Positions 1 to 59,661 of a stretch of 59,661 nt of DNA are shown here, piece by piece. The stretch's first letter is position 1. Every line of letters begins with the position of its first letter. Source of the DNA: Coriobacteriaceae bacterium AM100-PB1-1D-6A (lineage in GTDB: Bacteria > Actinomycetota > Coriobacteriia > Coriobacteriales > Coriobacteriaceae); assembly GCA_027660625.1 (NCBI GenBank), contig JAQDNC010000012.1:1-59661 (forward strand), given 5' to 3'. A program made the translations under genes and the position numbers. The notes beneath the pieces were generated by a model. That model did not search any database. It was given only the letters and a program-made list of their open reading frames with translations, and was not told the origin of the DNA.

Positions 1-58
1 TGGCGCGATTGGCGAAAATGCGTTGGTGGAAATGGTGAAAATTATATTGACGCTAACA
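1..58 (+). mobile_element. Right terminal end of an IS21-family element
   Basis: The stretch 34-58 matches 59457-59481, which lies just downstream of the istB-like gene at the other end of the window, with one mismatch in 25 bases. Both copies finish in GACGCTAACA. A related copy of the GGCGAAAAT/GGTGAAAAT motif lies at 11-20. Repeated GGTGAAAAT-type motifs at an end are typical of IS21 multiple terminal repeats. The element itself lies to the left of the window. It abuts the truncated IS110 transposase, so it probably inserted into that gene. Confidence 0.6.
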
Positions 59-284
59 GCCCCGCCCCGTAGGACGACGTCCCCTCCATCGCGACGCAGG
101 CCGGCTCCCCGGCCGCCGCGATCGCCCCGGCGAGCGCCTCGTAGCCCGCCGCGTCGGCGGGGAACCGGCGGGACAGGACCTTGCGGCCCCTCCAGTCCAG
201 GACGCACAGCCAGTGCGAGTCGGCGTGGGTGTCGACCCCGCAGAAGACCGGCCCGCGGGCGCCGGGTGTCGATTCGTTTTGCAT
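59..284 (-). pseudogene. IS110-family transposase, N-terminal fragment
   Basis: The reading frame begins at ATG 284 behind a GGAG Shine-Dalgarno and encodes about 75 residues before running into the IS21 end at position 58. The motifs GVDTHADSHW (first acidic residue of the DEDD catalytic site) and EGTSSYGAGL are typical of the N-terminal RuvC-like domain of IS110 transposases, which are normally 330-420 residues. The rest of the catalytic domain and the C-terminal transposase_20 domain are missing, so it cannot be active. The upstream ATG at 383 lacks a good ribosome binding site. Confidence 0.8.
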
Positions 285-709
285 GTCTCGCTCCGTTCTT
301 TCCGTGCTCGCCTGGACCGGGCAGACGGCACACTGACGGGGCGCGATAGAATGCGGTTGTTCGGGTCCGCGGTATCGCTCCATGCTCCTATTAGGTCATG
401 CGGCGGTCTCGGCTCGCCGCGGCCCGCGCGGGACATGTCAGGAAACGAGGGCAGCCCTGTGGGCGCCAGCGGAATGTGGGGTCACCGCGCGGTCCGCATC
501 TGATGGTGTCGACGTCAATGGTATACGGGTGCATCATCGACGTCTTCAATACAGAAAAAATCAGTGCGGAATGTTTTTAAGGGGATGCCCCTGGGTGGCC
601 CTATGGCAACGTAGCTAGCGATGTCTACAGGGACCCACGCTTTGAAGGGGCGCCAGGCTGAAATCATGGCCTTTTATTGATAGGGGCTCTTGCTAGGCTG
701 GGGCACTTA
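285..709. other. Intergenic region upstream of the IS110 fragment
   Basis: About 425 bases without a convincing gene. The first 150 bases are probably the 5' untranslated end of the IS110 element, a region that in this family often holds a structured RNA. The remainder precedes the 3' end of engB. Short open frames exist here on both strands but have no family resemblance and no good ribosome binding sites. Confidence 0.4.
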
Positions 710-1300
710 TTAGAGGCAGGCTTCGGCGATGCGGCGCTTGAGTTCGTCGATGCCCACGCCGGTTTGGGAGCTTGTGATGATTACGTTTTCGGCCGGGACG
801 TTGAGCTGCTTTTTGATGGCTGCCGCTTGGCGGGCCTGCTGGGTGCGGCTGAGCTTGTCGGCCTTGGTGAGGCAGACGATAAAGTTGAACTCGTTGCCCT
901 GCAGGTAGTCGATCATGTCATGGTCGAGCTTACTGGGGTCATGGCGAATGTCCACTAGCGACACAACCAAGTTAAAGCTGCGCTCGGAGTCGAAGAAGTC
1001 GCCGATGAGCTCGGCCCAGCGGTCACGCTCGGCCTTGGAACGACGGGCGAAACCATAGCCCGGCAGGTCCACAAAGTGCACGTCGTCGGCCTCGAAGAAA
1101 TTGATGTTGCTCGTCTTGCCCGGCGTGCTCGAAACCTTCACCAGGTTCTTGCGGCCAAAGAGCTTGTTCATGATGGACGACTTGCCCACATTTGAGCGGC
1201 CAACGAAGCTCACCTCGGGACAGGTGGACTCGGGGATCTGCGAAACCTTGCCGTAGCTGGCGACGAACTTGGCAAGCTGGTAGTTAATGGAATCGGCCAT
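710..1300 (-). CDS. engB: Ribosome biogenesis GTP-binding protein EngB (YsxC/YihA)
   Basis: A 196-residue TRAFAC-class GTPase, the normal length for EngB, an essential factor in assembly of the 50S ribosomal subunit in the cytoplasm. The P-loop is GRSNVGKSS, switch II/G3 is DLPGYG and the G4 specificity motif is TKAD, in the usual order. The open frame extends upstream to 1567, but that part overlaps mtnN and has no family resemblance. The ATG at 1300 opens with MADSINYQ, a normal EngB start. The gene starts 37 bases after the mtnN stop on the same strand, so the two are probably co-transcribed. Confidence 0.95.
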   Translation of the reverse strand: MADSINYQLAKFVASYGKVSQIPESTCPEVSFVGRSNVGKSSIMNKLFGRKNLVKVSSTPGKTSNINFFEADDVHFVDLPGYGFARRSKAERDRWAELIGDFFDSERSFNLVVSLVDIRHDPSKLDHDMIDYLQGNEFNFIVCLTKADKLSRTQQARQAAAIKKQLNVPAENVIITSSQTGVGIDELKRRIAEACL

Positions 1301-1337
1301 GGACACTCCTTGGTCGTAGGATCTTGCAAAAAACGCG

Positions 1338-2078
1338 CTATTGCGCAGCGGCAATGCGTCGAACGATATCGAGCGTGATATCGCTTGCGGCACGCGCATA
1401 CTCGAACAAATCGAACTCGCGGTCGCAAATCGCATCATACGCCTCGTCACAATTATCGCTGATAGCACGCAGCACCAGGCAATCGACACCATTTTTGGTT
1501 GCGACATGGGCAATTGCCGCGCCCTCCATGCCGACACAATCGGCATGCGTCGCCTCGATGGCATCATTGCGCATAGTGGCGCCCGTCACAAAGCGGTTAC
1601 CCGTGGCAAGCGTGCCGACCAGGAACTGCTTTGCGCCCTCGTTCGAAGCGGTCGCATTTGTCGAAGCATCAACAAACCCACGCTCAGCAAGCACATCGGC
1701 GGCAATATCGACCAGCGCAGGCGTCGAGACAAACTCCTCGAGCCCTGGTGCAGACTCGGCGATAAGCGCGGTATCGGTATCTAGATAGCGCAGGCATTTG
1801 CCAATGACGACATCGTCGATATGGAGCTTGGAATTCAGGCCACCTGCGATACCAGAAAACACAACTGCCCGTGGAGCATACTTGCTAATGAGGTGCTGTG
1901 TTGCGGCGGCAGCGTTTACCGTGCCCATACCCGCCGTCGTGGCGACAATCGACAGGCCGTCGAGCCCGCCGGTCACAACGTTCAAGCCCGCCTCCTGTAC
2001 CATGCAAACGTTGGCCAACTCTTCCTTAATCTGCATGATCTCTTTTTCGAGCGCACCGATAATCGCGATGGTAGCCAT
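1338..2078 (-). CDS. mtnN: 5'-methylthioadenosine/S-adenosylhomocysteine nucleosidase
   Basis: A 246-residue cytosolic enzyme that hydrolyses the glycosidic bond of methylthioadenosine and S-adenosylhomocysteine, recycling methylation by-products. It opens with MATIAIIGALEKEI, whose first acidic residue is catalytic in the family. The SGIAGG loop, the VGMEGAA motif that contacts the ribose, and the C-terminal RAISDN segment with the catalytic aspartate are all present. The ATG at 2078 gives the standard N-terminus; an in-frame ATG four codons earlier (2090) is possible. It lies directly upstream of engB. Confidence 0.93.
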   Translation of the reverse strand: MATIAIIGALEKEIMQIKEELANVCMVQEAGLNVVTGGLDGLSIVATTAGMGTVNAAAATQHLISKYAPRAVVFSGIAGGLNSKLHIDDVVIGKCLRYLDTDTALIAESAPGLEEFVSTPALVDIAADVLAERGFVDASTNATASNEGAKQFLVGTLATGNRFVTGATMRNDAIEATHADCVGMEGAAIAHVATKNGVDCLVLRAISDNCDEAYDAICDREFDLFEYARAASDITLDIVRRIAAAQ

Positions 2079-2156
2079 GCCATTCCCCAAACCTATTCGA
2101 AATTCTCAACCACGGTATGGTACCAGCATTTTGTTTGACCTCGTCAAACGAACACG

Positions 2157-3254
2157 TTAGGCCAGCGCAGCTCGGGTATCAAAGAATGTCTTAGCAATCA
2201 CAGTCACCAGCTCACTCGAGCGATCGCTCCATGGCATCGATGTCATGATGCTCATAATGTAGATGTCACCGTCGACATAGATGAGGCCAGCATCACACGT
2301 CGCATTGCAACCTGCCTCGCTAATCCAGCCGGCCTTGTTGCGCACCAAGGCATGGTCGTCCGCAATGCCGTCGCGGATAAAGGACCGGGTCGTAGAGGCC
2401 AGAAGGCCCGACAGCCATTGCGACATCTCGCTATCACGGCTCAAATACTCGCTCATCTCGCGCCACAACTTGGCCGAGGTGCGCGGGCAATAGGTGGGAA
2501 AATCACTCATCGGATCGAGTGCGGTATCGTAATCGATGCCAAGACTGGCAATCCAATCCTCGTAACCGACACGGTCAAACGCCGCGCGTAACGCAATAAA
2601 CGAATCGTTGTCCGAATTAACGACCGCAGCATCGATCAGGTCGCGCACCGTCTGCCAACCCATGTTGTAGCCACCATAGGTGCCAAGGGAATCATCGAGT
2701 GAAACCTGACCCGTCTCGACCAGAGATTCGCAGATGTACAACGCATAGAGCGCCTTGTAGCTACTCGCACCGTAAACCTCGACATCGGGGTTATACGTCA
2801 CGCCCTTGCCGCTTGACAGGTCGTAGAACACCACACCCACATCGCCTAGCTCCTGCGCCCGACTCAGGGCATCCTGGAGCAAGGCAAGGCTCTCATCCTC
2901 CAAGGTAGGAGTCTTGTTATCCACCAACGAGAAGGTCTGAACGGTATCACCCGAAGGGATATCGTTGAAGTCCGCCTTCGAAAGTCTCGTCTTGAGATCT
3001 GCCGACGCTTTGGACTTTGAAACCTTCTCGTTTTGCGTCTGTACCGTTGACGCATCTGAGTGTGCCATTCGCTCCGACGCGTAGGTTTTGGCGGTAACTC
3101 CGAGGATAATAATCGCCAACGTTAGCATCCCAATGGCGGCAATCTTCGTCACGCGGATGCGAGCGTCAGCAAGGCCACGCGAAGGCGTGCCCTTCGTCTC
3201 ATATCTGCTGCTATGCTGCGGCACATACTCGTCCCGCGATGCGTTGTTTCGCAC
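2157..3254 (-). CDS. Membrane-anchored class A beta-lactamase-like serine hydrolase
   Basis: A 365-residue protein with an arginine-rich cytoplasmic N-terminus of about 35 residues, one membrane segment (about 36-57), a polar linker to about 115, and an extracytoplasmic serine-hydrolase domain. The domain has SSYK (S164, K167), an SDN triad (214-216) and KAG (307-309) in place of KTG, the three active-site motifs of class A beta-lactamases and PBP-like enzymes. Such anchored relatives in Gram-positives usually act on cell-wall peptides or have unknown substrates, and resistance is not implied. The KAG variant and the long linker argue against a classical secreted beta-lactamase. It appears to be monocistronic. 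Confidence 0.8.
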   Translation of the reverse strand: MRNNASRDEYVPQHSSRYETKGTPSRGLADARIRVTKIAAIGMLTLAIIILGVTAKTYASERMAHSDASTVQTQNEKVSKSKASADLKTRLSKADFNDIPSGDTVQTFSLVDNKTPTLEDESLALLQDALSRAQELGDVGVVFYDLSSGKGVTYNPDVEVYGASSYKALYALYICESLVETGQVSLDDSLGTYGGYNMGWQTVRDLIDAAVVNSDNDSFIALRAAFDRVGYEDWIASLGIDYDTALDPMSDFPTYCPRTSAKLWREMSEYLSRDSEMSQWLSGLLASTTRSFIRDGIADDHALVRNKAGWISEAGCNATCDAGLIYVDGDIYIMSIMTSMPWSDRSSELVTVIAKTFFDTRAALA

Positions 3255-3412
3255 GTGGTCTCCTGACTGCTACCGTTCATATACGAGCAGCATAATACCG
3301 AGCAGGCATTTCTTTCCAAAGATATTCAGCGGCGTTTAAGGCGTCTTTAAAGAAACCACAAGCGTATTTATCCAAATGGCGCGATTCTGTTGCGCATCTC
3401 CGCCCAAAACGC

Positions 3413-3479
3413 AGTTGCGGTGGAATAGTTCCTATTTGGGCGGCATAAGCCGAAAAACAAGAACTATTCCACCGCAACT
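3413..3479. repeat. 67-bp intergenic palindrome with a 19-bp perfect stem
   Basis: The arms 3413-3431 and 3461-3479 (AGTTGCGGTGGAATAGTTC and its reverse complement) match perfectly around a 29-base loop. It sits in the 316-base gap between the promoter of the serine hydrolase gene and the 3' end of pflA. No U-run follows the stem on either strand, so it is not a standard intrinsic terminator. No other copy was noticed in the window. The rest of the gap holds nothing I recognise. Confidence 0.7.
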
Positions 3480-3570
3480 TGACGGGGCTCTTTAGCAATC
3501 AACTAGGTGCCCGGGGGCGCTCATTTAAGTCTGTCCCCAATGAGTGCCTTTGGGGAGCGAATATGGCTCG

Positions 3571-4389
3571 CTAGCCGATGGCGTTTTTGAGTTCCGTGCG
3601 GCGCTTTTTCATGCCGGTCATAACGGCATTGCGCAGCTCGGGCATGCGCGCGGTATCCATCTGGGGCACGCCCTCAAGCTTATAGGAAATGCCCAGTTGC
3701 TCGTACTTGACGACACCCATCGTGTGATACGGCAGCATCTCCAGGCCGACCACGTTATGCCACGGGGCAATCAGGCGGCCGAGTGCCTCGCACTCCTCCA
3801 CCGTGTCGGTAATGCCCGGCACCACCACGTGGCGAATAACAACCTTAATCTTGCGACGCGCCAGCTCATCGCCAAACGCCAGGATACGTGTGGGATCGCA
3901 ACCGGTCAGCTTTTTATGCTCAACCGGATCGGCATGCTTGATGTCGAGCAGCACCATGTCGGTCTCGTTGAGAACAGTATCGAACTTCTCGGGGTGGTTG
4001 GGATCGAACGCATAACCGCAGCTATCGAGGCAGGTATGCACGCGACCATCGGGATTGCTGTGCATTGCACGGAACAGATCGGCCAAAAACTCGGGCTGCA
4101 GGAGCGGCTCGCCACCCGAAACCGTAATGCCGCCGCTGCGGTAAAACTCATGGTTGCTCTGGAACTCGTCCATGAGGTGCTCGACAGTCACCATGGTGCC
4201 GCCGTTAACAGACCAAGTATCGGGATTGTGGCAATACGCGCAGCGCATGGGACAGCCTTGGACAAACACCACAAAGCGAATGCCGGGACCGTCGACCGTA
4301 CCCATCGTCTCAATCGAATGTACGCGGCCCAGGGCAAACGCGGAGTCCTCGGGACGAGCGTCCACACCCTCGAGCGTCATCTCAGCCAT
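3571..4389 (-). CDS. pflA: Pyruvate formate-lyase-activating enzyme (radical SAM)
   Basis: A 272-residue radical SAM activase that abstracts a hydrogen from the conserved glycine of pyruvate formate-lyase under anaerobic conditions. The cluster motif is GCPMRCAYCHNPD (CX3CX2C), followed by the SGGEPLLQPEF motif and the LLDIKHAD segment typical of PflA. The family's usual length is about 245-270. It is separated by about 7 kb from its presumed substrate, the split PFL at 11626-14014. The ATG at 4389 gives a slightly extended N-terminus; ATG 4380 is an alternative. Confidence 0.93.
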   Translation of the reverse strand: MAEMTLEGVDARPEDSAFALGRVHSIETMGTVDGPGIRFVVFVQGCPMRCAYCHNPDTWSVNGGTMVTVEHLMDEFQSNHEFYRSGGITVSGGEPLLQPEFLADLFRAMHSNPDGRVHTCLDSCGYAFDPNHPEKFDTVLNETDMVLLDIKHADPVEHKKLTGCDPTRILAFGDELARRKIKVVIRHVVVPGITDTVEECEALGRLIAPWHNVVGLEMLPYHTMGVVKYEQLGISYKLEGVPQMDTARMPELRNAVMTGMKKRRTELKNAIG

Positions 4390-4510
4390 TCCCGCTACCT
4401 TGCCTCTCTTTGGTTTTAGTTACATAAATACCAGAGCCATTCTAGCCCATACGCATGATGGCGAAACGGTTTAGCGGCCAATTGGGTTGTTCTATTTGAC
4501 CCCACGCAAG

Positions 4511-4543
4511 AGCGGCGGGTAGGTTGTCGCAACCCGCCCGCCG
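4511..4543 (-). terminator. GC-rich hairpin after the DegV gene
   Basis: GCGGCGGGT and CCCGCCCGCCGC can pair across a short loop just beyond the stop of the DegV gene. There is no clear U-tract on the minus strand, so it may be a weak terminator or an RNA-stabilising stem. Confidence 0.35.
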
Positions 4544-4575
4544 CCGAGGCAATAGAAATCGATAGACGCCAGGCC

Positions 4576-5430
4576 TTACGCCTTGAGCGTGAGCACCGCG
4601 CCGAAGGCGGTCGGGCCGCAATGGCTCGAGATGACGCCGCCGACCTGAGTCCAGGAAATGTCCTTAAAGCCCAGGTCGTGCGCATAGACTTCCATGTCGT
4701 CGCGCAGCTCCTGGGAAAGGCCTACCGAATACGCCAGGCCAATGTGCGAGTAGTCAATCTCGCCCTTCGCAACCATGTGGTCAATAAAGGCGCGGGCGCA
4801 CTTGAGCATAGAGCCGCGGAACTTCTTGGTTGCCACGAACTTGCCGCCCGTCACCTCAATGCAGGGCTTAATCTTGAGCAGGTGGGCGCCAAGGAATGCC
4901 ACGTTGGACAGACGACCGCCCGCCTTAAGGAAGGCTAGGTCGGTAGGAACAAAGCCCAGCAGCACACGGTCCATGACGGAATTCGTATATGCAAAGATCT
5001 CGTCGACGGTGGCATCGGGGTGAGCCTCGATGTATTTAGCGGTCTCGACGACAACGAGCGACTGGCCCACCGAGACAAAACGCGTGTCCATGGAGAACAC
5101 GTAGTCGCGCCCCTGGGCCGCAATCTTGGAGGATTGATGCGAGCAGGTCGTGGCCTCGGAGTACGCAAGATGCAGAATGGTCGCATCGGGCTGCTCGGCA
5201 TGGATACGGTCATACACGTGAGCAAAATCCGCAGGCGCGCAGCCACTGGTCTTGGGCATTACGCCAAACTCGTTGCAGCGCGAGTAAATCTCGAGCGGAT
5301 CGATGGAGCCGTCCTCGACGGTCTCGTCACCAATCGTGACATGCATAGGCACGCGCACGATGCCGTAGCGTTCGCAGAGCTCTGGCGTCACATCCGAACC
5401 AGATTCAACCACGATTACGTACTTGCCCAT
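4576..5430 (-). CDS. DegV family fatty-acid-binding protein
   Basis: A 284-residue DegV/EDD-fold protein. The N-terminal VVESGSDVTPEL and the central FLKAGGRLSNVAFLGAHLLKIKP motif region are hallmarks of the family, which binds one fatty acid and in Firmicutes (FakB) presents it to the kinase FakA. No fakA lies nearby. The ATG at 5430 (MGKYVIVV) begins at the usual domain edge. An in-frame ATG at 5454 would add eight residues, and neither has a strong ribosome binding site. A tandem AAACGGTAG pair lies about 190-215 bases upstream. Confidence 0.88.
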   Translation of the reverse strand: MGKYVIVVESGSDVTPELCERYGIVRVPMHVTIGDETVEDGSIDPLEIYSRCNEFGVMPKTSGCAPADFAHVYDRIHAEQPDATILHLAYSEATTCSHQSSKIAAQGRDYVFSMDTRFVSVGQSLVVVETAKYIEAHPDATVDEIFAYTNSVMDRVLLGFVPTDLAFLKAGGRLSNVAFLGAHLLKIKPCIEVTGGKFVATKKFRGSMLKCARAFIDHMVAKGEIDYSHIGLAYSVGLSQELRDDMEVYAHDLGFKDISWTQVGGVISSHCGPTAFGAVLTLKA

Positions 5431-5618
5431 TATTATCACGACCCATCTCGACATTGGCTTTTCAATACATGGCACGCGCCGCCGCACTGTTGCACAACGG
5501 CGGCAGAGCGCCAAAGAGACGCCGCCCCTTGCACACAACAAAGGACAGCGTCTCCCTGGAAAACTCCGTGCTTATCTGAGATTCTACACGGTTTATTAAT
5601 AGGTGTTACTTACTCCGC

Positions 5619-5647
5619 AAACGGTAGCTATACGCGATAAACGGTAG
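5619..5647 (-). promoter_or_regulatory. Tandem AAACGGTAG half-sites, 20-bp period
   Basis: AAACGGTAG occurs at 5619-5627 and again at 5639-5647 in the intergenic region 5431-5705, upstream of the DegV gene and just after the scrB stop. Related tandem pairs occur upstream of six other genes or operons in this window, nearly always at a 21-base period. It is probably an operator for a shared regulator. No experimental support is visible in sequence alone. Confidence 0.4.
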
Positions 5648-5705
5648 TTCGCTGCGGCAACTGCAACACATTCCGCCCAGCAAGTCCAATCGTGTCCACG
5701 CACGG

Positions 5706-7148
5706 TTAATGCGCGAGGCGGTAGAACTCCATCGACGCCGCACCTTCGGCATGCAACCCCATCGCCGGAACCGCCGGCGAATAGGTACGGCTCGTAAGTG
5801 CCGCCTCGCCGCCATTTGCAAAAATCTCGACCATCGTAGTGTCCGAAAGCACGCGCAGGTCGCGAAGCTCGCTGAGCTCGATCGACCTTTGGTCGCGCCC
5901 ATAGCCTTCGTCACCCATGTCGAGGGTAAGCATCCCGTCCGCATAACGTACAAAGACACCCTTGCGGATTTCGAGCTCGACCATCTTGGCGCCCTCGCAG
6001 GAAACCACAAGATCAAACAGGCGGCCCGGCTCCTCAACGGTTTCACCGCCTGTCGCGCGAACGCAGCCGCCGCGCATCCTCTCAATCTCGTACGCCGGCT
6101 GCTGGCAGAGCTTACCATCGCGTATGCTCAGCTCTCGCGGCACCGTCAACGCGCACTGCCACCCGCGCGCCACCGTCGGGTTTTCTGCCGTCGCGTCGGG
6201 GCAACCCGACCATCCGATCATCAAACGCCGGCCTGCAGCATCCTCAAAGGACTGCGGAGCATAGAAATCAAAACCGGCATCGACCATCGGAGGCATGCCC
6301 TGCCTGACGATTTTAAAGCTCGGCGCCTCCCAATCGGCCTCGATGGAGAACCACACGCACTGATGTGGATTGCGGTAACGCCAACCATCGGCAGGCACAC
6401 CCTGCGGACAGCAAACGAGAATAAGCTCACCATCGAGCTCAAACAGATCGGGGCACTCCCACATAAAGCCAAGCTTCTCGCCCAGCTCAATGCGCGTCGC
6501 ATAGCTCCAGACCTCTAGATCGCGCGAGGTATAGACAAGCACGCAGCCGCGATCGTCTTTCGTACGAGCGCCCAGAACCATGTAGTAGATACCGTCGTGT
6601 TCAAGGATCTTGGGGTCGCGCACATGCGTACCGATATCGTCGGGGTAATCGACTGGTCCAACAGCCATGCGCTTCTCGCCCAATTCGTCGGGGTTCTCGG
6701 CAACCATATGAATCTGGTTTTGCTCACGGCCCGTCAACACGTAGTCGTAATCATCGCGGTCAAAATGCTTGACGTTGCCGGTATAGAAGTAGTGAATCTT
6801 GCCATCACGTACAAAGGCAGAACCAGAATACGCTCCGCTCGAATCCAAATCGGAATCGGGGAACAGCACGGGGCCGTGATTCTCGTACGTCACAAAATCC
6901 TTTGTCGTCAGATGGTTCCAAAGCACTGGACCGCCATGCGCAGCATCGAACGGATCGTATTGATGATAGATGTGATACGTATCACCAATCTGAACCAAAC
7001 CGTTGGGGTCGTTGAGCCAGCCAAGCTCAGGCTCCACATGGAACAGGAGCCTATCGGGGTCAGACGCGATGCGACCCGCCGTCTCATCCTGTCCGGCACG
7101 CCACTGCTCATAGTCCGCGCGTGTCACCTTATTGTTTTGATTAAACAT
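5706..7148 (-). CDS. scrB: Sucrose-6-phosphate hydrolase / beta-fructofuranosidase (GH32)
   Basis: A 480-residue cytosolic GH32 enzyme, the usual length. The nucleophile motif WLNDPNG is near residues 44-50, followed by the RDP motif (HVRDPKIL) and the acid/base motif WECPD. It would hydrolyse the sucrose-6-phosphate delivered by the PTS permease encoded 101 bases upstream (scrA). A GAGAAGG ribosome binding site sits nine bases from ATG 7148; the ATG at 7154 is too close to it. It is probably the last gene of a three-gene operon (GH32, EIIBC, GH32) under the LacI regulator at 10314. Confidence 0.9.
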   Translation of the reverse strand: MFNQNNKVTRADYEQWRAGQDETAGRIASDPDRLLFHVEPELGWLNDPNGLVQIGDTYHIYHQYDPFDAAHGGPVLWNHLTTKDFVTYENHGPVLFPDSDLDSSGAYSGSAFVRDGKIHYFYTGNVKHFDRDDYDYVLTGREQNQIHMVAENPDELGEKRMAVGPVDYPDDIGTHVRDPKILEHDGIYYMVLGARTKDDRGCVLVYTSRDLEVWSYATRIELGEKLGFMWECPDLFELDGELILVCCPQGVPADGWRYRNPHQCVWFSIEADWEAPSFKIVRQGMPPMVDAGFDFYAPQSFEDAAGRRLMIGWSGCPDATAENPTVARGWQCALTVPRELSIRDGKLCQQPAYEIERMRGGCVRATGGETVEEPGRLFDLVVSCEGAKMVELEIRKGVFVRYADGMLTLDMGDEGYGRDQRSIELSELRDLRVLSDTTMVEIFANGGEAALTSRTYSPAVPAMGLHAEGAASMEFYRLAH

Positions 7149-7249
7149 CGCCATTGACCTTCTCGTCTATAGGGAAGGACGCCCGACTCACACGAGCCGA
7201 ACGCCCTTCCTCAAATGGACTTATCCGCACATTACACTGAATGGCTCAA

Positions 7250-8701
7250 CTAGAAGCTGACATCGAAGCCTGCGCCAGCGCCCTCTTCATCGGTGGTTGG
7301 AACGCCCTTTGCCTTGTTGTAGGCAAAGATCAAGACGATCGGCACGATAAAGGCGATGAGATTGCCAGCCACATACCACACGAGAGTCTCGGGCGTAACG
7401 ATGAGCAGGCCAAGCACACCGGTCAGACCCTGACCGATAGCGCGCACCTCAAAGAACTTCACGAAGGCACCGCCGCAGCCTGCACCGATGCATGCGCAGA
7501 TGAACGGAATGATCGAATAGCGCATGTTTGCAGCAAAGATAGCGGGCTCGGAGATTCCGACCAGCGTCGGGATAAAGGACGACATGCAGATGTTGCGCTC
7601 TTTGGAATGCTTCTTATGAATGAGGTACATGCCGATGGCGCCGCCGCCCTGGGCGATAATGGAAACCGACCAGATGGCCTGGATGTAGTTGAAGCCAGTC
7701 GTGGCGACGAGGTTTGCCTCGATACCCTGGATGAACTGATGCGTACCGGTAACGACAAGCGGCTGCAGGAACGCGGCGAAGACAAAGGCACCAAAGACGC
7801 CCATCCTGTTGTACAGGATATCGATTACGCCGCCGAGGACGTCGCCGATCAGGTTGCCGAGCGGGCCGAACACGGTGAACAGGGCGACGTTAGCAAGAAT
7901 CAGGGTAACGGTCGGGACAAAGACGAACGAAACGACCTCGGGGATGTACTTCTGGGCAATCTTTTCGACCTTGGCCATAAACCAGGCAGTCAGGATTGCA
8001 GGGAACACGCCGCCCTGGAAAGCAACCATGGGAATGGATAGCGGACCAAAGTTCCAGTACTCAGCACCCGTCGGGTCCATAACGAACGTGTTGCGGTTCA
8101 TAAGGCTCGGGTGAACCATGACGATACCGACGAGGATGCCCAGGATCGGGTTACCGCCAAAACGCTTGACCGCGCTGTACATAACCAGGACAGGCAGGTA
8201 GTCGAACGTGGTGGCGATAATGGCAAAGAAGCTTGCGAGGTTCTTGAGGAACTCGCTGTGATCGGCGAGGCTGCCTTCCATGCCAAAGAGGCCGTTGGCA
8301 ACGATCAGCGACTTAAGGCCGATGATGATTGCAGCGCCGACGAAGGCAGGAATGATGGGGATAAAGATATCCGAGAATACCTTGAGGACCGAGAAGAACT
8401 TGCCCTTCTTGTCCGCCTCGGCGCCCTTGACCTCGGAAGCACTGATCTCCTTAACGCCCGTCAGAGCCATAAACTCATCGTAAACCTTGTTGACGGTACC
8501 GGTACCGAAGATGATCATGAGCTGGCCGCTGTTGTACAGCACGCCCTTGACGCCATCGATGTTCTCGAGCTCGGCCTTGTTGTATTTGCTCGTATCCTTG
8601 AGCACCAGACGCAGACGGGTCACGCAATGCGTGGCGCCCTCGATGTTCTCCAGTCCGCCGACGTTGTCGACGACTTGCTGGGACACTGCCTTGTAGTCCA
8701 T
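7250..8701 (-). CDS. scrA: PTS sucrose-type EIIBC component
   Basis: A 483-residue membrane permease. The N-terminal EIIB domain has the phosphocysteine motif THCVTRLRLVLKD near residue 30. A linker of about 20 residues leads to an EIIC domain with about ten hydrophobic segments and the ISEPAIFA motif of the glucose/sucrose superfamily. There is no C-terminal EIIA, so a separate EIIA must donate phosphate; none lies in this locus. ATG 8701 has an AGAGGA ribosome binding site, whereas ATG 8713 does not. The sucrose assignment rests on the flanking GH32 genes; other beta-fructosides are possible. Confidence 0.88.
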   Translation of the reverse strand: MDYKAVSQQVVDNVGGLENIEGATHCVTRLRLVLKDTSKYNKAELENIDGVKGVLYNSGQLMIIFGTGTVNKVYDEFMALTGVKEISASEVKGAEADKKGKFFSVLKVFSDIFIPIIPAFVGAAIIIGLKSLIVANGLFGMEGSLADHSEFLKNLASFFAIIATTFDYLPVLVMYSAVKRFGGNPILGILVGIVMVHPSLMNRNTFVMDPTGAEYWNFGPLSIPMVAFQGGVFPAILTAWFMAKVEKIAQKYIPEVVSFVFVPTVTLILANVALFTVFGPLGNLIGDVLGGVIDILYNRMGVFGAFVFAAFLQPLVVTGTHQFIQGIEANLVATTGFNYIQAIWSVSIIAQGGGAIGMYLIHKKHSKERNICMSSFIPTLVGISEPAIFAANMRYSIIPFICACIGAGCGGAFVKFFEVRAIGQGLTGVLGLLIVTPETLVWYVAGNLIAFIVPIVLIFAYNKAKGVPTTDEEGAGAGFDVSF

Positions 8702-8746
8702 GTTCCTCTCCATTCCTTTTCTAAATCATAAAACGGTTCGTTGCCG

Positions 8747-10129
8747 CTACAGAGACGCGATCGTTGCGTTTGCGCACTTGAGCGCACCGTCGGTGACGGT
8801 AAGCGCCACACCCTGGCCCTGCTTGTTGCAGAAGCGAGCGTTGAGCGCAACATCATCGACAAAGATGGTCGCGATGTCGTCGTCGACGACCAGACGCACA
8901 TGGTGAGTGCCCTCGCCCTTAAAGAACAACGGACGCTCGAGGCCCATGTTGTTGACCTGGAACCACGGATACTGGGGGGCCGCCGTAAACTCGAGTTTGC
9001 CCTCACGCAGGTTGGCGCGGAACTCATAGGCAAGACCGGACTCGGCGTCCTCGGCAAGCTTCACCGAGAAGCCGGCAGCGTCACCGGCGAGCTCGATGTC
9101 GGCGTCGAGCATATAGGTAGAACCGGCATCCGCGGCGAGCACCTGCTCGACCTTGCCCGACTCGCACGAAAGCTCAAAGGCCTCGACTGCCTTAGCCTCG
9201 CCAAAGGCGCCAAGCATGCTGTCGGGAAGCTTGGTGCCGAGCGTTCCGTCGGCACGCTGAACGATCTCGAGAGGCATAAAAGTGCCACCCCACAGGTAAG
9301 AGCTGGGGTCGCCGCCCTCGTCGCGCGTAGGAACCCAACCAAAGAGAACGCGGCGCTCGCCGTCAAATGCGGTACGTGCAGCATAGTACGCGCGGCCATC
9401 GAAGGAATCGTCCGCAGGAGTGATCCAAGGACCGTTGATAGAGCGAGACATGCGGTAACGGGTCTTGTTGCCATCACTGTACTCAGAGAACACCAGATAC
9501 CACCAGTCGCCCATCTTAAAGAGATCAGGCATCTCAAACATGGTGTACAGGCCCGGGTTCCACCAGTCGCCCTGGAACTCCCAGTTGGTCAGATCCTTGG
9601 AGGTGAACTTGACCAGGCGGCCGGTCATCAGACGCTTGTCCTCGCCCACACGCGTGCCGAGGATGAGCATGTACTCTTCGTTCTCCTCATCCCAAAGAAC
9701 AAAGGGATCGCGCCAGTTGCGGTCATCGTAACCCTCCTGGGGCGGAAGCAGCGTCTCGGCGATGTTCTTCTCCCACTTGACGGCGTCGTCGCTCGTTGCG
9801 TGAAGAAGAACCTGCTTCATCAAACGTGCGCGGACCTTATCGCGATTGCAACCAGTGTAGAGCGCATGGTACTTGTCGCCCACCTTAAACACCGTGCCGG
9901 CATAAATGTACTGGTCGACTTCCTCGTCGCCGCCGCGCTCAAGGCTCTCGCCAAAGTCCTTGTAGTTGACGAAATCCTTGGTCGTAGCGAGTGCCCAGCC
10001 AAACGGCTCTCCGAAAGGTCCGGGGTTACGCGTGTCACGCTGATGATAGAGATAGAACGTGCCGTCCTCGCCGTACGGCATGATGTCGCCTACCCAAATT
10101 CCCTCAGGCTGGTAATAAACCTTGTGCAT
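8747..10129 (-). CDS. Divergent GH32-like glycoside hydrolase
   Basis: A 460-residue beta-propeller enzyme with a C-terminal beta-sandwich, distantly GH32. The usual NDPNG block is replaced by WVGDIMPYGEDG, but an aspartate is kept in a plausible nucleophile position, followed by YLYHQRD. The RDP motif is NWRDPFV, and the acid/base motif is FEMPDLF, which keeps the glutamate but lacks the cysteine of the usual ECPD. It may act on a fructoside other than sucrose. ATG 10129 has an AAAGGAAG ribosome binding site; the frame continues to 10174 without one. It is the first gene of the sucrose operon, just downstream of LacI-type operators. Confidence 0.8.
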   Translation of the reverse strand: MHKVYYQPEGIWVGDIMPYGEDGTFYLYHQRDTRNPGPFGEPFGWALATTKDFVNYKDFGESLERGGDEEVDQYIYAGTVFKVGDKYHALYTGCNRDKVRARLMKQVLLHATSDDAVKWEKNIAETLLPPQEGYDDRNWRDPFVLWDEENEEYMLILGTRVGEDKRLMTGRLVKFTSKDLTNWEFQGDWWNPGLYTMFEMPDLFKMGDWWYLVFSEYSDGNKTRYRMSRSINGPWITPADDSFDGRAYYAARTAFDGERRVLFGWVPTRDEGGDPSSYLWGGTFMPLEIVQRADGTLGTKLPDSMLGAFGEAKAVEAFELSCESGKVEQVLAADAGSTYMLDADIELAGDAAGFSVKLAEDAESGLAYEFRANLREGKLEFTAAPQYPWFQVNNMGLERPLFFKGEGTHHVRLVVDDDIATIFVDDVALNARFCNKQGQGVALTVTDGALKCANATIASL

Positions 10130-10176
10130 CCGAGACTTCCTTTCCCACGAGATACTAACTCGGTACAACTGCAAGA

Positions 10177-10212
10177 TATGTCAATCGTTTTCATATGTCA
10201 AACGTTTTCACA
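10177..10212 (-). promoter_or_regulatory. Two overlapping LacI-type operators of the sucrose operon
   Basis: TATGTCAATCGTTTTCATA (10177-10195) and TATGTCAAACGTTTTCACA (10194-10212) are near-identical 19-mers that overlap by two bases. They lie 48-83 bases upstream of the first GH32 start, where they could block the promoter. A third copy sits upstream of the adjacent LacI gene, which points to that protein as the binder. Confidence 0.65.
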
Positions 10213-10245
10213 TCAATACGTCTTTTCGCAGTTCCAGTCGTCGGC

Positions 10246-10275
10246 AAACGGTTGACATATGCCGGCGAACGGTCA
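10246..10275 (-). promoter_or_regulatory. Tandem ACGGT half-sites, 21-bp period, sucrose operon
   Basis: AAACGGTTG (10246-10254) and GAACGGTCA (10267-10275) are direct repeats exactly 21 bases apart, upstream of the LacI operators. They belong to the tandem half-site family seen in the upstream regions of other sugar genes here. Confidence 0.45.
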
Positions 10276-10313
10276 TCAGAAGCGTTCGAGGGATTCTTTT
10301 GGCTCGGAATGAA

Positions 10314-11324
10314 CTAGGCGGTTTTGCCCTCGATAAGTTCGACGGGAAGCTTGATATTCGATTCGGGCTTTTCACCGTTAACAAGAGCGATGATGGATTG
10401 CGCCGCGAGCTCTCCGATGCGATCGATATCTTGACGTACGGTTGTTAAGTCAGGCATAAACGTCATAGTGCGGCGGGCGCCATCCGCGCCCACGACCTTA
10501 ATATCATCCGGAGCGCTCAAGCCGCGCTGCTTCATAACGTTGAGGCAGATGGCCGCCATCGTGTCGTCTCCCGCAAAGATGCCGTCAATATCGGGGTTCT
10601 CATCGAGGATCTTCGCAACGACCGCACTCTTTTCGTCGTCGGACTTAACGAACTCGACCTCGCGGACAAGCGCGGGCAAACCGGCCTGCTCCACAACATC
10701 GTAGTAGGCATCGGTACGCTTATTGGCAGGCATACGCATGCGGCTATTGTTGCGCAGGCACAAGATACGCGAACACCCGTCATCGATCAGGCGACGCGTG
10801 GCAAGTTCGCCGATGCTATAGCTGTCGCTCGCAATCTGAACAGAGGCCTCGCCAAGGTCGCAGTCGATACCAACCAGGCTCAAGCCCATCTCGGCATACG
10901 CCTCGGCACCGATATTGAGGGAGTTGACGATGACGCCGTCGACCATATTGCGGCGGAGCATGTCAATATAGGAACGCTCAAGATCAGGTCGATTGGCGCT
11001 GTTGCACAGCAACATCTTAAAGCCGTTTTCCGCCAACGTGCGCTCGACCGCCTGCACAACCTGAGCATGGAACGGGCTGCTCACAAAGGGAACGATCATG
11101 CCGATAAGGTTCAGGCGACCGTTGAGCATGGCACGGGCGATATCGTTGGGCGTATAGTTGATGCGCTCCATCGCGGCATGGACCTTATCGCGGGTTTCTT
11201 GGCTAATATAGCCGCGATTATTAAGCACGCGAGATACCGTAGTGGGCGAAACCCCCGCCACCGCTGCAACTTCCTTGATGCCAGGCTTAGCAGAATCCTT
11301 AGAACGAGCGCCCTCGCGAGCCAT
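10314..11324 (-). CDS. LacI-family regulator of the sucrose locus
   Basis: A 336-residue LacI/GalR repressor. The N-terminal helix-turn-helix is IKEVAAVAGVSPTTVSRVLN, followed by the hinge region (DIARAMLNG) and a periplasmic-binding-like sensor domain ending near 330. It probably represses the GH32-EIIBC-GH32 operon downstream and its own gene, because matching 19-bp operators lie before both. ATG 11324 (MAREGARS) has a GGGAGG ribosome binding site. Upstream ATGs at 11345 and 11339 would add an unrelated tail. Effector unknown, probably a fructoside or its phosphate. Confidence 0.88.
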   Translation of the reverse strand: MAREGARSKDSAKPGIKEVAAVAGVSPTTVSRVLNNRGYISQETRDKVHAAMERINYTPNDIARAMLNGRLNLIGMIVPFVSSPFHAQVVQAVERTLAENGFKMLLCNSANRPDLERSYIDMLRRNMVDGVIVNSLNIGAEAYAEMGLSLVGIDCDLGEASVQIASDSYSIGELATRRLIDDGCSRILCLRNNSRMRMPANKRTDAYYDVVEQAGLPALVREVEFVKSDDEKSAVVAKILDENPDIDGIFAGDDTMAAICLNVMKQRGLSAPDDIKVVGADGARRTMTFMPDLTTVRQDIDRIGELAAQSIIALVNGEKPESNIKLPVELIEGKTA

Positions 11325-11342
11325 AGCACCCTCCCCCATCAA

Positions 11343-11361
11343 CATGTCATACGTTTACATA
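11343..11361 (-). promoter_or_regulatory. LacI-type operator, probable autoregulation site
   Basis: CATGTCATACGTTTACATA matches the two operators at 10177-10212 at most positions. It lies about 20 bases upstream of the chosen start of the LacI gene, in a position suited to autorepression. Confidence 0.6.
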
Positions 11362-11464
11362 CGAACAAAGCATACCCCAACAACAGCGGGAAGACGGTAA
11401 CAGTACAAGTAAGTAAACGACTCATCCAAATAATTAGGAGAGTTTCGCCTAAAGGGTGACTACA

Positions 11465-11613
11465 CAGGACCCCGCCGGGGCTGCTTGGGCTACCTCCCAA
11501 AATATTCCGCAGGACGCAAGAAGCCCTCGCCGCACGAAGTGCGCAGCGAGGGTTTCTTGCATGTCCGAGGACGTTTTGGGAGGTAGCCCAAACAGCCCCG
11601 GCGATCCTGCGGG
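11465..11613. repeat. Long imperfect palindrome after the glycyl-radical gene
   Basis: The arms (about 11473-11502 and 11573-11602) share GCCGGGGCTG and GGGCTACCTCCCAAAA with their complements. An inner stem (GAAGCCCTCGC and GCGAGGGTTTC) closes on a small loop. Between the outer and inner stems lie ATTCCGCAGGACG on the left and ATGTCCGAGGACGTT on the right, which pair only in part. Exactly these two strings occur at the same place in the palindrome at 26297-26441, although the outer arms differ. It begins 13 bases after the stop of the minus-strand glycyl-radical gene, so it may end or protect that transcript. Confidence 0.75.
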
Positions 11614-11625
11614 AGTTAAATCCCT

Positions 11626-11877
11626 TTAGAACTTGTCGTGGAAGGTACGCGCAATGACCTCGTCCTGCTGCTCCTTGGTGAGCGTGTGGAAGTTCACGGC
11701 ATAGCCGGAAACGCGGATGGTCAGCTGCGGGTACTTCTCGGGGTGAGCCTGAGCGTCGAGCAGCGTCTCACGGTTGAAGACGTTGATGTTCAGGTGGTGG
11801 CCACCCTTCTCGGCGTAAGCGTCGAGCATGTGGACCAGGTTATCGGCCTGAGTCTCGGAAACTTCAGAAACCTTCAT
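11626..11877 (-). CDS. Detached glycyl-radical domain of pyruvate formate-lyase (GrcA-like)
   Basis: An 83-residue protein that equals the C-terminal glycyl-radical domain of pyruvate formate-lyase. The conserved radical loop is RVSGYAV (G58), preceded by PEKYPQLTI and an [11 protein letters not shown] segment. Because the pflB gene just upstream stops before this domain, the protein should be an obligatory subunit and not only a spare part as in E. coli GrcA. ATG 11877 has an AAGGAG ribosome binding site. It lies 85 bases after the pflB stop with two hairpins between. PflA (3571-4389) would install the radical on G58. Confidence 0.9.
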
Positions 11878-11900
11878 AATGTGTCTCCTTCGATTAATAG

Positions 11901-11960
11901 GCGCCGGCCGAAACCGGCGCACTAATCAGTAATCGTTATTGTTAGTATAGCACTAACAAT
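11901..11960 (-). promoter_or_regulatory. Two hairpins between pflB and the glycyl-radical gene
   Basis: A 9-bp stem (ATTGTTAGT, loop ATAGC, ACTAACAAT; 11938-11960) starts two bases beyond the pflB stop. A 7-bp GC stem (GCGCCGG, loop CCGAAA, CCGGCGC; 11901-11920) lies just before the ribosome binding site of the small gene. There is no U-tract, so complete termination is unlikely. They could mark an RNA processing or stabilising point that adjusts the ratio of the two subunits. Confidence 0.55.
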
Positions 11961-11962
11961 AG

Positions 11963-14014
<2,052 letters not shown>

Positions 14015-14564
14015 TGTGTAACCACGCTCCTAGTTACGTGTAATGCGGCGCTCTCTCACACCGCTGCTTATTGAATTCTTGAATTTTCGGCTTGCACTAC
14101 CGGCTTCTTCCGTTCTTCACCACATGTTGGTGCAGGGAAAAACGTTTGTCCACCTTGGAACTGCAACCCAAAACCCAAGATTTCACCCGTTTGAGAAGGA
14201 TAACATAGCGACCCTCTCCATCTGGGCTGTTATATGTTTCTTTTTTTATATCATAAGGGCGTTTTTTACAAACCCGCAGGAAATGCGAGCGTGAACAACT
14301 ACCGTTCACCGATTTGTTTGGTATTTTTCCTTGCCTTTGTACGACGTTCGCTCTAGCTGTTATGCCAGCTTTAGCAGAGTAAAGTGCCTCTGAGTAGGCT
14401 TTGGGACATGCCTTACGATCTACCCCTTACTTTGCTGATACCGACGGTGTACGGAGGTCGCCTAAAGGTTGTTTTCTAGGCATGACCCAAAATCTACCGT
14501 ATAGGGTGCGCGTGCAAGGGTATCATCTTTCACCGAAAATAGTTTCTAGTGTTAGGGGTTTTCG
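14015..14564. other. Divergent intergenic region between pflB and marR
   Basis: A 550-base gap without a credible gene. The half reading toward pflB is A+T-rich; a possible promoter on the minus strand is TTTGTA, 16 bases, TATAAA near 14250-14275. ACCGTTCAC at 14301-14309 matches the half-site of the tandem 21-bp family but has no clear partner. The marR side ends in an inverted repeat (separate entry). Confidence 0.4.
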
Positions 14565-14574
14565 GTGGAAGATA
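14521..14574 (+). promoter_or_regulatory. Inverted repeat over the marR start, possible MarR operator
   Basis: TATCATCTTTCACCGAAAA (14521-14539) and TTTTCGGTGGAAGATA (14559-14574) are nearly perfect complements around a 19-base spacer. The right arm covers the marR start codon. MarR proteins usually bind such palindromes at their own promoter, so autorepression of the marR-ABC operon is likely. A translation-blocking RNA hairpin is the other reading. Confidence 0.5.
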
Positions 14575-15014
14575 CCGATTTCCATGAGCTTGGACGTCAG
14601 CTCCTTACTGAGTTTGGCGGCATTCACCAGCGCGTTTCGCGCTTTGTGGACAAAGCTCTCAGCGGCGAGATGGCCGTCATGCGCGCCCTCATGCTCGCTG
14701 GCGGTTCGCTCACGCCGAGCGAACTCGCCGATCGTGCCTGGGTCTCGAGCGCCCGCATCGCCAATATCTTGCGCGCCCTCGAGGCCAAGGGTTGGATTGA
14801 GCGCGAGCACTCAAAGACCGACCGTCGTCGCGTACACGTCATAGTGACCGACAAGGGATTCCAGGATCTCGAAATCAAACGCCGGGAATTCGAGGAGCGC
14901 ACCGCGGCTTTCCTCGAGCAGCTCGGCGAAACAGATACCCAAGAGATGGTGCGCCTTCTTAGACGTGCCAACGAAATTATCGACCGCAATCAAGAAAGGA
15001 GAGATGCCGAGTGA
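14565..15014 (+). CDS. MarR-family transcriptional regulator
   Basis: A 149-residue winged-helix protein. The recognition region LTPSELADRAWVSSARIANIL and the wing SKTDRRRVHVIVTDKG are typical MarR features. It begins at GTG 14565 and overlaps the following ABC gene by four bases (GTGA). Its place at the head of a two-subunit exporter operon suggests it represses the exporter until a ligand, perhaps a drug or bile compound, binds. An inverted repeat overlaps its start. Confidence 0.9.
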   Translation: MEDTDFHELGRQLLTEFGGIHQRVSRFVDKALSGEMAVMRALMLAGGSLTPSELADRAWVSSARIANILRALEAKGWIEREHSKTDRRRVHVIVTDKGFQDLEIKRREFEERTAAFLEQLGETDTQEMVRLLRRANEIIDRNQERRDAE

Positions 15015-17377
15015 GGATTCTCAAGCTCTTTAAAAAGCATGTCCTGGCACTGTTCGCAGCTATCGTACTTATCGTAATCAGCTGCAACGCCGATCTGGCA
15101 CTGCCTACCTACATGAGCGATATCGTCGACGTGGGCGTGCAGCAAGGCGGCATCGCCTCGCCCGTGCCCGACACCATTCGCGCCGAATCGCTCGACGACC
15201 TCGAACTCTTTATGAGCGCCAAAGACGCCAAGACGGTAGAGGCTGCGTTTGGCAAGGCTGACAAAAACGGCATTCGAACGTACAAGGGCACCGAGGAAGA
15301 GCGTGCCGATGGAGGCAAAATTACCGACATTATGAGCCTGCCCGAGACCGTCGTCCTTTCGCTCAACCAGGGCATCGACGCCGACTCCATGGGAGACATG
15401 ACCGGCACGTCCAGCGAGAAAGACAGCGACGCCGCTCAGGCCATGCCCACGCCCGAGCAAATGGCAGCGATGACGCCCGAGCAGCTCGCCGAGATGCAGC
15501 AGAAGGCCGCAGCGGCGCAGAATATGCAAAAGCAGATCGACGCCGACGGCGGTAAGATCACCATGAAGGGTCTGCGTCTAGGCGTTGAAGGCGGCCTAAT
15601 CGACCAGGGCAAGCTCGTCGAGGGCGCCAACGATATGGCGGACAAAATGGGCTCCATGTCGGGCTCCATCGTGACCCAACGCGCCGTGAGCTATGTGCAG
15701 GACGAGTACAAGGCACAGGGCATCGACCCCGCCGACGTGCAGAACGCCTACCTGGGCCGCATGGCGACCACGATGTTTGGGCTGTGTCTGGTGTCGCTGG
15801 TCGCCACCATCCTGACCGGTGCCGTTGCTTCGCGCACTGCCTGCTCCATCGCCCGCGACCTGCGCCGCGAGACCTTCAACAAGGTTATGCACTTCTCGCC
15901 GGCCGAGGTGGGCAAGTTTAGCCAGGCCTCGCTCATCACCCGCTGCACCAATGACATTCAGCAGATCCAGATGGCCGCAACCCTGTTTATCCGCATGTGT
16001 CTGATGGCCCCCGTCATGGGCATCGTCGCCGTCATGCGCGTCCTGGCCAACCATACCGGCCTGGAGTGGACCATCGCCGTTGCCATCATCGCGGTCTCGG
16101 CCGTCGTCGGCGTGCTCATGGGCCTCACCATGCCCAAGTTCAAAAAGATGCAAAGTTACGTGGACCGCGTGAACCTTACCGCCCGCGAGCTGCTCGACGG
16201 CCTTATGCCTATCCGCTCGTTCAACCGCGAGGAGCATGAGCTCGAGCGTTTTGACAAGGCTTCGCTCGACCTGATGACCACGCAGCTCTACACCAACCGA
16301 GCCATGAGCTTTATGATGCCGCTCATGATGCTCGTCATGAACTGCGTCACTGTGCTTATCGTCTGGTTTGGCGCGCAGGGCGTGTCCGACGGCGTGATGC
16401 AGGTCGGCAACATGATGGCGTTCATCTCCTACACCATGCAGATCGTCATGGCGTTTATGATCCTCACCATGGTTTCGGTCATCCTGCCCCGCGCCGAGGT
16501 CGCAGCCGAGCGCGTGGAAGAGGTCATCACCTGTCCCACGAGCATCAACGACCCTGTCTCACCCAAATTGCCTGCTGCCAGCGCGCCGCGCGGTGAGCTC
16601 ACCTTCCGTGACGTGAGCTTCCAGTATCCCGATGCCCGCGCCGACGTCATTAGCGGCGTAAACTTCACCACGCACGCCGGCCAGATGCTCGGCATCATTG
16701 GTTCCACGGGCTCGGGCAAGTCCACGCTTGTACAGTTGATTCCGCGCCTGTACGACGTCACGGGCGGCAGCATTTCGCTCGACGGCATCGACGTGCGCGA
16801 CATGACCCTCTCTGAGCTGCGCCGCCGCATCGGTTATATTCCGCAGCAGGGTCGTCTGTTCTCGGGTACCGTCGAGAGCAACCTCAAGTTTGCCGGCGAC
16901 ATGGTGAGTGACGAGGATATGCGCCAGGCAGCACACGTCGCCCAGGCGGAGGACTTTATCGCCGAGCGCGAGGACAGATACGACTCCCCCATTAGCCAGG
17001 GCGGCTCCAATGTCTCGGGCGGTCAGCGCCAGCGTCTGGCCATCGCCCGCGCGTTGGCCAAAAAGCCCGAGGTCGTGGTGTTCGATGATTCGTTTAGCGC
17101 CCTCGACTACAAGACCGACGCGCGCCTGCGCGAAGAGCTGGCCAAAAACGTCACCGACGCCGCGCTCGTGGTCGTGGCCCAGCGCATCGCGACCATCATG
17201 CACGCCGACCAGATCATCGTGCTCGACGACGGCCACGTGGTGGGCACCGGTACGCACGAGGAGCTGCTGCGCAGCTGCCCGGCGTACCTGGAGATCGCAC
17301 AGTCGCAGCTTTCCGCCGAGGAGCTGGGGCTTACCCAAGAAGAAATTGCAGCCGTCACGGAAGGAGGCGAGCGCTAA
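15011..17377 (+). CDS. ABC exporter subunit with degenerate ATPase site and large extracytoplasmic insert
   Basis: A 788-residue half-transporter. After the first membrane segment (about 14-34) there is an insert of some 200 residues before the second, rich in Met, Ala and Gln, which should lie outside the cell. The other membrane segments lie between about 250 and 490. The nucleotide-binding domain has GSTGSGKSTL, the signature NVSGGQRQRLAIARAL and Walker B VVVFDDSFSALD, where the catalytic glutamate is aspartate. With the canonical partner encoded next (one-base overlap), this predicts a heterodimeric multidrug exporter of the BmrCD/LmrCD type. It starts at GTG 15011. Confidence 0.9.
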   Translation: MRILKLFKKHVLALFAAIVLIVISCNADLALPTYMSDIVDVGVQQGGIASPVPDTIRAESLDDLELFMSAKDAKTVEAAFGKADKNGIRTYKGTEEERADGGKITDIMSLPETVVLSLNQGIDADSMGDMTGTSSEKDSDAAQAMPTPEQMAAMTPEQLAEMQQKAAAAQNMQKQIDADGGKITMKGLRLGVEGGLIDQGKLVEGANDMADKMGSMSGSIVTQRAVSYVQDEYKAQGIDPADVQNAYLGRMATTMFGLCLVSLVATILTGAVASRTACSIARDLRRETFNKVMHFSPAEVGKFSQASLITRCTNDIQQIQMAATLFIRMCLMAPVMGIVAVMRVLANHTGLEWTIAVAIIAVSAVVGVLMGLTMPKFKKMQSYVDRVNLTARELLDGLMPIRSFNREEHELERFDKASLDLMTTQLYTNRAMSFMMPLMMLVMNCVTVLIVWFGAQGVSDGVMQVGNMMAFISYTMQIVMAFMILTMVSVILPRAEVAAERVEEVITCPTSINDPVSPKLPAASAPRGELTFRDVSFQYPDARADVISGVNFTTHAGQMLGIIGSTGSGKSTLVQLIPRLYDVTGGSISLDGIDVRDMTLSELRRRIGYIPQQGRLFSGTVESNLKFAGDMVSDEDMRQAAHVAQAEDFIAEREDRYDSPISQGGSNVSGGQRQRLAIARALAKKPEVVVFDDSFSALDYKTDARLREELAKNVTDAALVVVAQRIATIMHADQIIVLDDGHVVGTGTHEELLRSCPAYLEIAQSQLSAEELGLTQEEIAAVTEGGER

Positions 17378-19233
17378 TGGCAGACGAGACCAAGACCCAA
17401 ATTCCCAAGCCCACCCGTCAGCGTGGACCCATGGGCCGCATGGGTGGCATGCGCCGTGGCGAAAAGGCCAAGGACTTTAAGGGCACCATGAGGCAGCTGC
17501 TCGGCTATATCGGCCAGCACAAGATTGCCGTGTTTGCCGCCGTCGCCTTTGCCGTGTGTTCGGTCATCTTTAACATTGTGGGGCCCAAGGTGCTCGGCCA
17601 GGTTACGACCAAGCTGTTCGAAGGCCTGGTCGCCAAGGTCAACGGCACCGGCGACGTTGACTTTGACTGGATCGCCAAGACGCTCGGCTTTTTGCTCTGC
17701 CTGTATCTGGCGAGCTCTGTCTGCAGCCTGGTCCAGGGCTGGCTCATGACCGGCGTCACGCAAAAGATCTGCTACCGCATGCGCAAGGAAATCGCCGCCA
17801 AGATTGCCGTCGTGCCGATGAGCTACTTCAACGGTCACAGCAAGGGCGATGTGCTCAGCCGCATCACCAACGACGTCGATACACTCGGCCAGTCGCTCAA
17901 CCAGAGCGTGACGCAGCTTATTACGTCCGTCACGCAGATTATCGGCGTGCTCGTCATGATGCTGTCGATCAGCCTGCCGCTCACCGGCGTCACCGTGCTC
18001 ACGCTGCCGGCAGCCGCAATTATCTTGATGGTGATGATTCACTTCTCGCAGCCGTACTTCCGCGAGCAGCAGCAGGTCCTGGGCGCCGTCAACGGCATTA
18101 TCGAGGAAGACTTTGCCGGCCAGAATGTCATTCAGGTGTTCGACCGCGCCGAGGCCTCGATCGAGGAGTTCGACCGTCAAAACGACCGCCTCTTTATTAG
18201 TGGCTGGCGCTCGCAGTTCCTGTCGGGCCTGATGATGCCGCTTATGAGCCTGGTGGGCAACATGGGCTACGTGGGCGTCGTCGTGGTGGGCGCACAGCTC
18301 GCGCTGACCGGCAATGCCACGCCCGGCGACATCCAGAGCTTTATCCAGTACGTTCGCAACTTTACGCAACCCGTGCAGCAGCTGGGCAACGTGAGCAACA
18401 CGATGCAGTCGATGGCCGCTGCCACCGAGCGCGTCTTTGAGTTCCTGGCCGCGCCCGAGGAGGAGCAGAAGGCCGACGCGCAGATTCCCGAGAAGCGCCC
18501 CGGTCACGTGGAGTTCGACCACGTCAAGTTTGGCTACACGCCCGACAAGACCATCATCCACGACTTTAGCTGCGAGGCGCAGCCCGGCCAGACCATCGCC
18601 ATCGTCGGTCCCACCGGCGCCGGCAAGACCACGCTCATCAAGCTGCTGCAGCGCTTCTACGATGTGGACGACGGTTCGCTGCGTGTCGAGGGCGTCGACG
18701 TGCGCGACTGGGACCGCGCGGCGCTGCGCGGCGAGTTTGCCATGGTGCTGCAGGATACCTGGCTGTTTAACGGCACCATCCGCGAAAACATCCGCTACGG
18801 ACGCCCCGATGCGAGCGATGCCGAAGTCGAGGCCGCCGCACGCGCCGCACGCTGCGACCACTTTATCCATACGCTCGCCGGCGGTTACGACTTTATGATC
18901 AACGAGGAGGGCACCAACCTGTCGCAGGGTCAGCGCCAGCTCGTGACCATCGCCCGTGCCATTTTGGCCGACCGTCCGGCGCTGATTTTGGACGAGGCGA
19001 CCTCCAACGTTGACACTCGTACCGAGGAGCTTATTCAGCGTGCCATGGATGCGCTAATGCAGGGCCGCACGAGCTTTGTCATCGCGCACCGCCTGTCCAC
19101 GATCCGCAACGCCGACGTGATCCTGGTGATCCGCGACGGCGACATCGTCGAAAAGGGCACGCACGACGAGCTGCTCGCCCAGGGCGGCTTCTACGCCGAC
19201 CTGTACAACTCGCAGTTCGACGAGGCGGCGTAA
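17377..19233 (+). CDS. ABC exporter subunit with canonical ATPase site
   Basis: A 618-residue half-transporter, six membrane segments (about 45-330) then an ATPase domain with GPTGAGKTTLIKLLQRF, signature NLSQGQRQLVTIARAI and Walker B ALILDEATSNVD. The catalytic glutamate is present, unlike in its partner. The signature begins LSQGQ instead of LSGGQ, a common variant in heterodimeric exporters. Its ATG overlaps the stop of the previous gene by one base, so the subunits are translationally coupled. A strong terminator follows. Confidence 0.92.
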   Translation: MADETKTQIPKPTRQRGPMGRMGGMRRGEKAKDFKGTMRQLLGYIGQHKIAVFAAVAFAVCSVIFNIVGPKVLGQVTTKLFEGLVAKVNGTGDVDFDWIAKTLGFLLCLYLASSVCSLVQGWLMTGVTQKICYRMRKEIAAKIAVVPMSYFNGHSKGDVLSRITNDVDTLGQSLNQSVTQLITSVTQIIGVLVMMLSISLPLTGVTVLTLPAAAIILMVMIHFSQPYFREQQQVLGAVNGIIEEDFAGQNVIQVFDRAEASIEEFDRQNDRLFISGWRSQFLSGLMMPLMSLVGNMGYVGVVVVGAQLALTGNATPGDIQSFIQYVRNFTQPVQQLGNVSNTMQSMAAATERVFEFLAAPEEEQKADAQIPEKRPGHVEFDHVKFGYTPDKTIIHDFSCEAQPGQTIAIVGPTGAGKTTLIKLLQRFYDVDDGSLRVEGVDVRDWDRAALRGEFAMVLQDTWLFNGTIRENIRYGRPDASDAEVEAAARAARCDHFIHTLAGGYDFMINEEGTNLSQGQRQLVTIARAILADRPALILDEATSNVDTRTEELIQRAMDALMQGRTSFVIAHRLSTIRNADVILVIRDGDIVEKGTHDELLAQGGFYADLYNSQFDEAA

Positions 19234-19261
19234 AACCGGCGGCAAACAACCGCAATGCCCA

Positions 19262-19297
19262 AAAACGGGGGCGCAGAATGAACTGCGCCCCCGTTTT
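19262..19297 (+). terminator. Intrinsic terminator of the marR-ABC operon
   Basis: AAAACGGGGGCGCA pairs perfectly with TGCGCCCCCGTTTT over an 8-base loop, about 30 bases after the stop of the second ABC gene. The stem ends in a T-run. Confidence 0.85.
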
Positions 19298-19364
19298 GTG
19301 TCCTTTGGGTCTCGAAACGCCTCCCCTGGGGCCTGATTGACGCTCTCCCTCAAGGCCCCGTGGG

Positions 19365-19583
19365 CAAAAAATGGCAAATATGAGTACTGTCATCTTTTTA
19401 GTAACAGCCAAAACTGCCCAAACGACGTCTTTGCGGCCTAGACATGCCTTCAAATTGATCAAAACGCCCGGTAGCATGCTTCTGTGTGCCAACGTTAATG
19501 AACATATTTACTGTTGTGTCTATTATCTTGTAAGGTCGATATGATACTAAGCTAGCAACAGTACTCATATTTGCCATTTTTTG
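19365..19583. repeat. 219-bp MITE-like element with 26-bp perfect terminal inverted repeats
   Basis: Arms 19365-19390 and 19558-19583 are perfect reverse complements; each contains GGCAAATATGAGTACTGT. The interior (about 167 bases) is A+T-rich and carries no gene. It lies in the 579-base gap between the ABC terminator and aroF. No clear target-site duplication is visible. It resembles a non-autonomous mobile element; a transposase is not in the window. Confidence 0.65.
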
Positions 19584-19812
19584 TCCACGGGGTATGCCGC
19601 AGAAGATCCAACTTGCTCCAGCGTGCCGTACGCCAGTCCTCCCCTTCCGGCGAGTGCCGACATTTCCCCAGATAAAACCGACCAAAATAAACCTGTCCCT
19701 TTTTGGCAGGTTTCGGGGTGACAAGGGCTTGCACTTTAGCGTGCGACAGCGGATAATGCCGAACACTCGACAATACGCTTATTGTTCTTTCTATAGATTG
19801 AGGAGGCCCCGC

Positions 19813-20844
19813 ATGGCCATGGATTTCAAACGCAGGCTGCCGATCCCCATGGAGATCCGCGAGGAGATGCCGCTTTCCGCCGAGCTTACTGCCAAAAAGC
19901 AGGCATTTGACGCCGAGGTCGCCAAAGTCTTTACCGGCGAGGACGCGCGCAAGGTACTCATCATCGGCCCGTGCTCTGCCGACCGCGAAGATTCGGTGCT
20001 TGAGTACATGAACCGGCTGGCCAAGGTCGCCGAAGAGGTCAAGGACAAGCTCATCATCATTCCGCGCGTCTACACCAACAAGCCGCGCACCAAAGGCACC
20101 GGCTACAAGGGTCTGCTGCACAACCCCGACCCCGAGGCGCCCGATGACCTGCTCGAAGGCGTTAAGGCCATTCGCCACATGCACCTGCGCGTCATCGAGG
20201 AGACCGGTTTCTTTACCGCCGACGAGATGCTCTACCCGTCCAACTACCAGTACCTCGTCGACCTGCTGAGCTACGTCGCCGTAGGCGCCCGCTCGGTCGA
20301 AAACCAGGAGCATCGCTTAGTATCGAGCGGCATTTCGGTGCCTGTGGGCATGAAGAACCCCACCGCCGGTTCCACCACCGTCATGCTCAACTCCATCTAC
20401 GCCGCCCAGGCACATCAGAGCTTTATCTTCCGCAACTGGGAGGTTGAATGCGACGGCAATCCGCTCGCACACGCCGTCATGCGTGGCTACATCGGTCTCG
20501 ACGGTCGTACCTACCCCAATTACCACTACGAGCACCTGGAGCGCCTGGCCGAGCGCTATACCGAGCATGCCGGCTATGCCAACCCGGCAGCGGTCATCGA
20601 CTGCAACCACGACAACTCGGGCAAACGTCCGCTGGAGCAGTATCGTATTTGCAAGGAGGTGCTCGACAGCTGCCGCCGCAATGAGTCCATCTCTAAGCTA
20701 GTCAAGGGCTTTATGATCGAGTCCTACCTGGAGGACGGCAATCAGCCGGTCGACGGCGGCGTCTTTGGCAAGTCGATCACCGACCCGTGCCTGGGCTGGG
20801 AAAAGACCGACTACCTCATCCACGAAATCGCGGAGCGGGTGTAG
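19813..20844 (+). CDS. 3-deoxy-7-phosphoheptulonate (DAHP) synthase, type I
   Basis: A 343-residue enzyme that joins phosphoenolpyruvate and erythrose-4-phosphate, the first step of the shikimate pathway. IIGPCSADREDSVLEY, RVYTNKPRTKGTGYKGLLHNPD, GARSVENQEHR and GMKNPTAGS are the AroF/G/H-type active-site blocks, and DCNHDNSGK carries a metal ligand. ATG 19813 follows an AGGAGG ribosome binding site; the open frame runs back to 19594 but that part is non-coding in character and enters the MITE-like region. It is monocistronic with a hairpin starting one base before the end of its stop codon. Which aromatic amino acid inhibits it cannot be told. Confidence 0.93.
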   Translation: MAMDFKRRLPIPMEIREEMPLSAELTAKKQAFDAEVAKVFTGEDARKVLIIGPCSADREDSVLEYMNRLAKVAEEVKDKLIIIPRVYTNKPRTKGTGYKGLLHNPDPEAPDDLLEGVKAIRHMHLRVIEETGFFTADEMLYPSNYQYLVDLLSYVAVGARSVENQEHRLVSSGISVPVGMKNPTAGSTTVMLNSIYAAQAHQSFIFRNWEVECDGNPLAHAVMRGYIGLDGRTYPNYHYEHLERLAERYTEHAGYANPAAVIDCNHDNSGKRPLEQYRICKEVLDSCRRNESISKLVKGFMIESYLEDGNQPVDGGVFGKSITDPCLGWEKTDYLIHEIAERV

Positions 20845-20873
20845 GTTACGGCGTTTTACCAAACGCCGTAACC
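20844..20873 (+). terminator. Hairpin abutting the stop of the DAHP synthase gene
   Basis: GGTTACGGCGTTT and AAACGCCGTAACC form a 13-bp perfect stem with a four-base loop, beginning in the stop codon. A nearly identical sequence abuts the stop codon of lacC (about 34400-34417). It looks like the edge of a repeated element which also serves as a terminator. Confidence 0.6.
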
Positions 20874-21137
20874 GGCCGACGCTGCGCGGGTCGCATTTGA
20901 ACAATCTGACGTTCAACTTCAAGGGCGCGACCAGAAGGTCAGCGCCCTTTCGTTTCACGTCACCTTGTCTCAAATGCGACCCGCTCGCTGTCCGTCCTCT
21001 AACCGCGGCGTTGTCTTGCTCCGGATGTAGCAGTTAGGGACGCTCCTTTTCTGCCGGCAGTTTGGGACACTCCTTGGGTAGTCGTTGGGGACATTCTTGT
21101 TTGACTAGTCGTTTAAGAACGTCCCCAACGACTATCA
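20874..21137 (+). repeat. Dispersed repeat, copy 1 (inverted relative to 34102-34417)
   Basis: This stretch and the reverse complement of about 34102-34360 share long blocks: GACGCTGCGCGGG, a 95-base imperfect palindrome from GGGTCGCATTTGA to TCAAATGCGACCC, CTCGCTGTCCGTCCTCTA, GTTGTCTTGCTCCGGATG, and a terminal hairpin around GTTGGGGACATTCTT/AAGAACGTCCCCAAC. The copies are about 13 kb apart and in opposite orientation, each directly after a gene's stop codon. No protein is encoded. With element C below, it fills most of the 752-base gap before the permease gene. Confidence 0.7.
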
Positions 21138-21375
21138 CTCTGTCAAACATGCCCTCGGGTCGCACGTTTCCCTTCGAATCGATCATACAAGCCCCCCAAT
21201 CTGTTCGGTTTCCCCAGATTGTGAGCCCGCATACCCAAGCCGCACGGCCCGCCGTTCAGCTGAAACCACCTACCAAAAAGGGACAGGTTAATTTGGGCAG
21301 CTTTTATCTGGGCAAACGTCCAAACCGCCGCAAGGGAGCTGCCTTCCCTCGTGGCGGTCTTCTAGCAGAAAAACA

Positions 21376-21494
21376 AAGTGAGTAGGCTTTTTGCAGAAGG
21401 CCAAGCACGCCCTAAAACGCCACAGCTCTGACCTGCGGTTTCATCGATCATTTGTCGCAATGTGCTCGGCAGGTTCAAAAAAGTCTACTCACTT
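21376..21494. repeat. 119-bp palindromic element with central CCTGCGGTTT
   Basis: AAGTGAGTAG (21376-21385) and CTACTCACTT (21485-21494), with adjoining T-rich and A-rich tracts, form terminal inverted repeats. The interior contains CTGACCTGCGGTTTCAT and TGCTCGGC, strings also found in, or close to those in, the 152-bp element at 51035, although the outer arms differ. It lies downstream of the minus-strand permease gene's 3' end. Confidence 0.5.
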
Positions 21495-21596
21495 GTATCT
21501 GAGACGCACCAGATTGGCAAAAACCGCCGCGAAAGGGTCCCTGGTCCCTTCGCGGCGGTCATACGCCTCTGATTTTGCGACGATTTTGCCCGCTTG

Positions 21597-23849
21597 TTAC
21601 TCGCTGTAACGGGTGGCGATGGCAGCTTGTACCATGCCGGTGCTCATGAGATAGGTCACCAGGAAGTAGCCACCATAGGCTGCCAGGAAGATTGCACAGG
21701 TGAGGCCCACGGTGCCGCCGATGCTCATATTTCCGAAAATGCTCACCAGCTCGATGATCACCTTAAGTGCCACAAAGGAGTGTGCCAGGCCCACTGCCAG
21801 CGGGAACAGGAAGAATACCGCTTGCTGCGCCATCACCGAATGGCGAATCTGGCGGTCGTCGCAGCCGATCTGTGCCAGCACACGATAGCTGCGGCTGCCG
21901 TCGGCCACGTTGGAGAGTTGCTGGATCGACAGAATCGCCGCGCATGCAACGACCAATACAAAGCCGATGTAGATGGCTAGGTAGCTAATAAGACCGTTCA
22001 TTTGCGCTGCTTGCACGTACATCTCGGAGCGTGTGATGAAGGTTCCCCACGACCCCGGCTCCTTGCCGTCAACGAGCAGATTGTCGAGCACAGTGTATTT
22101 AATACTCTCGTCTGCCTCGGTCGTATCCATCCCCTGTTTGTAGTTAACGAGCAGGCTACTGGAATACGGCTGCAGATTAAGTTGGGACAACAGCTCGTCG
22201 GCAACGACGACGGTACCCGGATTACTGCCCATCGCCGAGTTGGCGATGGCCGCCGTATCTTCGTCCGACTTATCGGCTGCGGGCTTGAGTGTATGCCCGC
22301 CCAAGGTGAGGGTATGGCCGTCGGCCATGTATTTGGTGTACAGGTCGACCAGCTCGCCGCCCATATCACACGTGAGCAGATATTGGTCGTGACCGATGTG
22401 CACCGGCTCCTCGCCCATCATCTGGCGCAGTTTGTTGTACTGGCTCGCCGGCGTCACAAACAGACCCATCGCATCGGCATTGCTACCCCCGAACGCCTTG
22501 GGAAGCTTTTCGCCCATGATCTTGCACATCTCACTTGGGGTCACCGAAGGATTCGAGCCGCCAACCGGGTAACTCAGATACGAATCGATCTGCACATGCT
22601 CACCGGCAATATCGGCGATATTGACCTTCTTGCTGGTCTCGTCGTTGTTGTCCGCCGACTTGCCCTTAATGCCGTCCGCAACGTTATCGGAATCGATACG
22701 ATCGCCGTGCCATGGATCGCCGTGCCATGCGGGGTACAAATCGACCGTTGTATCGGCCAGCACCATGCGATCGGCTTCAGACGGATTGATGTACTCTTTG
22801 TAGTAGTCAAGCGTATCGGGCGTGTAATAGACATACGTCTGAGACACGTCAACAGGGTTATAGCGCTCCAGGTTCTCGTTCATCACGTTGGCAATCGACA
22901 TACCGCACGTCACCGAGGTGATGGCCAAAAACAGGAGCATCGCGATGACGCCCATCGAAAAGCACACCGTGTTGACCTTGGCCGCAAGCTGGCGCACGGT
23001 AAACATGTTGAGGCCGCGCCAATACACGCCGCGCAGGCTCTGCAGCAGCTTGATGAGCATGCCTGAGAGTCCCCAGAACAGGGCAAAGGTGCCCACGGTA
23101 ACCATAGCGGTCGTAATACCAAACTGGTTCATGGCCTCTTGCAGCTTGCTGTCCGTCGCGGTTAGCGGGAACCCATCACGTAGCAGACGGTAATAGGCCA
23201 CGCCCACAAGCGCCACGCCCACGGCAAAGATGGCAATCGCAATCCAGGGGTTGCGTGTCTTGATGCTCTCGTTGCGACGCTCGGCACCCATAAGCTCGAT
23301 AAGTTTGGTACGACGCACGGCGCGAAGGTTCAGCAGTAGCGTGAGCACAAACATCACGAGCATGCAGACAAGGGTCAGGTTGAACGCATGCACCGAGAAA
23401 AAGAAGTGGAAATTGGCGATCTGCGTCTTAAAGAGCGAGGCCGTAAAGAACGTCATGAGCTGGGAGAGTCCCACACCCAGCACAATGCCGGCGACAAAGG
23501 CGCCGACCGAGACAATCACCGTCTCGAGTGCCATGATCGTGGCGACGCGCCCGCGCCCCATGCCGAGCACCTGGTACAGGCCAAACTCCTTCTTGCGGCG
23601 TTTCATGATGAAGTTATTGGCATACACCATTAAAAAGGCCATGACACCGGCCAAAAAGTACGTCAGGTCGCCGAGCATGCTGCCCATTACCTGCGCCAAG
23701 CCTTTTTCATCGATTCCGGCGATGTCGACCTGCATCGAGATGGTGTTAAAGGCATAGAAGACCGTGACACCCAGGGTGAGCGTCAAAAGGTAGACGAGGT
23801 AGTCGCGGCCGGCGCGGCGGACGTTGCCCCAAGCGAGTTTACAGAGCAT
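21597..23849 (-). CDS. FtsX/BceB-like ABC transporter permease
   Basis: A permease of 750 residues with about ten membrane segments: one near the N-terminus, a first FtsX block of three to four, a large extracytoplasmic region (about 330-610) and a C-terminal FtsX block. This layout is that of the BceB/MacB-like families that sense or remove peptide antibiotics. ATG 23849 has a GAGGG ribosome binding site and overlaps the stop of the ATPase gene by 11 bases; a GTG at 23861 is less likely. No histidine kinase or response regulator lies alongside, which would be expected for a true Bce module. The substrate is unknown. Confidence 0.85.
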   Translation of the reverse strand: MLCKLAWGNVRRAGRDYLVYLLTLTLGVTVFYAFNTISMQVDIAGIDEKGLAQVMGSMLGDLTYFLAGVMAFLMVYANNFIMKRRKKEFGLYQVLGMGRGRVATIMALETVIVSVGAFVAGIVLGVGLSQLMTFFTASLFKTQIANFHFFFSVHAFNLTLVCMLVMFVLTLLLNLRAVRRTKLIELMGAERRNESIKTRNPWIAIAIFAVGVALVGVAYYRLLRDGFPLTATDSKLQEAMNQFGITTAMVTVGTFALFWGLSGMLIKLLQSLRGVYWRGLNMFTVRQLAAKVNTVCFSMGVIAMLLFLAITSVTCGMSIANVMNENLERYNPVDVSQTYVYYTPDTLDYYKEYINPSEADRMVLADTTVDLYPAWHGDPWHGDRIDSDNVADGIKGKSADNNDETSKKVNIADIAGEHVQIDSYLSYPVGGSNPSVTPSEMCKIMGEKLPKAFGGSNADAMGLFVTPASQYNKLRQMMGEEPVHIGHDQYLLTCDMGGELVDLYTKYMADGHTLTLGGHTLKPAADKSDEDTAAIANSAMGSNPGTVVVADELLSQLNLQPYSSSLLVNYKQGMDTTEADESIKYTVLDNLLVDGKEPGSWGTFITRSEMYVQAAQMNGLISYLAIYIGFVLVVACAAILSIQQLSNVADGSRSYRVLAQIGCDDRQIRHSVMAQQAVFFLFPLAVGLAHSFVALKVIIELVSIFGNMSIGGTVGLTCAIFLAAYGGYFLVTYLMSTGMVQAAIATRYSE

Positions 23850-24624
23850 CGGAGCCCTCACCGCCCATCATGGCAACGACCTCCATAATGCGGTCGAAGA
23901 ACTCGCGACGGTCGGTGTCGCCGCGGCGCAGCTCGGTGAAGATCTTGCCGTCGCGAATAAACAGCACGCGGCTCGTGTAGCTGGCGGCAAAGCTGTCGTG
24001 CGTGACCATGAGCACGGTGGCGCGTAGGCGGCGATTGAGGGCCTCCAGGCTCTCAAGCAGCAGGCGAGCGCTCTTGGAATCGAGGGCGCCGGTGGGCTCG
24101 TCGGCCATGATCATGGTGGGATCGGTGACGAGCGCGCGAGCCGCGGCAACGCGCTGCTGCTGACCGCCGGACATCTGGTAGGGATACTTGTCGAGCACCT
24201 GGCTGATGGACAGGCGCGCTGCCACATCCTGCACGCGGGTCGAGATCTCTGCCGAGTTTGTGCGGGCGATGGTGAGCGGCAGGGCGATGTTCTCGCGTGC
24301 CGTGAGTGTATCGAGCAGGTTGGAGTCCTGGAAGATAAAGCCGAGCTCCTCGCGGCGGAACTGCGAGAGCTTGGCCTGCTTCATGCGCGTAACGTCCTGC
24401 CCGTTGATGCGAATGGTGCCGCTCGTGGCGCTATCGATGGTCGACACGCAGTTGAGCAGCGTCGACTTGCCCGAGCCCGAAGCGCCCATGATGCCAACAA
24501 ATTCGCCGCGGTTGACGGTAAAACTGACGTCGTTGAGCGCGCGGGTCACGTTGCCCAGCGCTCCATATACCTTTTCGAGATGCGCGACCTCCAGTACCGG
24601 GGTCGCCATGTGCGTGGTTTGCAT
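23839..24624 (-). CDS. ABC transporter ATP-binding protein (BceA/LolD-like)
   Basis: A 261-residue ATPase with Walker A GASGSGKSTLLN, Q-loop GFIFQDSNLLD, signature MSGGQQQRVAAARAL, Walker B IMADEPTGALD and switch VTHD, all intact. It belongs to the MacB/LolD/BceA group that pairs with FtsX-type permeases, and the permease follows with an 11-base overlap. ATG 24624 has an AAAGGA ribosome binding site. It diverges from the MutT-Vsr gene, with both promoters in the 148 bases between. Confidence 0.92.
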   Translation of the reverse strand: MQTTHMATPVLEVAHLEKVYGALGNVTRALNDVSFTVNRGEFVGIMGASGSGKSTLLNCVSTIDSATSGTIRINGQDVTRMKQAKLSQFRREELGFIFQDSNLLDTLTARENIALPLTIARTNSAEISTRVQDVAARLSISQVLDKYPYQMSGGQQQRVAAARALVTDPTMIMADEPTGALDSKSARLLLESLEALNRRLRATVLMVTHDSFAASYTSRVLFIRDGKIFTELRRGDTDRREFFDRIMEVVAMMGGEGSDAL

Positions 24625-24772
24625 ACCGAGTCCTTTCTTGCAATTAGTCTACGGCATCTATAGTCGCAAGAAGACGAGTCGGCTACCATCGATATGGCTT
24701 ACGCTTGCCTTACCGTTGTGTAAGGCACGGGTAGCTAGCCTGCCACGTCTTGATATTGAGAGAGGACTCCTG

Positions 24773-25762
24773 TTGAAGACTGTTCATGTTGCCGTTGGGA
24801 TCATCCGCAAGGAAGGATCTGACGAGCTGCTTGCCGTGCAGCGCGGCTATGGCGACATGCAGGGACTTTGGGAGTTCCCCGGTGGCAAGCTCATGCGCGG
24901 CGAGACGCCCGAGGACGCCGTACGCCGCGAGCTCATGGAAGAGCTGCAGGTCAAAGTCACCAACCTGCGTGATTTCTATACCGTTGAGTACGACTACCCC
25001 GATTTCCATCTCTCCATGGAGTGCTACTACTGCTCGCTGGCCAAAGAGTCTGGCGAGCCCCAGAAGCATGACCGTCAGCTTGATATCCGCTGGATTCCGC
25101 GCACCTCGCTTGCCACCGTTGAGTGGATGCCCGCCGACAAAGGGCTTATCGATGCTCTGATTGAGTTGAAGGAAGATCGGCTTGAGGCCAACGGCACTGC
25201 CAACAACGCCGAGGCCACCGCGACCGACGAGCCCGCCACCAAACCCAAGCGCGCACCTAAGCGCCGCAGCAAGAAGCGTCCCAAGCCCGGCCTGCTCGAC
25301 GGCATCGATACCTCGGACCTCTCCGCTGACGAGCGCGAACTGGTCCGCCGTCGCGCCGCCATCAAAAAGTCCATGAAGGGCAACAAGCGTGCGAACACCA
25401 AACCCGAGCTGCTCGTTCGCCAGCGCCTGCGGGCAGCGGGCCTTACGGGTTATCGCTTGGAATGGAAGGTTCCCGGTAAGCCCGACATCGCCTTTCCCGG
25501 GCGCAAGATCGCCATCTTCGTCAACGGCTGCTTTTGGCACCGCTGCCCCAAGTGCAACCCTAGCCAGCCCAAGCGCAATGTTGAATTTTGGGAGGCAAAG
25601 TTTCGCCGCAACGTCGAGCGCGACCGCGCTGCCATCGACGCGCTTACCCAAATGGGCTGGACGCCCATCACCGTCTGGGAATGTGAGCTCAAGAAAGACC
25701 GCATCGATACCACCATGGAAAAGGTCATCGAGCAGGTGCGCGCCGCAGAGCCGCAGCGCTAG
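24773..25762 (+). CDS. MutT (Nudix hydrolase)-Vsr endonuclease fusion
   Basis: A 329-residue bifunctional protein. Residues 1-130 form a MutT-type Nudix domain with the complete box from G38 to V60 (GX5EX7REUXEE), expected to hydrolyse oxidised nucleotides such as 8-oxo-dGTP. A basic linker (about 150-205) leads to a Vsr domain (about 206-310) with NTKPELLVRQRLR, PGKPDIAFP (catalytic aspartate D238), FVNGCFWHRCPKC (H256, zinc cysteines) and VWECELKK. Vsr nicks at T:G mismatches. The start is TTG 24773 behind AGAGGA; the first ATG lies inside the Nudix domain. The frame is open to 24188 but that part overlaps the ABC gene. No dcm-type methylase is present. Confidence 0.88.
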   Translation: MKTVHVAVGIIRKEGSDELLAVQRGYGDMQGLWEFPGGKLMRGETPEDAVRRELMEELQVKVTNLRDFYTVEYDYPDFHLSMECYYCSLAKESGEPQKHDRQLDIRWIPRTSLATVEWMPADKGLIDALIELKEDRLEANGTANNAEATATDEPATKPKRAPKRRSKKRPKPGLLDGIDTSDLSADERELVRRRAAIKKSMKGNKRANTKPELLVRQRLRAAGLTGYRLEWKVPGKPDIAFPGRKIAIFVNGCFWHRCPKCNPSQPKRNVEFWEAKFRRNVERDRAAIDALTQMGWTPITVWECELKKDRIDTTMEKVIEQVRAAEPQR

Positions 25763-26017
25763 GAACGAGCCATCCACACGCCCCACACAGGCGAGCCACA
25801 TCCGCGCCACAAACCTTAGAAAGCCCTTAAGCTCAAAACCTTTCAAGAGTGTTACTCGATACCTCTGACCTGCGGTTTCATGGTTACATCAAACCCGATT
25901 AAGCCTTTCTTTAGCGCTTTCTTATCTGCACTCGCGGCATAATACTGCCAGCGCACGGGACCTAGCAGCACACCCCGAGCGCAATCTTTTGGTGGACATC
26001 GAGGAGGCCGCATAAGC
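25763..26017. other. Intergenic region after the MutT-Vsr gene
   Basis: No gene is supported. CTGACCTGCGGTTTCATGG near 25864 repeats the core string of the palindromic element at 21376-21494, but clear terminal arms could not be identified here, so it may be a degenerate copy. Confidence 0.35.
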
Positions 26018-26227
26018 ATGCATTCTTCCAATAACGCAGCACAGCAGCCATCCCTAACATATGCAAACCTTTTCTCCTTCCCCCCGACACAGAGAAACGG
26101 CCTCCTCGACTCCCCCACCACAAAAACCAAACGCTCAACCGACCAGGAACTCAACCTGCGAGCATCCTTCGAAAAGCTCCAAGCATCCCTAAACAAGTCA
26201 TTCCCCAACCAAGCCCGGGCATACTAA
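26018..26227 (+). CDS. Small hypothetical protein
   Basis: A 69-residue frame beginning MHSSNNAAQQPS, with an AGGAGG sequence ten bases upstream of ATG 26018. It is rich in Ser, Asn, Thr and Gln, has no membrane segment, no cysteine and no motif I recognise; the C-terminal half (LRASFEKLQASLNKSF) could form an amphipathic helix. It is preceded by a repeat remnant and followed by a long palindrome. The good ribosome binding site is the only strong support; it may be spurious. Confidence 0.3.
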   Translation: MHSSNNAAQQPSLTYANLFSFPPTQRNGLLDSPTTKTKRSTDQELNLRASFEKLQASLNKSFPNQARAY

Positions 26228-26296
26228 CCCCTCATCAACAAAGCGCCCCTCGCGCACCACCCATTTCCGCCCCAACGCCACAAGGGCGATCGAGCA

Positions 26297-26441
26297 GGGC
26301 CGTCCGGAAACGGAAAAGGGCCTATCTCTCAGAACATTCCGCAGGACGGAGGAAGCCCCGCAGCGCGTAGCGCGCAGCGGGGCTTCCGACATGTCCGAGG
26401 ACGTTCTGAGAGATAGGCCCTTTTCCGTTTCCGGACGGCCC
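26297..26441. repeat. 145-bp palindrome with 39-bp perfect arms and conserved internal loop
   Basis: Arms 26297-26335 and 26403-26441 are perfect reverse complements over 39 bases. Inside lie ATTCCGCAGGACG and ATGTCCGAGGACGTT, both identical to the strings in the palindrome at 11465-11613, then a second stem (GGAAGCCCCGC and GCGGGGCTTCC) with a GC-rich loop. It starts about 25 bases after the stop of the minus-strand aldolase gene. Conserved interior with unrelated arms suggests a folded RNA or DNA element under selection for structure. Confidence 0.8.
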
Positions 26442-26465
26442 GGTGGAATCAGAGTACCCTTGCTG

Positions 26466-27323
26466 TTACTCTGCTTTGCCCACAGAGTTGAGGTTGGTCA
26501 TGCGAATCTTAACCAGCTCGGTGATCTCACGCATGCCCTCCTTGGCCGGCTTCTTGGGATCGAAGCAGGCAGGGTTCTCGGCCATGTAGGCCATGAAGCC
26601 CTTGGTATAGGCCTGACGCAGCTCGGTGGCGTAGTTAACCTTGCAGATGCCGTTCTTCACAGCCTCGGCAACCTGCTCATCGGGCACACCGGAGGTGCCG
26701 TGCAGAACCAGCGGCACGTCGACGGCGTCGCGGATGGCCTTGACCACGGACTGCTCGATGTGCGGATCGCTCGTGTACACACCGTGGCTGGTGCCAACGC
26801 CAATTGCGAGGGAGGTGCAGCCGGTACGCTCGACGAACTCCTTGGCCTCGGCCGGATCGGTGTAGGGGCTCTCGCCCTCAACCGCGGGACCGTCGTCCTC
26901 CTTGCCGCCAACCTTGCCGAGCTCTGCCTCGACGGGCACGCCCATGGCGCGGCCAGCATCGGCGACGGACTTGGTCAGGGCGATGTTGTCCTCGAAGGAC
27001 TCGTGCGAACCGTCGATCATAACGGAGGTGTAGCCGGTGCGGAAAGCCTGCATGCAGCGGTCATAGCCATCGCCGTGATCGAGGTGCAGAGCGACGGGCA
27101 CGGAAGCGCGCTCGGCGGCAGCCTTGACCATGCCGTAGAAGTAGTCCAGACCAGCGGTCTTGATGGTGCCCGGGGTGGTCTGCATGATGACGGGGGACTT
27201 GGTCTCCTCGGCAGCGGCCAGAACGGCCATAACAAACTCGAGGTTCTCGACGTTGAACGCGCCGACGGCGTAGTGGCCGGCCTGAGCGTCCTTGAGCATC
27301 TTTTCGGTGGTAACAAGTGCCAT
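26466..27323 (-). CDS. Class II fructose/tagatose-bisphosphate aldolase
   Basis: A 285-residue zinc-dependent aldolase. HLDHGDG carries metal-binding histidine, MIDGSHESFEDN and VEAELGKVGGKEDD follow, then GVGTSHGVY and LVLHGTSGVPDEQ with further metal ligands. The length and the AELGKVGG block fit the GatY/KbaY/FbaA group. It could cleave fructose-1,6-bisphosphate in glycolysis, or tagatose-1,6-bisphosphate made by LacC; no lacD-type aldolase is present in the window, so both are open. ATG 27323 has a GGAGAGGAG ribosome binding site; the frame runs on to 27464 without one. It is divergent from a DeoR-type regulator gene. Confidence 0.9.
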   Translation of the reverse strand: MALVTTEKMLKDAQAGHYAVGAFNVENLEFVMAVLAAAEETKSPVIMQTTPGTIKTAGLDYFYGMVKAAAERASVPVALHLDHGDGYDRCMQAFRTGYTSVMIDGSHESFEDNIALTKSVADAGRAMGVPVEAELGKVGGKEDDGPAVEGESPYTDPAEAKEFVERTGCTSLAIGVGTSHGVYTSDPHIEQSVVKAIRDAVDVPLVLHGTSGVPDEQVAEAVKNGICKVNYATELRQAYTKGFMAYMAENPACFDPKKPAKEGMREITELVKIRMTNLNSVGKAE

Positions 27324-27657
27324 GAGCGTTTGCTCCTCTCCCTCGCCCGCATCTGGACATCGGGCGTAGTTGTTCACAAGGCGTTTTACCTTGCGTTTTG
27401 CTGCGCTCATTGTATGAAATTCAGCGGCTTTACACGCTCGAGATATTGAGCCCATGCAGGTCAATACAGTCGTTTTTGAAAAGTAAACGGAAGGAATTTG
27501 AGCCGAGTGGACATGTTCGATATTGAATTTTGGGCGTTCAGCGTCTTTTTTTTATAGAAAAGATAAGTAATCGAAAGGTGTTTTCTTACTCAAAAAGAAA
27601 ATGAACGAAAATAGACTCAACACAATTCCTACAAATTTAGCCGAGAATGGAGCAAAC

Positions 27658-28461
27658 ATGGCCCACGCAACAACCCGAGCTTTCGCCGATGAGCGTCGTT
27701 CCGCCATCATGGAAATGCTCGAACATAACGCCTCGGTGCAAGTGGCAGAAATCGCCCAGACCTTTGGCGTGTCCTCCGTTACCGCCCGCGCCGACCTGGA
27801 CGCGCTCGCCGAGTCCGGCAAGTTGCGCCGCACGCATGGTGGCGCCGTGTCTCTCCAGAAGCGACTGACCGTATCCACCCAGGATCGCCGCATCAACGTC
27901 AATGTCGCCGCCAAGCAGGCCATCGCGCAAAGCGCCATCGAGCTCGTCGGCAATGGCGACACGCTGCTTGTCGACTCGGGCACCACGGCGCTCGAGTTTG
28001 TCCGGCTCCTCGATCAGCGCGACGGCATCACCGTCATCACGGCCGACATTACCATCGCCGATTACATCGACGAGAGCATGCCCTCGGTCGATGTCGTCAT
28101 GCTGGGTGGGGCACTGCGCAAAGGTCATCGCTATCTGTACGGTCCACTTACCATGCAGGCGCTCCAAATGGTCCACGCCGACCTTGCCGTCATGTGCCCC
28201 GGCGCTTTTGTCCCCCGCTGCGGCTTTACGACCGACTTTCCGCAGATGGCCGAGACCAAAGCGGCTATGGTCGGCGCCGCCCGTCAAAGCGTCGCCCTCA
28301 TGGACGCCAGCAAGGTTAACGGACGTGGCATGTACCGCTTTGCCGAGCTGGCAGATGTCGACACCATCGTGATGGACCGTGACCCCGATCATGCCGTTGC
28401 CACCTCAATCGCCGAGATCGTCGACGACGCCCGCCCAAATCTCCTCATCGCTGACGCTTAA
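27658..28461 (+). CDS. DeoR/GlpR-family transcriptional regulator
   Basis: A 267-residue DeoR-type regulator. The N-terminal winged helix reads RRSAIMEMLEHNASVQVAE, VSSVTARADLDALAESGKL and RTHGGAV; the C-terminal DeoRC sensor begins near residue 75 with DSGTTALEF, a sugar-phosphate binding loop. The usual TIRRDL recognition helix is TARADL here. ATG 27658 has a GGAG ribosome binding site. The upstream ATG at 27601 lacks one. Being divergent from the class II aldolase gene, it may control it in response to a phosphorylated sugar. Confidence 0.88.
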   Translation: MAHATTRAFADERRSAIMEMLEHNASVQVAEIAQTFGVSSVTARADLDALAESGKLRRTHGGAVSLQKRLTVSTQDRRINVNVAAKQAIAQSAIELVGNGDTLLVDSGTTALEFVRLLDQRDGITVITADITIADYIDESMPSVDVVMLGGALRKGHRYLYGPLTMQALQMVHADLAVMCPGAFVPRCGFTTDFPQMAETKAAMVGAARQSVALMDASKVNGRGMYRFAELADVDTIVMDRDPDHAVATSIAEIVDDARPNLLIADA

Positions 28462-28466
28462 ACAAA

Positions 28467-28502
28467 AACCACCACAAAGGGCCTGTCCCCTTTGTGGTGG
28501 TT
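28467..28502. terminator. Shared terminator between convergent deoR and fprA
   Basis: AACCACCACAAAGGG and CCCTTTGTGGTGGTT form a 15-bp perfect stem over a six-base loop between the two convergent genes. A run of A before the stem gives a U-tract for the minus-strand fprA transcript. Confidence 0.8.
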
Positions 28503-28524
28503 GAACGTCAAAAGCGAAATATCG

Positions 28525-29685
28525 CTACTTGGAAAGCTCGTCGGCGAGGGCCTCGATCTGGGCGCGCGATGCGTCGTTGAGCGAACCCAGGACGGTCACT
28601 TTGTTCTGCGTCAGGGCGATGTCCTTCATGCCCTCGAGCTCCTTGGTCATAACCTTGGCAGCGGCAGGCGCCCAGGAACCGGCCTCGACGAGCGCAACCG
28701 TGCGGTTCTGATAGGCGTGCTCGGCAAGCGTATGGATAAAGGTGCTCATGAACGGGAAGATCTCGCCCTGATAGGTGATGGAGGCGAGCACCAGGCGGTC
28801 GTAGCGGAACGCGTCCTCAACGGCCTCGGCCATATCATCGCGAGCCAAGTCAAAGACGGAGACCTTCTGGCCGCGGGCCTCGAGCGCAGATGCGAGCTCC
28901 TCAACGGCAGCTTTCAGATGGCCATACACGCTCGCATAGGCAATCGTGATGCCCTCGTCCTCGGGCTGGTAGCTCGACCAGGTGTTGTAGGTGTCGAGGT
29001 AATAGCCCAGGTTCTCGGTCAGCACGGGGCCGTGAAGCGGGCAAATGATCTGGATGTCCAGATTGGCGGCCTTCTTGAGCACGGCCTGCACAAACTTGCC
29101 GAACTTGCCCACGATGCCAAAGTAGTAACGGCGCGCTTCGCAAGCCCAGCCCTCGGGATCCTCGATGTCGTTGGCGCCAAACTTGCCAAAGCCGTCGGCA
29201 CTAAAGAGCACCTTGTCGGTGGCCTCGTAGGAGAACAACACCTCGGGCCAGTGAACATTGGGGGCACCGACAAAGGTTAGGCTGTGGCCGCCCAGGTCGA
29301 GCACGTCGCCATCTTTGACGACCATCTTGCGCTCGGAGAAGTCGGTGCCAAAGTAGTTGACCATCATGCGGAAAGCACCCATGCTAGCCACAATCTGCGC
29401 CTGGGGATAGCGCTCCATAAAGGCGGCGATACCGGCGGAATGATCGGGCTCCATGTGATGGACAACCAGGTAGTCGGGCGTACGGCCATCGAGCGCGGCC
29501 TCGAGGTTGCCGAGCCACTCGTCGACAAAGCCAGCGTCGACCGAATCGGCGACAGCAATTTTATCGCCCAAGATAACATAGCTGTTGTATGCCATGCCGT
29601 TCTCGGACACGTCGTACTGGCCCTCGAACAGATCGATGTCGTGATCGTCGACGCCAATGTAGCGGATATCCTTGGTGATCTCCAT
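28525..29685 (-). CDS. fprA: Flavodiiron protein (FprA family, A-type flavoprotein)
   Basis: A 386-residue cytosolic enzyme that reduces oxygen to water or nitric oxide to nitrous oxide, protecting anaerobes. The N-terminal metallo-beta-lactamase-like domain carries the diiron motif HHMEPDHSAG (HxExDH, complete). The C-terminal flavodoxin domain (about 250-386) begins with IAYASVYGHLKAAVEELA, the FMN phosphate loop. Length is normal for the two-domain class without a rubredoxin tail. ATG 29685 has an AGGAGG ribosome binding site. It has no partner genes in the same direction. Confidence 0.92.
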   Translation of the reverse strand: MEITKDIRYIGVDDHDIDLFEGQYDVSENGMAYNSYVILGDKIAVADSVDAGFVDEWLGNLEAALDGRTPDYLVVHHMEPDHSAGIAAFMERYPQAQIVASMGAFRMMVNYFGTDFSERKMVVKDGDVLDLGGHSLTFVGAPNVHWPEVLFSYEATDKVLFSADGFGKFGANDIEDPEGWACEARRYYFGIVGKFGKFVQAVLKKAANLDIQIICPLHGPVLTENLGYYLDTYNTWSSYQPEDEGITIAYASVYGHLKAAVEELASALEARGQKVSVFDLARDDMAEAVEDAFRYDRLVLASITYQGEIFPFMSTFIHTLAEHAYQNRTVALVEAGSWAPAAAKVMTKELEGMKDIALTQNKVTVLGSLNDASRAQIEALADELSK

Positions 29686-29814
29686 CAGGCAAAGCCTCCT
29701 AGATAGACAAAAGAACCCGTCTATCATAGCACTCGCCTTTAGAGCCACAGCTATCTGCCGGCATCCTTACCGATTGTTATTGAAATGCGATAAAGCTCCG
29801 TTTACCTGCAAAAA

Positions 29815-30846
29815 CTATGCGCGAGGCTCTGCCGTGCTATGTCGAACGATGAGCTGACCGGGGATGCGAATGGCGACGGTTTTGTCCGTTGCCCCCGCCT
29901 TGGGAACCGCGTGCTCGAACACCTCGCGTCCACGCTGATGCAAATCAAATCGAACGGTCGTGAGCTCGTTGTGTGCGACAAAATCATCGAGCGAATCGTC
30001 GACGCCCACCACGCTCACGTCCTCGGGCACGCGCAAGCCGCTATCGCGCAGCGCTGCAATGGCGCCATTTGCCATCTGATCGTTTGCCGCATAGATCGCC
30101 GTCATGGTGCGATCGTGCTCGGCCAGGTACCTACCGGCCTCGTAACCGCTGTTGGCAGACCAGTCGCCCTCGAGCGGCTCTGCCGGCTCGATGTGTTTAC
30201 GCTCGAGTGCATCCTGCCAACCGGCGCGACGAAATTGTTCGTCGACCGAGAACGACGGGCCGCCAATATAGCGAATCTGCTCGTGCCCCAGCTCAAACAG
30301 GTGATCCATAAGCAAGAGCGAGCAGCCGTAATGATCGGAGTCAACCGTAGTCACCCGCGGGTGCGCATACATGGTAACGATGACCGTGCCAATACCCGGC
30401 AGTGGATCAAACGTCTCAAAATCGGGAGCCATACGGCTCATGCCGATAATGATGCCGTCCACGGGCAGCGCGGCCATACGGCGTGTTGCCTCGGCAAGAG
30501 AGAATTCCTCGGTCTTGGACATCTCGACCAGTGTGATGGCGCAATTATGCTCGCGAGCAGCGCTGGCGATGCCGTCGATCATTGAAAGGTTGCCAAACTT
30601 GGTGACATCGTTGACGCACAGGCCGACCGAATGGTAACGGCCGTCACGCAACGAACGGCCGGCATAGCTCGGACGGAAGCCGAGCTCTTGCATAGCGGCT
30701 TGCACGCGCTGGCGCGTCTGTTCGTTAACGTTGGGCAATCCGTTGGCAACGCGCGAAACCGTCTGTTGCGAAACACCGGCAGCGCGGGCAACGTCGGCCA
30801 TGGATACCGGACGCGTACCCGTATCGTTGAAAGGGCGCCTTGCCAC
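29815..30846 (-). CDS. LacI-family regulator of the galactose operon
   Basis: A 343-residue LacI/GalR protein with helix-turn-helix VSMADVARAAGVSQQTVSRVAN, then the hinge YAGRSLRDG and a sugar-sensing domain. The start is GTG 30846 with a GAAGGTGA ribosome binding site; the frame extends to 30906 without one. It is divergent from galK-galT, and three copies of a TGTTAACGTACTC-like operator lie in the shared 338-base region, so it most likely represses galKT and possibly itself. The sensor sequence is similar in layout to that of the LacI proteins at 38910 and 43829, which suggests recent family expansion. Confidence 0.88.
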   Translation of the reverse strand: MARRPFNDTGTRPVSMADVARAAGVSQQTVSRVANGLPNVNEQTRQRVQAAMQELGFRPSYAGRSLRDGRYHSVGLCVNDVTKFGNLSMIDGIASAAREHNCAITLVEMSKTEEFSLAEATRRMAALPVDGIIIGMSRMAPDFETFDPLPGIGTVIVTMYAHPRVTTVDSDHYGCSLLLMDHLFELGHEQIRYIGGPSFSVDEQFRRAGWQDALERKHIEPAEPLEGDWSANSGYEAGRYLAEHDRTMTAIYAANDQMANGAIAALRDSGLRVPEDVSVVGVDDSLDDFVAHNELTTVRFDLHQRGREVFEHAVPKAGATDKTVAIRIPGQLIVRHSTAEPRA

Positions 30847-30938
30847 AAAATCACCTTCGCTCTCGCAAGATCTGAATAGTGCGAATGTCGGCCCGGGCAG
30901 AAACACACCCCGCGCCGAAGCCCGCTATCGTCGGACGC

Positions 30939-31141
30939 ATGTTAACGTACTCTACTTTTTCTATCAGCGGTTCTTTTGCTCCATATGTCCATACGGCCAC
31001 ACCGTTCACGGCCGAAAATCTACCGATTACCAGATTCTCAAAAAAGGAGATACATTGTGTTATGAGTACGTTAACATACCCTTTAACGTGCGGCGCCGCG
31101 AACGTCTGGTTTGTGGTGCTCAATATTGTTAACGTACTCAT
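30939..31141 (+). promoter_or_regulatory. Galactose operators and tandem half-sites between galR and galK
   Basis: Three sites share GTTAACGTACTC: 30939-30953 (plus), 31064-31077 (minus orientation) and 31127-31141 (plus). Their number, spacing and mixed orientation suit binding and looping by the LacI-type regulator. Between them, ACCGTTCAC (31001-31009) and ACCGATTAC (31022-31030) form a direct repeat with a 21-base period, matching the tandem family found in other upstream regions. Confidence 0.6.
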
Positions 31142-31184
31142 AATGAAACGGACCAGTCTCTCCGGCGTCAAGGAAAGGACCCGT

Positions 31185-32390
31185 ATGACCGCCCCCGACG
31201 AAAAGATACTCGCCACCCTCACCAAGCTGTTTGAGGAGGAGTTTGGCCCCATCGACGAGCGCCAGGTGCTCTACGTGCACGCGCCCGGCCGTTCCGAGAT
31301 CAGCGGCAACCACACCGACCACGAGGGTGGCCACGTTATCGCTGGCTCGCTCGATGTCGCTGTCGACGGCATCGCCGTGGCAACCGACTCCAACAAGGTC
31401 CGCATTGCCGATGAGGGCTACCCTACCTTTGAGATCACGCTCGACACGCTGGATGTTCAGGAGTCCGAGAAGGGCACGTCCGCAAGCCTCGTGCGCGGTA
31501 TGGCCCACGAGATTGCAGCGCTTGGTGTTGAGCCCAAGGGTTTCGACTTCGCCTTTACCTGCTCCGTCCCCTCGGGCGGCGGTCTTTCGAGCTCCGCTGC
31601 TGTCGAGGCGGCATACGGCCGCGCTATGGAGACGCTTTGGGGCGCGCCCGCGATTGAGCCCGTCGCACTCGCCCAGATGAGCCAGCGCACCGAGAACAAC
31701 TACTACGGCAAGCCTTGCGGTCTTATGGACCAGGCCGCTGTGTGCCTGGGCGGCCTTGCCTACATGGACTTTGAGGATCAAGCCCAGCCTAAGACCCAGA
31801 AGCTCGAGCTCAACTTTGAGGATCACGGCTACGCGCTCGTGCTCGTTAAGGTCGGTGCCGACCACGTGGCCGCCACCGACGACTACGCCGCCGTTCCGCG
31901 CGAAATGCAGGACGTCGCCGCCGAGTTTGGCAAGGAACGCCTGTGCGAGGTCGATGTTGCCGACTTTGACGCCAAGCTCCCCGAGCTGCGCGCCAAGCTG
32001 GGCGACCGCGCCTGTCTGCGCGCCGTTCACTACTGGTACGAAAACGGCCTGGTCGACAAGCGCTGGGCTGCCCTGAACGCCGGCGACATCGATCAGTTCC
32101 TGGTCCTGACGCGCGAGTCCGGCGCCAGCTCTGCCATGTACCTACAGAATGTCGTTGCCAAGCTAGGCTCCGAGCAGCCCTCGATGTATGCCCTGGCACT
32201 GGCCGAGCACGTGCTCGACGGCCGAGGCGCCGTCCGTATCCACGGTGGCGGCTTTGGTGGCACCATCCAGGCCTTCGTGCCGCTCGACCTGGTCGACACC
32301 TTCATCGCCAAGATGAACGGCTGGCTGGGCGAGGGCTCTGCCCGCCACTACGCAATTTCTGACAAGGGGGCCTACGCGGCATGGCTGTAA
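31185..32390 (+). CDS. galK: Galactokinase
   Basis: A 401-residue GHMP-family kinase that phosphorylates galactose at C1 in the Leloir pathway. The galactokinase signature is GRSEISGNHTDHEGG, the ATP-binding loop PSGGGLSSSAAVE, and the C-terminal motif GGGFGG. The first motif has SEISGNHTDH where most have VNLIGEHTDY, a variant known in Actinobacteria and some Firmicutes. ATG 31185 follows GGAAAGGAC. In-frame ATGs at 31143 and 31062 exist but would add sequence overlapping an operator. It overlaps galT by ten bases. Confidence 0.94.
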   Translation: MTAPDEKILATLTKLFEEEFGPIDERQVLYVHAPGRSEISGNHTDHEGGHVIAGSLDVAVDGIAVATDSNKVRIADEGYPTFEITLDTLDVQESEKGTSASLVRGMAHEIAALGVEPKGFDFAFTCSVPSGGGLSSSAAVEAAYGRAMETLWGAPAIEPVALAQMSQRTENNYYGKPCGLMDQAAVCLGGLAYMDFEDQAQPKTQKLELNFEDHGYALVLVKVGADHVAATDDYAAVPREMQDVAAEFGKERLCEVDVADFDAKLPELRAKLGDRACLRAVHYWYENGLVDKRWAALNAGDIDQFLVLTRESGASSAMYLQNVVAKLGSEQPSMYALALAEHVLDGRGAVRIHGGGFGGTIQAFVPLDLVDTFIAKMNGWLGEGSARHYAISDKGAYAAWL

Positions 32391-34009
32391 TGACTGACGT
32401 GCGCGAGGCCGCGCAGAACCTGATCGAGTACGCCATCCACCGATCGATGATCGGCCAGGACGATCGCATCTGGGCGTATAACACCATTCTCGAGTGCATC
32501 GGTGCTACGGGCCCGGCGCTCGACATGGCCTGGGCGCTCCAGGTCGAGAAACTCTCGCTCTTGCACCCCGATACCCTGCCCAACTTTGACCTTGAAGGCA
32601 CACTTGCCGCGCTTGCCGAGGCGGCTGTTGCCAACGGCGCCGCCGAGGACACGGCATCGGGCCGCGACCGTATCGCCATGCGCATCATGGGCGCGCTCAT
32701 GCCGAGGCCTTCGGTTGTAAACGAGGAGTTCAACGGCCGCATGGGCGTCAACGAGCCCCGCGCCGCGACCGACTGGTTCTACGGCCTGTGCTGCGACGCC
32801 GGCTACGTGCGCCGTGCCGCCATCGCGCGCAACATCAAATGGAGCACCCCCACCAACTGGGGCGATCTTGAAATCACCATCAACCTGTCCAAACCCGAGA
32901 AGGACCCGCGCGATATCGCCGCGGCAGGTGCAGCCAAGAACATGGGCGAGAAGTATCCCGCCTGCCAGCTCTGCATCGAGAACGAGGGTTACCCCGGACG
33001 CTCCGCCGCGGCTGACGGCGGCGCTCATCCCGCCCGCCAGAATCTGCGCGTTATCCCCATCCAGCTCGACGGCGAGCGTTGGGGCTTCCAGTACAGCCCG
33101 TACGCGTACTTTAACGAGCACTGCATTGCCATGAGCTCCGAGCATCGTCCGATGCACGTCGACCGCAAGGGGCTGACCTGCCTGCTCGATTTTGTGGACC
33201 TGTTCCCGCACTACTTTATCGGCTCCAACGCCGACCTGCCCATCGTGGGCGGCTCGATTCTGTCGCACGACCACTTCCAGGGCGGCGCGCACGAGTTCCC
33301 CATGATGCATGCCACCGAAGTCTCGCAGTTTAGCGTGCCCGACTTTGACCAGGTCAGCGGTACCGTGTTGCAGTGGCCGCTTTCGGTGCTGCGACTGCGC
33401 TCGCACGACCGCGCCCAGTTGCTCGACGCTGCCGAGAAGATTATCCTCGCCTGGCGCGAGTGGACCGATGAGTCTGTGGGCGTTATCGCGCACACGGCCG
33501 ACGGCGTAGCGCACAACACCGTGACGCCCGTCATCCGCCGCGTCGACTTCCGCGGCAATGCCGGTGGCGAGATTTACGAGGCCTACCTGGCACTTCGCTG
33601 CAACATCACGACCGACGAGCATCCGCTGGGCGTTTTCCACCCGCATGCCGAGTATCACCATATTAAAAAGGAGAACATCGGTCTGATCGAGGTCATGGGC
33701 TTGGCCATTTTGCCGCCGCGCCTGGTTCCCGAGCTCGGCGCTGTCCGTGAGCACCTGTTGGCGGCCAAGACCGATGCCAGCTACGACCTTGCCGGTGCGC
33801 TCGAGGGCGACGACCTTTGCCGCAGCCACGCCGCATGGGCCGAGGACGTCTTTGCCCGCCGCGCCGACGAGCTTACGGCGGACAACGCCATCGACATCCT
33901 GCACGAGGAGGTCGGCGTGGTGTTTGGCCACGTGCTCGACAACGCCGGCGTTTTTAAGTGGGACGAAGCCGGCCGCGCCGCCCAACAGCGCTTTATCGAC
34001 TCACTGTAA
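32381..34009 (+). CDS. galT: UDP-glucose-hexose-1-phosphate uridylyltransferase, class II
   Basis: A 542-residue enzyme that exchanges the uridyl group between UDP-glucose and galactose-1-phosphate. Size and motifs fit the class II GalT of Firmicutes and Actinobacteria (about 490-540 residues), not the 350-residue E. coli form: the N-terminal half has the GalP_UDP_transf region (FQYSPYAYFNEH, SILSHDHFQGG with the active-site histidines), the C-terminal half DFRGNAGGEIYEAYL. ATG 32381 follows AAGGGGG; an ATG at 32390 overlapping the galK stop is an alternative. No galE is seen in the window. A terminator follows. Confidence 0.93.
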   Translation: MAVMTDVREAAQNLIEYAIHRSMIGQDDRIWAYNTILECIGATGPALDMAWALQVEKLSLLHPDTLPNFDLEGTLAALAEAAVANGAAEDTASGRDRIAMRIMGALMPRPSVVNEEFNGRMGVNEPRAATDWFYGLCCDAGYVRRAAIARNIKWSTPTNWGDLEITINLSKPEKDPRDIAAAGAAKNMGEKYPACQLCIENEGYPGRSAAADGGAHPARQNLRVIPIQLDGERWGFQYSPYAYFNEHCIAMSSEHRPMHVDRKGLTCLLDFVDLFPHYFIGSNADLPIVGGSILSHDHFQGGAHEFPMMHATEVSQFSVPDFDQVSGTVLQWPLSVLRLRSHDRAQLLDAAEKIILAWREWTDESVGVIAHTADGVAHNTVTPVIRRVDFRGNAGGEIYEAYLALRCNITTDEHPLGVFHPHAEYHHIKKENIGLIEVMGLAILPPRLVPELGAVREHLLAAKTDASYDLAGALEGDDLCRSHAAWAEDVFARRADELTADNAIDILHEEVGVVFGHVLDNAGVFKWDEAGRAAQQRFIDSL

Positions 34010-34055
34010 TGATCCCTTGGGGACGGAGGAAAACGGATCACTTCGTCTTCAAGAC

Positions 34056-34096
34056 AACGGCGCCCGCCGGCAACATCGCCGACGGGCGCCGTTTTT
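34056..34096 (+). terminator. Intrinsic terminator of galKT
   Basis: AACGGCGCCCG and CGGGCGCCGTT form an 11-bp perfect stem, followed by TTTT, about 50 bases beyond galT. Just before it, 34008-34039 carries TGATCCCTTGGGG and CGGATCA, a small repeat also found inverted near 51221-51254 and degenerate near 38206-38232. Confidence 0.8.
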
Positions 34097-34101
34097 GCGT
34101 G

Positions 34102-34417
34102 TAGTCATTGGGGACGCTCTTAAACGACTAGTCATTAAAGAACGTCCCCAATGACTACCCCAAGGAATATCCCAGACTGCCGGCAGAAAAGGAACGTCCC
34201 TAACTGCCGCATCCGGAGCAAGACAACGCCGCAGGTAGAGGACGGACAGCGAGCGGGTCGCATTTGAGACAAGGTGACGCGAAACGAAAGGGCGCTGACC
34301 TTCTGGTCGCGCCCTTGAAGTTGAACGTCAGATTGTCCAAATGCGGCCCGCGCAGCGTCGACCGGTCCGCCGTTCGGTAGAACGGCGGAACCAATAGGTT
34401 TGGTAAAACGCCGTAAC
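34102..34417 (-). repeat. Dispersed repeat, copy 2 (inverted relative to 20844-21137)
   Basis: Read on the minus strand it starts one base after the lacC stop with GGTTACGGCGTTTTACC, continues through a short hairpin insert, GACGCTGCGCGGG, the 95-base imperfect palindrome bounded by CGCATTTG/CAAATGCG, GTTGTCTTGCTCCGGATG, and a terminal hairpin GTCATTGGGGACG/CGTCCCCAATGAC. Blocks and order match copy 1. It fills the gap between the convergent galT and lacC genes. Confidence 0.7.
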
Positions 34418-34418
34418 C

Positions 34419-35354
34419 CTACAGTTCAGTCACGACAACGCTGTTGTAGATCTCGTCCCAGCGGTCCATGACCAGGTGGCCGGTCTTGGGATCCATGGCG
34501 TTGAGCTTGCCGCAGGTATTGGCGGTCTTGAGCACCGTGATGTCGTCGGCACCAGCAGCAATGGCATGCGCAAAGCCGGCGATGGTCGAGTCGCCGGAAC
34601 CCGTCGCGTTCACAGCCGCAATCGCGGGCGTCTTGGCGCGGAACGCGCGACCCTCATGGAAGCCCACCGAGCCGGCAGCGCCCATCGAAACGACAACCCA
34701 GGGGATACCGGCAAAGCGGCCGTCGGCGGCAAGAGCCTCGCGCAGGGCATCGACATCGTCGGTCGTAAAGGACGTACCCAGCAGGCCGTTAATCTCGGTC
34801 AGGTTGGGCTTTACGAGCTCGGGCTTAGCGTTAGACTCCAGCGCGGCCTCCAGCGATGCACCCGAGGTGTCGAGCAGCACCTTGGCGCCCGCAGCCTCGG
34901 CGATCTTTACGAGCTCGGCGTAGTAGCCGGCATCGACGCCACGCGGCAGCGAGCCCGAAAGCGTCACAACGTCCGCCTTCGCTGCAAGCTCGGCGAACTT
35001 GGCCGTAAAGGCCTCGAGTTCCGCGGGGGCGATCTGCGGGCCGCTCTCCAGCAGCTCGGTCTGATTGCCCTCGTGCAGAATATTCAGGCAGATGCGCGTC
35101 TCGCCGGCAATGGGCACAAAGTCGTTCTTGACGCCATCGGCATCCATGAGCTCGGCCATATAGGCACCCATGTGACCGCCAAGCAGGCCGGTCGCGAGCA
35201 CATCGTCGCCCAACTGCAGCAGCACACGGCTCACGTTGAGACCCTTGCCACCAGCGGTCTTTTCGGGCGTCACGCGGTTAACATCGTCGATAATCAGCTT
35301 GTCGAGCTGATAGCGCGTATCAATCGACGGGTTCATGGTAACGGTCAGAATCAT
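34419..35354 (-). CDS. lacC: Tagatose-6-phosphate kinase (PfkB family)
   Basis: A 311-residue PfkB-family kinase. MILTVTMNPSIDTRYQLD, KTAGGKGLNVSRV and the C-terminal NATGSGDSTIAGFA with the catalytic aspartate are the LacC/FruK subgroup motifs. Position directly after lacA and lacB makes tagatose-6-phosphate the likely substrate, yielding tagatose-1,6-bisphosphate; fructose-1-phosphate is a secondary possibility for the family. ATG 35354 has an AGGAG ribosome binding site. It is the last gene of the lacA-lacB-lacC group, 198 bases after lacB with a hairpin between. Confidence 0.9.
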   Translation of the reverse strand: MILTVTMNPSIDTRYQLDKLIIDDVNRVTPEKTAGGKGLNVSRVLLQLGDDVLATGLLGGHMGAYMAELMDADGVKNDFVPIAGETRICLNILHEGNQTELLESGPQIAPAELEAFTAKFAELAAKADVVTLSGSLPRGVDAGYYAELVKIAEAAGAKVLLDTSGASLEAALESNAKPELVKPNLTEINGLLGTSFTTDDVDALREALAADGRFAGIPWVVVSMGAAGSVGFHEGRAFRAKTPAIAAVNATGSGDSTIAGFAHAIAAGADDITVLKTANTCGKLNAMDPKTGHLVMDRWDEIYNSVVVTEL

Positions 35355-35523
35355 GTTGGACTCCTGTTTAGAAAACCGGCCCGCGCCCCATCACAGAAAC
35401 GCGAGCCGTCAATTAAAAAGCTGCAGAATGCCAGGTACCGCCAAAACGAAGCACCCAAGCTCAGCAAGCAAAAGTGTTATCAGAGCAACTCGCCCGCCAG
35501 ATGGCTTCGCAGCGTCGACTGGT

Positions 35524-35545
35524 CTGGCGTTCGGTAGAACGCCAG
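35524..35545 (-). terminator. Hairpin between lacB and lacC
   Basis: CTGGCGTTC and GAACGCCAG form a nine-base stem with a GGTA tetraloop, eight bases after the lacB stop. A close relative (GCCGTTCGGTAGAACGGC) lies inside the repeat at 34102-34417. There is no U-run on the minus strand, so partial termination or mRNA protection is more likely than full stop. Confidence 0.5.
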
Positions 35546-35552
35546 AACCTCC

Positions 35553-36077
35553 TTAGTCGTGATACTCGCCGCGGTCCCACTTCTCGAGGAACTCGTCAAA
35601 GAAGTGCGGGTCAGCCTGAGCCTCGGCGTCGGCCTTATTGCAGGCATCGATCTTGGCGATCAGGGCATCGTGCTCGGGGGTCTTCTCGTAGGGCTCCTCC
35701 AGGAAGGCAAGCATGATATCGGCCATCAGGAACTCGCCGGTGATCTTGCCGCCAAAGCCCACGATGTTGGCGTTGAGCTCGCGACGGGCATACAGGGCAG
35801 AGGTCATGTCGCGAACCAGAGCGCAGCGGGCGCCGGGGACCTTGTTGACGGCGTTGGTGATGCCGATGCCGGTGCCGCACAGGGCCACGCCAAAGTCGGC
35901 CTTGCCGCTGGCAACAGCCTCGCCCACGGCCTTACCGTAGATGGGATAGTGCGTACGGGTGTGGCTGTAGGTGCCGCAGTCGAGCACCTTGTAGCCAGCC
36001 TGCTCCAGGCGGTCGGCCAGATAGATCTTCTCGTCCGTAACGATATGGTCGCAACCGATTGCGATGGTCTTCTTCAT
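35553..36077 (-). CDS. lacB: Galactose-6-phosphate isomerase subunit LacB
   Basis: A 174-residue RpiB/LacAB-fold subunit. It opens [17 protein letters not shown], contains [17 protein letters not shown] and the conserved [16 protein letters not shown] loop with the catalytic cysteine, and matches LacB in length (about 171). With LacA it converts galactose-6-phosphate to tagatose-6-phosphate in the cytosol. ATG 36077 follows AAAGGA. It lies 63 bases after lacA in the same operon. Confidence 0.93.
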
Positions 36078-36140
36078 CAGAACGTCCTTTCGTCTGAATT
36101 CACAAGTTGAGGTAGAAGTTCGAGTTCTCGGTGGCTCTCG

Positions 36141-36569
36141 TTAGGCCATCTTGTTGAGCATGTCGACACGGATCTGGTGACGGCCGCCGGCGTACTGGGC
36201 GCGCAGGAACTCGCGGGCGATCTTCTTGGCGACCTCGGTGCCCACAACGCCCGGGCCCATGGTGACCATGCGCGAGCCGTTGTGCTCGCGGGTCATGTAG
36301 GCGGAGCGCTCGTCGGAAATGTTGGCGACGACCATGCCCTTGATCTTGACGGCGGCCATATAGGAGCCGACGCCGTACTTATCGAATGCAAAGCCCTGGG
36401 AATCCTTGTGCTCCAGCAGGTCCTTGGCAACGGCGGTCGCGGAATCGACAAAGTCCGCGGCAGGGGTCTCGGAATAGTCGACGACCTCGTGACCGTCGGC
36501 GATGAGCATCTCCTTGATGGACTCCTTCATCGACATACCGTCGGCATCGGAAGCGATTACAACCCTCAT
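36141..36569 (-). CDS. lacA: Galactose-6-phosphate isomerase subunit LacA
   Basis: A 142-residue partner of LacB, the normal LacA length. It begins MRVVIASDADGMSMKESIKE; the central FDKYGVGSYMAAVKIKGM replaces the CGTG loop of LacB, as expected for LacA, and the C-terminal AGGRHQIRVDML block is typical. ATG 36569 has an AAGGAGG ribosome binding site. It is the first gene of lacA-lacB-lacC. The upstream region carries candidate operators for LacR and a tandem half-site pair. Confidence 0.93.
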   Translation of the reverse strand: MRVVIASDADGMSMKESIKEMLIADGHEVVDYSETPAADFVDSATAVAKDLLEHKDSQGFAFDKYGVGSYMAAVKIKGMVVANISDERSAYMTREHNGSRMVTMGPGVVGTEVAKKIAREFLRAQYAGGRHQIRVDMLNKMA

Positions 36570-36664
36570 GACATCCTCCTTGAGAGATACGCAGGTGCGT
36601 AGTTTCTGTTTGGAAGTGTTGAATCGCGTTCAGGTCCGGGCATCTGAATGTGCGGTTCTTCACT

Positions 36665-36770
36665 GTTCATGTTTATTTGAACACATTCGAACAGTAACTG
36701 CAACAACTATTTGTTTATCTTTGTTCTTTTTTGAACAAATATCGTTCACGGATGATTGCTGACCGTTTGA
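36665..36770 (-). promoter_or_regulatory. Operator cluster upstream of lacA
   Basis: GTTCATGTTTATTTGAAC (36665-36682) and TTGTTCTTTTTTGAACAA (36721-36738) are palindromes of the same type. Between them ATTCGAACAGTAAC (36685-36698) recurs with one change upstream of the DeoR-type lacR gene (49700-49713). ATCGTTCAC (36741-36749) and ACCGTTTGA (36762-36770) form a direct repeat with a 21-base period. LacR and one shared regulator probably both bind here. Confidence 0.55.
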
Positions 36771-36808
36771 GCCGGGCGCGGACGTAGCGACCATGTGTTC
36801 AACAAACA

Positions 36809-36842
36809 AAAGGGCGGCCAAGAACGTGTCTCGGCCGCCCTT
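36809..36842 (-). terminator. Terminator of the membrane-protein gene
   Basis: AAGGGCGGCC and GGCCGCCCTT, extended by a few more pairs, form a strong stem after the stop of the minus-strand membrane-protein gene. The run of A before it gives a short U-tract. Confidence 0.75.
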
Positions 36843-36876
36843 CGGCGGTATTCCCCGGTATATACAGCTGTTTTAG

Positions 36877-37890
36877 CTACTCGGACTGCCCACCCTTTTT
36901 GGCGTGCTTGGACGGAGCACTCAGAAAGCGGCCCGTCAAATAGTTCGCCGGGCCGGAAATATCGATCCCCAGCAGTACGTGTCCCAGCCACAGGAACGCC
37001 ACGAGCACCAGCAATGGAATCACGCACGAGGTCACGATCATCACGATGACGCCTTCGATCAGATCGGTCACCTGCCGCACAATTTCATCGGTCATCTGCT
37101 TGGCGCCGCTGGTCACCGACGTGACGAGACCCGAGGCACCGTCGGCAAGCTGCTCAAGCACGTTCTTGGACTCTGTGGACTCGGTCTTTTTCTTGCTTGT
37201 TTTGGAGCTATCGCTATCTGCCGCGCTCGCAGCGTCGGCCGCCTTTTGCTCGGCCGCCTCGATGCTAACGCGATACGTTTCATCGACCTTTTGCGACACC
37301 CATACGCTCGCGGGCACGAGCGCCATGCCGATCACGGCAACCACCAGCACACGCGTTGCCACGCGGCGAATGACCGTGCTCGTACTCCAGCGCCCGTGAA
37401 TGCCGAGCGACACCGCAAAGAGTACCAACGCAAACGGGATTAAGATGCCCAAGCCAACCGACCACAAAATCGTGAGCAAATATTTCTCTAGGTAGAGCAC
37501 GGCAAGCACGATACCAAGGTTGCCTGAAAGCTGCGCGAGCTGCTCGGCAACTGGCGTTCCCGTATCGCCCGGCAGCGCAGTGATACCCGCAGATAGGGCG
37601 ACGCACGAGGTCGTGAGCGCCAAAACATTGCCCTTCTTTTGATCGATGACCTCGATGGTGGAGTCCCAGGTCTTGGTATCGGCAAAATGCGGACGAGCTA
37701 CAAAGCCCGACAACAGCGCCAGTACCACGAGCGCAACGATAAAGCCAATCTGCAGTTTTTTGTTTGCGCACACGACATCGGACAGGCTGGGCTGCAGCTC
37801 GGTTACCGTCGTGTGCTCGGTTATCTGGACAGGACGCCCATGAGTCATCTCGTGCGCGTCTCCCTTTTGAATCAATCCGTTGCCCGGCAT
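36877..37890 (-). CDS. Hypothetical multi-pass membrane protein
   Basis: A 337-residue protein that I cannot assign to a family. One membrane segment lies near 48-66; an outward loop follows, then two or three segments between about 125 and 205, a charged Lys/Ser/Glu-rich stretch (about 215-245), and one long hydrophobic segment near 280-310. The N-terminal 45 residues and the C-terminal basic tail should be cytoplasmic. ATG 37890 follows AAGGAGG. It has its own terminator and is not obviously linked to the lac genes on either side. Confidence 0.75.
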   Translation of the reverse strand: MPGNGLIQKGDAHEMTHGRPVQITEHTTVTELQPSLSDVVCANKKLQIGFIVALVVLALLSGFVARPHFADTKTWDSTIEVIDQKKGNVLALTTSCVALSAGITALPGDTGTPVAEQLAQLSGNLGIVLAVLYLEKYLLTILWSVGLGILIPFALVLFAVSLGIHGRWSTSTVIRRVATRVLVVAVIGMALVPASVWVSQKVDETYRVSIEAAEQKAADAASAADSDSSKTSKKKTESTESKNVLEQLADGASGLVTSVTSGAKQMTDEIVRQVTDLIEGVIVMIVTSCVIPLLVLVAFLWLGHVLLGIDISGPANYLTGRFLSAPSKHAKKGGQSE

Positions 37891-38008
37891 TTGGATACCT
37901 CCTTATTCCGGCCTGTATTGCGGATGGAAGTATACCCCACCCAGCGAAAAACCGAACGGGAGGGCGTGCAGAAGCTCCATAACGCTGCTAGTCGAATAGT
38001 GCCATTTC

Positions 38009-38160
38009 AAAACTATGCTGGTTTACTACGATAAAACCGATAGGACCGACCACATTTGCTATTAGCAGAAAATGACAAGCTTTCTACCTGCGGCTTTGAT
38101 AACGCCGTTCTTTCCATAGTTGAAAGAATGCGAATCATCGTAGTAAACCGGCATAGTTTT
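38009..38160. repeat. 152-bp element A with 24-bp terminal inverted repeats
   Basis: The ends 38009-38032 and 38137-38160 are inverted repeats (AACTATGCTGGTTTACTACG type) with one mismatch. The right end is identical over 24 bases to that of the element at 51163-51186, and both elements are exactly 152 bases. The interiors share GACCGACCAC/GTCCGACCAC and CTACCTGCGG. It lies in the gap between the membrane-protein and EIIA genes. It may be a non-autonomous mobile element or a structured RNA. Confidence 0.75.
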
Positions 38161-38295
38161 GTAACCGACAGGCCGAGTCGGCACCGCAGCAAACCTAATA
38201 ACCCGTTTTCTTCCATCCTCAAAGGATCAAATGCATGGCAGGAGTGTCCCTAACTGCGGCAGATAAGGAACGTCCCCAAGTGCCGGGTAAAAAGA

Positions 38296-38329
38296 AAAAG
38301 CCCTGTCGCGAGTTTGCGGCAGAGCTTTT
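38296..38329 (-). terminator. Terminator of the lactose EIIA gene
   Basis: AAAAGCCCTGTCGC and GCGGCAGAGCTTTT pair at 12 of 14 positions over a six-base loop, about 28 bases after the EIIA stop on the minus strand. An A-rich run to the left gives the U-tract in that direction. Confidence 0.7.
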
Positions 38330-38356
38330 GGAAGGGGACTTGGTTGTGCGGGCTCG

Positions 38357-38695
38357 TTAGGCGAGCTTGGCCTCGAGCTCGGCGATGCGCTTGTAGGCAT
38401 CGATGGTAAAGCGGGTCTGCTTCTCCAGAATCATAGTGGTCATGAGAGTGTCCTGAGCGTGAGCCATGATGAAGGTCATCTCCATCTCGCCGCCGCCGGC
38501 CTCCTGCGAAAGCAGCTTGGTCTGCGTGTCGTGGGCACCGATGAGCGCATCGCTGGCATCCTTGTGCAGCTGCTCGGCCTTCTCAAAATCACCCTCGCGA
38601 GCAGCATCGAGCGCTGCAAGCAGATCGGTCTGGGCGTCACCTGCGTATGCGACGATCTCGAATCCAACCATCGAGATTTCTTCTTTGGTTGCCAT
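38357..38695 (-). CDS. lacF: PTS lactose/cellobiose-type EIIA component
   Basis: A 112-residue helical EIIA of the lactose/chitobiose family. The active histidine lies in MAHAQDTLMT, which matches the family's HAQDHLMT block. In the cytosol it passes phosphate from HPr to the EIIB domain of a lactose-type EIICB. Only one such EIIA is present while two EIICB genes (40272 and 45115) lack their own, so it probably serves both. ATG 38695 follows AAAGGA. It stands alone on the minus strand with its own terminator. Confidence 0.92.
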   Translation of the reverse strand: MATKEEISMVGFEIVAYAGDAQTDLLAALDAAREGDFEKAEQLHKDASDALIGAHDTQTKLLSQEAGGGEMEMTFIMAHAQDTLMTTMILEKQTRFTIDAYKRIAELEAKLA

Positions 38696-38778
38696 ATTGC
38701 GTTCCTTTCACATATGAACCAATGGAGAGCATCGCGTCCGGGCATACGCGCTGCGTTCTGTATGGCAGAAACATTAAC

Positions 38779-38851
38779 ATTCAAACAAAAAAGAACAACG
38801 CAAAACATAATTTCAAGCTATGAACGGTCAATTTTCGCCCGTGAACGGTTT
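38779..38851 (-). promoter_or_regulatory. Candidate operators upstream of lacF
   Basis: ATTCAAACAAAAAAGAACAA (38779-38798) resembles the LacR-like palindromes upstream of lacA. GAACGGTCA (38822-38830) and GAACGGTTT (38843-38851) are a direct repeat with a 21-base period, the best-preserved pair of that family in the window. Confidence 0.5.
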
Positions 38852-38909
38852 CCAAACCATTTCGAACAATATCAAACATGATTAACGGAAACCCAAACAG
38901 GACCGCGCC

Positions 38910-39914
38910 CTAGCGCAAATCGCGCACCGTATCGCCCTCTACGAGCACGCCGGGGATCAGCATGTGCTCCACGCCAGACGCACCCCCCTCGGCACCGGCG
39001 ATCTTATCGACTGCCCACATGCCGACACGCCTGTTGTCAAAGCGCACGGTGGTCAGGCGACGGTCGGGCACGATATCGCCCAGGCTGTCATCAACACCCA
39101 CCACGCTCACGTCCTCGGGCACACGCCTTCCGCGCGATTCGAGCCCGCGAATGCAGCCGTAGGCCATGGCGTCGTTGGAGGCATAGATGGCAGTACAGGT
39201 CGGATCGTCCGCCAGAGCCTGGCCTGCGGCATATCCGCTCTGCGCCGTCCAATCGCCACGGATGAGTCGCGGCAGCTCAATACCATGTGCGCGCAATGTC
39301 TCGCGCCAGCCTTCCTCGCGCTGCATGCCCGAAAGCGAGCGCTCGGGACACGAGATAAAGTGCACGGTCTTGTGCCCCTGCCCCAGCAAGTACTCGACCA
39401 CCTGGCGCGAGCAATCGAACTGGTCGTTATCGACCGTAGAGCACAGCGGGTGCTCCAACATCGTAACGAGCACCGTCTGCATGCCGGGCAGCGGCTCGAA
39501 GGTGCCAAAGTCCGCCGGCATGCGATTCATAATCACAACCATGCCATCCACCGGCAGCGCGCTCATGCGTGACGATGCACTCTCCAGGGTATAGGGATGT
39601 CCATCTACTTTAGTAAGGGTGATGGCATAGCCGTGCTTGTCGGCGGCGGCGGCAAAGCCCTCCATACGGTCGAGGTTGCCGGTGCCGGTAATGTTGAACA
39701 TGGCGACGCCGACGGTCTTAAACTTACCGCGGCGCAGCGATCGACCGGCAAAATTGGGGCGATACCCCAGCTCGCGCATGGCGGCACGCACGCGCTCCTT
39801 GGTCTCTGGGCGCACGCTGGGCGAATCGTGCACCGTACGCGAGACTGTCTGCTCCGAGACGCCCGCGAGACGCGCCACATCCTTAACGGAAACCGATTTT
39901 TTAACAGCGGCCAT
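38910..39914 (-). CDS. LacI-family regulator next to the first lactose PTS
   Basis: A 334-residue LacI-type repressor: helix-turn-helix VSVKDVARLAGVSEQTVSRTV, hinge FAGRSLRRG, and a sensor domain ending LIPGVLVEGDTVRDLR. It is divergent from the EIICB-GH1 pair at 40272-43553, and two inverted copies of an AATGTTAACGTTACCATT-like site lie in between. It therefore probably controls that pair. The C-terminal VLVEGDTVRDLR closely parallels the LacI protein at 43829, indicating duplication. ATG 39914 is preceded by AAAGA. Confidence 0.88.
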   Translation of the reverse strand: MAAVKKSVSVKDVARLAGVSEQTVSRTVHDSPSVRPETKERVRAAMRELGYRPNFAGRSLRRGKFKTVGVAMFNITGTGNLDRMEGFAAAADKHGYAITLTKVDGHPYTLESASSRMSALPVDGMVVIMNRMPADFGTFEPLPGMQTVLVTMLEHPLCSTVDNDQFDCSRQVVEYLLGQGHKTVHFISCPERSLSGMQREEGWRETLRAHGIELPRLIRGDWTAQSGYAAGQALADDPTCTAIYASNDAMAYGCIRGLESRGRRVPEDVSVVGVDDSLGDIVPDRRLTTVRFDNRRVGMWAVDKIAGAEGGASGVEHMLIPGVLVEGDTVRDLR

Positions 39915-40005
39915 AGGTCGATCTTTCTATGTCGACGATGCCATTGGTGGCACCCTACGCAGTCATTTTTAACGCCTTCAAGTATATCCAACGCCTCCCC
40001 CACCA

Positions 40006-40212
40006 TACGCTCACCACCCAAAACCTACCGTTCACCGACATTTTTGCTTCCCCAAACGGCTTTTGGCGCCCAAATGTTAACGTTACCATTGTGCAAACAC
40101 AGAGCCACCGGGCGGCTCAAACGTTTACGCGCAAGGAATCGACGGTTCGCAGGCACAGGAACCACCGGTTCGCGTCTTTTTTTGTGTCCCAAAATGGCAA
40201 CGTCAACATTTT
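40006..40212 (+). promoter_or_regulatory. Operators between the LacI gene and the first lactose EIICB
   Basis: AAATGTTAACGTTACCATT (40072-40090) and, inverted, AAATGGCAACGTCAACATTT (about 40192-40211) are two versions of one operator some 120 bases apart. TACGCTCAC (40006-40014) and ACCGTTCAC (40027-40035) form a tandem pair with the 21-base period; the first half is degenerate. Confidence 0.55.
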
Positions 40213-40271
40213 GGCAAGCAAACGTCAAAAGCTACCATCGTTGCTAACCCACCGACTCTTAGGAGCTTTGC

Positions 40272-42047
40272 ATGGAGCAACTCATCGCCACTATCGAAAA
40301 GGGCCAGCCCTTTTTCAACGCGATCGCCCGCAACAAGTACCTCAAGGCGATCCGCGACGGTTTTATCTCCGTCATCCCCATCATCATCTTCTCGTCCATC
40401 TTCTGTCTCGTAGCCTCGGTCCCCAACATCTGGGGTTTCTACTGGCCCGATGACATCAACAACGCCTTGTGGAAGTGCTACAACTACTCCATGGGCATCC
40501 TGGCAATCGCCTGCGCCGCCACCACGGCCAAGCACTTCGCCGACGCCCAGAACCGCGATCTGCCCAAGAATAACCAGATCAACTTTATCTCGTGCATGTG
40601 CGCGGCCATCATCGGCTTCTTGCTCCTTTCGAGCGACACGATCGCCACGGACGCCGCCAGCGGCTTCAACACCACCTACCTTGGTTCCAAAGGCCTGCTG
40701 ACCGCCTTCATCGCTGCGTTTGTGACCGGCATCATCTACAAGTTCTTCATTAAGCGCAACATCACCGTCAAGATGCCCGAGCAGGTTCCGCCTAACATCT
40801 CGCAGACCTTTAAGGACATCATCCCCTTCTCCGTCTGCATCACCGTCTTTTGGGTCTTTGACATCGTCTTCCGCGCTGCCTTTGGCTTCTGCTTTGCCCA
40901 GGGCGTCATCCAGGTGTTCCAGCCCCTGTTCACCGCTGCCGACGGCTACATCGGCCTTGCTGTGATCTACGGCGCCATGAGCCTCTTCTGGTTCGTGGGC
41001 GTCCACGGCCCCTCGATCGTCGAGCCCGCCATCGCCGCCGCCCTCGTTGCCAACATGACCGACAACCTGGCTGCGTTCCAGGCCGGCCAGCACGCTTCCG
41101 CTGTCCTGACCCAGGGTGCCCAGTACTTCGTCGTCTGCATGGGCGGCACCGGCGCCACGCTTGTCCTGGTCTTTATGTTCTGCTTCCTGGCCAAGTCCCA
41201 GGAGATGCGCGCCGTCGGTAAGGCCGCCATCGTTCCCGTCTGTTTCGCTGTCAACGAGCCGCTGCTGTTCGCCGCGCCCATCGTGCTCAACCCCGTCTTC
41301 TTTGTCCCGTTTGTCTTTGCCCCGATCGCCAACATCTGGATCCTCAAGATCTTTATCGACTTCTTGGGCATGAACGGCTTTATGTACACCCTGCCTTGGA
41401 CCGTCCCCGGTCCCATCGGTACCATCATGGGCCTGGGCTTCCAGCCGCTCGCCTTTGTGATGCTCGCCCTTATCCTGGTCGTCGACTTCGTTCTGTACTA
41501 CCCGTTCTTCCGTGCCTATGACGCCCAGAAGTGCGCCGAGGAGGCCGAGATCTCCCAGGAGGAGCTCGCCGCCAAGAACGCCGAGAAGGCCGCCAAGCTC
41601 AACGATGCCTTCCAGGGCAAGGCTGACGCCAAGAGCGTTGCCGCCGGCGCTGCTGCCGAGGCCGTGAAGGCCGACTCCCCCGCCGCTTCCGCAGCACCCG
41701 CTGCCGAGACAACGACCGCCAGCGACCTCAACGGCAAGCGCGTGCTCGTGCTCTGCCAGGGCGGCGGAACCTCGGGCCTGCTCGCCAACGCGCTGGCCAA
41801 GGCCGCCAAGGAGCGCGGCATTAACCTCGAGACCGCTGCCGAGGCCTATGGCAACCACGTGGACATGCTCCCCGACTTTGACCTGGTCGTCCTGGCCCCG
41901 CAGGCCGCAAGCTACCTGGCCGACCTGCAGAAGGACTGTGAGCGCGTGGGCAACAAGTGCGTCGCCTGCCGTGGCAAGCAGTACATCGAGCTCTCCCAGA
42001 ACGGCGACAAGTCTCTCGCCTTCGTGAGTGAGCAACTTTCGAAGTAA
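40272..42047 (+). CDS. lacE: PTS lactose-type EIICB component 1
   Basis: A 591-residue permease. The EIIC domain (about 1-425) has roughly ten membrane segments, with GVHGPSIVEP and AVNEPLLFAAPIVLNP of the lactose/cellobiose family. An Ala/Glu-rich linker (about 430-490) leads to an EIIB domain with the phosphocysteine loop VLVLCQGGGTSGLLAN. It imports and phosphorylates lactose or a related beta-galactoside, with phosphate from the EIIA at 38357. ATG 40272 follows AGGAG. The GH1 gene lies 66 bases downstream. Lactose versus other disaccharide cannot be decided from sequence alone. Confidence 0.9.
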   Translation: MEQLIATIEKGQPFFNAIARNKYLKAIRDGFISVIPIIIFSSIFCLVASVPNIWGFYWPDDINNALWKCYNYSMGILAIACAATTAKHFADAQNRDLPKNNQINFISCMCAAIIGFLLLSSDTIATDAASGFNTTYLGSKGLLTAFIAAFVTGIIYKFFIKRNITVKMPEQVPPNISQTFKDIIPFSVCITVFWVFDIVFRAAFGFCFAQGVIQVFQPLFTAADGYIGLAVIYGAMSLFWFVGVHGPSIVEPAIAAALVANMTDNLAAFQAGQHASAVLTQGAQYFVVCMGGTGATLVLVFMFCFLAKSQEMRAVGKAAIVPVCFAVNEPLLFAAPIVLNPVFFVPFVFAPIANIWILKIFIDFLGMNGFMYTLPWTVPGPIGTIMGLGFQPLAFVMLALILVVDFVLYYPFFRAYDAQKCAEEAEISQEELAAKNAEKAAKLNDAFQGKADAKSVAAGAAAEAVKADSPAASAAPAAETTTASDLNGKRVLVLCQGGGTSGLLANALAKAAKERGINLETAAEAYGNHVDMLPDFDLVVLAPQAASYLADLQKDCERVGNKCVACRGKQYIELSQNGDKSLAFVSEQLSK

Positions 42048-42056
42048 GTAACGCCC

Positions 42057-42090
42057 AGGGCCAGCCGACCATCCAAGACCGGCTGGCCCT
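42057..42090 (+). terminator. Hairpin between EIICB 1 and GH1 1
   Basis: AGGGCCAGCCG and CGGCTGGCCCT form an 11-bp perfect stem in the short gap between the permease and hydrolase genes, followed by only a weak T-run (TTCGATTT). It may be a partial terminator or an mRNA stabiliser. The second EIICB-GH1 pair has an unrelated hairpin at the same place. Confidence 0.55.
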
Positions 42091-42113
42091 TCGATTTAGA
42101 CGATTGGATCATC

Positions 42114-43553
42114 ATGTCCGTTAATCCTGCTAGCGTCACCAACCCGCCCGCGCAGTTTCCCGAGGACTTTGTCTTTGGCGGCGCCACCGCTGCCTACCAG
42201 GTAGAGGGCGAGACCCGCACTCACGGTAAGGGCAAGGTTGCCTGGGACGACTTTCTGGAGGCCCAGGGGCGCTTCTCCCCCGATCCCGCTTCGGACTTCT
42301 ACAACCAGTACCCCGTCGACCTGGAGCTGTGCGAGGAGTTCGGCATCAACGGCATTCGCCTCTCCATCGCCTGGAGCCGCATCTTCCCCAACGGCACCGG
42401 CGAAATCAACCCCGAGGGCGTCCAGTTCTACCACGATCTCTTCGCCGAGTGCCACAAGCACCACGTTGAGCCGTTCGTCACGCTGCATCACTTTGACACG
42501 CCGCTTCCCCTCTTTGAGAAGGGCGACTTCCTCAACCGCGAGACCATCGACGCCTTTGTGGACTTTGCCACCTTCTGCTTTAAGGAGTACGCCGACCAGG
42601 TGACCTACTGGTTCACCTTTAACGAGATCTGGGCGAACGCCTCCAACACCTACATCGAGGGCACCTTCCCCGGTGGCGTCAAGGCGCATCTTGCCGAGGC
42701 CTTCCAGTGCGAGCACAACATGATGCTCGCCCACGCCAAGGCCGTACTGGCCTTCCACAACGGCGGCTTTAAGGGCAAGATCGGCGTCATCCAGTCGTTG
42801 GAGTTTAAGTATCCGCTCAACGAGAACGACCCCGCCGACATCAAAGCCGCCAATAACGAGCACGTGCTGCAGAACCAGTTCTTGCTCGACGCCACCTTCC
42901 GCGGCGACTATGCTCCCGACACCCTCGAGTGCGCCAACCGCCTGGCTGCCGTCTCGGGCGGCACCATCGAGATCCTGGACGAGGATCTCGAGATCATGCG
43001 CGAGGCCGCGCTCTACAACGACTACTTGGGCGTTAACAACTACCAGTGTCGCTTCCTCAAGGCTTACGATGGCGAGAACGACCTGCACCACAACGGTACG
43101 GGCGAGAAGGGCACCGGCCGCTGGCGCGTTAAGGGTATTGGCGAGCACGTGAACAAGCCCGGCATCCCCACCACCGACTGGGACTGGATCATCTATCCCG
43201 AGGGCCTGTTCGACCTGCTCGTCTACATTAAGCAGCGCTACCCCAACTACAAGCAGATTTTCATCACCGAGAACGGCATGGGCTACAAGGACCCCTGCAA
43301 GGACGGTTTTGTGGACGACCAGCCGCGCATCGACTACATCGAGCAGCACCTGCGCTGGCTGCTCAAGGCCATGGAGGTGGGTGTCAACGTGGGCGGTTAC
43401 TTCCTGTGGAGCCTGCAGGATCAGTTCTCCTGGACCAATGGCTACAACAAGCGTTATGGCTTCTTCTACGTTGACTTTGAAACCCAGAAGCGCACGCCCA
43501 AGGCAAGCGCCTACTGGTATAAGCACGTAGCGCAGACCCGTCGTCTGGACTAG
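42114..43553 (+). CDS. lacG: GH1 6-phospho-beta-galactosidase-type hydrolase 1
   Basis: A 479-residue family 1 glycoside hydrolase. FVFGGATAAYQVEG is the GH1 N-terminal signature, TFNEIWA carries the acid/base glutamate, and ITENGMGY the nucleophile glutamate. KHVAQT near the C-terminus and the NKRYGFFYVDFETQKR region fit the 6-phospho class. Downstream of a lactose EIICB it should cleave lactose-6-phosphate to galactose-6-phosphate and glucose. It is about 70% like the second GH1 here by eye. ATG 42114 has only a weak ribosome binding site (GGAT), so coupling to lacE is possible. Confidence 0.9.
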   Translation: MSVNPASVTNPPAQFPEDFVFGGATAAYQVEGETRTHGKGKVAWDDFLEAQGRFSPDPASDFYNQYPVDLELCEEFGINGIRLSIAWSRIFPNGTGEINPEGVQFYHDLFAECHKHHVEPFVTLHHFDTPLPLFEKGDFLNRETIDAFVDFATFCFKEYADQVTYWFTFNEIWANASNTYIEGTFPGGVKAHLAEAFQCEHNMMLAHAKAVLAFHNGGFKGKIGVIQSLEFKYPLNENDPADIKAANNEHVLQNQFLLDATFRGDYAPDTLECANRLAAVSGGTIEILDEDLEIMREAALYNDYLGVNNYQCRFLKAYDGENDLHHNGTGEKGTGRWRVKGIGEHVNKPGIPTTDWDWIIYPEGLFDLLVYIKQRYPNYKQIFITENGMGYKDPCKDGFVDDQPRIDYIEQHLRWLLKAMEVGVNVGGYFLWSLQDQFSWTNGYNKRYGFFYVDFETQKRTPKASAYWYKHVAQTRRLD

Positions 43554-43606
43554 CGGCTTGCGACCAGCGGAATTGCCCCGCTCACATAACCTGTCCCCAT
43601 TTCTCA

Positions 43607-43652
43607 GCCGGGGGCGGCACGTCACACGACGCGCCGCCCCCCGGCCTTTTTT
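43607..43652 (+). terminator. Terminator of the first EIICB-GH1 operon
   Basis: GCCGGGGGCGGC and GCCGCCCCCCGGC form a GC-rich stem followed by TTTTTT, about 55 bases after the GH1 stop. Confidence 0.85.
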
Positions 43653-43670
43653 GGGCAGACCGTACCGCAC

Positions 43671-43811
43671 GTTTGTCTCAATCTGTAACATCTAGCTGAG
43701 TTTTTCGCTCCAAGCTGTTACAGATCGAGACAAACAGAACGCCCGAGCAGAGATATCTCAATCTGTAACATCTAGCTGAGATTTTCGGCCCTACCTGTTA
43801 CAGGTTGAGAT
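43671..43811. repeat. Two 60-65 bp palindromic repeats (TCTCAATCTGTAACA family)
   Basis: 43671-43735 and about 43755-43811 each start with TCTCAATCTGTAACATCTAG and end with the complement of CTCAACCTGTAACAG or a close variant. The two lie tail to tail between the first GH1 terminator and the LacI gene. Four more copies lie after the second GH1 gene. Their loops vary while the stem is kept. Confidence 0.8.
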
Positions 43812-43828
43812 GAACGAGCCGAGCACGC

Positions 43829-44839
43829 CTACGCCCGCAAATCCCGCACGCTCGCACGCTCGACCAACACGCCCGAGACGAGCGTACGGCTTCTGGAGCT
43901 CGGAGCTTCCAGACCCGCGACGACCTCGTTGAGCGCACGGACGCCCAGCTCGCGGTGGCGAAACTTCACCGACGTCAGAATCGAGTTGGGAATCGTCTTA
44001 TAGAGCTCATCGTCGAAGCCGATCACGGACACATCATTGGGCACACTGAGCCCTTTGTCACGTAGAGCCATCATCACGCCGTTTGCCATGCAGTCGTTAG
44101 CAGCGAGGACCGCCGTGCAATCGGGCTTATCGGCAAGCACAAGGCCCGCGGCATAGCCACTATCCGCATTCCAATCGCCTTGCAGAGGCTCGGGCGGCTC
44201 AATGCCACGCGCCTCGAGTGCCGCACGCCAACCTTTCATACGGCACTGGCTCGACAACGACTCTTTCTTACCAGAGACGAAGTACACGTTTTTATGCCCG
44301 TGGTTCAAGAAGTACTCGCACGCCATGCGCGCGCCGCCCTCTTGGTCGTCACTGACGGTGGAGCAGGTAGGATGTTCCATCGGTGTGATAATCACCGTCT
44401 TGAGGTCTTTCGGTGCCTCAAAAGTATCAAAGTCATCGACCATCTGGCGCAGATTGAAGATCATGCCATCAACAGGCAGCTGCGACATCCTGCGCGCTGC
44501 GTCGGCAAGGGTCATCTTCTCCCCTGCCCGCTTTTTGATCATCGTGAGCGCAAAGCCGCGTTCTTCGGCGGCATCGGCGATACCGTCAATCATGTCCACG
44601 GCGCCGCCCGACAAGTGAAACATCACCACGCCGATGCACCCGTAACGGCCCAACTTGAGCGAACGCGCGGCAAAGTTGGTTCGAAACCCGAGCGCCTCCA
44701 TTGCGGAATGGACTTTATCGCGTGTCGACTCTCGCACGCTATCGGGCTCGTTGATCACACGCGACACCGTCTTGAGAGAAACACCTGCGGCAATCGCCAC
44801 ATCGTTCATCGAGACGTTTTTCTTGTCCATCGTTGCCAC
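43829..44839 (-). CDS. LacI-family regulator next to the second lactose PTS
   Basis: A LacI-type repressor of about 336 residues: VSMNDVAIAAGVSLKTVSRVIN, hinge FAARSLKLG, sensor domain, and the C-terminal LVSGVLVERASVRDLRA. It is divergent from the EIICB-GH1 pair at 45115-48390, with a strong palindrome between. The start is uncertain: GTG 44839 has GGAG five bases ahead, ATG 44830 begins MDKKNVSM, and the frame is open to 44908. It is a paralogue of the regulators at 29815 and 38910. Confidence 0.87.
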   Translation of the reverse strand: MATMDKKNVSMNDVAIAAGVSLKTVSRVINEPDSVRESTRDKVHSAMEALGFRTNFAARSLKLGRYGCIGVVMFHLSGGAVDMIDGIADAAEERGFALTMIKKRAGEKMTLADAARRMSQLPVDGMIFNLRQMVDDFDTFEAPKDLKTVIITPMEHPTCSTVSDDQEGGARMACEYFLNHGHKNVYFVSGKKESLSSQCRMKGWRAALEARGIEPPEPLQGDWNADSGYAAGLVLADKPDCTAVLAANDCMANGVMMALRDKGLSVPNDVSVIGFDDELYKTIPNSILTSVKFRHRELGVRALNEVVAGLEAPSSRSRTLVSGVLVERASVRDLRA

Positions 44840-44912
44840 TGCTTCTCCAGTCGGTTTTGCATCGCTTGTTTTTTGTGTTCTAGCATACACTACCTGCCCG
44901 ACTGACAAATCA

Positions 44913-45002
44913 GCCGTTTATCGGACAATATCGACCGTTCACCCGTAAATCCTTGTTGCTCTTCCAAAAATGTCTTACGTTGTCATTAACGAAATGACAA
45001 CG
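44913..45002 (+). promoter_or_regulatory. Operators upstream of the second lactose EIICB
   Basis: CGTTGTCATT and AATGACAACG (44978-45002) are a perfect inverted repeat, followed at once by another TTGTCATTT. This is probably the site of the LacI protein at 43829. GCCGTTTAT (44913-44921) and ACCGTTCAC (44934-44942) form a direct repeat exactly 21 bases apart. Confidence 0.6.
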
Positions 45003-45114
45003 TTGTCATTTGGCAATGCCTTCCTTAAGCAGGAAGGTTTCCGGGCAGTCCTGACCATCCATCGACGACCAGTTCCATCCACATGCGTCGCGCATTAAGT
45101 AGCAAAGGAGCTCT

Positions 45115-46893
45115 ATGGACGCCATCGTAAAGATGCTCGAAAAGCATCAACCGTTCTTTGAGAAGATCTCGAGGAACGTCTACCTCCAGGCCATTAAGGA
45201 CGGATTCCTTGGGTGCATGCCCATCGTCCTCACCTCTTCGATCTTCCTGCTGATCGCCACCCTTCCCGGCGTAGTCGGCATCACGCTGCCCCAGCCGCTT
45301 ATCGACTGGTGCAACAAGCTGTACAACTTCACCATGGGCGTTATGGGCATCATGGTTGCTGGCACCACTGCCAAGAACTTCACGGCTTCCATGAACCGTC
45401 GCATGCCCGCCGGCAAAGTGCTCAACGACGGTTCCACCATGGTGGCCGCCCAGTGCAGCATGCTGCTGCTCGCCGTTACGCAGTTCACCACCAAGTTCAA
45501 CGGCTCCGAACTTTCGGTCTTCGATTGCACCAGCATGGGCACGCGCGGTCTGTTCTCGGCCTATATCGCCGCGTTCATCACCGTGTGGGTCTACAAATTC
45601 TGCGTCTCGCGCGATCTGACCATTAAGCTGCCCAAGGAGGTCCCGGGCGCCATCGCTCAGAACTTCCGCGACATTATCCCCTTTGGCGGCGCCGTCATCA
45701 TCTGCGGCATCATCGATGTCGTCGTGCGCAACCTCATGGGCGTTCCGTTCTCCGAGCTGCTTATCAAACTGCTCTCCCCGCTCTTTACCGCTGCAGAAAC
45801 CTATCCTGGCCTTATCCTTATCCAGGCAGCCACCGCGTTCTTCTGGTTCATCGGCGTCCACGGCCCCTCGATCGTCCAGCCGGGCATCGACCCCATCCGT
45901 CTTGCCAACCAGGCCGAGAACCTGCAGGTTCTGCTGGCAGGCGGCCACCCCGCCCACTCCCTCACCTTTAACATGTCGCTCGTGGGTGAGTTCGGCGGCA
46001 CCGGCGCCACGTTCATCGTGCCGCTTCTGCTGATTCTCTTCATGAAGTCCAAGCAGCTCAAAGCCGTCGGTAAGGCCTCGATTGTCCCTGTTGCCTTCGC
46101 CGTCAACGAACCGCTGCTCTTTGGCGCGCCGATGATCCTTAACCCCTACATGCTCATCCCCTTTGTTGCCGCCGGCTGCGTCAACGTGAGTGTTGCCAAG
46201 TTCTTTATCGACAATGTGGGTATGAACGGCTTCTCCTTCGTGGTGCCTTGGGCTACCCCTGCCCCCATCGGCATCTTCATCACCACGAACTTCCAGCTTA
46301 TCGCCCTGGTATTTGTCGCGATCATCATCTTGCTGGACGCCATCATCTACCTGCCGTTCTTGAAGGCATACGATAAGCTGCTCTGCGACCAGGAGGCCGA
46401 GCGCGCCGCCGAGCTGGGACTCGAGTCCGATGGTGCCGCTTCCGTCGCCGCCAACGCCTCTACGCCCGCTGTCGAGCAGGCCACCGCTTCCGTCGAGACG
46501 ACCGTTGCCGCCGCCGACAGCAAGCCTGTCGCCGATCAGCCCGAGCCCGCTGCCGATGCATCCGCCAAGAAGGATGTCGATGGCCTGAAGGTCCTCGTCC
46601 TGTGCGCCGGCGCCGGCACCTCTGCCATGCTTGCCAACGCCATCAAGGAAGGTGCCGCACAGACCGGAGAGAACATCGCTTCCTCCGCAGGCGCCTATGG
46701 CCAGCACACTGCCATCATGGATCAGTACGACGTCATCGTGCTCGCTCCGCAGGTTCGTAGCTACTACAACGACATGAAGGCCGACACCGATCGTCTGGGC
46801 ATTAAGCTGCTCGCCCCGCGCGGTAAGGAATATATCGACCTTACTCGCGACCCCGCTGGCGCCATCAAGTGGCTCCGCGAGAACCTCGACTAG
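45115..46893 (+). CDS. PTS lactose-type EIICB component 2
   Basis: A 592-residue permease colinear with EIICB 1: an EIIC domain with about ten membrane segments (GVHGPSIVQP, AVNEPLLFGAPMILNP), an Ala/Thr/Glu-rich linker (about 435-490), and EIIB with VLVLCAGAGTSAMLAN as phosphocysteine loop. No EIIA is attached or adjacent. ATG 45115 follows AAAGGAG. The pairing with a GH1 gene and a dedicated LacI regulator suggests a different inducer or disaccharide from EIICB 1, for example another beta-galactoside. Confidence 0.9.
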   Translation: MDAIVKMLEKHQPFFEKISRNVYLQAIKDGFLGCMPIVLTSSIFLLIATLPGVVGITLPQPLIDWCNKLYNFTMGVMGIMVAGTTAKNFTASMNRRMPAGKVLNDGSTMVAAQCSMLLLAVTQFTTKFNGSELSVFDCTSMGTRGLFSAYIAAFITVWVYKFCVSRDLTIKLPKEVPGAIAQNFRDIIPFGGAVIICGIIDVVVRNLMGVPFSELLIKLLSPLFTAAETYPGLILIQAATAFFWFIGVHGPSIVQPGIDPIRLANQAENLQVLLAGGHPAHSLTFNMSLVGEFGGTGATFIVPLLLILFMKSKQLKAVGKASIVPVAFAVNEPLLFGAPMILNPYMLIPFVAAGCVNVSVAKFFIDNVGMNGFSFVVPWATPAPIGIFITTNFQLIALVFVAIIILLDAIIYLPFLKAYDKLLCDQEAERAAELGLESDGAASVAANASTPAVEQATASVETTVAAADSKPVADQPEPAADASAKKDVDGLKVLVLCAGAGTSAMLANAIKEGAAQTGENIASSAGAYGQHTAIMDQYDVIVLAPQVRSYYNDMKADTDRLGIKLLAPRGKEYIDLTRDPAGAIKWLRENLD

Positions 46894-46907
46894 TTCCTCC
46901 CTCTGTT

Positions 46908-46934
46908 GGTGCCCGGATCCCCAGTTCGGGCACC
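46908..46934 (+). terminator. Hairpin between EIICB 2 and GH1 2
   Basis: GGTGCCCG and CGGGCACC form an eight-base stem with an 11-base loop in the gap between permease and hydrolase. There is no T-run. It is in the same position as the hairpin in the first pair but differs in sequence. Confidence 0.5.
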
Positions 46935-46968
46935 TCTCCCTATTCGTATCCCACAGAAAGGATGACTC

Positions 46969-48390
46969 ATGACCAACCCCATGCAGTTCCCCGACGGCTT
47001 TGTGTTTGGCGGCGCCACCGCCGCTTACCAGGTTGAGGGTGAGACCCGCACGCACGGCAAGGGCAAAGTGCCCTGGGACGATTTCCTGGCTGCTCAGGGT
47101 CGCTTCTCCCCCGACCCCGCAAGCGACTTCTACAACAAATATCCGGTCGATATCGACTTGTGCCAGCGCTTCGGCATTAACGGCATTCGCGTCTCCATCG
47201 CTTGGAGCCGCATCTTCCCCAGTGGCACCGGCGAGATTAACCCCGAGGGTGTCGCTTTCTATCACGAGCTTTTCGCCACCTGCAACAAAGCTGGCGTTAT
47301 CCCCTATGTCACGCTCGATCACTTCGATACGCCCGAGGCCTTTTACCAGAACGGCGGCGAGGGTTTCCTGACGCGCACGACCATCGACGCCTTCGTCGAG
47401 TACGCCAAGTTCTGCTTTGCCGAGTTCACCGAGGTCAAGCACTGGTTTACCTTTAACGAGATTCCCGCAACCGCCGAGGGCAGCTTTATCGTCGGCAACT
47501 GGCCGCACGGCGAGAAGTACCGCCTGGACAAGGCCTTCCAGCTCATGCACAACATGATGGTGGCCCACGCCAAGGCTGTCGTCGCCTTCCATGAGGGCGG
47601 CTTTGAGGGCGAGATCGGCATTGTCCAGAACCTGGAGCCCAAGTATCCCCTCGATCCCAACAGCGCTGCCGACTGCGAGGCGGCTCGTATGGCCGACGTC
47701 ATCAACAACCGCTGGGTACTCGACGCCACCTTCCGCGGCCACTATGCAGCCGACACCATGGAGGCCGCGACCAAGCTGGCCCATATCGCCGGCGGCGAGC
47801 TCGACGTCCGCGACGAGGACATCGCCGCGCTGACCGCCGCGCTCCCCTACAACGATTGCCTGGGCGTCAACACCTACAAGTGCCAGTTCCTGCGTGCCGC
47901 CGAGGGCGAAAACGACATCAACCACAATGGCACCGGCGACAAGGGCTCCTCGCGCTGGTTCCTCAAGGGCGTGGGCGAGTCATGCGTGCGCGAAGGCGTA
48001 CCCACCACCGATTGGGACTGGATCATCTATCCCGAGGGCCTCTACGACCTGCTGCTCCGCATTAAGAACGATTACCCCAACTACAAGAAGATCTACATCA
48101 CCGAGAACGGCATGGGCTATAAGGACGACTTCGAGGACGGCTTTATCGACGACGCCCCTCGCATCGACTACATGCGCCAGCATCTCGCATGGATCCTCAA
48201 GGCAATCGACGGCGGCGTGAACGTCGACGGCTACTTTGTGTGGTCGCTGCAGGACCAGTTCTCCTGGACCAACGGCTATAACAAACGTTACGGCCTGTTC
48301 TACATCGACTTTGAGACCCAGAAGCGCTATCCCAAGGCAAGCGCGTACTGGTACAAGAACATCGCGGAAACCGGCCTGCTCATGGCCTAA
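46969..48390 (+). CDS. GH1 6-phospho-beta-galactosidase-type hydrolase 2
   Basis: A 473-residue family 1 hydrolase, FVFGGATAAYQVEG at the start, TFNEIPA with the acid/base glutamate, and ITENGMGY with the nucleophile. It keeps the NKRYGLFYIDFETQKR region seen in hydrolase 1. It should cleave the phosphorylated disaccharide imported by EIICB 2. ATG 46969 follows AAAGGA. The operon ends in a clear terminator. Sequence differences between the two GH1 proteins are spread along the length, so they look like old paralogues. Confidence 0.9.
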   Translation: MTNPMQFPDGFVFGGATAAYQVEGETRTHGKGKVPWDDFLAAQGRFSPDPASDFYNKYPVDIDLCQRFGINGIRVSIAWSRIFPSGTGEINPEGVAFYHELFATCNKAGVIPYVTLDHFDTPEAFYQNGGEGFLTRTTIDAFVEYAKFCFAEFTEVKHWFTFNEIPATAEGSFIVGNWPHGEKYRLDKAFQLMHNMMVAHAKAVVAFHEGGFEGEIGIVQNLEPKYPLDPNSAADCEAARMADVINNRWVLDATFRGHYAADTMEAATKLAHIAGGELDVRDEDIAALTAALPYNDCLGVNTYKCQFLRAAEGENDINHNGTGDKGSSRWFLKGVGESCVREGVPTTDWDWIIYPEGLYDLLLRIKNDYPNYKKIYITENGMGYKDDFEDGFIDDAPRIDYMRQHLAWILKAIDGGVNVDGYFVWSLQDQFSWTNGYNKRYGLFYIDFETQKRYPKASAYWYKNIAETGLLMA

Positions 48391-48412
48391 TTCAAGCCGC
48401 ATACCCCCTGTC

Positions 48413-48457
48413 GGCCGCATGTGATTTCCTCCACGGGTTCGCATGCGGCCTTTTTGT
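48413..48457 (+). terminator. Terminator of the second EIICB-GH1 operon
   Basis: GGCCGCATG and CATGCGGCC form a nine-base stem with a 20-base loop, followed by TTTTT. Confidence 0.8.
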
Positions 48458-48480
48458 TTTGGCTCGGCCCGAGCAGGCCA

Positions 48481-48785
48481 TTTGTCTCGATCTGTAACAT
48501 CTAGCAGAGATTTTTGGCCCCAATTGTTACAAATTGAGATGAACGGGGGCACCCGGTTCGAAATGTCTAGATCTGTAACATCTGATTCGCTTTTGGCCGT
48601 CTAACTGTTACAGATCAAGACAAAGATGATGGCTGGGTAGACAAAATCTCGATCTGTAACATCTAGTCGAGTTTTTGGGTCCTAGCTGTTACAGATTGAG
48701 ACAAATGCACAGGACAATCCTCTCAATCTCAATCTGTAACATCTGGTTGGTGATTTCGCCCCTACCTGTTACAGATTGAGACAAT
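48481..48785. repeat. Array of four 60-bp palindromic repeats (TCTCAATCTGTAACA family)
   Basis: Copies lie at about 48481-48543, 48564-48623, 48646-48705 and 48726-48785, so at a period of roughly 80 bases. Each has GATCTGTAACATCT or AATCTGTAACATCT on the left and TGTTACAGATTGAGACAA or a near variant on the right; the 20-25 base centres differ. With the two copies at 43671-43811 this makes six. The spacers are not of equal length and each unit is itself a palindrome, which excludes a CRISPR array. The remaining 117 bases before lacR hold nothing I recognise. Confidence 0.85.
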
Positions 48786-48902
48786 TTGATAGTGGAGTCC
48801 TCATTTACGCGTCATATCGCGTAGCGCTGACGCGCTGATTCCCCACAATGACAGGAGGTAAAAGTCCTCCCGCATCGCCTGTTGGCAATCCCATAGCGTT
48901 AG

Positions 48903-49667
48903 CTAGCAGATGACCTGCGTGTGTTCCTCGATGGCGGCACGATTCTCGGCGGCGATACCCGGTTCGCACACCACGGCATCCAGGCTGTCCAAGCGACAGA
49001 AGGTGTAGAAGTCGCGCTTGCCGATCTTGCTGGAATCGGCGATCAGATAGCGTGAGTCGGCCTTGCTAAAGGCGAGCTGCTGGATACGGCCCTCGTCCAT
49101 GTTGGACGTAGATACGTCGCCATCCAGAATGCCGTTGGCGCCGATAAACGCCGCGTCGATGCCCAACGCACGCAGGGTATCCTCGGCCGTTGGCCCCACA
49201 AAAGCGGCGGTGCGGCGACGGTACATACCGCCCACGAGGCACAGGTCGCAGTCTTCGCGCGACTCGAGCAGGTTAAACACCGAAAGCGAGTTGGTCACAA
49301 TGCGCAGGCGACACGCCGGCAGCATCGAGGCCATCTGTTCCACCGTAGTGCCCGTACCCAAAAAGATGGTCGAGCCCTCCTCGATAAGCTCCACAGCACG
49401 GCGCGCAATCTGCAGCTTTTCCTCGGCATGCTTAGTGCGCTTTTCGCTGTGCGAATACTCATGGCGCAACATAGCATGGGGACGTCCCTGTGCGCTACGG
49501 GCGCCACCGTGCACGCGCTCGATCTCGCCCAGGCTCGCAAGTTCTTCGAGGTCGCGGCGAATCGTCATATCCGAAACGCCCAGCGCATCCGAAATCTCCT
49601 TGACCGAAACCGTGCCCTGCTCTTCGAGCAGCTGACGAACCTTATCCTGTCGCTCTGCCTTAATCAC
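48903..49667 (-). CDS. lacR: DeoR-family regulator, probable LacR
   Basis: A 254-residue DeoR-type repressor. The winged helix reads RQDKVRQLLEEQGTVSVKEIS, VSDMTIRRDLEELASLGEI and RVHGGA; the sensor domain begins near 75 with FLGTGTTVEQMA and ends TQVIC. In Firmicutes LacR of this family senses tagatose-6-phosphate and represses lac genes. A site upstream of this gene (49700-49713) matches one upstream of lacA, in keeping with that role. The start is GTG 49667 with an AGGA ribosome binding site. Confidence 0.82.
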   Translation of the reverse strand: MIKAERQDKVRQLLEEQGTVSVKEISDALGVSDMTIRRDLEELASLGEIERVHGGARSAQGRPHAMLRHEYSHSEKRTKHAEEKLQIARRAVELIEEGSTIFLGTGTTVEQMASMLPACRLRIVTNSLSVFNLLESREDCDLCLVGGMYRRRTAAFVGPTAEDTLRALGIDAAFIGANGILDGDVSTSNMDEGRIQQLAFSKADSRYLIADSSKIGKRDFYTFCRLDSLDAVVCEPGIAAENRAAIEEHTQVIC

Positions 49668-49699
49668 GATGAATCCTCGCCGTTCTTTGCGCGCATATC

Positions 49700-49713
49700 A
49701 TTCAAACAGTAAC
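49700..49713 (-). promoter_or_regulatory. Candidate LacR site at its own promoter
   Basis: ATTCAAACAGTAAC is identical but for one base to ATTCGAACAGTAAC at 36685-36698 upstream of lacA. It lies 33 bases before the lacR start. Autoregulation is the simplest reading. Confidence 0.45.
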
Positions 49714-49873
49714 GAACAAATTGTATCAGACTCGTGCGCGTCAAAAATGAACACCCGCACAGCTCCAATCATCACTTTTTTGAGAAAAATACCCCCTGCT
49801 TTAGTGGGGTGTAGTGATAATCTCACCTGTTCGCGCTACAGTTTGTCCGAAATACCTCGATGTTAGGAACCAA

Positions 49874-50926
49874 ATGATCACTTCCGAGCTTTTCGGCACC
49901 GCGCCGTGCGGCACCTCCGTTCATCGTTATACCCTCAACGGGCCCGAGATCTGCGTTCGCATTATGGACTATGGCGCCACCGTGCTGGGTATCGATGTGC
50001 CCGATATTCCCGGCAACGTGCGCGATGTGGTGTTGGGCTTCGATAAGCTCGAGGATTACTTTGACAACCCCGCCTGCTTTGGCGCGACCATCGGCCCCGT
50101 GGCAAACCGCACCGCGGGCGCCACGATCACCATCGACGGCACGGACTGGCACATGCCGGCCAACGAAGGCGTCAACAACCTGCACAGCGATCTTGAGCAT
50201 GGTCTGCACAAGCGCGTATGGGACGTTGAGCTCGACGAGACTCACAACGCCGTGCGCATGACCACCTCGCTTAAGGATGGCGAGCTGAGCCTGCCCGGCA
50301 ACCGAATCTTTACGGCTGTGTTTACCGTTACGCGCACCGGCGTCTTCCGCATCGAGTATGGTTGCGAGAGCGACCGCGCCACCTACGTGTCCATGACCAA
50401 CCACACGTACTTTAACCTTGCCGGCCATAACGCCGGCATGGACTGTGAGCACTTCTTTATCGCCAACGCTGCCCACTACTTGCCCATTAACGAGCAGAAC
50501 ATCCCCACCGGCGAAATCGCTCCGGTCGAGGGAACACCGTTTGACTTTCGCGAGCTGCGCCCCGTCGCACCCGGCATGGAGGCCGACGACCCGCAGATTA
50601 AGCAGGCCCGTGGCTACGATCACTGCCTGTGCATCGATGGCTATCAGTACGGCCGCAACCTGCGTCGCGCCCTACATGTCGAGGAGATGTGGACCGGTCG
50701 TGAGCTGGACTACTACACCACCGCCCCGGGCGTGCAACTCTACACCGGCAACTGGCTGGGCGACGAGCACGCCAAGGACGATGCCAACTATGGCTGGGGC
50801 GCCGGCTTTGCCCTCGAGGCCGAGATGTACCCCGACACGCCGCACCAGCCGCTGTTCCCGCAGGGCATTGTGGGTCCGGGTCACCCCTACAGCAATATGA
50901 TCGAATACCGCTTTATGAGGCACTAG
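49874..50926 (+). CDS. galM: Aldose 1-epimerase (galactose mutarotase)
   Basis: A 350-residue enzyme that interconverts the anomers of galactose or glucose, feeding alpha-galactose to GalK. GATIGPVANRTAGA contains the conserved arginine, TNHTYFNLAGH the catalytic histidine, and the C-terminal FALEAEMYPDTPHQ the catalytic glutamate. The length is normal. ATG 49874 has an AGGAA ribosome binding site; the longer frame from 49814 is unlikely. It is divergent from lacR. A GC-rich hairpin (CGCCCG...CGGGCG, about 50953-50984) follows the stop. Confidence 0.93.
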   Translation: MITSELFGTAPCGTSVHRYTLNGPEICVRIMDYGATVLGIDVPDIPGNVRDVVLGFDKLEDYFDNPACFGATIGPVANRTAGATITIDGTDWHMPANEGVNNLHSDLEHGLHKRVWDVELDETHNAVRMTTSLKDGELSLPGNRIFTAVFTVTRTGVFRIEYGCESDRATYVSMTNHTYFNLAGHNAGMDCEHFFIANAAHYLPINEQNIPTGEIAPVEGTPFDFRELRPVAPGMEADDPQIKQARGYDHCLCIDGYQYGRNLRRALHVEEMWTGRELDYYTTAPGVQLYTGNWLGDEHAKDDANYGWGAGFALEAEMYPDTPHQPLFPQGIVGPGHPYSNMIEYRFMRH

Positions 50927-51034
50927 GCCCACAACGCGACATCTCGCACAGCAACGCCCGCCGGCACCACCGCCAACGGGCGCTGCTTCATGCCTAAATC
51001 CTTCTTTTCGATGCCACCGAATTGGTGACATAAC

Positions 51035-51186
51035 AAAACTATGCCGAATTACTACGATGAACCCACTATGTCCGACCACGCGCTGGTTTATAAAAAATTA
51101 GCAACTCGTCTACCTGCGGTTTTATTCTCTGCAAATTTGGCATGCTCGGCGATAAGCAATTCATCGTAGTAAACCGGCATAGTTTT
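51035..51186. repeat. 152-bp element B with terminal inverted repeats
   Basis: The ends 51035-51058 and 51163-51186 are imperfect inverted repeats (AACTATGCCG, TTACTACGAT); the right end is identical to that of element A at 38137-38160. The length is the same, 152 bases. The interior has GTCCGACCAC, CTACCTGCGGTTTTA and TGCTCGGC. Downstream (51221-51254) lies the ATCCGTTTTCCTCCGTCCCC hairpin motif, related to one after element A. No gene is present between galM and the orphan EIIB gene. Confidence 0.75.
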
Positions 51187-51252
51187 GGCGGACAGCGCCA
51201 CACAGATCCCCTACGAAGGCAAAATGATCCGTTTTCCTCCGTCCCCAAGGGA

Positions 51253-51735
51253 TCAGTTGAACAGATTGCCGATGGGGTCGGGGGCGGAACTGGGGAGATG
51301 GCGGATTTCTAGCTCTATACCGAGCTTTTGCAACTCTTTGAAGGCGGCGATGTCTGTATCGCCTACGGCAACGGCAGGCGTTGCAGAGCGCTTGCCCTCC
51401 CCCGCCCGCATATGGCCGATACTAATCTTGGTTATTGGCACACCGCCCTTAACCAGCGCGAGCGCATCGGAGGGTGAGGCCACCATGATCAGAATCAATT
51501 GGCGAGGCGTTGCGGTATGAATGATGTCGATGACCTTTTGTACCGAGAAAAACCGCGTCCAAACGCCTTCTGGCGCCGCCACCCTCATGGGTGCCCATTG
51601 GCGCGAATCTGCCGCGATCTCATCGTTGACGATTAGGACAAGGTTGGAACCCACGGCTTCGTTCCACAGCTCAACGTCTTGTCCGTAAATGAAACGGTCG
51701 TCGATACGTGTGAGAAGGATCTTGGGTTGAGCCAT
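51253..51735 (-). CDS. Orphan mannose-family EIIB-like protein lacking the phospho-histidine
   Basis: A 160-residue protein of the mannose/fructose/sorbose EIIB fold. The family's active loop RIDDRLIHGQV is RIDDRFIYGQD here, so the phosphorylated histidine is tyrosine (Y17). The rest of the fold (LVLIVNDEIAAD, ISIGHMRAGEGKRSATPAVAVG, GIELEIRHLPSS) is well kept. No EIIA, EIIC or EIID gene is adjacent. It may be a regulatory or sensory relative. ATG 51735 (MAQPKILL) has only a weak GGGG ribosome binding site; ATG 51762 is an alternative. Confidence 0.82.
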   Translation of the reverse strand: MAQPKILLTRIDDRFIYGQDVELWNEAVGSNLVLIVNDEIAADSRQWAPMRVAAPEGVWTRFFSVQKVIDIIHTATPRQLILIMVASPSDALALVKGGVPITKISIGHMRAGEGKRSATPAVAVGDTDIAAFKELQKLGIELEIRHLPSSAPDPIGNLFN

Positions 51736-51942
51736 GGCTGCCCCATTCTGTTTGAGACCCATACGAGCGGGACGTCGACCACCAACTCAACAGCTGGTCA
51801 AGCGCCAGATGGACGCCGCAGACATCACGCCTCTAATATTAGTGCATTTAAAGTGAGAAAAGCCGTCAGAACCCTTGCGCGGATGTGCGATGTCCCGTAT
51901 CATATACAGCCGTTGACGCCTCAGTTGCGCCATCACATGACC

Positions 51943-52018
51943 GCCAGCGTAGCTCAGTTGGTAGAGCACCGCTCTCGTAAAGCGGGGGTCACCGGTTCGA
52001 GCCCGGTCGCTGGCTCCA
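51943..52018 (+). tRNA. tRNA-Thr (anticodon CGU)
   Basis: Acceptor arms GCCAGCG and CGCTGGC pair fully, the D arm contains AGCTCAGTTGGTAGAGC, the anticodon stem CCGCT/AGCGG encloses CTCGTAA with CGT as anticodon, and the T arm is GGTTCGAGCC-like. The discriminator is T and CCA is encoded (52016-52018). A terminator follows. The foreign-looking block begins soon after its 3' end, as often found for integrated elements. Confidence 0.95.
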
Positions 52019-52030
52019 TTGCATTAGTGC

Positions 52031-52064
52031 AGCTCAGAAGCGTAATTGCTTCTGAGCTTTTTTG
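52031..52064 (+). terminator. Terminator of tRNA-Thr
   Basis: AGCTCAGAAGC and GCTTCTGAGCT form an 11-bp perfect stem with a six-base loop followed by TTTTT, 12 bases after the tRNA. The 225 bases from here to 52289 carry no gene and no visible copy of the tRNA 3' end. Confidence 0.9.
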
Positions 52065-52289
52065 TTTTCGCGTCTCTTTCCTCCTTCTCCGAGGAGTGAA
52101 AAAGGGGTGAAAAACTTTTTTAACTGTTTTCCATAAATAGTTAGCATCATCCAACGTTCACATTAGATCGAACAACAATCCTGTTACGCATAGCCTAATT
52201 CCGCTGAGTATCAGAGAAGAACGTCCGGATTATATGCATCCAGCTTCGCTTCTCCAGTCGCCAGTGACTCCTCCAGCCGGTCAGCATAT

Positions 52290-53249
52290 TCAACAATAGA
52301 GCCGTAGAATATGGGAGTAAAATCCGAACTTTTCGATAAAGAGGGGTTCCGCTACGTCAATCCTCTTCTTGGCAACCGCGGCCTCATCCTTTTCATAGTA
52401 CCCAGTGCCAGGAATCCGCTCGTTTGCCTGCGGCAAGCACTTAAGCTGCCTACACAAGCGCGCCGACCCCTTTGAAAGACCCATAAAGGTGATAGCACCA
52501 GAGATTACGCCACCGACGCCCACAACAACCTTGCCAGCGGCATCCCCCACCGTCTGCTTTGTTATCTTGATACCCATGAAGCTCAAGAGCTTCTTCAGGA
52601 TCGGATACCAACTGGTCTTGGTTAGCGACTGGCGAGCGACCTTTTTCGCGACCGCCTCTTGGGCGTTTTTGGCGATTACGGTTAGCATCGAATTCGCGCT
52701 GCCTACACCCATCATCACACCGAGCAACACTGCCATTTCGTAGAGAGTCTCGTCATCAACGTCGTCACATTCTTCAAAAAAGGTCTGCCAGCCATACAGG
52801 TATGCCAGTTTCTGCATAATCCTGAATGCGTGCACGTAGTATTACGTAATATCGGCAGGAATGGTGCCCACCATCGCGACACCTCCGGGAAGACCCGCTG
52901 CAAAGGAAAAGGCGGTTGACTTCTTTGCCTCATAATCAATTACTTCTCTAGCAATTCTATCGATCAGGCCCACATCGATTCCGGCGGTAACGGGGGTCGT
53001 TTCCACGGCAAACTCGCCGACATCTTTATGGACACCCTTCCTCCTCAGCTCCGAGCGGAGGAAATGGGGCCGATCAATTCTCACTCCCTTTAGCCGAGCA
53101 ACTTTTTTCATAAAGTCAATCAAAAATCTCTGGGCCTCCGCCAACTGCTCATCGCTCTTGTCTTTTAACTCTGCAAAAGCCGAATCAACGAGAACAGCGA
53201 CCCCAAGGCCCTCGCCCTCGTTTTTCTTTCCAAGCAGCCTGACGTCCAT
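52290..53249 (-). pseudogene. EcsC-family protein gene interrupted by an in-frame stop
   Basis: Two consecutive frames read as one protein of about 319 residues with a single TAA (52842-52844) between IPADIT and YYVHAFRIMQKLAYLYGW. The frame does not shift, so one base change (for instance CAA to TAA) explains it. The family resemblance is to EcsC-like proteins: the FAAGLPGGVAMVGTIPAD block, then KLAYLYGW, a small hydrophobic region GVMMGVGSANSML, and GDAAGKVVVGVGGVISGAITF. Function unknown. The upstream part starts at ATG 53249 with GGAAGG; the downstream part could restart at GTG 52835. Otherwise undamaged, so the change looks recent. Confidence 0.75.
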
Positions 53250-53545
53250 ACAGCCTTCCAATCAATGCGCCGCGCGGGCTATCGCGTTCTGCGACAGGCC
53301 GGACGCACGGAGCCTGAGGGCCTCCCTGGCCCTTATCCTTCTCGCCATGCTGTACCTCCTTGGTCTCGGCTGCATGGACAGCCGGAACGTACCAGAGGGA
53401 CGTTGCCGACGGGAATATCGGCGGTGCCGAACGGCAATATTCGGGATGTGAGCGGACGGTGTGTAAGCGCAATATCGCCGGTGTCAAAGAGGACAATTAC
53501 TCAAACAGGTGAAGGAGGGCATCGAGGAGGATAAGGAGATTTACG
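53250..53545. other. Intergenic region with AATATCG-type repeats
   Basis: Between the divergent ecsC-like and ribbon-helix-helix genes, AATATCGGCGGTG (53414-53426), an inverted AATATTCGGG-like copy near 53437, and AATATCGCCGGTG (53471-53483) are related short repeats. They could be operator sites for the small DNA-binding protein that follows. No other gene is supported. Confidence 0.4.
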
Positions 53546-53794
53546 GTGGCAATTAAGAAGCCAACTCGCCGCGTCATGCCCGTTGGAGAGGCGAGCATGA
53601 CCCTCATGGGTAATCAAGACACACGAAACAAAGGGGATTCGACAAGTCGCAAGAAAGGGGAGTGCATCACCTTTTGGGTTACGGAAGAGCAGAAGCAAGA
53701 GATGAGCACCTACGCGGCGGAACACAACACCACGGTATCAAGGATCATCATCGAAGGCCTTGAGATACGCATGGGTATAGGGCAATCATTATAG
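53546..53794 (+). CDS. Small ribbon-helix-helix-like DNA-binding protein
   Basis: An 82-residue protein with a basic N-terminal half (about 1-40) and a C-terminal segment CITFWVTEEQKQEMSTYAAE followed by NTTVSRIIIEGLEIR, which has the strand-helix-helix pattern of Arc/CopG-type regulators or accessory relaxosome proteins. The start is GTG 53546 with AAGGAG upstream. It lies inside the A+T-rich acquired block. It may regulate a mobile element or be a mobilisation relic; no relaxase or toxin partner is next to it. Confidence 0.6.
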   Translation: MAIKKPTRRVMPVGEASMTLMGNQDTRNKGDSTSRKKGECITFWVTEEQKQEMSTYAAEHNTTVSRIIIEGLEIRMGIGQSL

Positions 53795-53830
53795 CTTAGC
53801 CTTCTGCAATTGCTGCGACTCGATGCGGTC

Positions 53831-55480
53831 CTATCGATTTGCGCAACGGTGTGACGCGTTATCTAGACTGACGATCGTTTCCGCTGCATTTGCCAGCTCA
53901 TTATCATGTGAAACAATGATAATGAGCTGTTTCAATTTGTTGTTTCTGACATACGAAGCGAGTTCGGCTCGGCTTGTTTCATCCAATCCAGTTGTAGGCT
54001 CATCGAGCACCAAGACTGATGGATTACGGGAAATTGCCGACCACAAGTATACACGGCGCAGCTCACCACCCGAAAGTTCAGGACAACGTTTCTCAAGCAA
54101 GCCCTCTATGCTGGTTGTCAACGACGGTAGCTCATTCATATGCTGGTGCTTTGTAAAAAATGGGGTGTTGAAATAATCCAACAGGTCCCGAACCGTCTCA
54201 TCTGGAGCGAAGCACGGTTGGGGGCAGCACGATATCGTGTCTGAACGTATGTAATCCAAATTGCATTTTTCAATCGGCATGTCGTTGTATGTTACTTTGC
54301 CTGCCGATGGATACAGCCCAAGGAGCAGGTAAAGGAGCGACGTTTTTCCTCTTCCATTTTCTCCGGTTATGCAGTATGTTCCAGGGCCGGAGAAATCGAA
54401 GGAAAATCCGTCAAGAACCTTTCGGGGAGATCCGTCTGGAAGGGGTACCGTAAAATCCAACTTGGAAACAGAAATGCGATTTATTGTGTCAATCTTGACT
54501 AAACCTGTCTGATCTTGCTCTGGTTCCGGTCCTACCTTTCCCATGGCGCTCATCCTGTCCCACGAAGCCTTGGCATCCTGATAGGACTTGAACAGGTTCA
54601 TCGTGTTTTTCAAGGTTTTAAATTGGACGGCAAAATATGCACCGACGATGGTGTATTCGCCTATCGTCATGGTTCCATTGATGATTCGCACTCCGGATAC
54701 GATGAGTATTATCGCTTGAAACACGGCAGCAAAAAGGCTGTCAATCGATGTTAGTGAGAATGAGAGCTTTCCCGAGTGCAAGACCTTTGGAAAATACTTT
54801 TCAAATCCGGTGTCAAGTGCTAGCTCGCTTTTATTGTATGAAGACGTTAACTGAATGTTGAGAATCTGATTCAACTGCGATGCTATTACGGCATAGAAAG
54901 CGCTATCTGCCTCCTTCTTCTCGTACATGACTTTATATAGAAGCTTTCGCAATCCGGTAATAACGAAGAGATATGCCACAAGAAGGAGGATGGAGAATAG
55001 TGCGAGGAGTGGATCAACCGACCATATGACGAGCAACACGAAAGGAATGGCGACAACAGACAGGGGAGCGCTGATAAAGTTTGTTAGAACGAAAGAAGAA
55101 ACAACACCTGAGTCAGTGAAAATCCTTTGCGTCGTATAGGCTGAGTCGGTTGTTCGGTTCGTCAGAAAATTAACTCGCTCAAAGCGCAAGACGGTTTCCC
55201 TGAGTAGGTCAAAAGAAAGCTTTGTGGATATACGGATAGATAACGTTCCTGCAAAATATGAAAATAAGGCAGAAAAGACCCCTATTGAAGCTACGAAGAG
55301 CGCAAAAAGCACAGCATCCTTCTCGCTGCGATTGGCAAGAAGGAAATCTAAGAACTTTCCGTTCACATATGGTGCGGCATAGGAAAGGGCGATTCCAATC
55401 GTCGTGATGGCAATGAACGTGAAAGCACCCTTTGTTTTACTAAACTTCGATAAGACGTACCGAATCAAGAATGGCCCCAA
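53831..55480 (-). CDS. ABC transporter, fused membrane and ATPase domains, probable peptide exporter
   Basis: A 549-residue exporter half: six membrane segments (about 20-300), then an ATPase domain with Walker A GENGRGKTSL (about 373-382), signature ELSGGELRRVYL, Walker B VLVLDEPTTGLD and switch VSHD. No N-terminal peptidase domain is present. The gene follows the putative RiPP operon on the same strand, 260 bases after the small membrane-protein gene, so export of the product or self-protection is a natural role. Codon use is A+T-richer than in core genes of the window. The start at ATG 55480 has no strong ribosome binding site. Confidence 0.85.
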   Translation of the reverse strand: MGPFLIRYVLSKFSKTKGAFTFIAITTIGIALSYAAPYVNGKFLDFLLANRSEKDAVLFALFVASIGVFSALFSYFAGTLSIRISTKLSFDLLRETVLRFERVNFLTNRTTDSAYTTQRIFTDSGVVSSFVLTNFISAPLSVVAIPFVLLVIWSVDPLLALFSILLLVAYLFVITGLRKLLYKVMYEKKEADSAFYAVIASQLNQILNIQLTSSYNKSELALDTGFEKYFPKVLHSGKLSFSLTSIDSLFAAVFQAIILIVSGVRIINGTMTIGEYTIVGAYFAVQFKTLKNTMNLFKSYQDAKASWDRMSAMGKVGPEPEQDQTGLVKIDTINRISVSKLDFTVPLPDGSPRKVLDGFSFDFSGPGTYCITGENGRGKTSLLYLLLGLYPSAGKVTYNDMPIEKCNLDYIRSDTISCCPQPCFAPDETVRDLLDYFNTPFFTKHQHMNELPSLTTSIEGLLEKRCPELSGGELRRVYLWSAISRNPSVLVLDEPTTGLDETSRAELASYVRNNKLKQLIIIVSHDNELANAAETIVSLDNASHRCANR

Positions 55481-55639
55481 TCTATCAGGTATGAAATACC
55501 AACTGATGACACCTTACACCGCGGTTCGGTGGAAACGAAGCGGCGACTAATCGGCACGAGCGCTTCCATAGAGAGTCTTTGCGAGCTGGATCCTCATAGA
55601 AACGGGAATTTTATGTTCGATCAATAGGCCGCGCACGGC

Positions 55640-55675
55640 AGTCGGACGGCTGAAAAATAAAACAGCCGTCCGACT
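55640..55675 (-). terminator. Hairpin between the RiPP-like operon and the ABC gene
   Basis: AGTCGGACGGCTG and CAGCCGTCCGACT form a 13-bp perfect stem with a ten-base A+T loop. No U-run follows on the minus strand. It may be a partial terminator that separates the maturation genes from the transporter gene. The rest of 55481-55740 shows no convincing gene. Confidence 0.6.
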
Positions 55676-55740
55676 AAAGCTGTAAATTTTTTCATTGTTT
55701 GTTGGGCATGCGCCTGAAGTTTCATGCAATAGGAAATCCA

Positions 55741-56082
55741 TTATGACCATGGTCGAAATGTGAACACTACGATCGTTAGCAAGGAGACGCCAAGACCGGC
55801 AAAGATTATGATGAGCGGCAGAATGAAAGCCGCCGATGCCGATAATGGGATTTGGGACGCAAAGGCAATGATGCCCGCGAGAACGAGACCGGCTCCCGTC
55901 AACGCTATTCCGAGTCCGACCAATCTGGCAACAAGAGGAATCTTCTCGCTTGGAATATGAGCGATATGGTAACTGTGAATCAGGCCGGGATTGCCGGTCT
56001 TTACCATTAACACCCCGACAACGAGAAAGCAGATTCCTCCTACCATGCCGCCAATGGATGATCTTAGCGCTTCAGGACTCAT
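55741..56082 (-). CDS. Small three-helix membrane protein (DUF3784-like)
   Basis: A 113-residue protein with three hydrophobic segments (about 8-28, 50-72 and 82-108) and a polar loop GNPGLIHSYHIAHIPSEKIP between the first two, a pattern resembling DUF3784 proteins. These small membrane proteins often accompany peptide antibiotic or transporter genes, and an immunity role is possible. It overlaps the candidate precursor gene by four bases (ATGA), so it belongs to the same operon. No cysteines are present. Confidence 0.65.
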   Translation of the reverse strand: MSPEALRSSIGGMVGGICFLVVGVLMVKTGNPGLIHSYHIAHIPSEKIPLVARLVGLGIALTGAGLVLAGIIAFASQIPLSASAAFILPLIIIFAGLGVSLLTIVVFTFRPWS

Positions 56083-56282
56083 TGCTCGTCTTGGCCACCT
56101 TGCTCGCTGAGGGGAAGTGCTGCGGCAAAAGTGATGAGGACCAGTTCATAGGCTCCAACTGCGGTGACTCCGACCGCCACATTTGCTCCCCACACGATGT
56201 AATACATGTCGAACCAAGTTTCCGTTCCAAGAGTCGATGCTCTGGTCGGATTCATGTTGTCTACTACGGGCTTCTCGTACAT
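56079..56282 (-). CDS. Candidate RiPP precursor peptide
   Basis: A 67-residue frame that begins with its ATG directly after the radical SAM stop codon and overlaps the next gene by four bases. It opens MYEKPVV, resembling the Y-x-x-P-type leader motifs that RRE domains bind in several RiPP classes. The putative core (about 23-58) is hydrophobic with aromatic residues W23, F24, Y27, Y28, W31, Y45 and F52 among Ala, Val and Gly, and has no cysteine. A cysteine-free core points away from sactipeptides and toward carbon-carbon crosslinks, epimerisation or another radical change. A single-pass membrane protein is the alternative. Confidence 0.5.
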   Translation of the reverse strand: MYEKPVVDNMNPTRASTLGTETWFDMYYIVWGANVAVGVTAVGAYELVLITFAAALPLSEQGGQDEQ

Positions 56283-57371
56283 TTAACCCAACATCTCCTT
56301 CAACGATGAGTTCAACAGTTCATCCGCGGTATCATCAATCAGGTCAACGTGTAGATCACCTCCCATATCTATATCGCAAATTGTGTCGGACATACGCTCC
56401 ATGTCGTCAATGGTCCACATGTGGTTACAGAGGTCTTGAACCAGTTTTGTGGACCAAATTGAGCTAAGTCCGTTGTTCCAGTAATCCTCAAGAGGGTGGT
56501 TTCTGATGTTGCCAACCACTAACGGGATATACGGAGAAACGACGATGTCGCCGTTTGCGTGCACTGAAACCTGATCTAATAGATATCGGTTATCAGAGAA
56601 GCGAATTAGATGGTCGACGGGGTCGCCCCATTGCGGTCGGACATTCGGGTGCTTCCGAAGGAAGTCGTCCTCTTGAATGGCGTGAATCAACGTACGGTAT
56701 TGGGAATAGTCCGGTCTAATAAATGTGTTCTTTCGCGCACGGCCCAAAACCATGAGGGGTTGGACACGTAGTTCGATAAAGTCACCCGGCGTCCTCTTCG
56801 GCCTGTTAGATTTGGTGAAAATCTCATCTAATAGTGAGATGACATCGGGAAACTGTTCGGTGTTGAACGACGTGGGCGTAAATGCGATAGCAAGGTGCAA
56901 ATCGGAATGGTTGAGTACGGTGGCAACTGCTTCTTCGACGATTTCGAAGGCTCCCTCATGTCCCCTCAGCCTATCGTGAGCTGACCCAATGCCGTCTAGG
57001 CTAAATTGGATGCTTTTGAGTCCGGAATCTTCTAAATCTCGGAGAAGGGATTCCGTGAGGAGAAGCCCGTTGGTTACCAGGCTCGCTGCAACATTCCCAT
57101 CTCGCAATATGGGAAGGCAGCGCAAGATATCTTTACTGCGCAACAAGGTTTCTCCTCCACAGAAACACATGCTGTAAAGCGACATGTCTGCCATTTCCTT
57201 TGCGAAAACAAAAAGTTCATCTGAGGTCAACTCGTCGTGCATGACCTCATTCTCGCCGCTGCTGTTATAGCAGTGCAGACATCTCAAGTTGCACTTGTTT
57301 GTTATGTCAAGGGCGACGTGATGTGGCGCTCTGAGAACGTTGGTGTACTTGTTTTCCGAAACTCGTCCCAT
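56283..57371 (-). CDS. Radical SAM enzyme with degenerate SPASM-like C-terminus
   Basis: A 362-residue radical SAM protein. The cluster motif CNLRCLHC has cysteines at 27, 31 and 34, followed by the GGET motif (CFCGGETLLR) and a TIM-barrel core to about 220. The C-terminal part has the SPASM-like ISPYIPLVVGNI-type segment (here VSPYIPLVVGNI) and DYWNNG, but few cysteines, so it probably cannot bind the usual two extra clusters. It starts at ATG 57371 (AGAGGA upstream), eight bases after the RRE-GNAT stop, and abuts the small peptide gene. It most likely modifies that peptide. Confidence 0.85.
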   Translation of the reverse strand: MGRVSENKYTNVLRAPHHVALDITNKCNLRCLHCYNSSGENEVMHDELTSDELFVFAKEMADMSLYSMCFCGGETLLRSKDILRCLPILRDGNVAASLVTNGLLLTESLLRDLEDSGLKSIQFSLDGIGSAHDRLRGHEGAFEIVEEAVATVLNHSDLHLAIAFTPTSFNTEQFPDVISLLDEIFTKSNRPKRTPGDFIELRVQPLMVLGRARKNTFIRPDYSQYRTLIHAIQEDDFLRKHPNVRPQWGDPVDHLIRFSDNRYLLDQVSVHANGDIVVSPYIPLVVGNIRNHPLEDYWNNGLSSIWSTKLVQDLCNHMWTIDDMERMSDTICDIDMGGDLHVDLIDDTADELLNSSLKEMLG

Positions 57372-57379
57372 GGTTCCTC

Positions 57380-58240
57380 TTAACAGACTTCTGAAAAACA
57401 GTATACATTCATGCAGTCGCCGTCGCTGCACTCACCTGGAAAAGTGCCAGCGCAAGTGAATTCTGGCTCATTGATAAGATTTCGAATTCCTTCGTTTGAT
57501 GCAATTTCCTTGCTGGTTAGGTTCAGGTGGAAAAAATTGGGAACATCGCAAAATTCTTGACGATAGAAGCTGGCCGCAGCGGCAATACATTGAACGGCGA
57601 TGCTTGCGGGGCACAAAAGAAGACAGATGTCTGCGTATCTGAGTAAGGGATTGCTGGAGGGGGCGAGGCCGAGTAGACCGGTTGGTCTCCCTGACTCATA
57701 TACAATGAAAAATTCCTTGCTCAGATTGAACAATCCGTTTCGCACCTCTAGCGGTCGTTCATACTGCTCGACGGAAAGAGGCCAACCGTAGACAATTGTG
57801 GGACTTTCTGGTTCTGATGAGCTCGCCTGGCTTGCCAGGGAGCAAATCAGGCGAATATCGTTTTCTTGGGCAAGCCGTATATGGGTCCCATTGTCCACGC
57901 AAATCTCATCGGCAATGGGTGTGCCATTTTCGGTCGGAGTTTTGACCCATCCTATTAGTCTCGATACGCTGAAACCTCTCATTGCCGAGGCTAAGTCAGA
58001 TTTGAGCATGTCCGGATTGGCGTCTGGAAACTTGTCGCACATCCGATTAAGGATTGTTTCGACGGTGTTTTTACCATCGCACAGAGAGACGATGTAGCTC
58101 CCGCTTCCGTTCAACATGATATAGTTCAGCTCATCGCGTCCGGTTAGAACAGAGCGGTACCCGTTCTTTTCCTCTCTTGAGTATGGGAGAGAAATCGATT
58201 TCGGGATAAATCCCCTTATTTCGTCAAAGCTCCATTCCAT
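57380..58240 (-). CDS. PqqD-like RRE domain fused to a GNAT-like domain
   Basis: A 286-residue protein. Residues about 30-100 resemble a PqqD-type RiPP recognition element: LNYIMLNGSGSYIVSLCDGK, NTVETILNRMCDKFP, then a helix MLKSDLASAMRGFSVSRLIGW. From about 118 the sequence HIRLAQENDIRLICSLAS, FFIVYESGRPTGLLGLAP and the VYCF end look like a GNAT acetyltransferase fold. The C-terminus is cysteine-rich (CAGTFPGECSDGDCMNVYC). It should bind the leader of the 67-residue peptide for the radical SAM enzyme and perhaps acylate it. ATG 58240 follows AAGGAGG; it heads the operon. Confidence 0.7.
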   Translation of the reverse strand: MEWSFDEIRGFIPKSISLPYSREEKNGYRSVLTGRDELNYIMLNGSGSYIVSLCDGKNTVETILNRMCDKFPDANPDMLKSDLASAMRGFSVSRLIGWVKTPTENGTPIADEICVDNGTHIRLAQENDIRLICSLASQASSSEPESPTIVYGWPLSVEQYERPLEVRNGLFNLSKEFFIVYESGRPTGLLGLAPSSNPLLRYADICLLLCPASIAVQCIAAAASFYRQEFCDVPNFFHLNLTSKEIASNEGIRNLINEPEFTCAGTFPGECSDGDCMNVYCFSEVC

Positions 58241-58356
58241 AATTAATCCCTCCTTGTGTCTGTTTGAATATGAGCCGATTTTAGGCTCTTCGGTAGTTTC
58301 TGTGGGCGAGACATCAATTTTTCCGCAGGTGGATGCAAAAAAGTTCCGCATATAAG

Positions 58357-58385
58357 GGAAACGGCCCCGAGAGGGGGCCGTTTCC
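58357..58385 (+). terminator. Hairpin at the edge of the acquired block
   Basis: GGAAACGGCCCC and GGGGCCGTTTCC form a 12-bp perfect stem with a GAGAG loop. It lies upstream of the RRE-GNAT gene and just before the ISL3 remnant, so it is probably the end of the ISL3-like element. Confidence 0.5.
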
Positions 58386-58443
58386 GCGCCGGGCAGGGTA
58401 GGATTTCGCTTGCTACATCAACCTACCGGAAAGGCCCTGACGC

Positions 58444-58640
58444 ATGAACAGGATACTAAGCCGCGCGCTCGCGCTGGTCCACACCGTGATCGAGTACGCC
58501 AGCATCGACGGCGGCAGGATAATCGTCGGCGTCAGGCCGTGGACGAGTTTCGGGCTGCGGTGCCCCGTCTGCGGGAGGGCAGCGAATGCTACGACAGGTC
58601 GCCAAGGCCGCGGCTGTGGCGCGCGATGGACCTGGCGAGG
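58444..58640 (+). pseudogene. ISL3-family transposase, N-terminal fragment
   Basis: From ATG 58444 the frame reads MNRILSRALALVHTVIEYAS and then LRCPVCGR, the N-terminal zinc-finger start of ISL3 transposases. Homology then continues in another frame (ECYDRSPRPRLWRAMDL), so a frameshift lies near 58575-58590. It ends where istB-like sequence begins, about 58640. The bulk of the transposase is missing. Confidence 0.65.
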
Positions 58641-59380
58641 TCGACCTCTCCGCGCTCGGGCTGCACGAGATGGCGGCGTCCCTGCCCGACTACGTGAGGA
58701 TGGTCGCCGCGGGCGAGCGGGGCTTCGCCTCCGCCTTCGAGGAGATGACGCGCGTCGAGGTCGCCGCCCGGGAGGTCAGGATCACCAACCAGCGCATTCG
58801 GTCGTCGGGGTTCCCCTACGTCAAGGGGCTGGCGGACTTCGACTGGGACTTCCAGCCGTCGGTCCCTCGCGCCGAGATCGAGGAGCTCGCGACCCTCAGG
58901 TTCGTGGAGCGGGCCGAGAACGTCCTGTTCGTGGGAAGCCCCGGCGTGGGCAAGACGCATCTCGCCGTCGCGCTGGGCATCGAGGCAGTCAGGGCGGGGC
59001 GCGAGGTCAGGTTCGTGGACTGCGCCCGGCTCGTCGAGGACCTTGAGGACGCCTCGTCGCGCGGCATCCTCAAGAAGAGGCTCAAGTACTACGCCCACTC
59101 GAGGCTGCTGATCATCGACGAGCTCGGCTACCTCGACGTCGGCAGCGTGGGCGCGGACCTGTTGTTCCAGCTGATATTGACGCGCTACGAGCAGCGCTCG
59201 ACGATCATCACCGCCGACGTGGGGATCGGCGGCTGGGGCAGGGTGTTCGGGGACGACGTGGCGGCGAGCGCGATCGCGGACAGGGTGTGCCACCACTGCC
59301 ACCACTGCCACCTGGTCAAGATAGCCGGCAGGTCCTACAGGCTGAAGGACCTGCCGAGGGACGGACCCGTCAAGGCGTGA
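58586..59380 (+). pseudogene. istB: IS21-family helper ATPase IstB, 5' end replaced
   Basis: The frame encodes 264 residues, but the first 18 or so are read out of frame from the ISL3 remnant; genuine IstB sequence begins near LSALGLHEMAASLPDYVRM (about 58640). It has Walker A GSPGVGKTHLAVALG, Walker B LLIIDELGYL and the C-terminal IADRVCHHCHHCHLVKIAG with a duplicated His/Cys run. The usual TSN sensor is replaced by TADVGIGGWG. The istA transposase gene that should precede it is missing. It may still be translated from ATG 58586, but the element looks dead. Confidence 0.7.
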
Positions 59381-59381
59381 C

Positions 59382-59481
59382 CGGAATCGGTGAAAATACG
59401 TTAGCGCAAGCGGTGAAGCCGCCTTTGCGCGAACGGCGCGTTTGATTAGTGAAACTGGTGAAAATTAGATTGACGCTAACA
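59382..59481 (+). mobile_element. Right end of the IS21-family element
   Basis: Just after istB, GGTGAAAATACGTTAGCGC (59389-59407) and GGTGAAAATTAGATTGACGC (from 59457) are multiple terminal repeats. The last 25 bases, up to 59481, match positions 34-58 of the window with one mismatch, so the same IS type occurs at both edges. Confidence 0.65.
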
Positions 59482-59603
59482 GGGGCGTGCCCGTCGCGGC
59501 GTTTCACGGGGATGTCTCGCGCCATCCCCGGACCCCTTCGCGCCAAAGGGACGAGTCCCCTTGGAACCCCGGGCCGCCGCCGGCGGGCCGTGAACGGCGG
59601 GAC

Positions 59604-59661
59604 TGTTGATGTTCACTAAGAAGTGGTCCGAGTGATCACTGGGAAATGAGCACCGTGAGCA
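59604..59661 (+). mobile_element. Possible left end of another IS21-family element
   Basis: TGTTGATGTTCACTAAGAAG followed by GTGATCACTGGGAAATGAGC looks like the left end and terminal repeats of an IS21-type element that continues beyond the window. The istA gene would lie further right. The 120 bases before it are GC-rich and hold no gene. Confidence 0.4.

Follow-up and report, generated by a model that had tools for sequence, protein, structure and literature searches.

A compact Collinsella operon as a probable pathway for a cysteine-free, radical-modified bacteriocin-type peptide

An operon of four genes in a gut bacterium, followed by an ABC exporter gene, probably makes, exports and protects its host against a small modified peptide toxin. 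It lies in the window, which is the whole stretch of 59,661 nucleotides that was analysed, and encodes an RRE-GNAT fusion protein, a radical SAM maturase, a precursor peptide and a DUF3784-like small membrane protein. The best explanation, which is favoured here with somewhat better than even confidence, is a bacteriocin-type RiPP pathway in which a cysteine-free peptide is modified by radical chemistry, exported and countered by self-immunity. Herein, we infer each of leader binding, the single cluster of the enzyme, export, toxicity and immunity. The parts are of known kinds, and the pathway is best read as an uncharacterised one. The features are located as follows.

51943-52018: tRNA-Thr, one border of the block.
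53831-55480, minus strand: ABC exporter ORF (PF00664 and PF00005; the TTG start is uncertain).
55640-55675, no strand: perfect inverted repeat of 13 bp with a 10-base loop, read from the sequence.
55741-56082, minus strand: DUF3784-like small membrane protein gene (113 aa), proposed immunity protein.
56079-56282, minus strand: precursor peptide gene (67 aa, cysteine-free).
56139-56183, minus strand: most conserved core stretch of the peptide, residues 34-48 (N...GVTA..xYELV), compared by eye.
56262-56279, minus strand: leader motif YEKPVV (Y-x-x-P-x-V), proposed RRE handle (compare YETPEV in L041 and YRAPAI in L040).
56283-57371, minus strand: radical SAM maturase gene (362 aa; PF04055, E 4.8e-17; predicted model with pLDDT 91.7).
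57150-57167, minus strand: family-specific CxCGGE motif (C69, C71) at the SAM-binding GGE, in 70 of 70 sequences.
57270-57293, minus strand: CxxxCxxC of the radical SAM cluster (C27, C31 and C34 in 69, 69 and 70 of 70 sequences).
57380-58240, minus strand: RRE-GNAT fusion protein gene (ATG 58240, stop 57380; 286 aa; sequence AAGGAGGGATTAATTATG).
57383-57913, minus strand: GNAT-fold domain, residues 110-286, assigned by fold only and lacking the Q/RxxGxG/A acetyl-CoA motif.
57986-58129, minus strand: RRE (PqqD-like) domain, residues 38-85 (PF05402, E 1.2e-8, 35.5 bits, cut-off 23.4).
58586-59380: IstB-bearing IS, the other border of the block.

The layout agrees with the preliminary description. 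The four genes are tightly packed on one strand, separated by 8 and 0 bases at the first two joints and overlapping by 4 bases (ATGA) at the third, and the exporter claimed downstream was found as an ORF 260 bases past the membrane protein gene. The A+T-rich block between tRNA-Thr and IS was also clear in 1-kb windows, with a GC content of 44-50% at 53.5 to 58.5 kb, 50-54% onward to the tRNA and 58-67% beyond. The window is 98.7-99.7% identical to three genomes from near the tRNA to position 59603, and one of these, G001, has an insert within the RRE gene. The radical SAM protein is about 100% identical (one residue different) to proteins on contigs of Collinsella sp. BG-O-102 and C. aerofaciens D31t1, and these matches identify the genus of the window as Collinsella. 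An alternative GTG start of the radical SAM gene lies upstream at 57431; ATG 57371 was preferred because it is the start of close relatives. The hairpin at 55640-55675 sits between the membrane protein and exporter genes and is a possible attenuator. A small ORF at 55547-55750, which overlaps the hairpin and has no family match, was not counted as a gene. Rfam at gathering cut-offs found only the tRNA in the window, and promoter and terminator scans gave nothing beyond the level of shuffled sequence.

The gene set recurs in a small number of related genomes. The radical SAM profile was found in 9 of 396 genomes of the class and 9 of 395 genomes of the order; the two draws overlap, and the same nine genomes were found in both. 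Eight belong to the genus of the window and one (G218) to another family. A genus-level search found the family in 8 of 43 genomes. Gene neighbourhoods were read within Coriobacteriia, and the co-occurrence of a small peptide with the enzyme was verified: each of the ten places where the radical SAM family was found has a peptide gene on the 3' side of the enzyme gene, and the peptides are of four types. Two loci (L010 and L011) are the same contigs as L012 and L014 and were left out of the counts. Type 2 comprises L015 (the same as L041) and L016-L019, with radical SAM proteins about 50% identical to that of the window; it has the RRE-GNAT gene, the radical SAM gene and a 60-aa peptide beginning MYETPEV, and its membrane protein and exporter are divergent. 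The L040 locus of G218 has the RRE-GNAT protein, radical SAM enzyme, YRAPAI peptide and membrane protein, with 4-base overlaps at two joints and no adjacent exporter. At the most divergent place, L020 (G013), the radical SAM gene comes first and is separated from the peptide gene by two others, one for a 160-aa protein and the next for the RRE protein (266 aa); genes for the membrane protein, a methyltransferase and the exporter follow the peptide gene in that order. The 160-aa protein, which has no Pfam match, was taken for the GNAT part. Outside these genomes, viral contigs gave one distant, incomplete relative (L039, 33%), phages gave one weak match, and of ten plasmid records Collinsella H1 was the sole close relative, the other nine being 25-31% identical. 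By their named sources, radical SAM relatives occur also in Lachnospiraceae, Paenibacillus and Thermoanaerobacterium. Two database proteins (P0066 and P0078) join an exporter N-terminus to a radical SAM protein of the same family.

The PF04055 match verifies the radical SAM enzyme. The alignment, made from 70 of the 120 homologues listed out of 290 found, contains one cluster motif and no conserved auxiliary-cluster cysteines. No Cys column is conserved past residue 240, and 16 of the 70 sequences are wholly without Cys there. The SPASM profile scored 18.9 bits, below its cut-off of 21.5. By these sequence features, the enzyme apparently carries solely the SAM-cleaving [4Fe-4S] cluster. Its dN/dS is 0.09-0.21. 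The nearest solved fold among the structure matches listed is SkfB (PDB 6efn), which reads TLTGGE at the position of CxCGGE; SuiB and viperins are also fold neighbours. A radical SAM system that has nothing to do with peptides, whether viperin-like, antiviral in another way or devoted to a cofactor, is a very improbable alternative. The PADLOC pVip models match the protein at 9.4e-17, but these matches are read as general radical SAM similarity; the NCBIfam viperin model gave 55 bits against a cut-off of 180, and an RRE and a small peptide recur with the enzyme. A viperin-type antiviral enzyme was thus rejected. The preliminary description did not recognise the combination of genes as a named class, and no NCBIfam model reached its cut-off among the matches listed (25 of 81 for the radical SAM protein).

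The RRE-GNAT protein was verified in one half and partly in the other. The PqqD-like recognition domain proposed from the sequence was found by PF05402, above its cut-off. The GNAT part of the proposed fusion stands by fold only: the Pfam search of the protein found no GNAT domain, and the acetyl-CoA motif is missing. In GNATs this motif is Q/RxxGxG/A in the CoA loop, and it was present in the expected loop in none of ten RRE-GNAT sequences. In two of the ten, QEFGEG occurs after the expected loop. Judged by sequence, conventional acetyl-CoA binding by the GNAT half is improbable, and this half is probably a structural or docking relic with no acetyltransferase role. In GNAT-modified RiPPs, the GNAT acylates the peptide. 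An active GNAT half here would likewise acylate the peptide and give it two modifications; this is distinctly unlikely, since the motif is absent from all ten sequences and the only Lys of the window peptide is in the leader. An active acetyltransferase is therefore disfavoured. The search with this protein gave 11 matches, nearly all close to the window type or the L040 type, and its dN/dS is 0.43.

The 67-residue, cysteine-free peptide with a YEKPVV start was borne out at 56079-56282, and it has no Pfam match. The Y-x-x-P leader motif is common to three of the four peptide types, and the L020 peptide has no clear YxxP. In lasso leaders, YxxP has been characterised as a motif that the RRE recognises (PMC12710340). 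All four types contain a 19-residue stretch with a mean hydropathy of 1.79-2.02. With the starts chosen, no Cys is present in the window, L041, L040 and L020 peptides. Thioether products are ruled out for the window peptide, as the preliminary description had concluded, because it has no Cys; the relative P0135 does have one.

A peptide search at E<=1 gave 24 relatives. Seven are close and in frame (P0121-P0125, P0127 and P0130); P0124 misses 2 residues, and P0130 misses 7 residues of the core and is without part of the core motif. P0133 (72%) and P0135 (71%) are more distant and retain MYEKPxVDxMNP, GTETWF and GAN...GVTA..AYELV; P0135 has its Cys at position 27 and lacks Trp31, Tyr27 and Tyr28. 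Five relatives are short forms starting at Met26 (P0139-P0142 and P0144). Ten lose the peptide frame within the core or the tail (P0126, P0128, P0129, P0131, P0132, P0134, P0136-P0138 and P0143) and all end in one same other frame, as does the short form P0144. Sequencing errors or decay may account for these shifts. Conservation of the peptide frame as a coding gene was verified by purifying selection in type 2, where synonymous differences outnumber nonsynonymous ones by 9 to 3 between L041 and L019 (p 2e-4), by 4 to 2 between L041 and L018 (p 0.03), and by 6 to 3 between L019 and L018 (p 0.007), the L018 gene being compared over 54 of 60 codons. The type-1 peptide gene yields no rate because it is identical in three genomes.

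In the proposed mechanism, the RRE half would bind the 67-aa peptide at its Y-x-x-P-x-V leader and hand it to the radical SAM enzyme, which would abstract hydrogen from hydrophobic core residues (conserved N34...GVTA..xYELV). The radical would be quenched most simply by the return of a hydrogen, perhaps from Cys69/Cys71, which amounts to L-to-D epimerisation. The ABC exporter would then secrete the peptide, the product would be membrane-active, and the overlapping DUF3784-like membrane protein would give self-immunity.

Epimerisation with C69 or C71 as the donor is a first guess at the chemistry, held tentatively and short of even confidence. It is made because crosslinking enzymes use auxiliary clusters, whereas proteusin epimerases use the radical SAM cluster alone with an RRE and a critical Cys. 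According to PMC8326336, the auxiliary clusters of crosslinking enzymes are proposed electron sinks or substrate ligands; those of SuiB and PqqE are given there as essential and as proposed electron sinks, and the same source describes the proteusin epimerases in the terms just given. The product could be the same RiPP bacteriocin with Val, Thr or Tyr side chains that the enzyme has crosslinked through C-C or C-O bonds or turned into a cyclopropane, in place of D-residues. This is possible, if somewhat unlikely. SkfB and SuiB are the nearest folds, TvgB converts Val to cyclopropylglycine (PMC9062424), and most in-frame relatives retain Tyr45, Thr40 and Val39 in their core. However, the essential auxiliary clusters of SuiB and PqqE (PMC8326336) have no counterpart in a C-terminal Cys column across the 70 sequences, and Trp31, Tyr27 and Tyr28 are all absent from P0135.

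The exporter, which gave no match to a C39 peptidase domain, differs between loci: those of type 1, type 2 and L020 are mutually 31-36% identical (window against type 2, 36%; window against L020, 32%). The membrane protein falls under the cut-off of the DUF3784 profile (PF12650, 28.1 bits) throughout, with 13.9 bits in the window (E 0.064), 24.5 bits in L041 (3e-5), 23.5 bits in L020 (6.5e-5) and no match in the L040 and L052 proteins. Its gene is the fastest-evolving of those compared. In type 2 its dN/dS is 0.46-0.83 for close pairs and 0.28-0.33 against the distant L071, in type 1 it is 0.31, and that of the exporter is 0.19. Constraint on the membrane protein is weak in some pairs (dN/dS 0.28-0.83).

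The distribution of the membrane gene is in line with a role in immunity. The type-1 protein was found at 69-100% identity in 4 of 43 genus genomes (G001, G004, G024 and G026) and the type-2 protein at 60-99% in 7 of 43 (G004, G005, G006, G008, G029, G031 and G038). Three of the ten genomes with either protein (G024, G029 and G038, all Collinsella) have no radical SAM protein of the family at 1e-20; their membrane gene is intact, and the enzymes, the full peptide gene and the exporter are absent nearby. G024 (L052) has a deletion scar in which RRE residues 2-22, from the start of the gene, are fused in frame to peptide residues 39-67, followed by an open 113-aa membrane gene, with no radical SAM or exporter gene found near; the start codon of the relic is ACG, so the membrane gene may no longer be coupled to it. 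The L070 locus of G029 matches L041 over the membrane gene and the sequence upstream of it, and the alignment ends about 17 bases into the RRE gene. G038 (L071) has the membrane gene only, and a loss of the other genes is not supported because no scar is seen.

Gene integrity was tallied over 11 loci (type 1: L012-L014 and L052; type 2: L015-L019, L070 and L071), a set that omits the window, L020 and L040. All 11 have an open membrane gene; the exporter and the peptide gene are open in 8 each, the radical SAM gene in 7 and the RRE-GNAT gene in 5. An IS with a 14-base repeat interrupts the RRE-GNAT gene in L013; in L016 the gene is divided between two frames (possibly an assembly error), in L052 only its start is left, and in L019, L070 and L071 it is absent. 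The L019 deletion reaches the start of the membrane gene. Since most of these loci (8 of 11) have open exporter and peptide genes as well, the retention of the membrane gene by itself is a matter of three genomes. Immunity genes found apart from the matching toxin genes are well known among bacteriocins. The membrane protein, whose role the preliminary description left open, looks like an immunity protein because its gene is intact without the enzymes, the full peptide gene and the exporter. The family need not be solely one of immunity, because two-copy paralogues (26-37% identity) occur in 7 of 43 genomes, none with the radical SAM enzyme. These paralogues were not counted as immunity genes; the one locus read, L057 (3.3 kb), encodes a two-domain protein of 237 aa next to a further membrane protein and has no RiPP genes.

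The peptide could also be a signal (pheromone), with the membrane protein as its receptor or export partner. Secreted hydrophobic peptides can signal, and the gene set alone does not discriminate between signal and toxin. We consider this unlikely, as three genomes have the membrane gene without the enzymes, the full peptide gene and the exporter, the operon has no regulator or kinase gene, and the membrane protein diverges rapidly, in line with immunity.

If the bacteriocin reading is true, a radical-modified bacteriocin pathway is added to Collinsella, and perhaps also to Lachnospiraceae, Paenibacillus and Thermoanaerobacterium, where enzyme relatives occur. An enzyme that works without auxiliary clusters would be a clean test of their purpose, and self-immunity would be a proposed function for proteins of the DUF3784 kind. 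A bolder proposal, which we regard as rather doubtful, is a new gut RiPP class, in which an auxiliary-cluster-free enzyme of SkfB fold would receive its substrate from an RRE fused to a repurposed GNAT fold and use a CxC hydrogen relay at the SAM-binding loop on cysteine-free hydrophobic toxins, alongside a dedicated DUF3784-like immunity protein that would persist alone in non-producers. The combination of genes, the missing auxiliary-cluster cysteines, CxCGGE, the RRE-GNAT protein and the membrane protein role were not found among the NCBIfam matches listed, nor among the matches listed from the open-licence literature; DUF3784 is not mentioned in the open-licence literature searched. Strains with the membrane gene only, with broken operons and with intact operons, together with the four peptide types, provide the test material.

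Among known systems, SkfB, the sporulation killing factor sactisynthase, has an auxiliary cluster and makes Cys thioethers. Here, the window peptide is without Cys, the enzyme has no conserved auxiliary-cluster Cys, and the RRE is separate and fused to a GNAT fold. Sactipeptides and ranthipeptides have the donor Cys in the precursor, whereas it is absent in the window, L041, L040 and L020 peptides and single in P0135. Lasso peptides share the YxxP leader motif and PqqD-like RRE (PMC12710340); their leader peptidase B2 and macrolactam synthetase were not matched in the operon, which has a radical SAM enzyme instead. The poly-cyclopropylglycine pathway is alike in having a radical SAM enzyme, TvgB, act on core-peptide Val, but its rSAM/SPASM type of enzyme, TVGG repeats and putative dioxygenase are not seen in the window operon (PMC9062424).

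The proteusin epimerases PoyD, OspD and AvpD resemble the enzyme by motif, with the radical SAM cluster only and an RRE; their conserved extra Cys and Val/Ile targets may be further likenesses to the operon (PMC8326336). Their RRE is inside the enzyme, whereas here it is a separate protein, and their leaders are long and nitrile-hydratase-like, in contrast to a 67-aa peptide without Pfam match. No proteusin epimerase model is among the NCBIfam matches listed (25 of 81). The candidates C69 and C71 lie at the GGE motif, whereas the donors C223 of EpeE and C372 of PoyD are far along their chains. EpeE (PDB 8ai1) has a second [4Fe-4S] cluster; here, no conserved extra Cys set besides C69/C71 was found in the 70 aligned sequences. 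The epeXEPAB system is alike in its compact operon and probably in its exported peptide and Val/Ile targets, and its product is likely membrane-active, as is proposed for the product of the operon described here (PMC8326336; PMC12871923).

One type-1 operon carries an insertion within its RRE-GNAT gene, in the Collinsella genome G001 (locus L013).

L013, about 10639-12260: IS inside the RRE-GNAT gene, its transposase frame IS30-like by eye

The IS is accompanied by a 14-base repeat, and the remaining four operon genes are open. Because the IS lies within the RRE-GNAT gene, the operon of G001 is broken. The precursor peptide showed frame changes at differing points in 10 of its 24 database forms.

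Frame-changed peptide forms: P0126, P0128, P0129, P0131, P0132, P0134, P0136-P0138 and P0143

All ten share one alternative C-terminus, and P0138 is present on 13 contigs. These frame changes may be errors of sequencing, or the precursor may truly be decaying.

Possible traces of mobile DNA also lie in the window.

53546-53794, plus strand: small protein whose match to the mobilisation protein NikA is weak, with an E of 0.0044 that does not pass the cut-off
58444-59380: IS remnant, in which a transposase-like zinc-ribbon start overlaps an IstB frame, by eye

The NikA-like match hints at mobile DNA by the tRNA. A perfect 13-bp hairpin (55640-55675) separates the membrane protein gene from the exporter gene.

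Two-copy membrane proteins were matched in 7 of the 43 genomes.

L057, 1465-2178: two-copy membrane protein with a GNPxxxHxYH-like motif

A motif of this kind is common to the two-copy proteins and the membrane protein of the operon. At L057, the sole locus examined, no RiPP genes lie beside the two-copy protein.

Further genes adjoin the type-2 operon at L041.

L041, 11618-14554: DUF5969 protein, protein whose radical SAM match stays under the cut-off, and methyltransferase

These genes possibly constitute another RiPP cluster. The methyltransferase matches the same Pfam models as that of the operon at L020, the most divergent locus.
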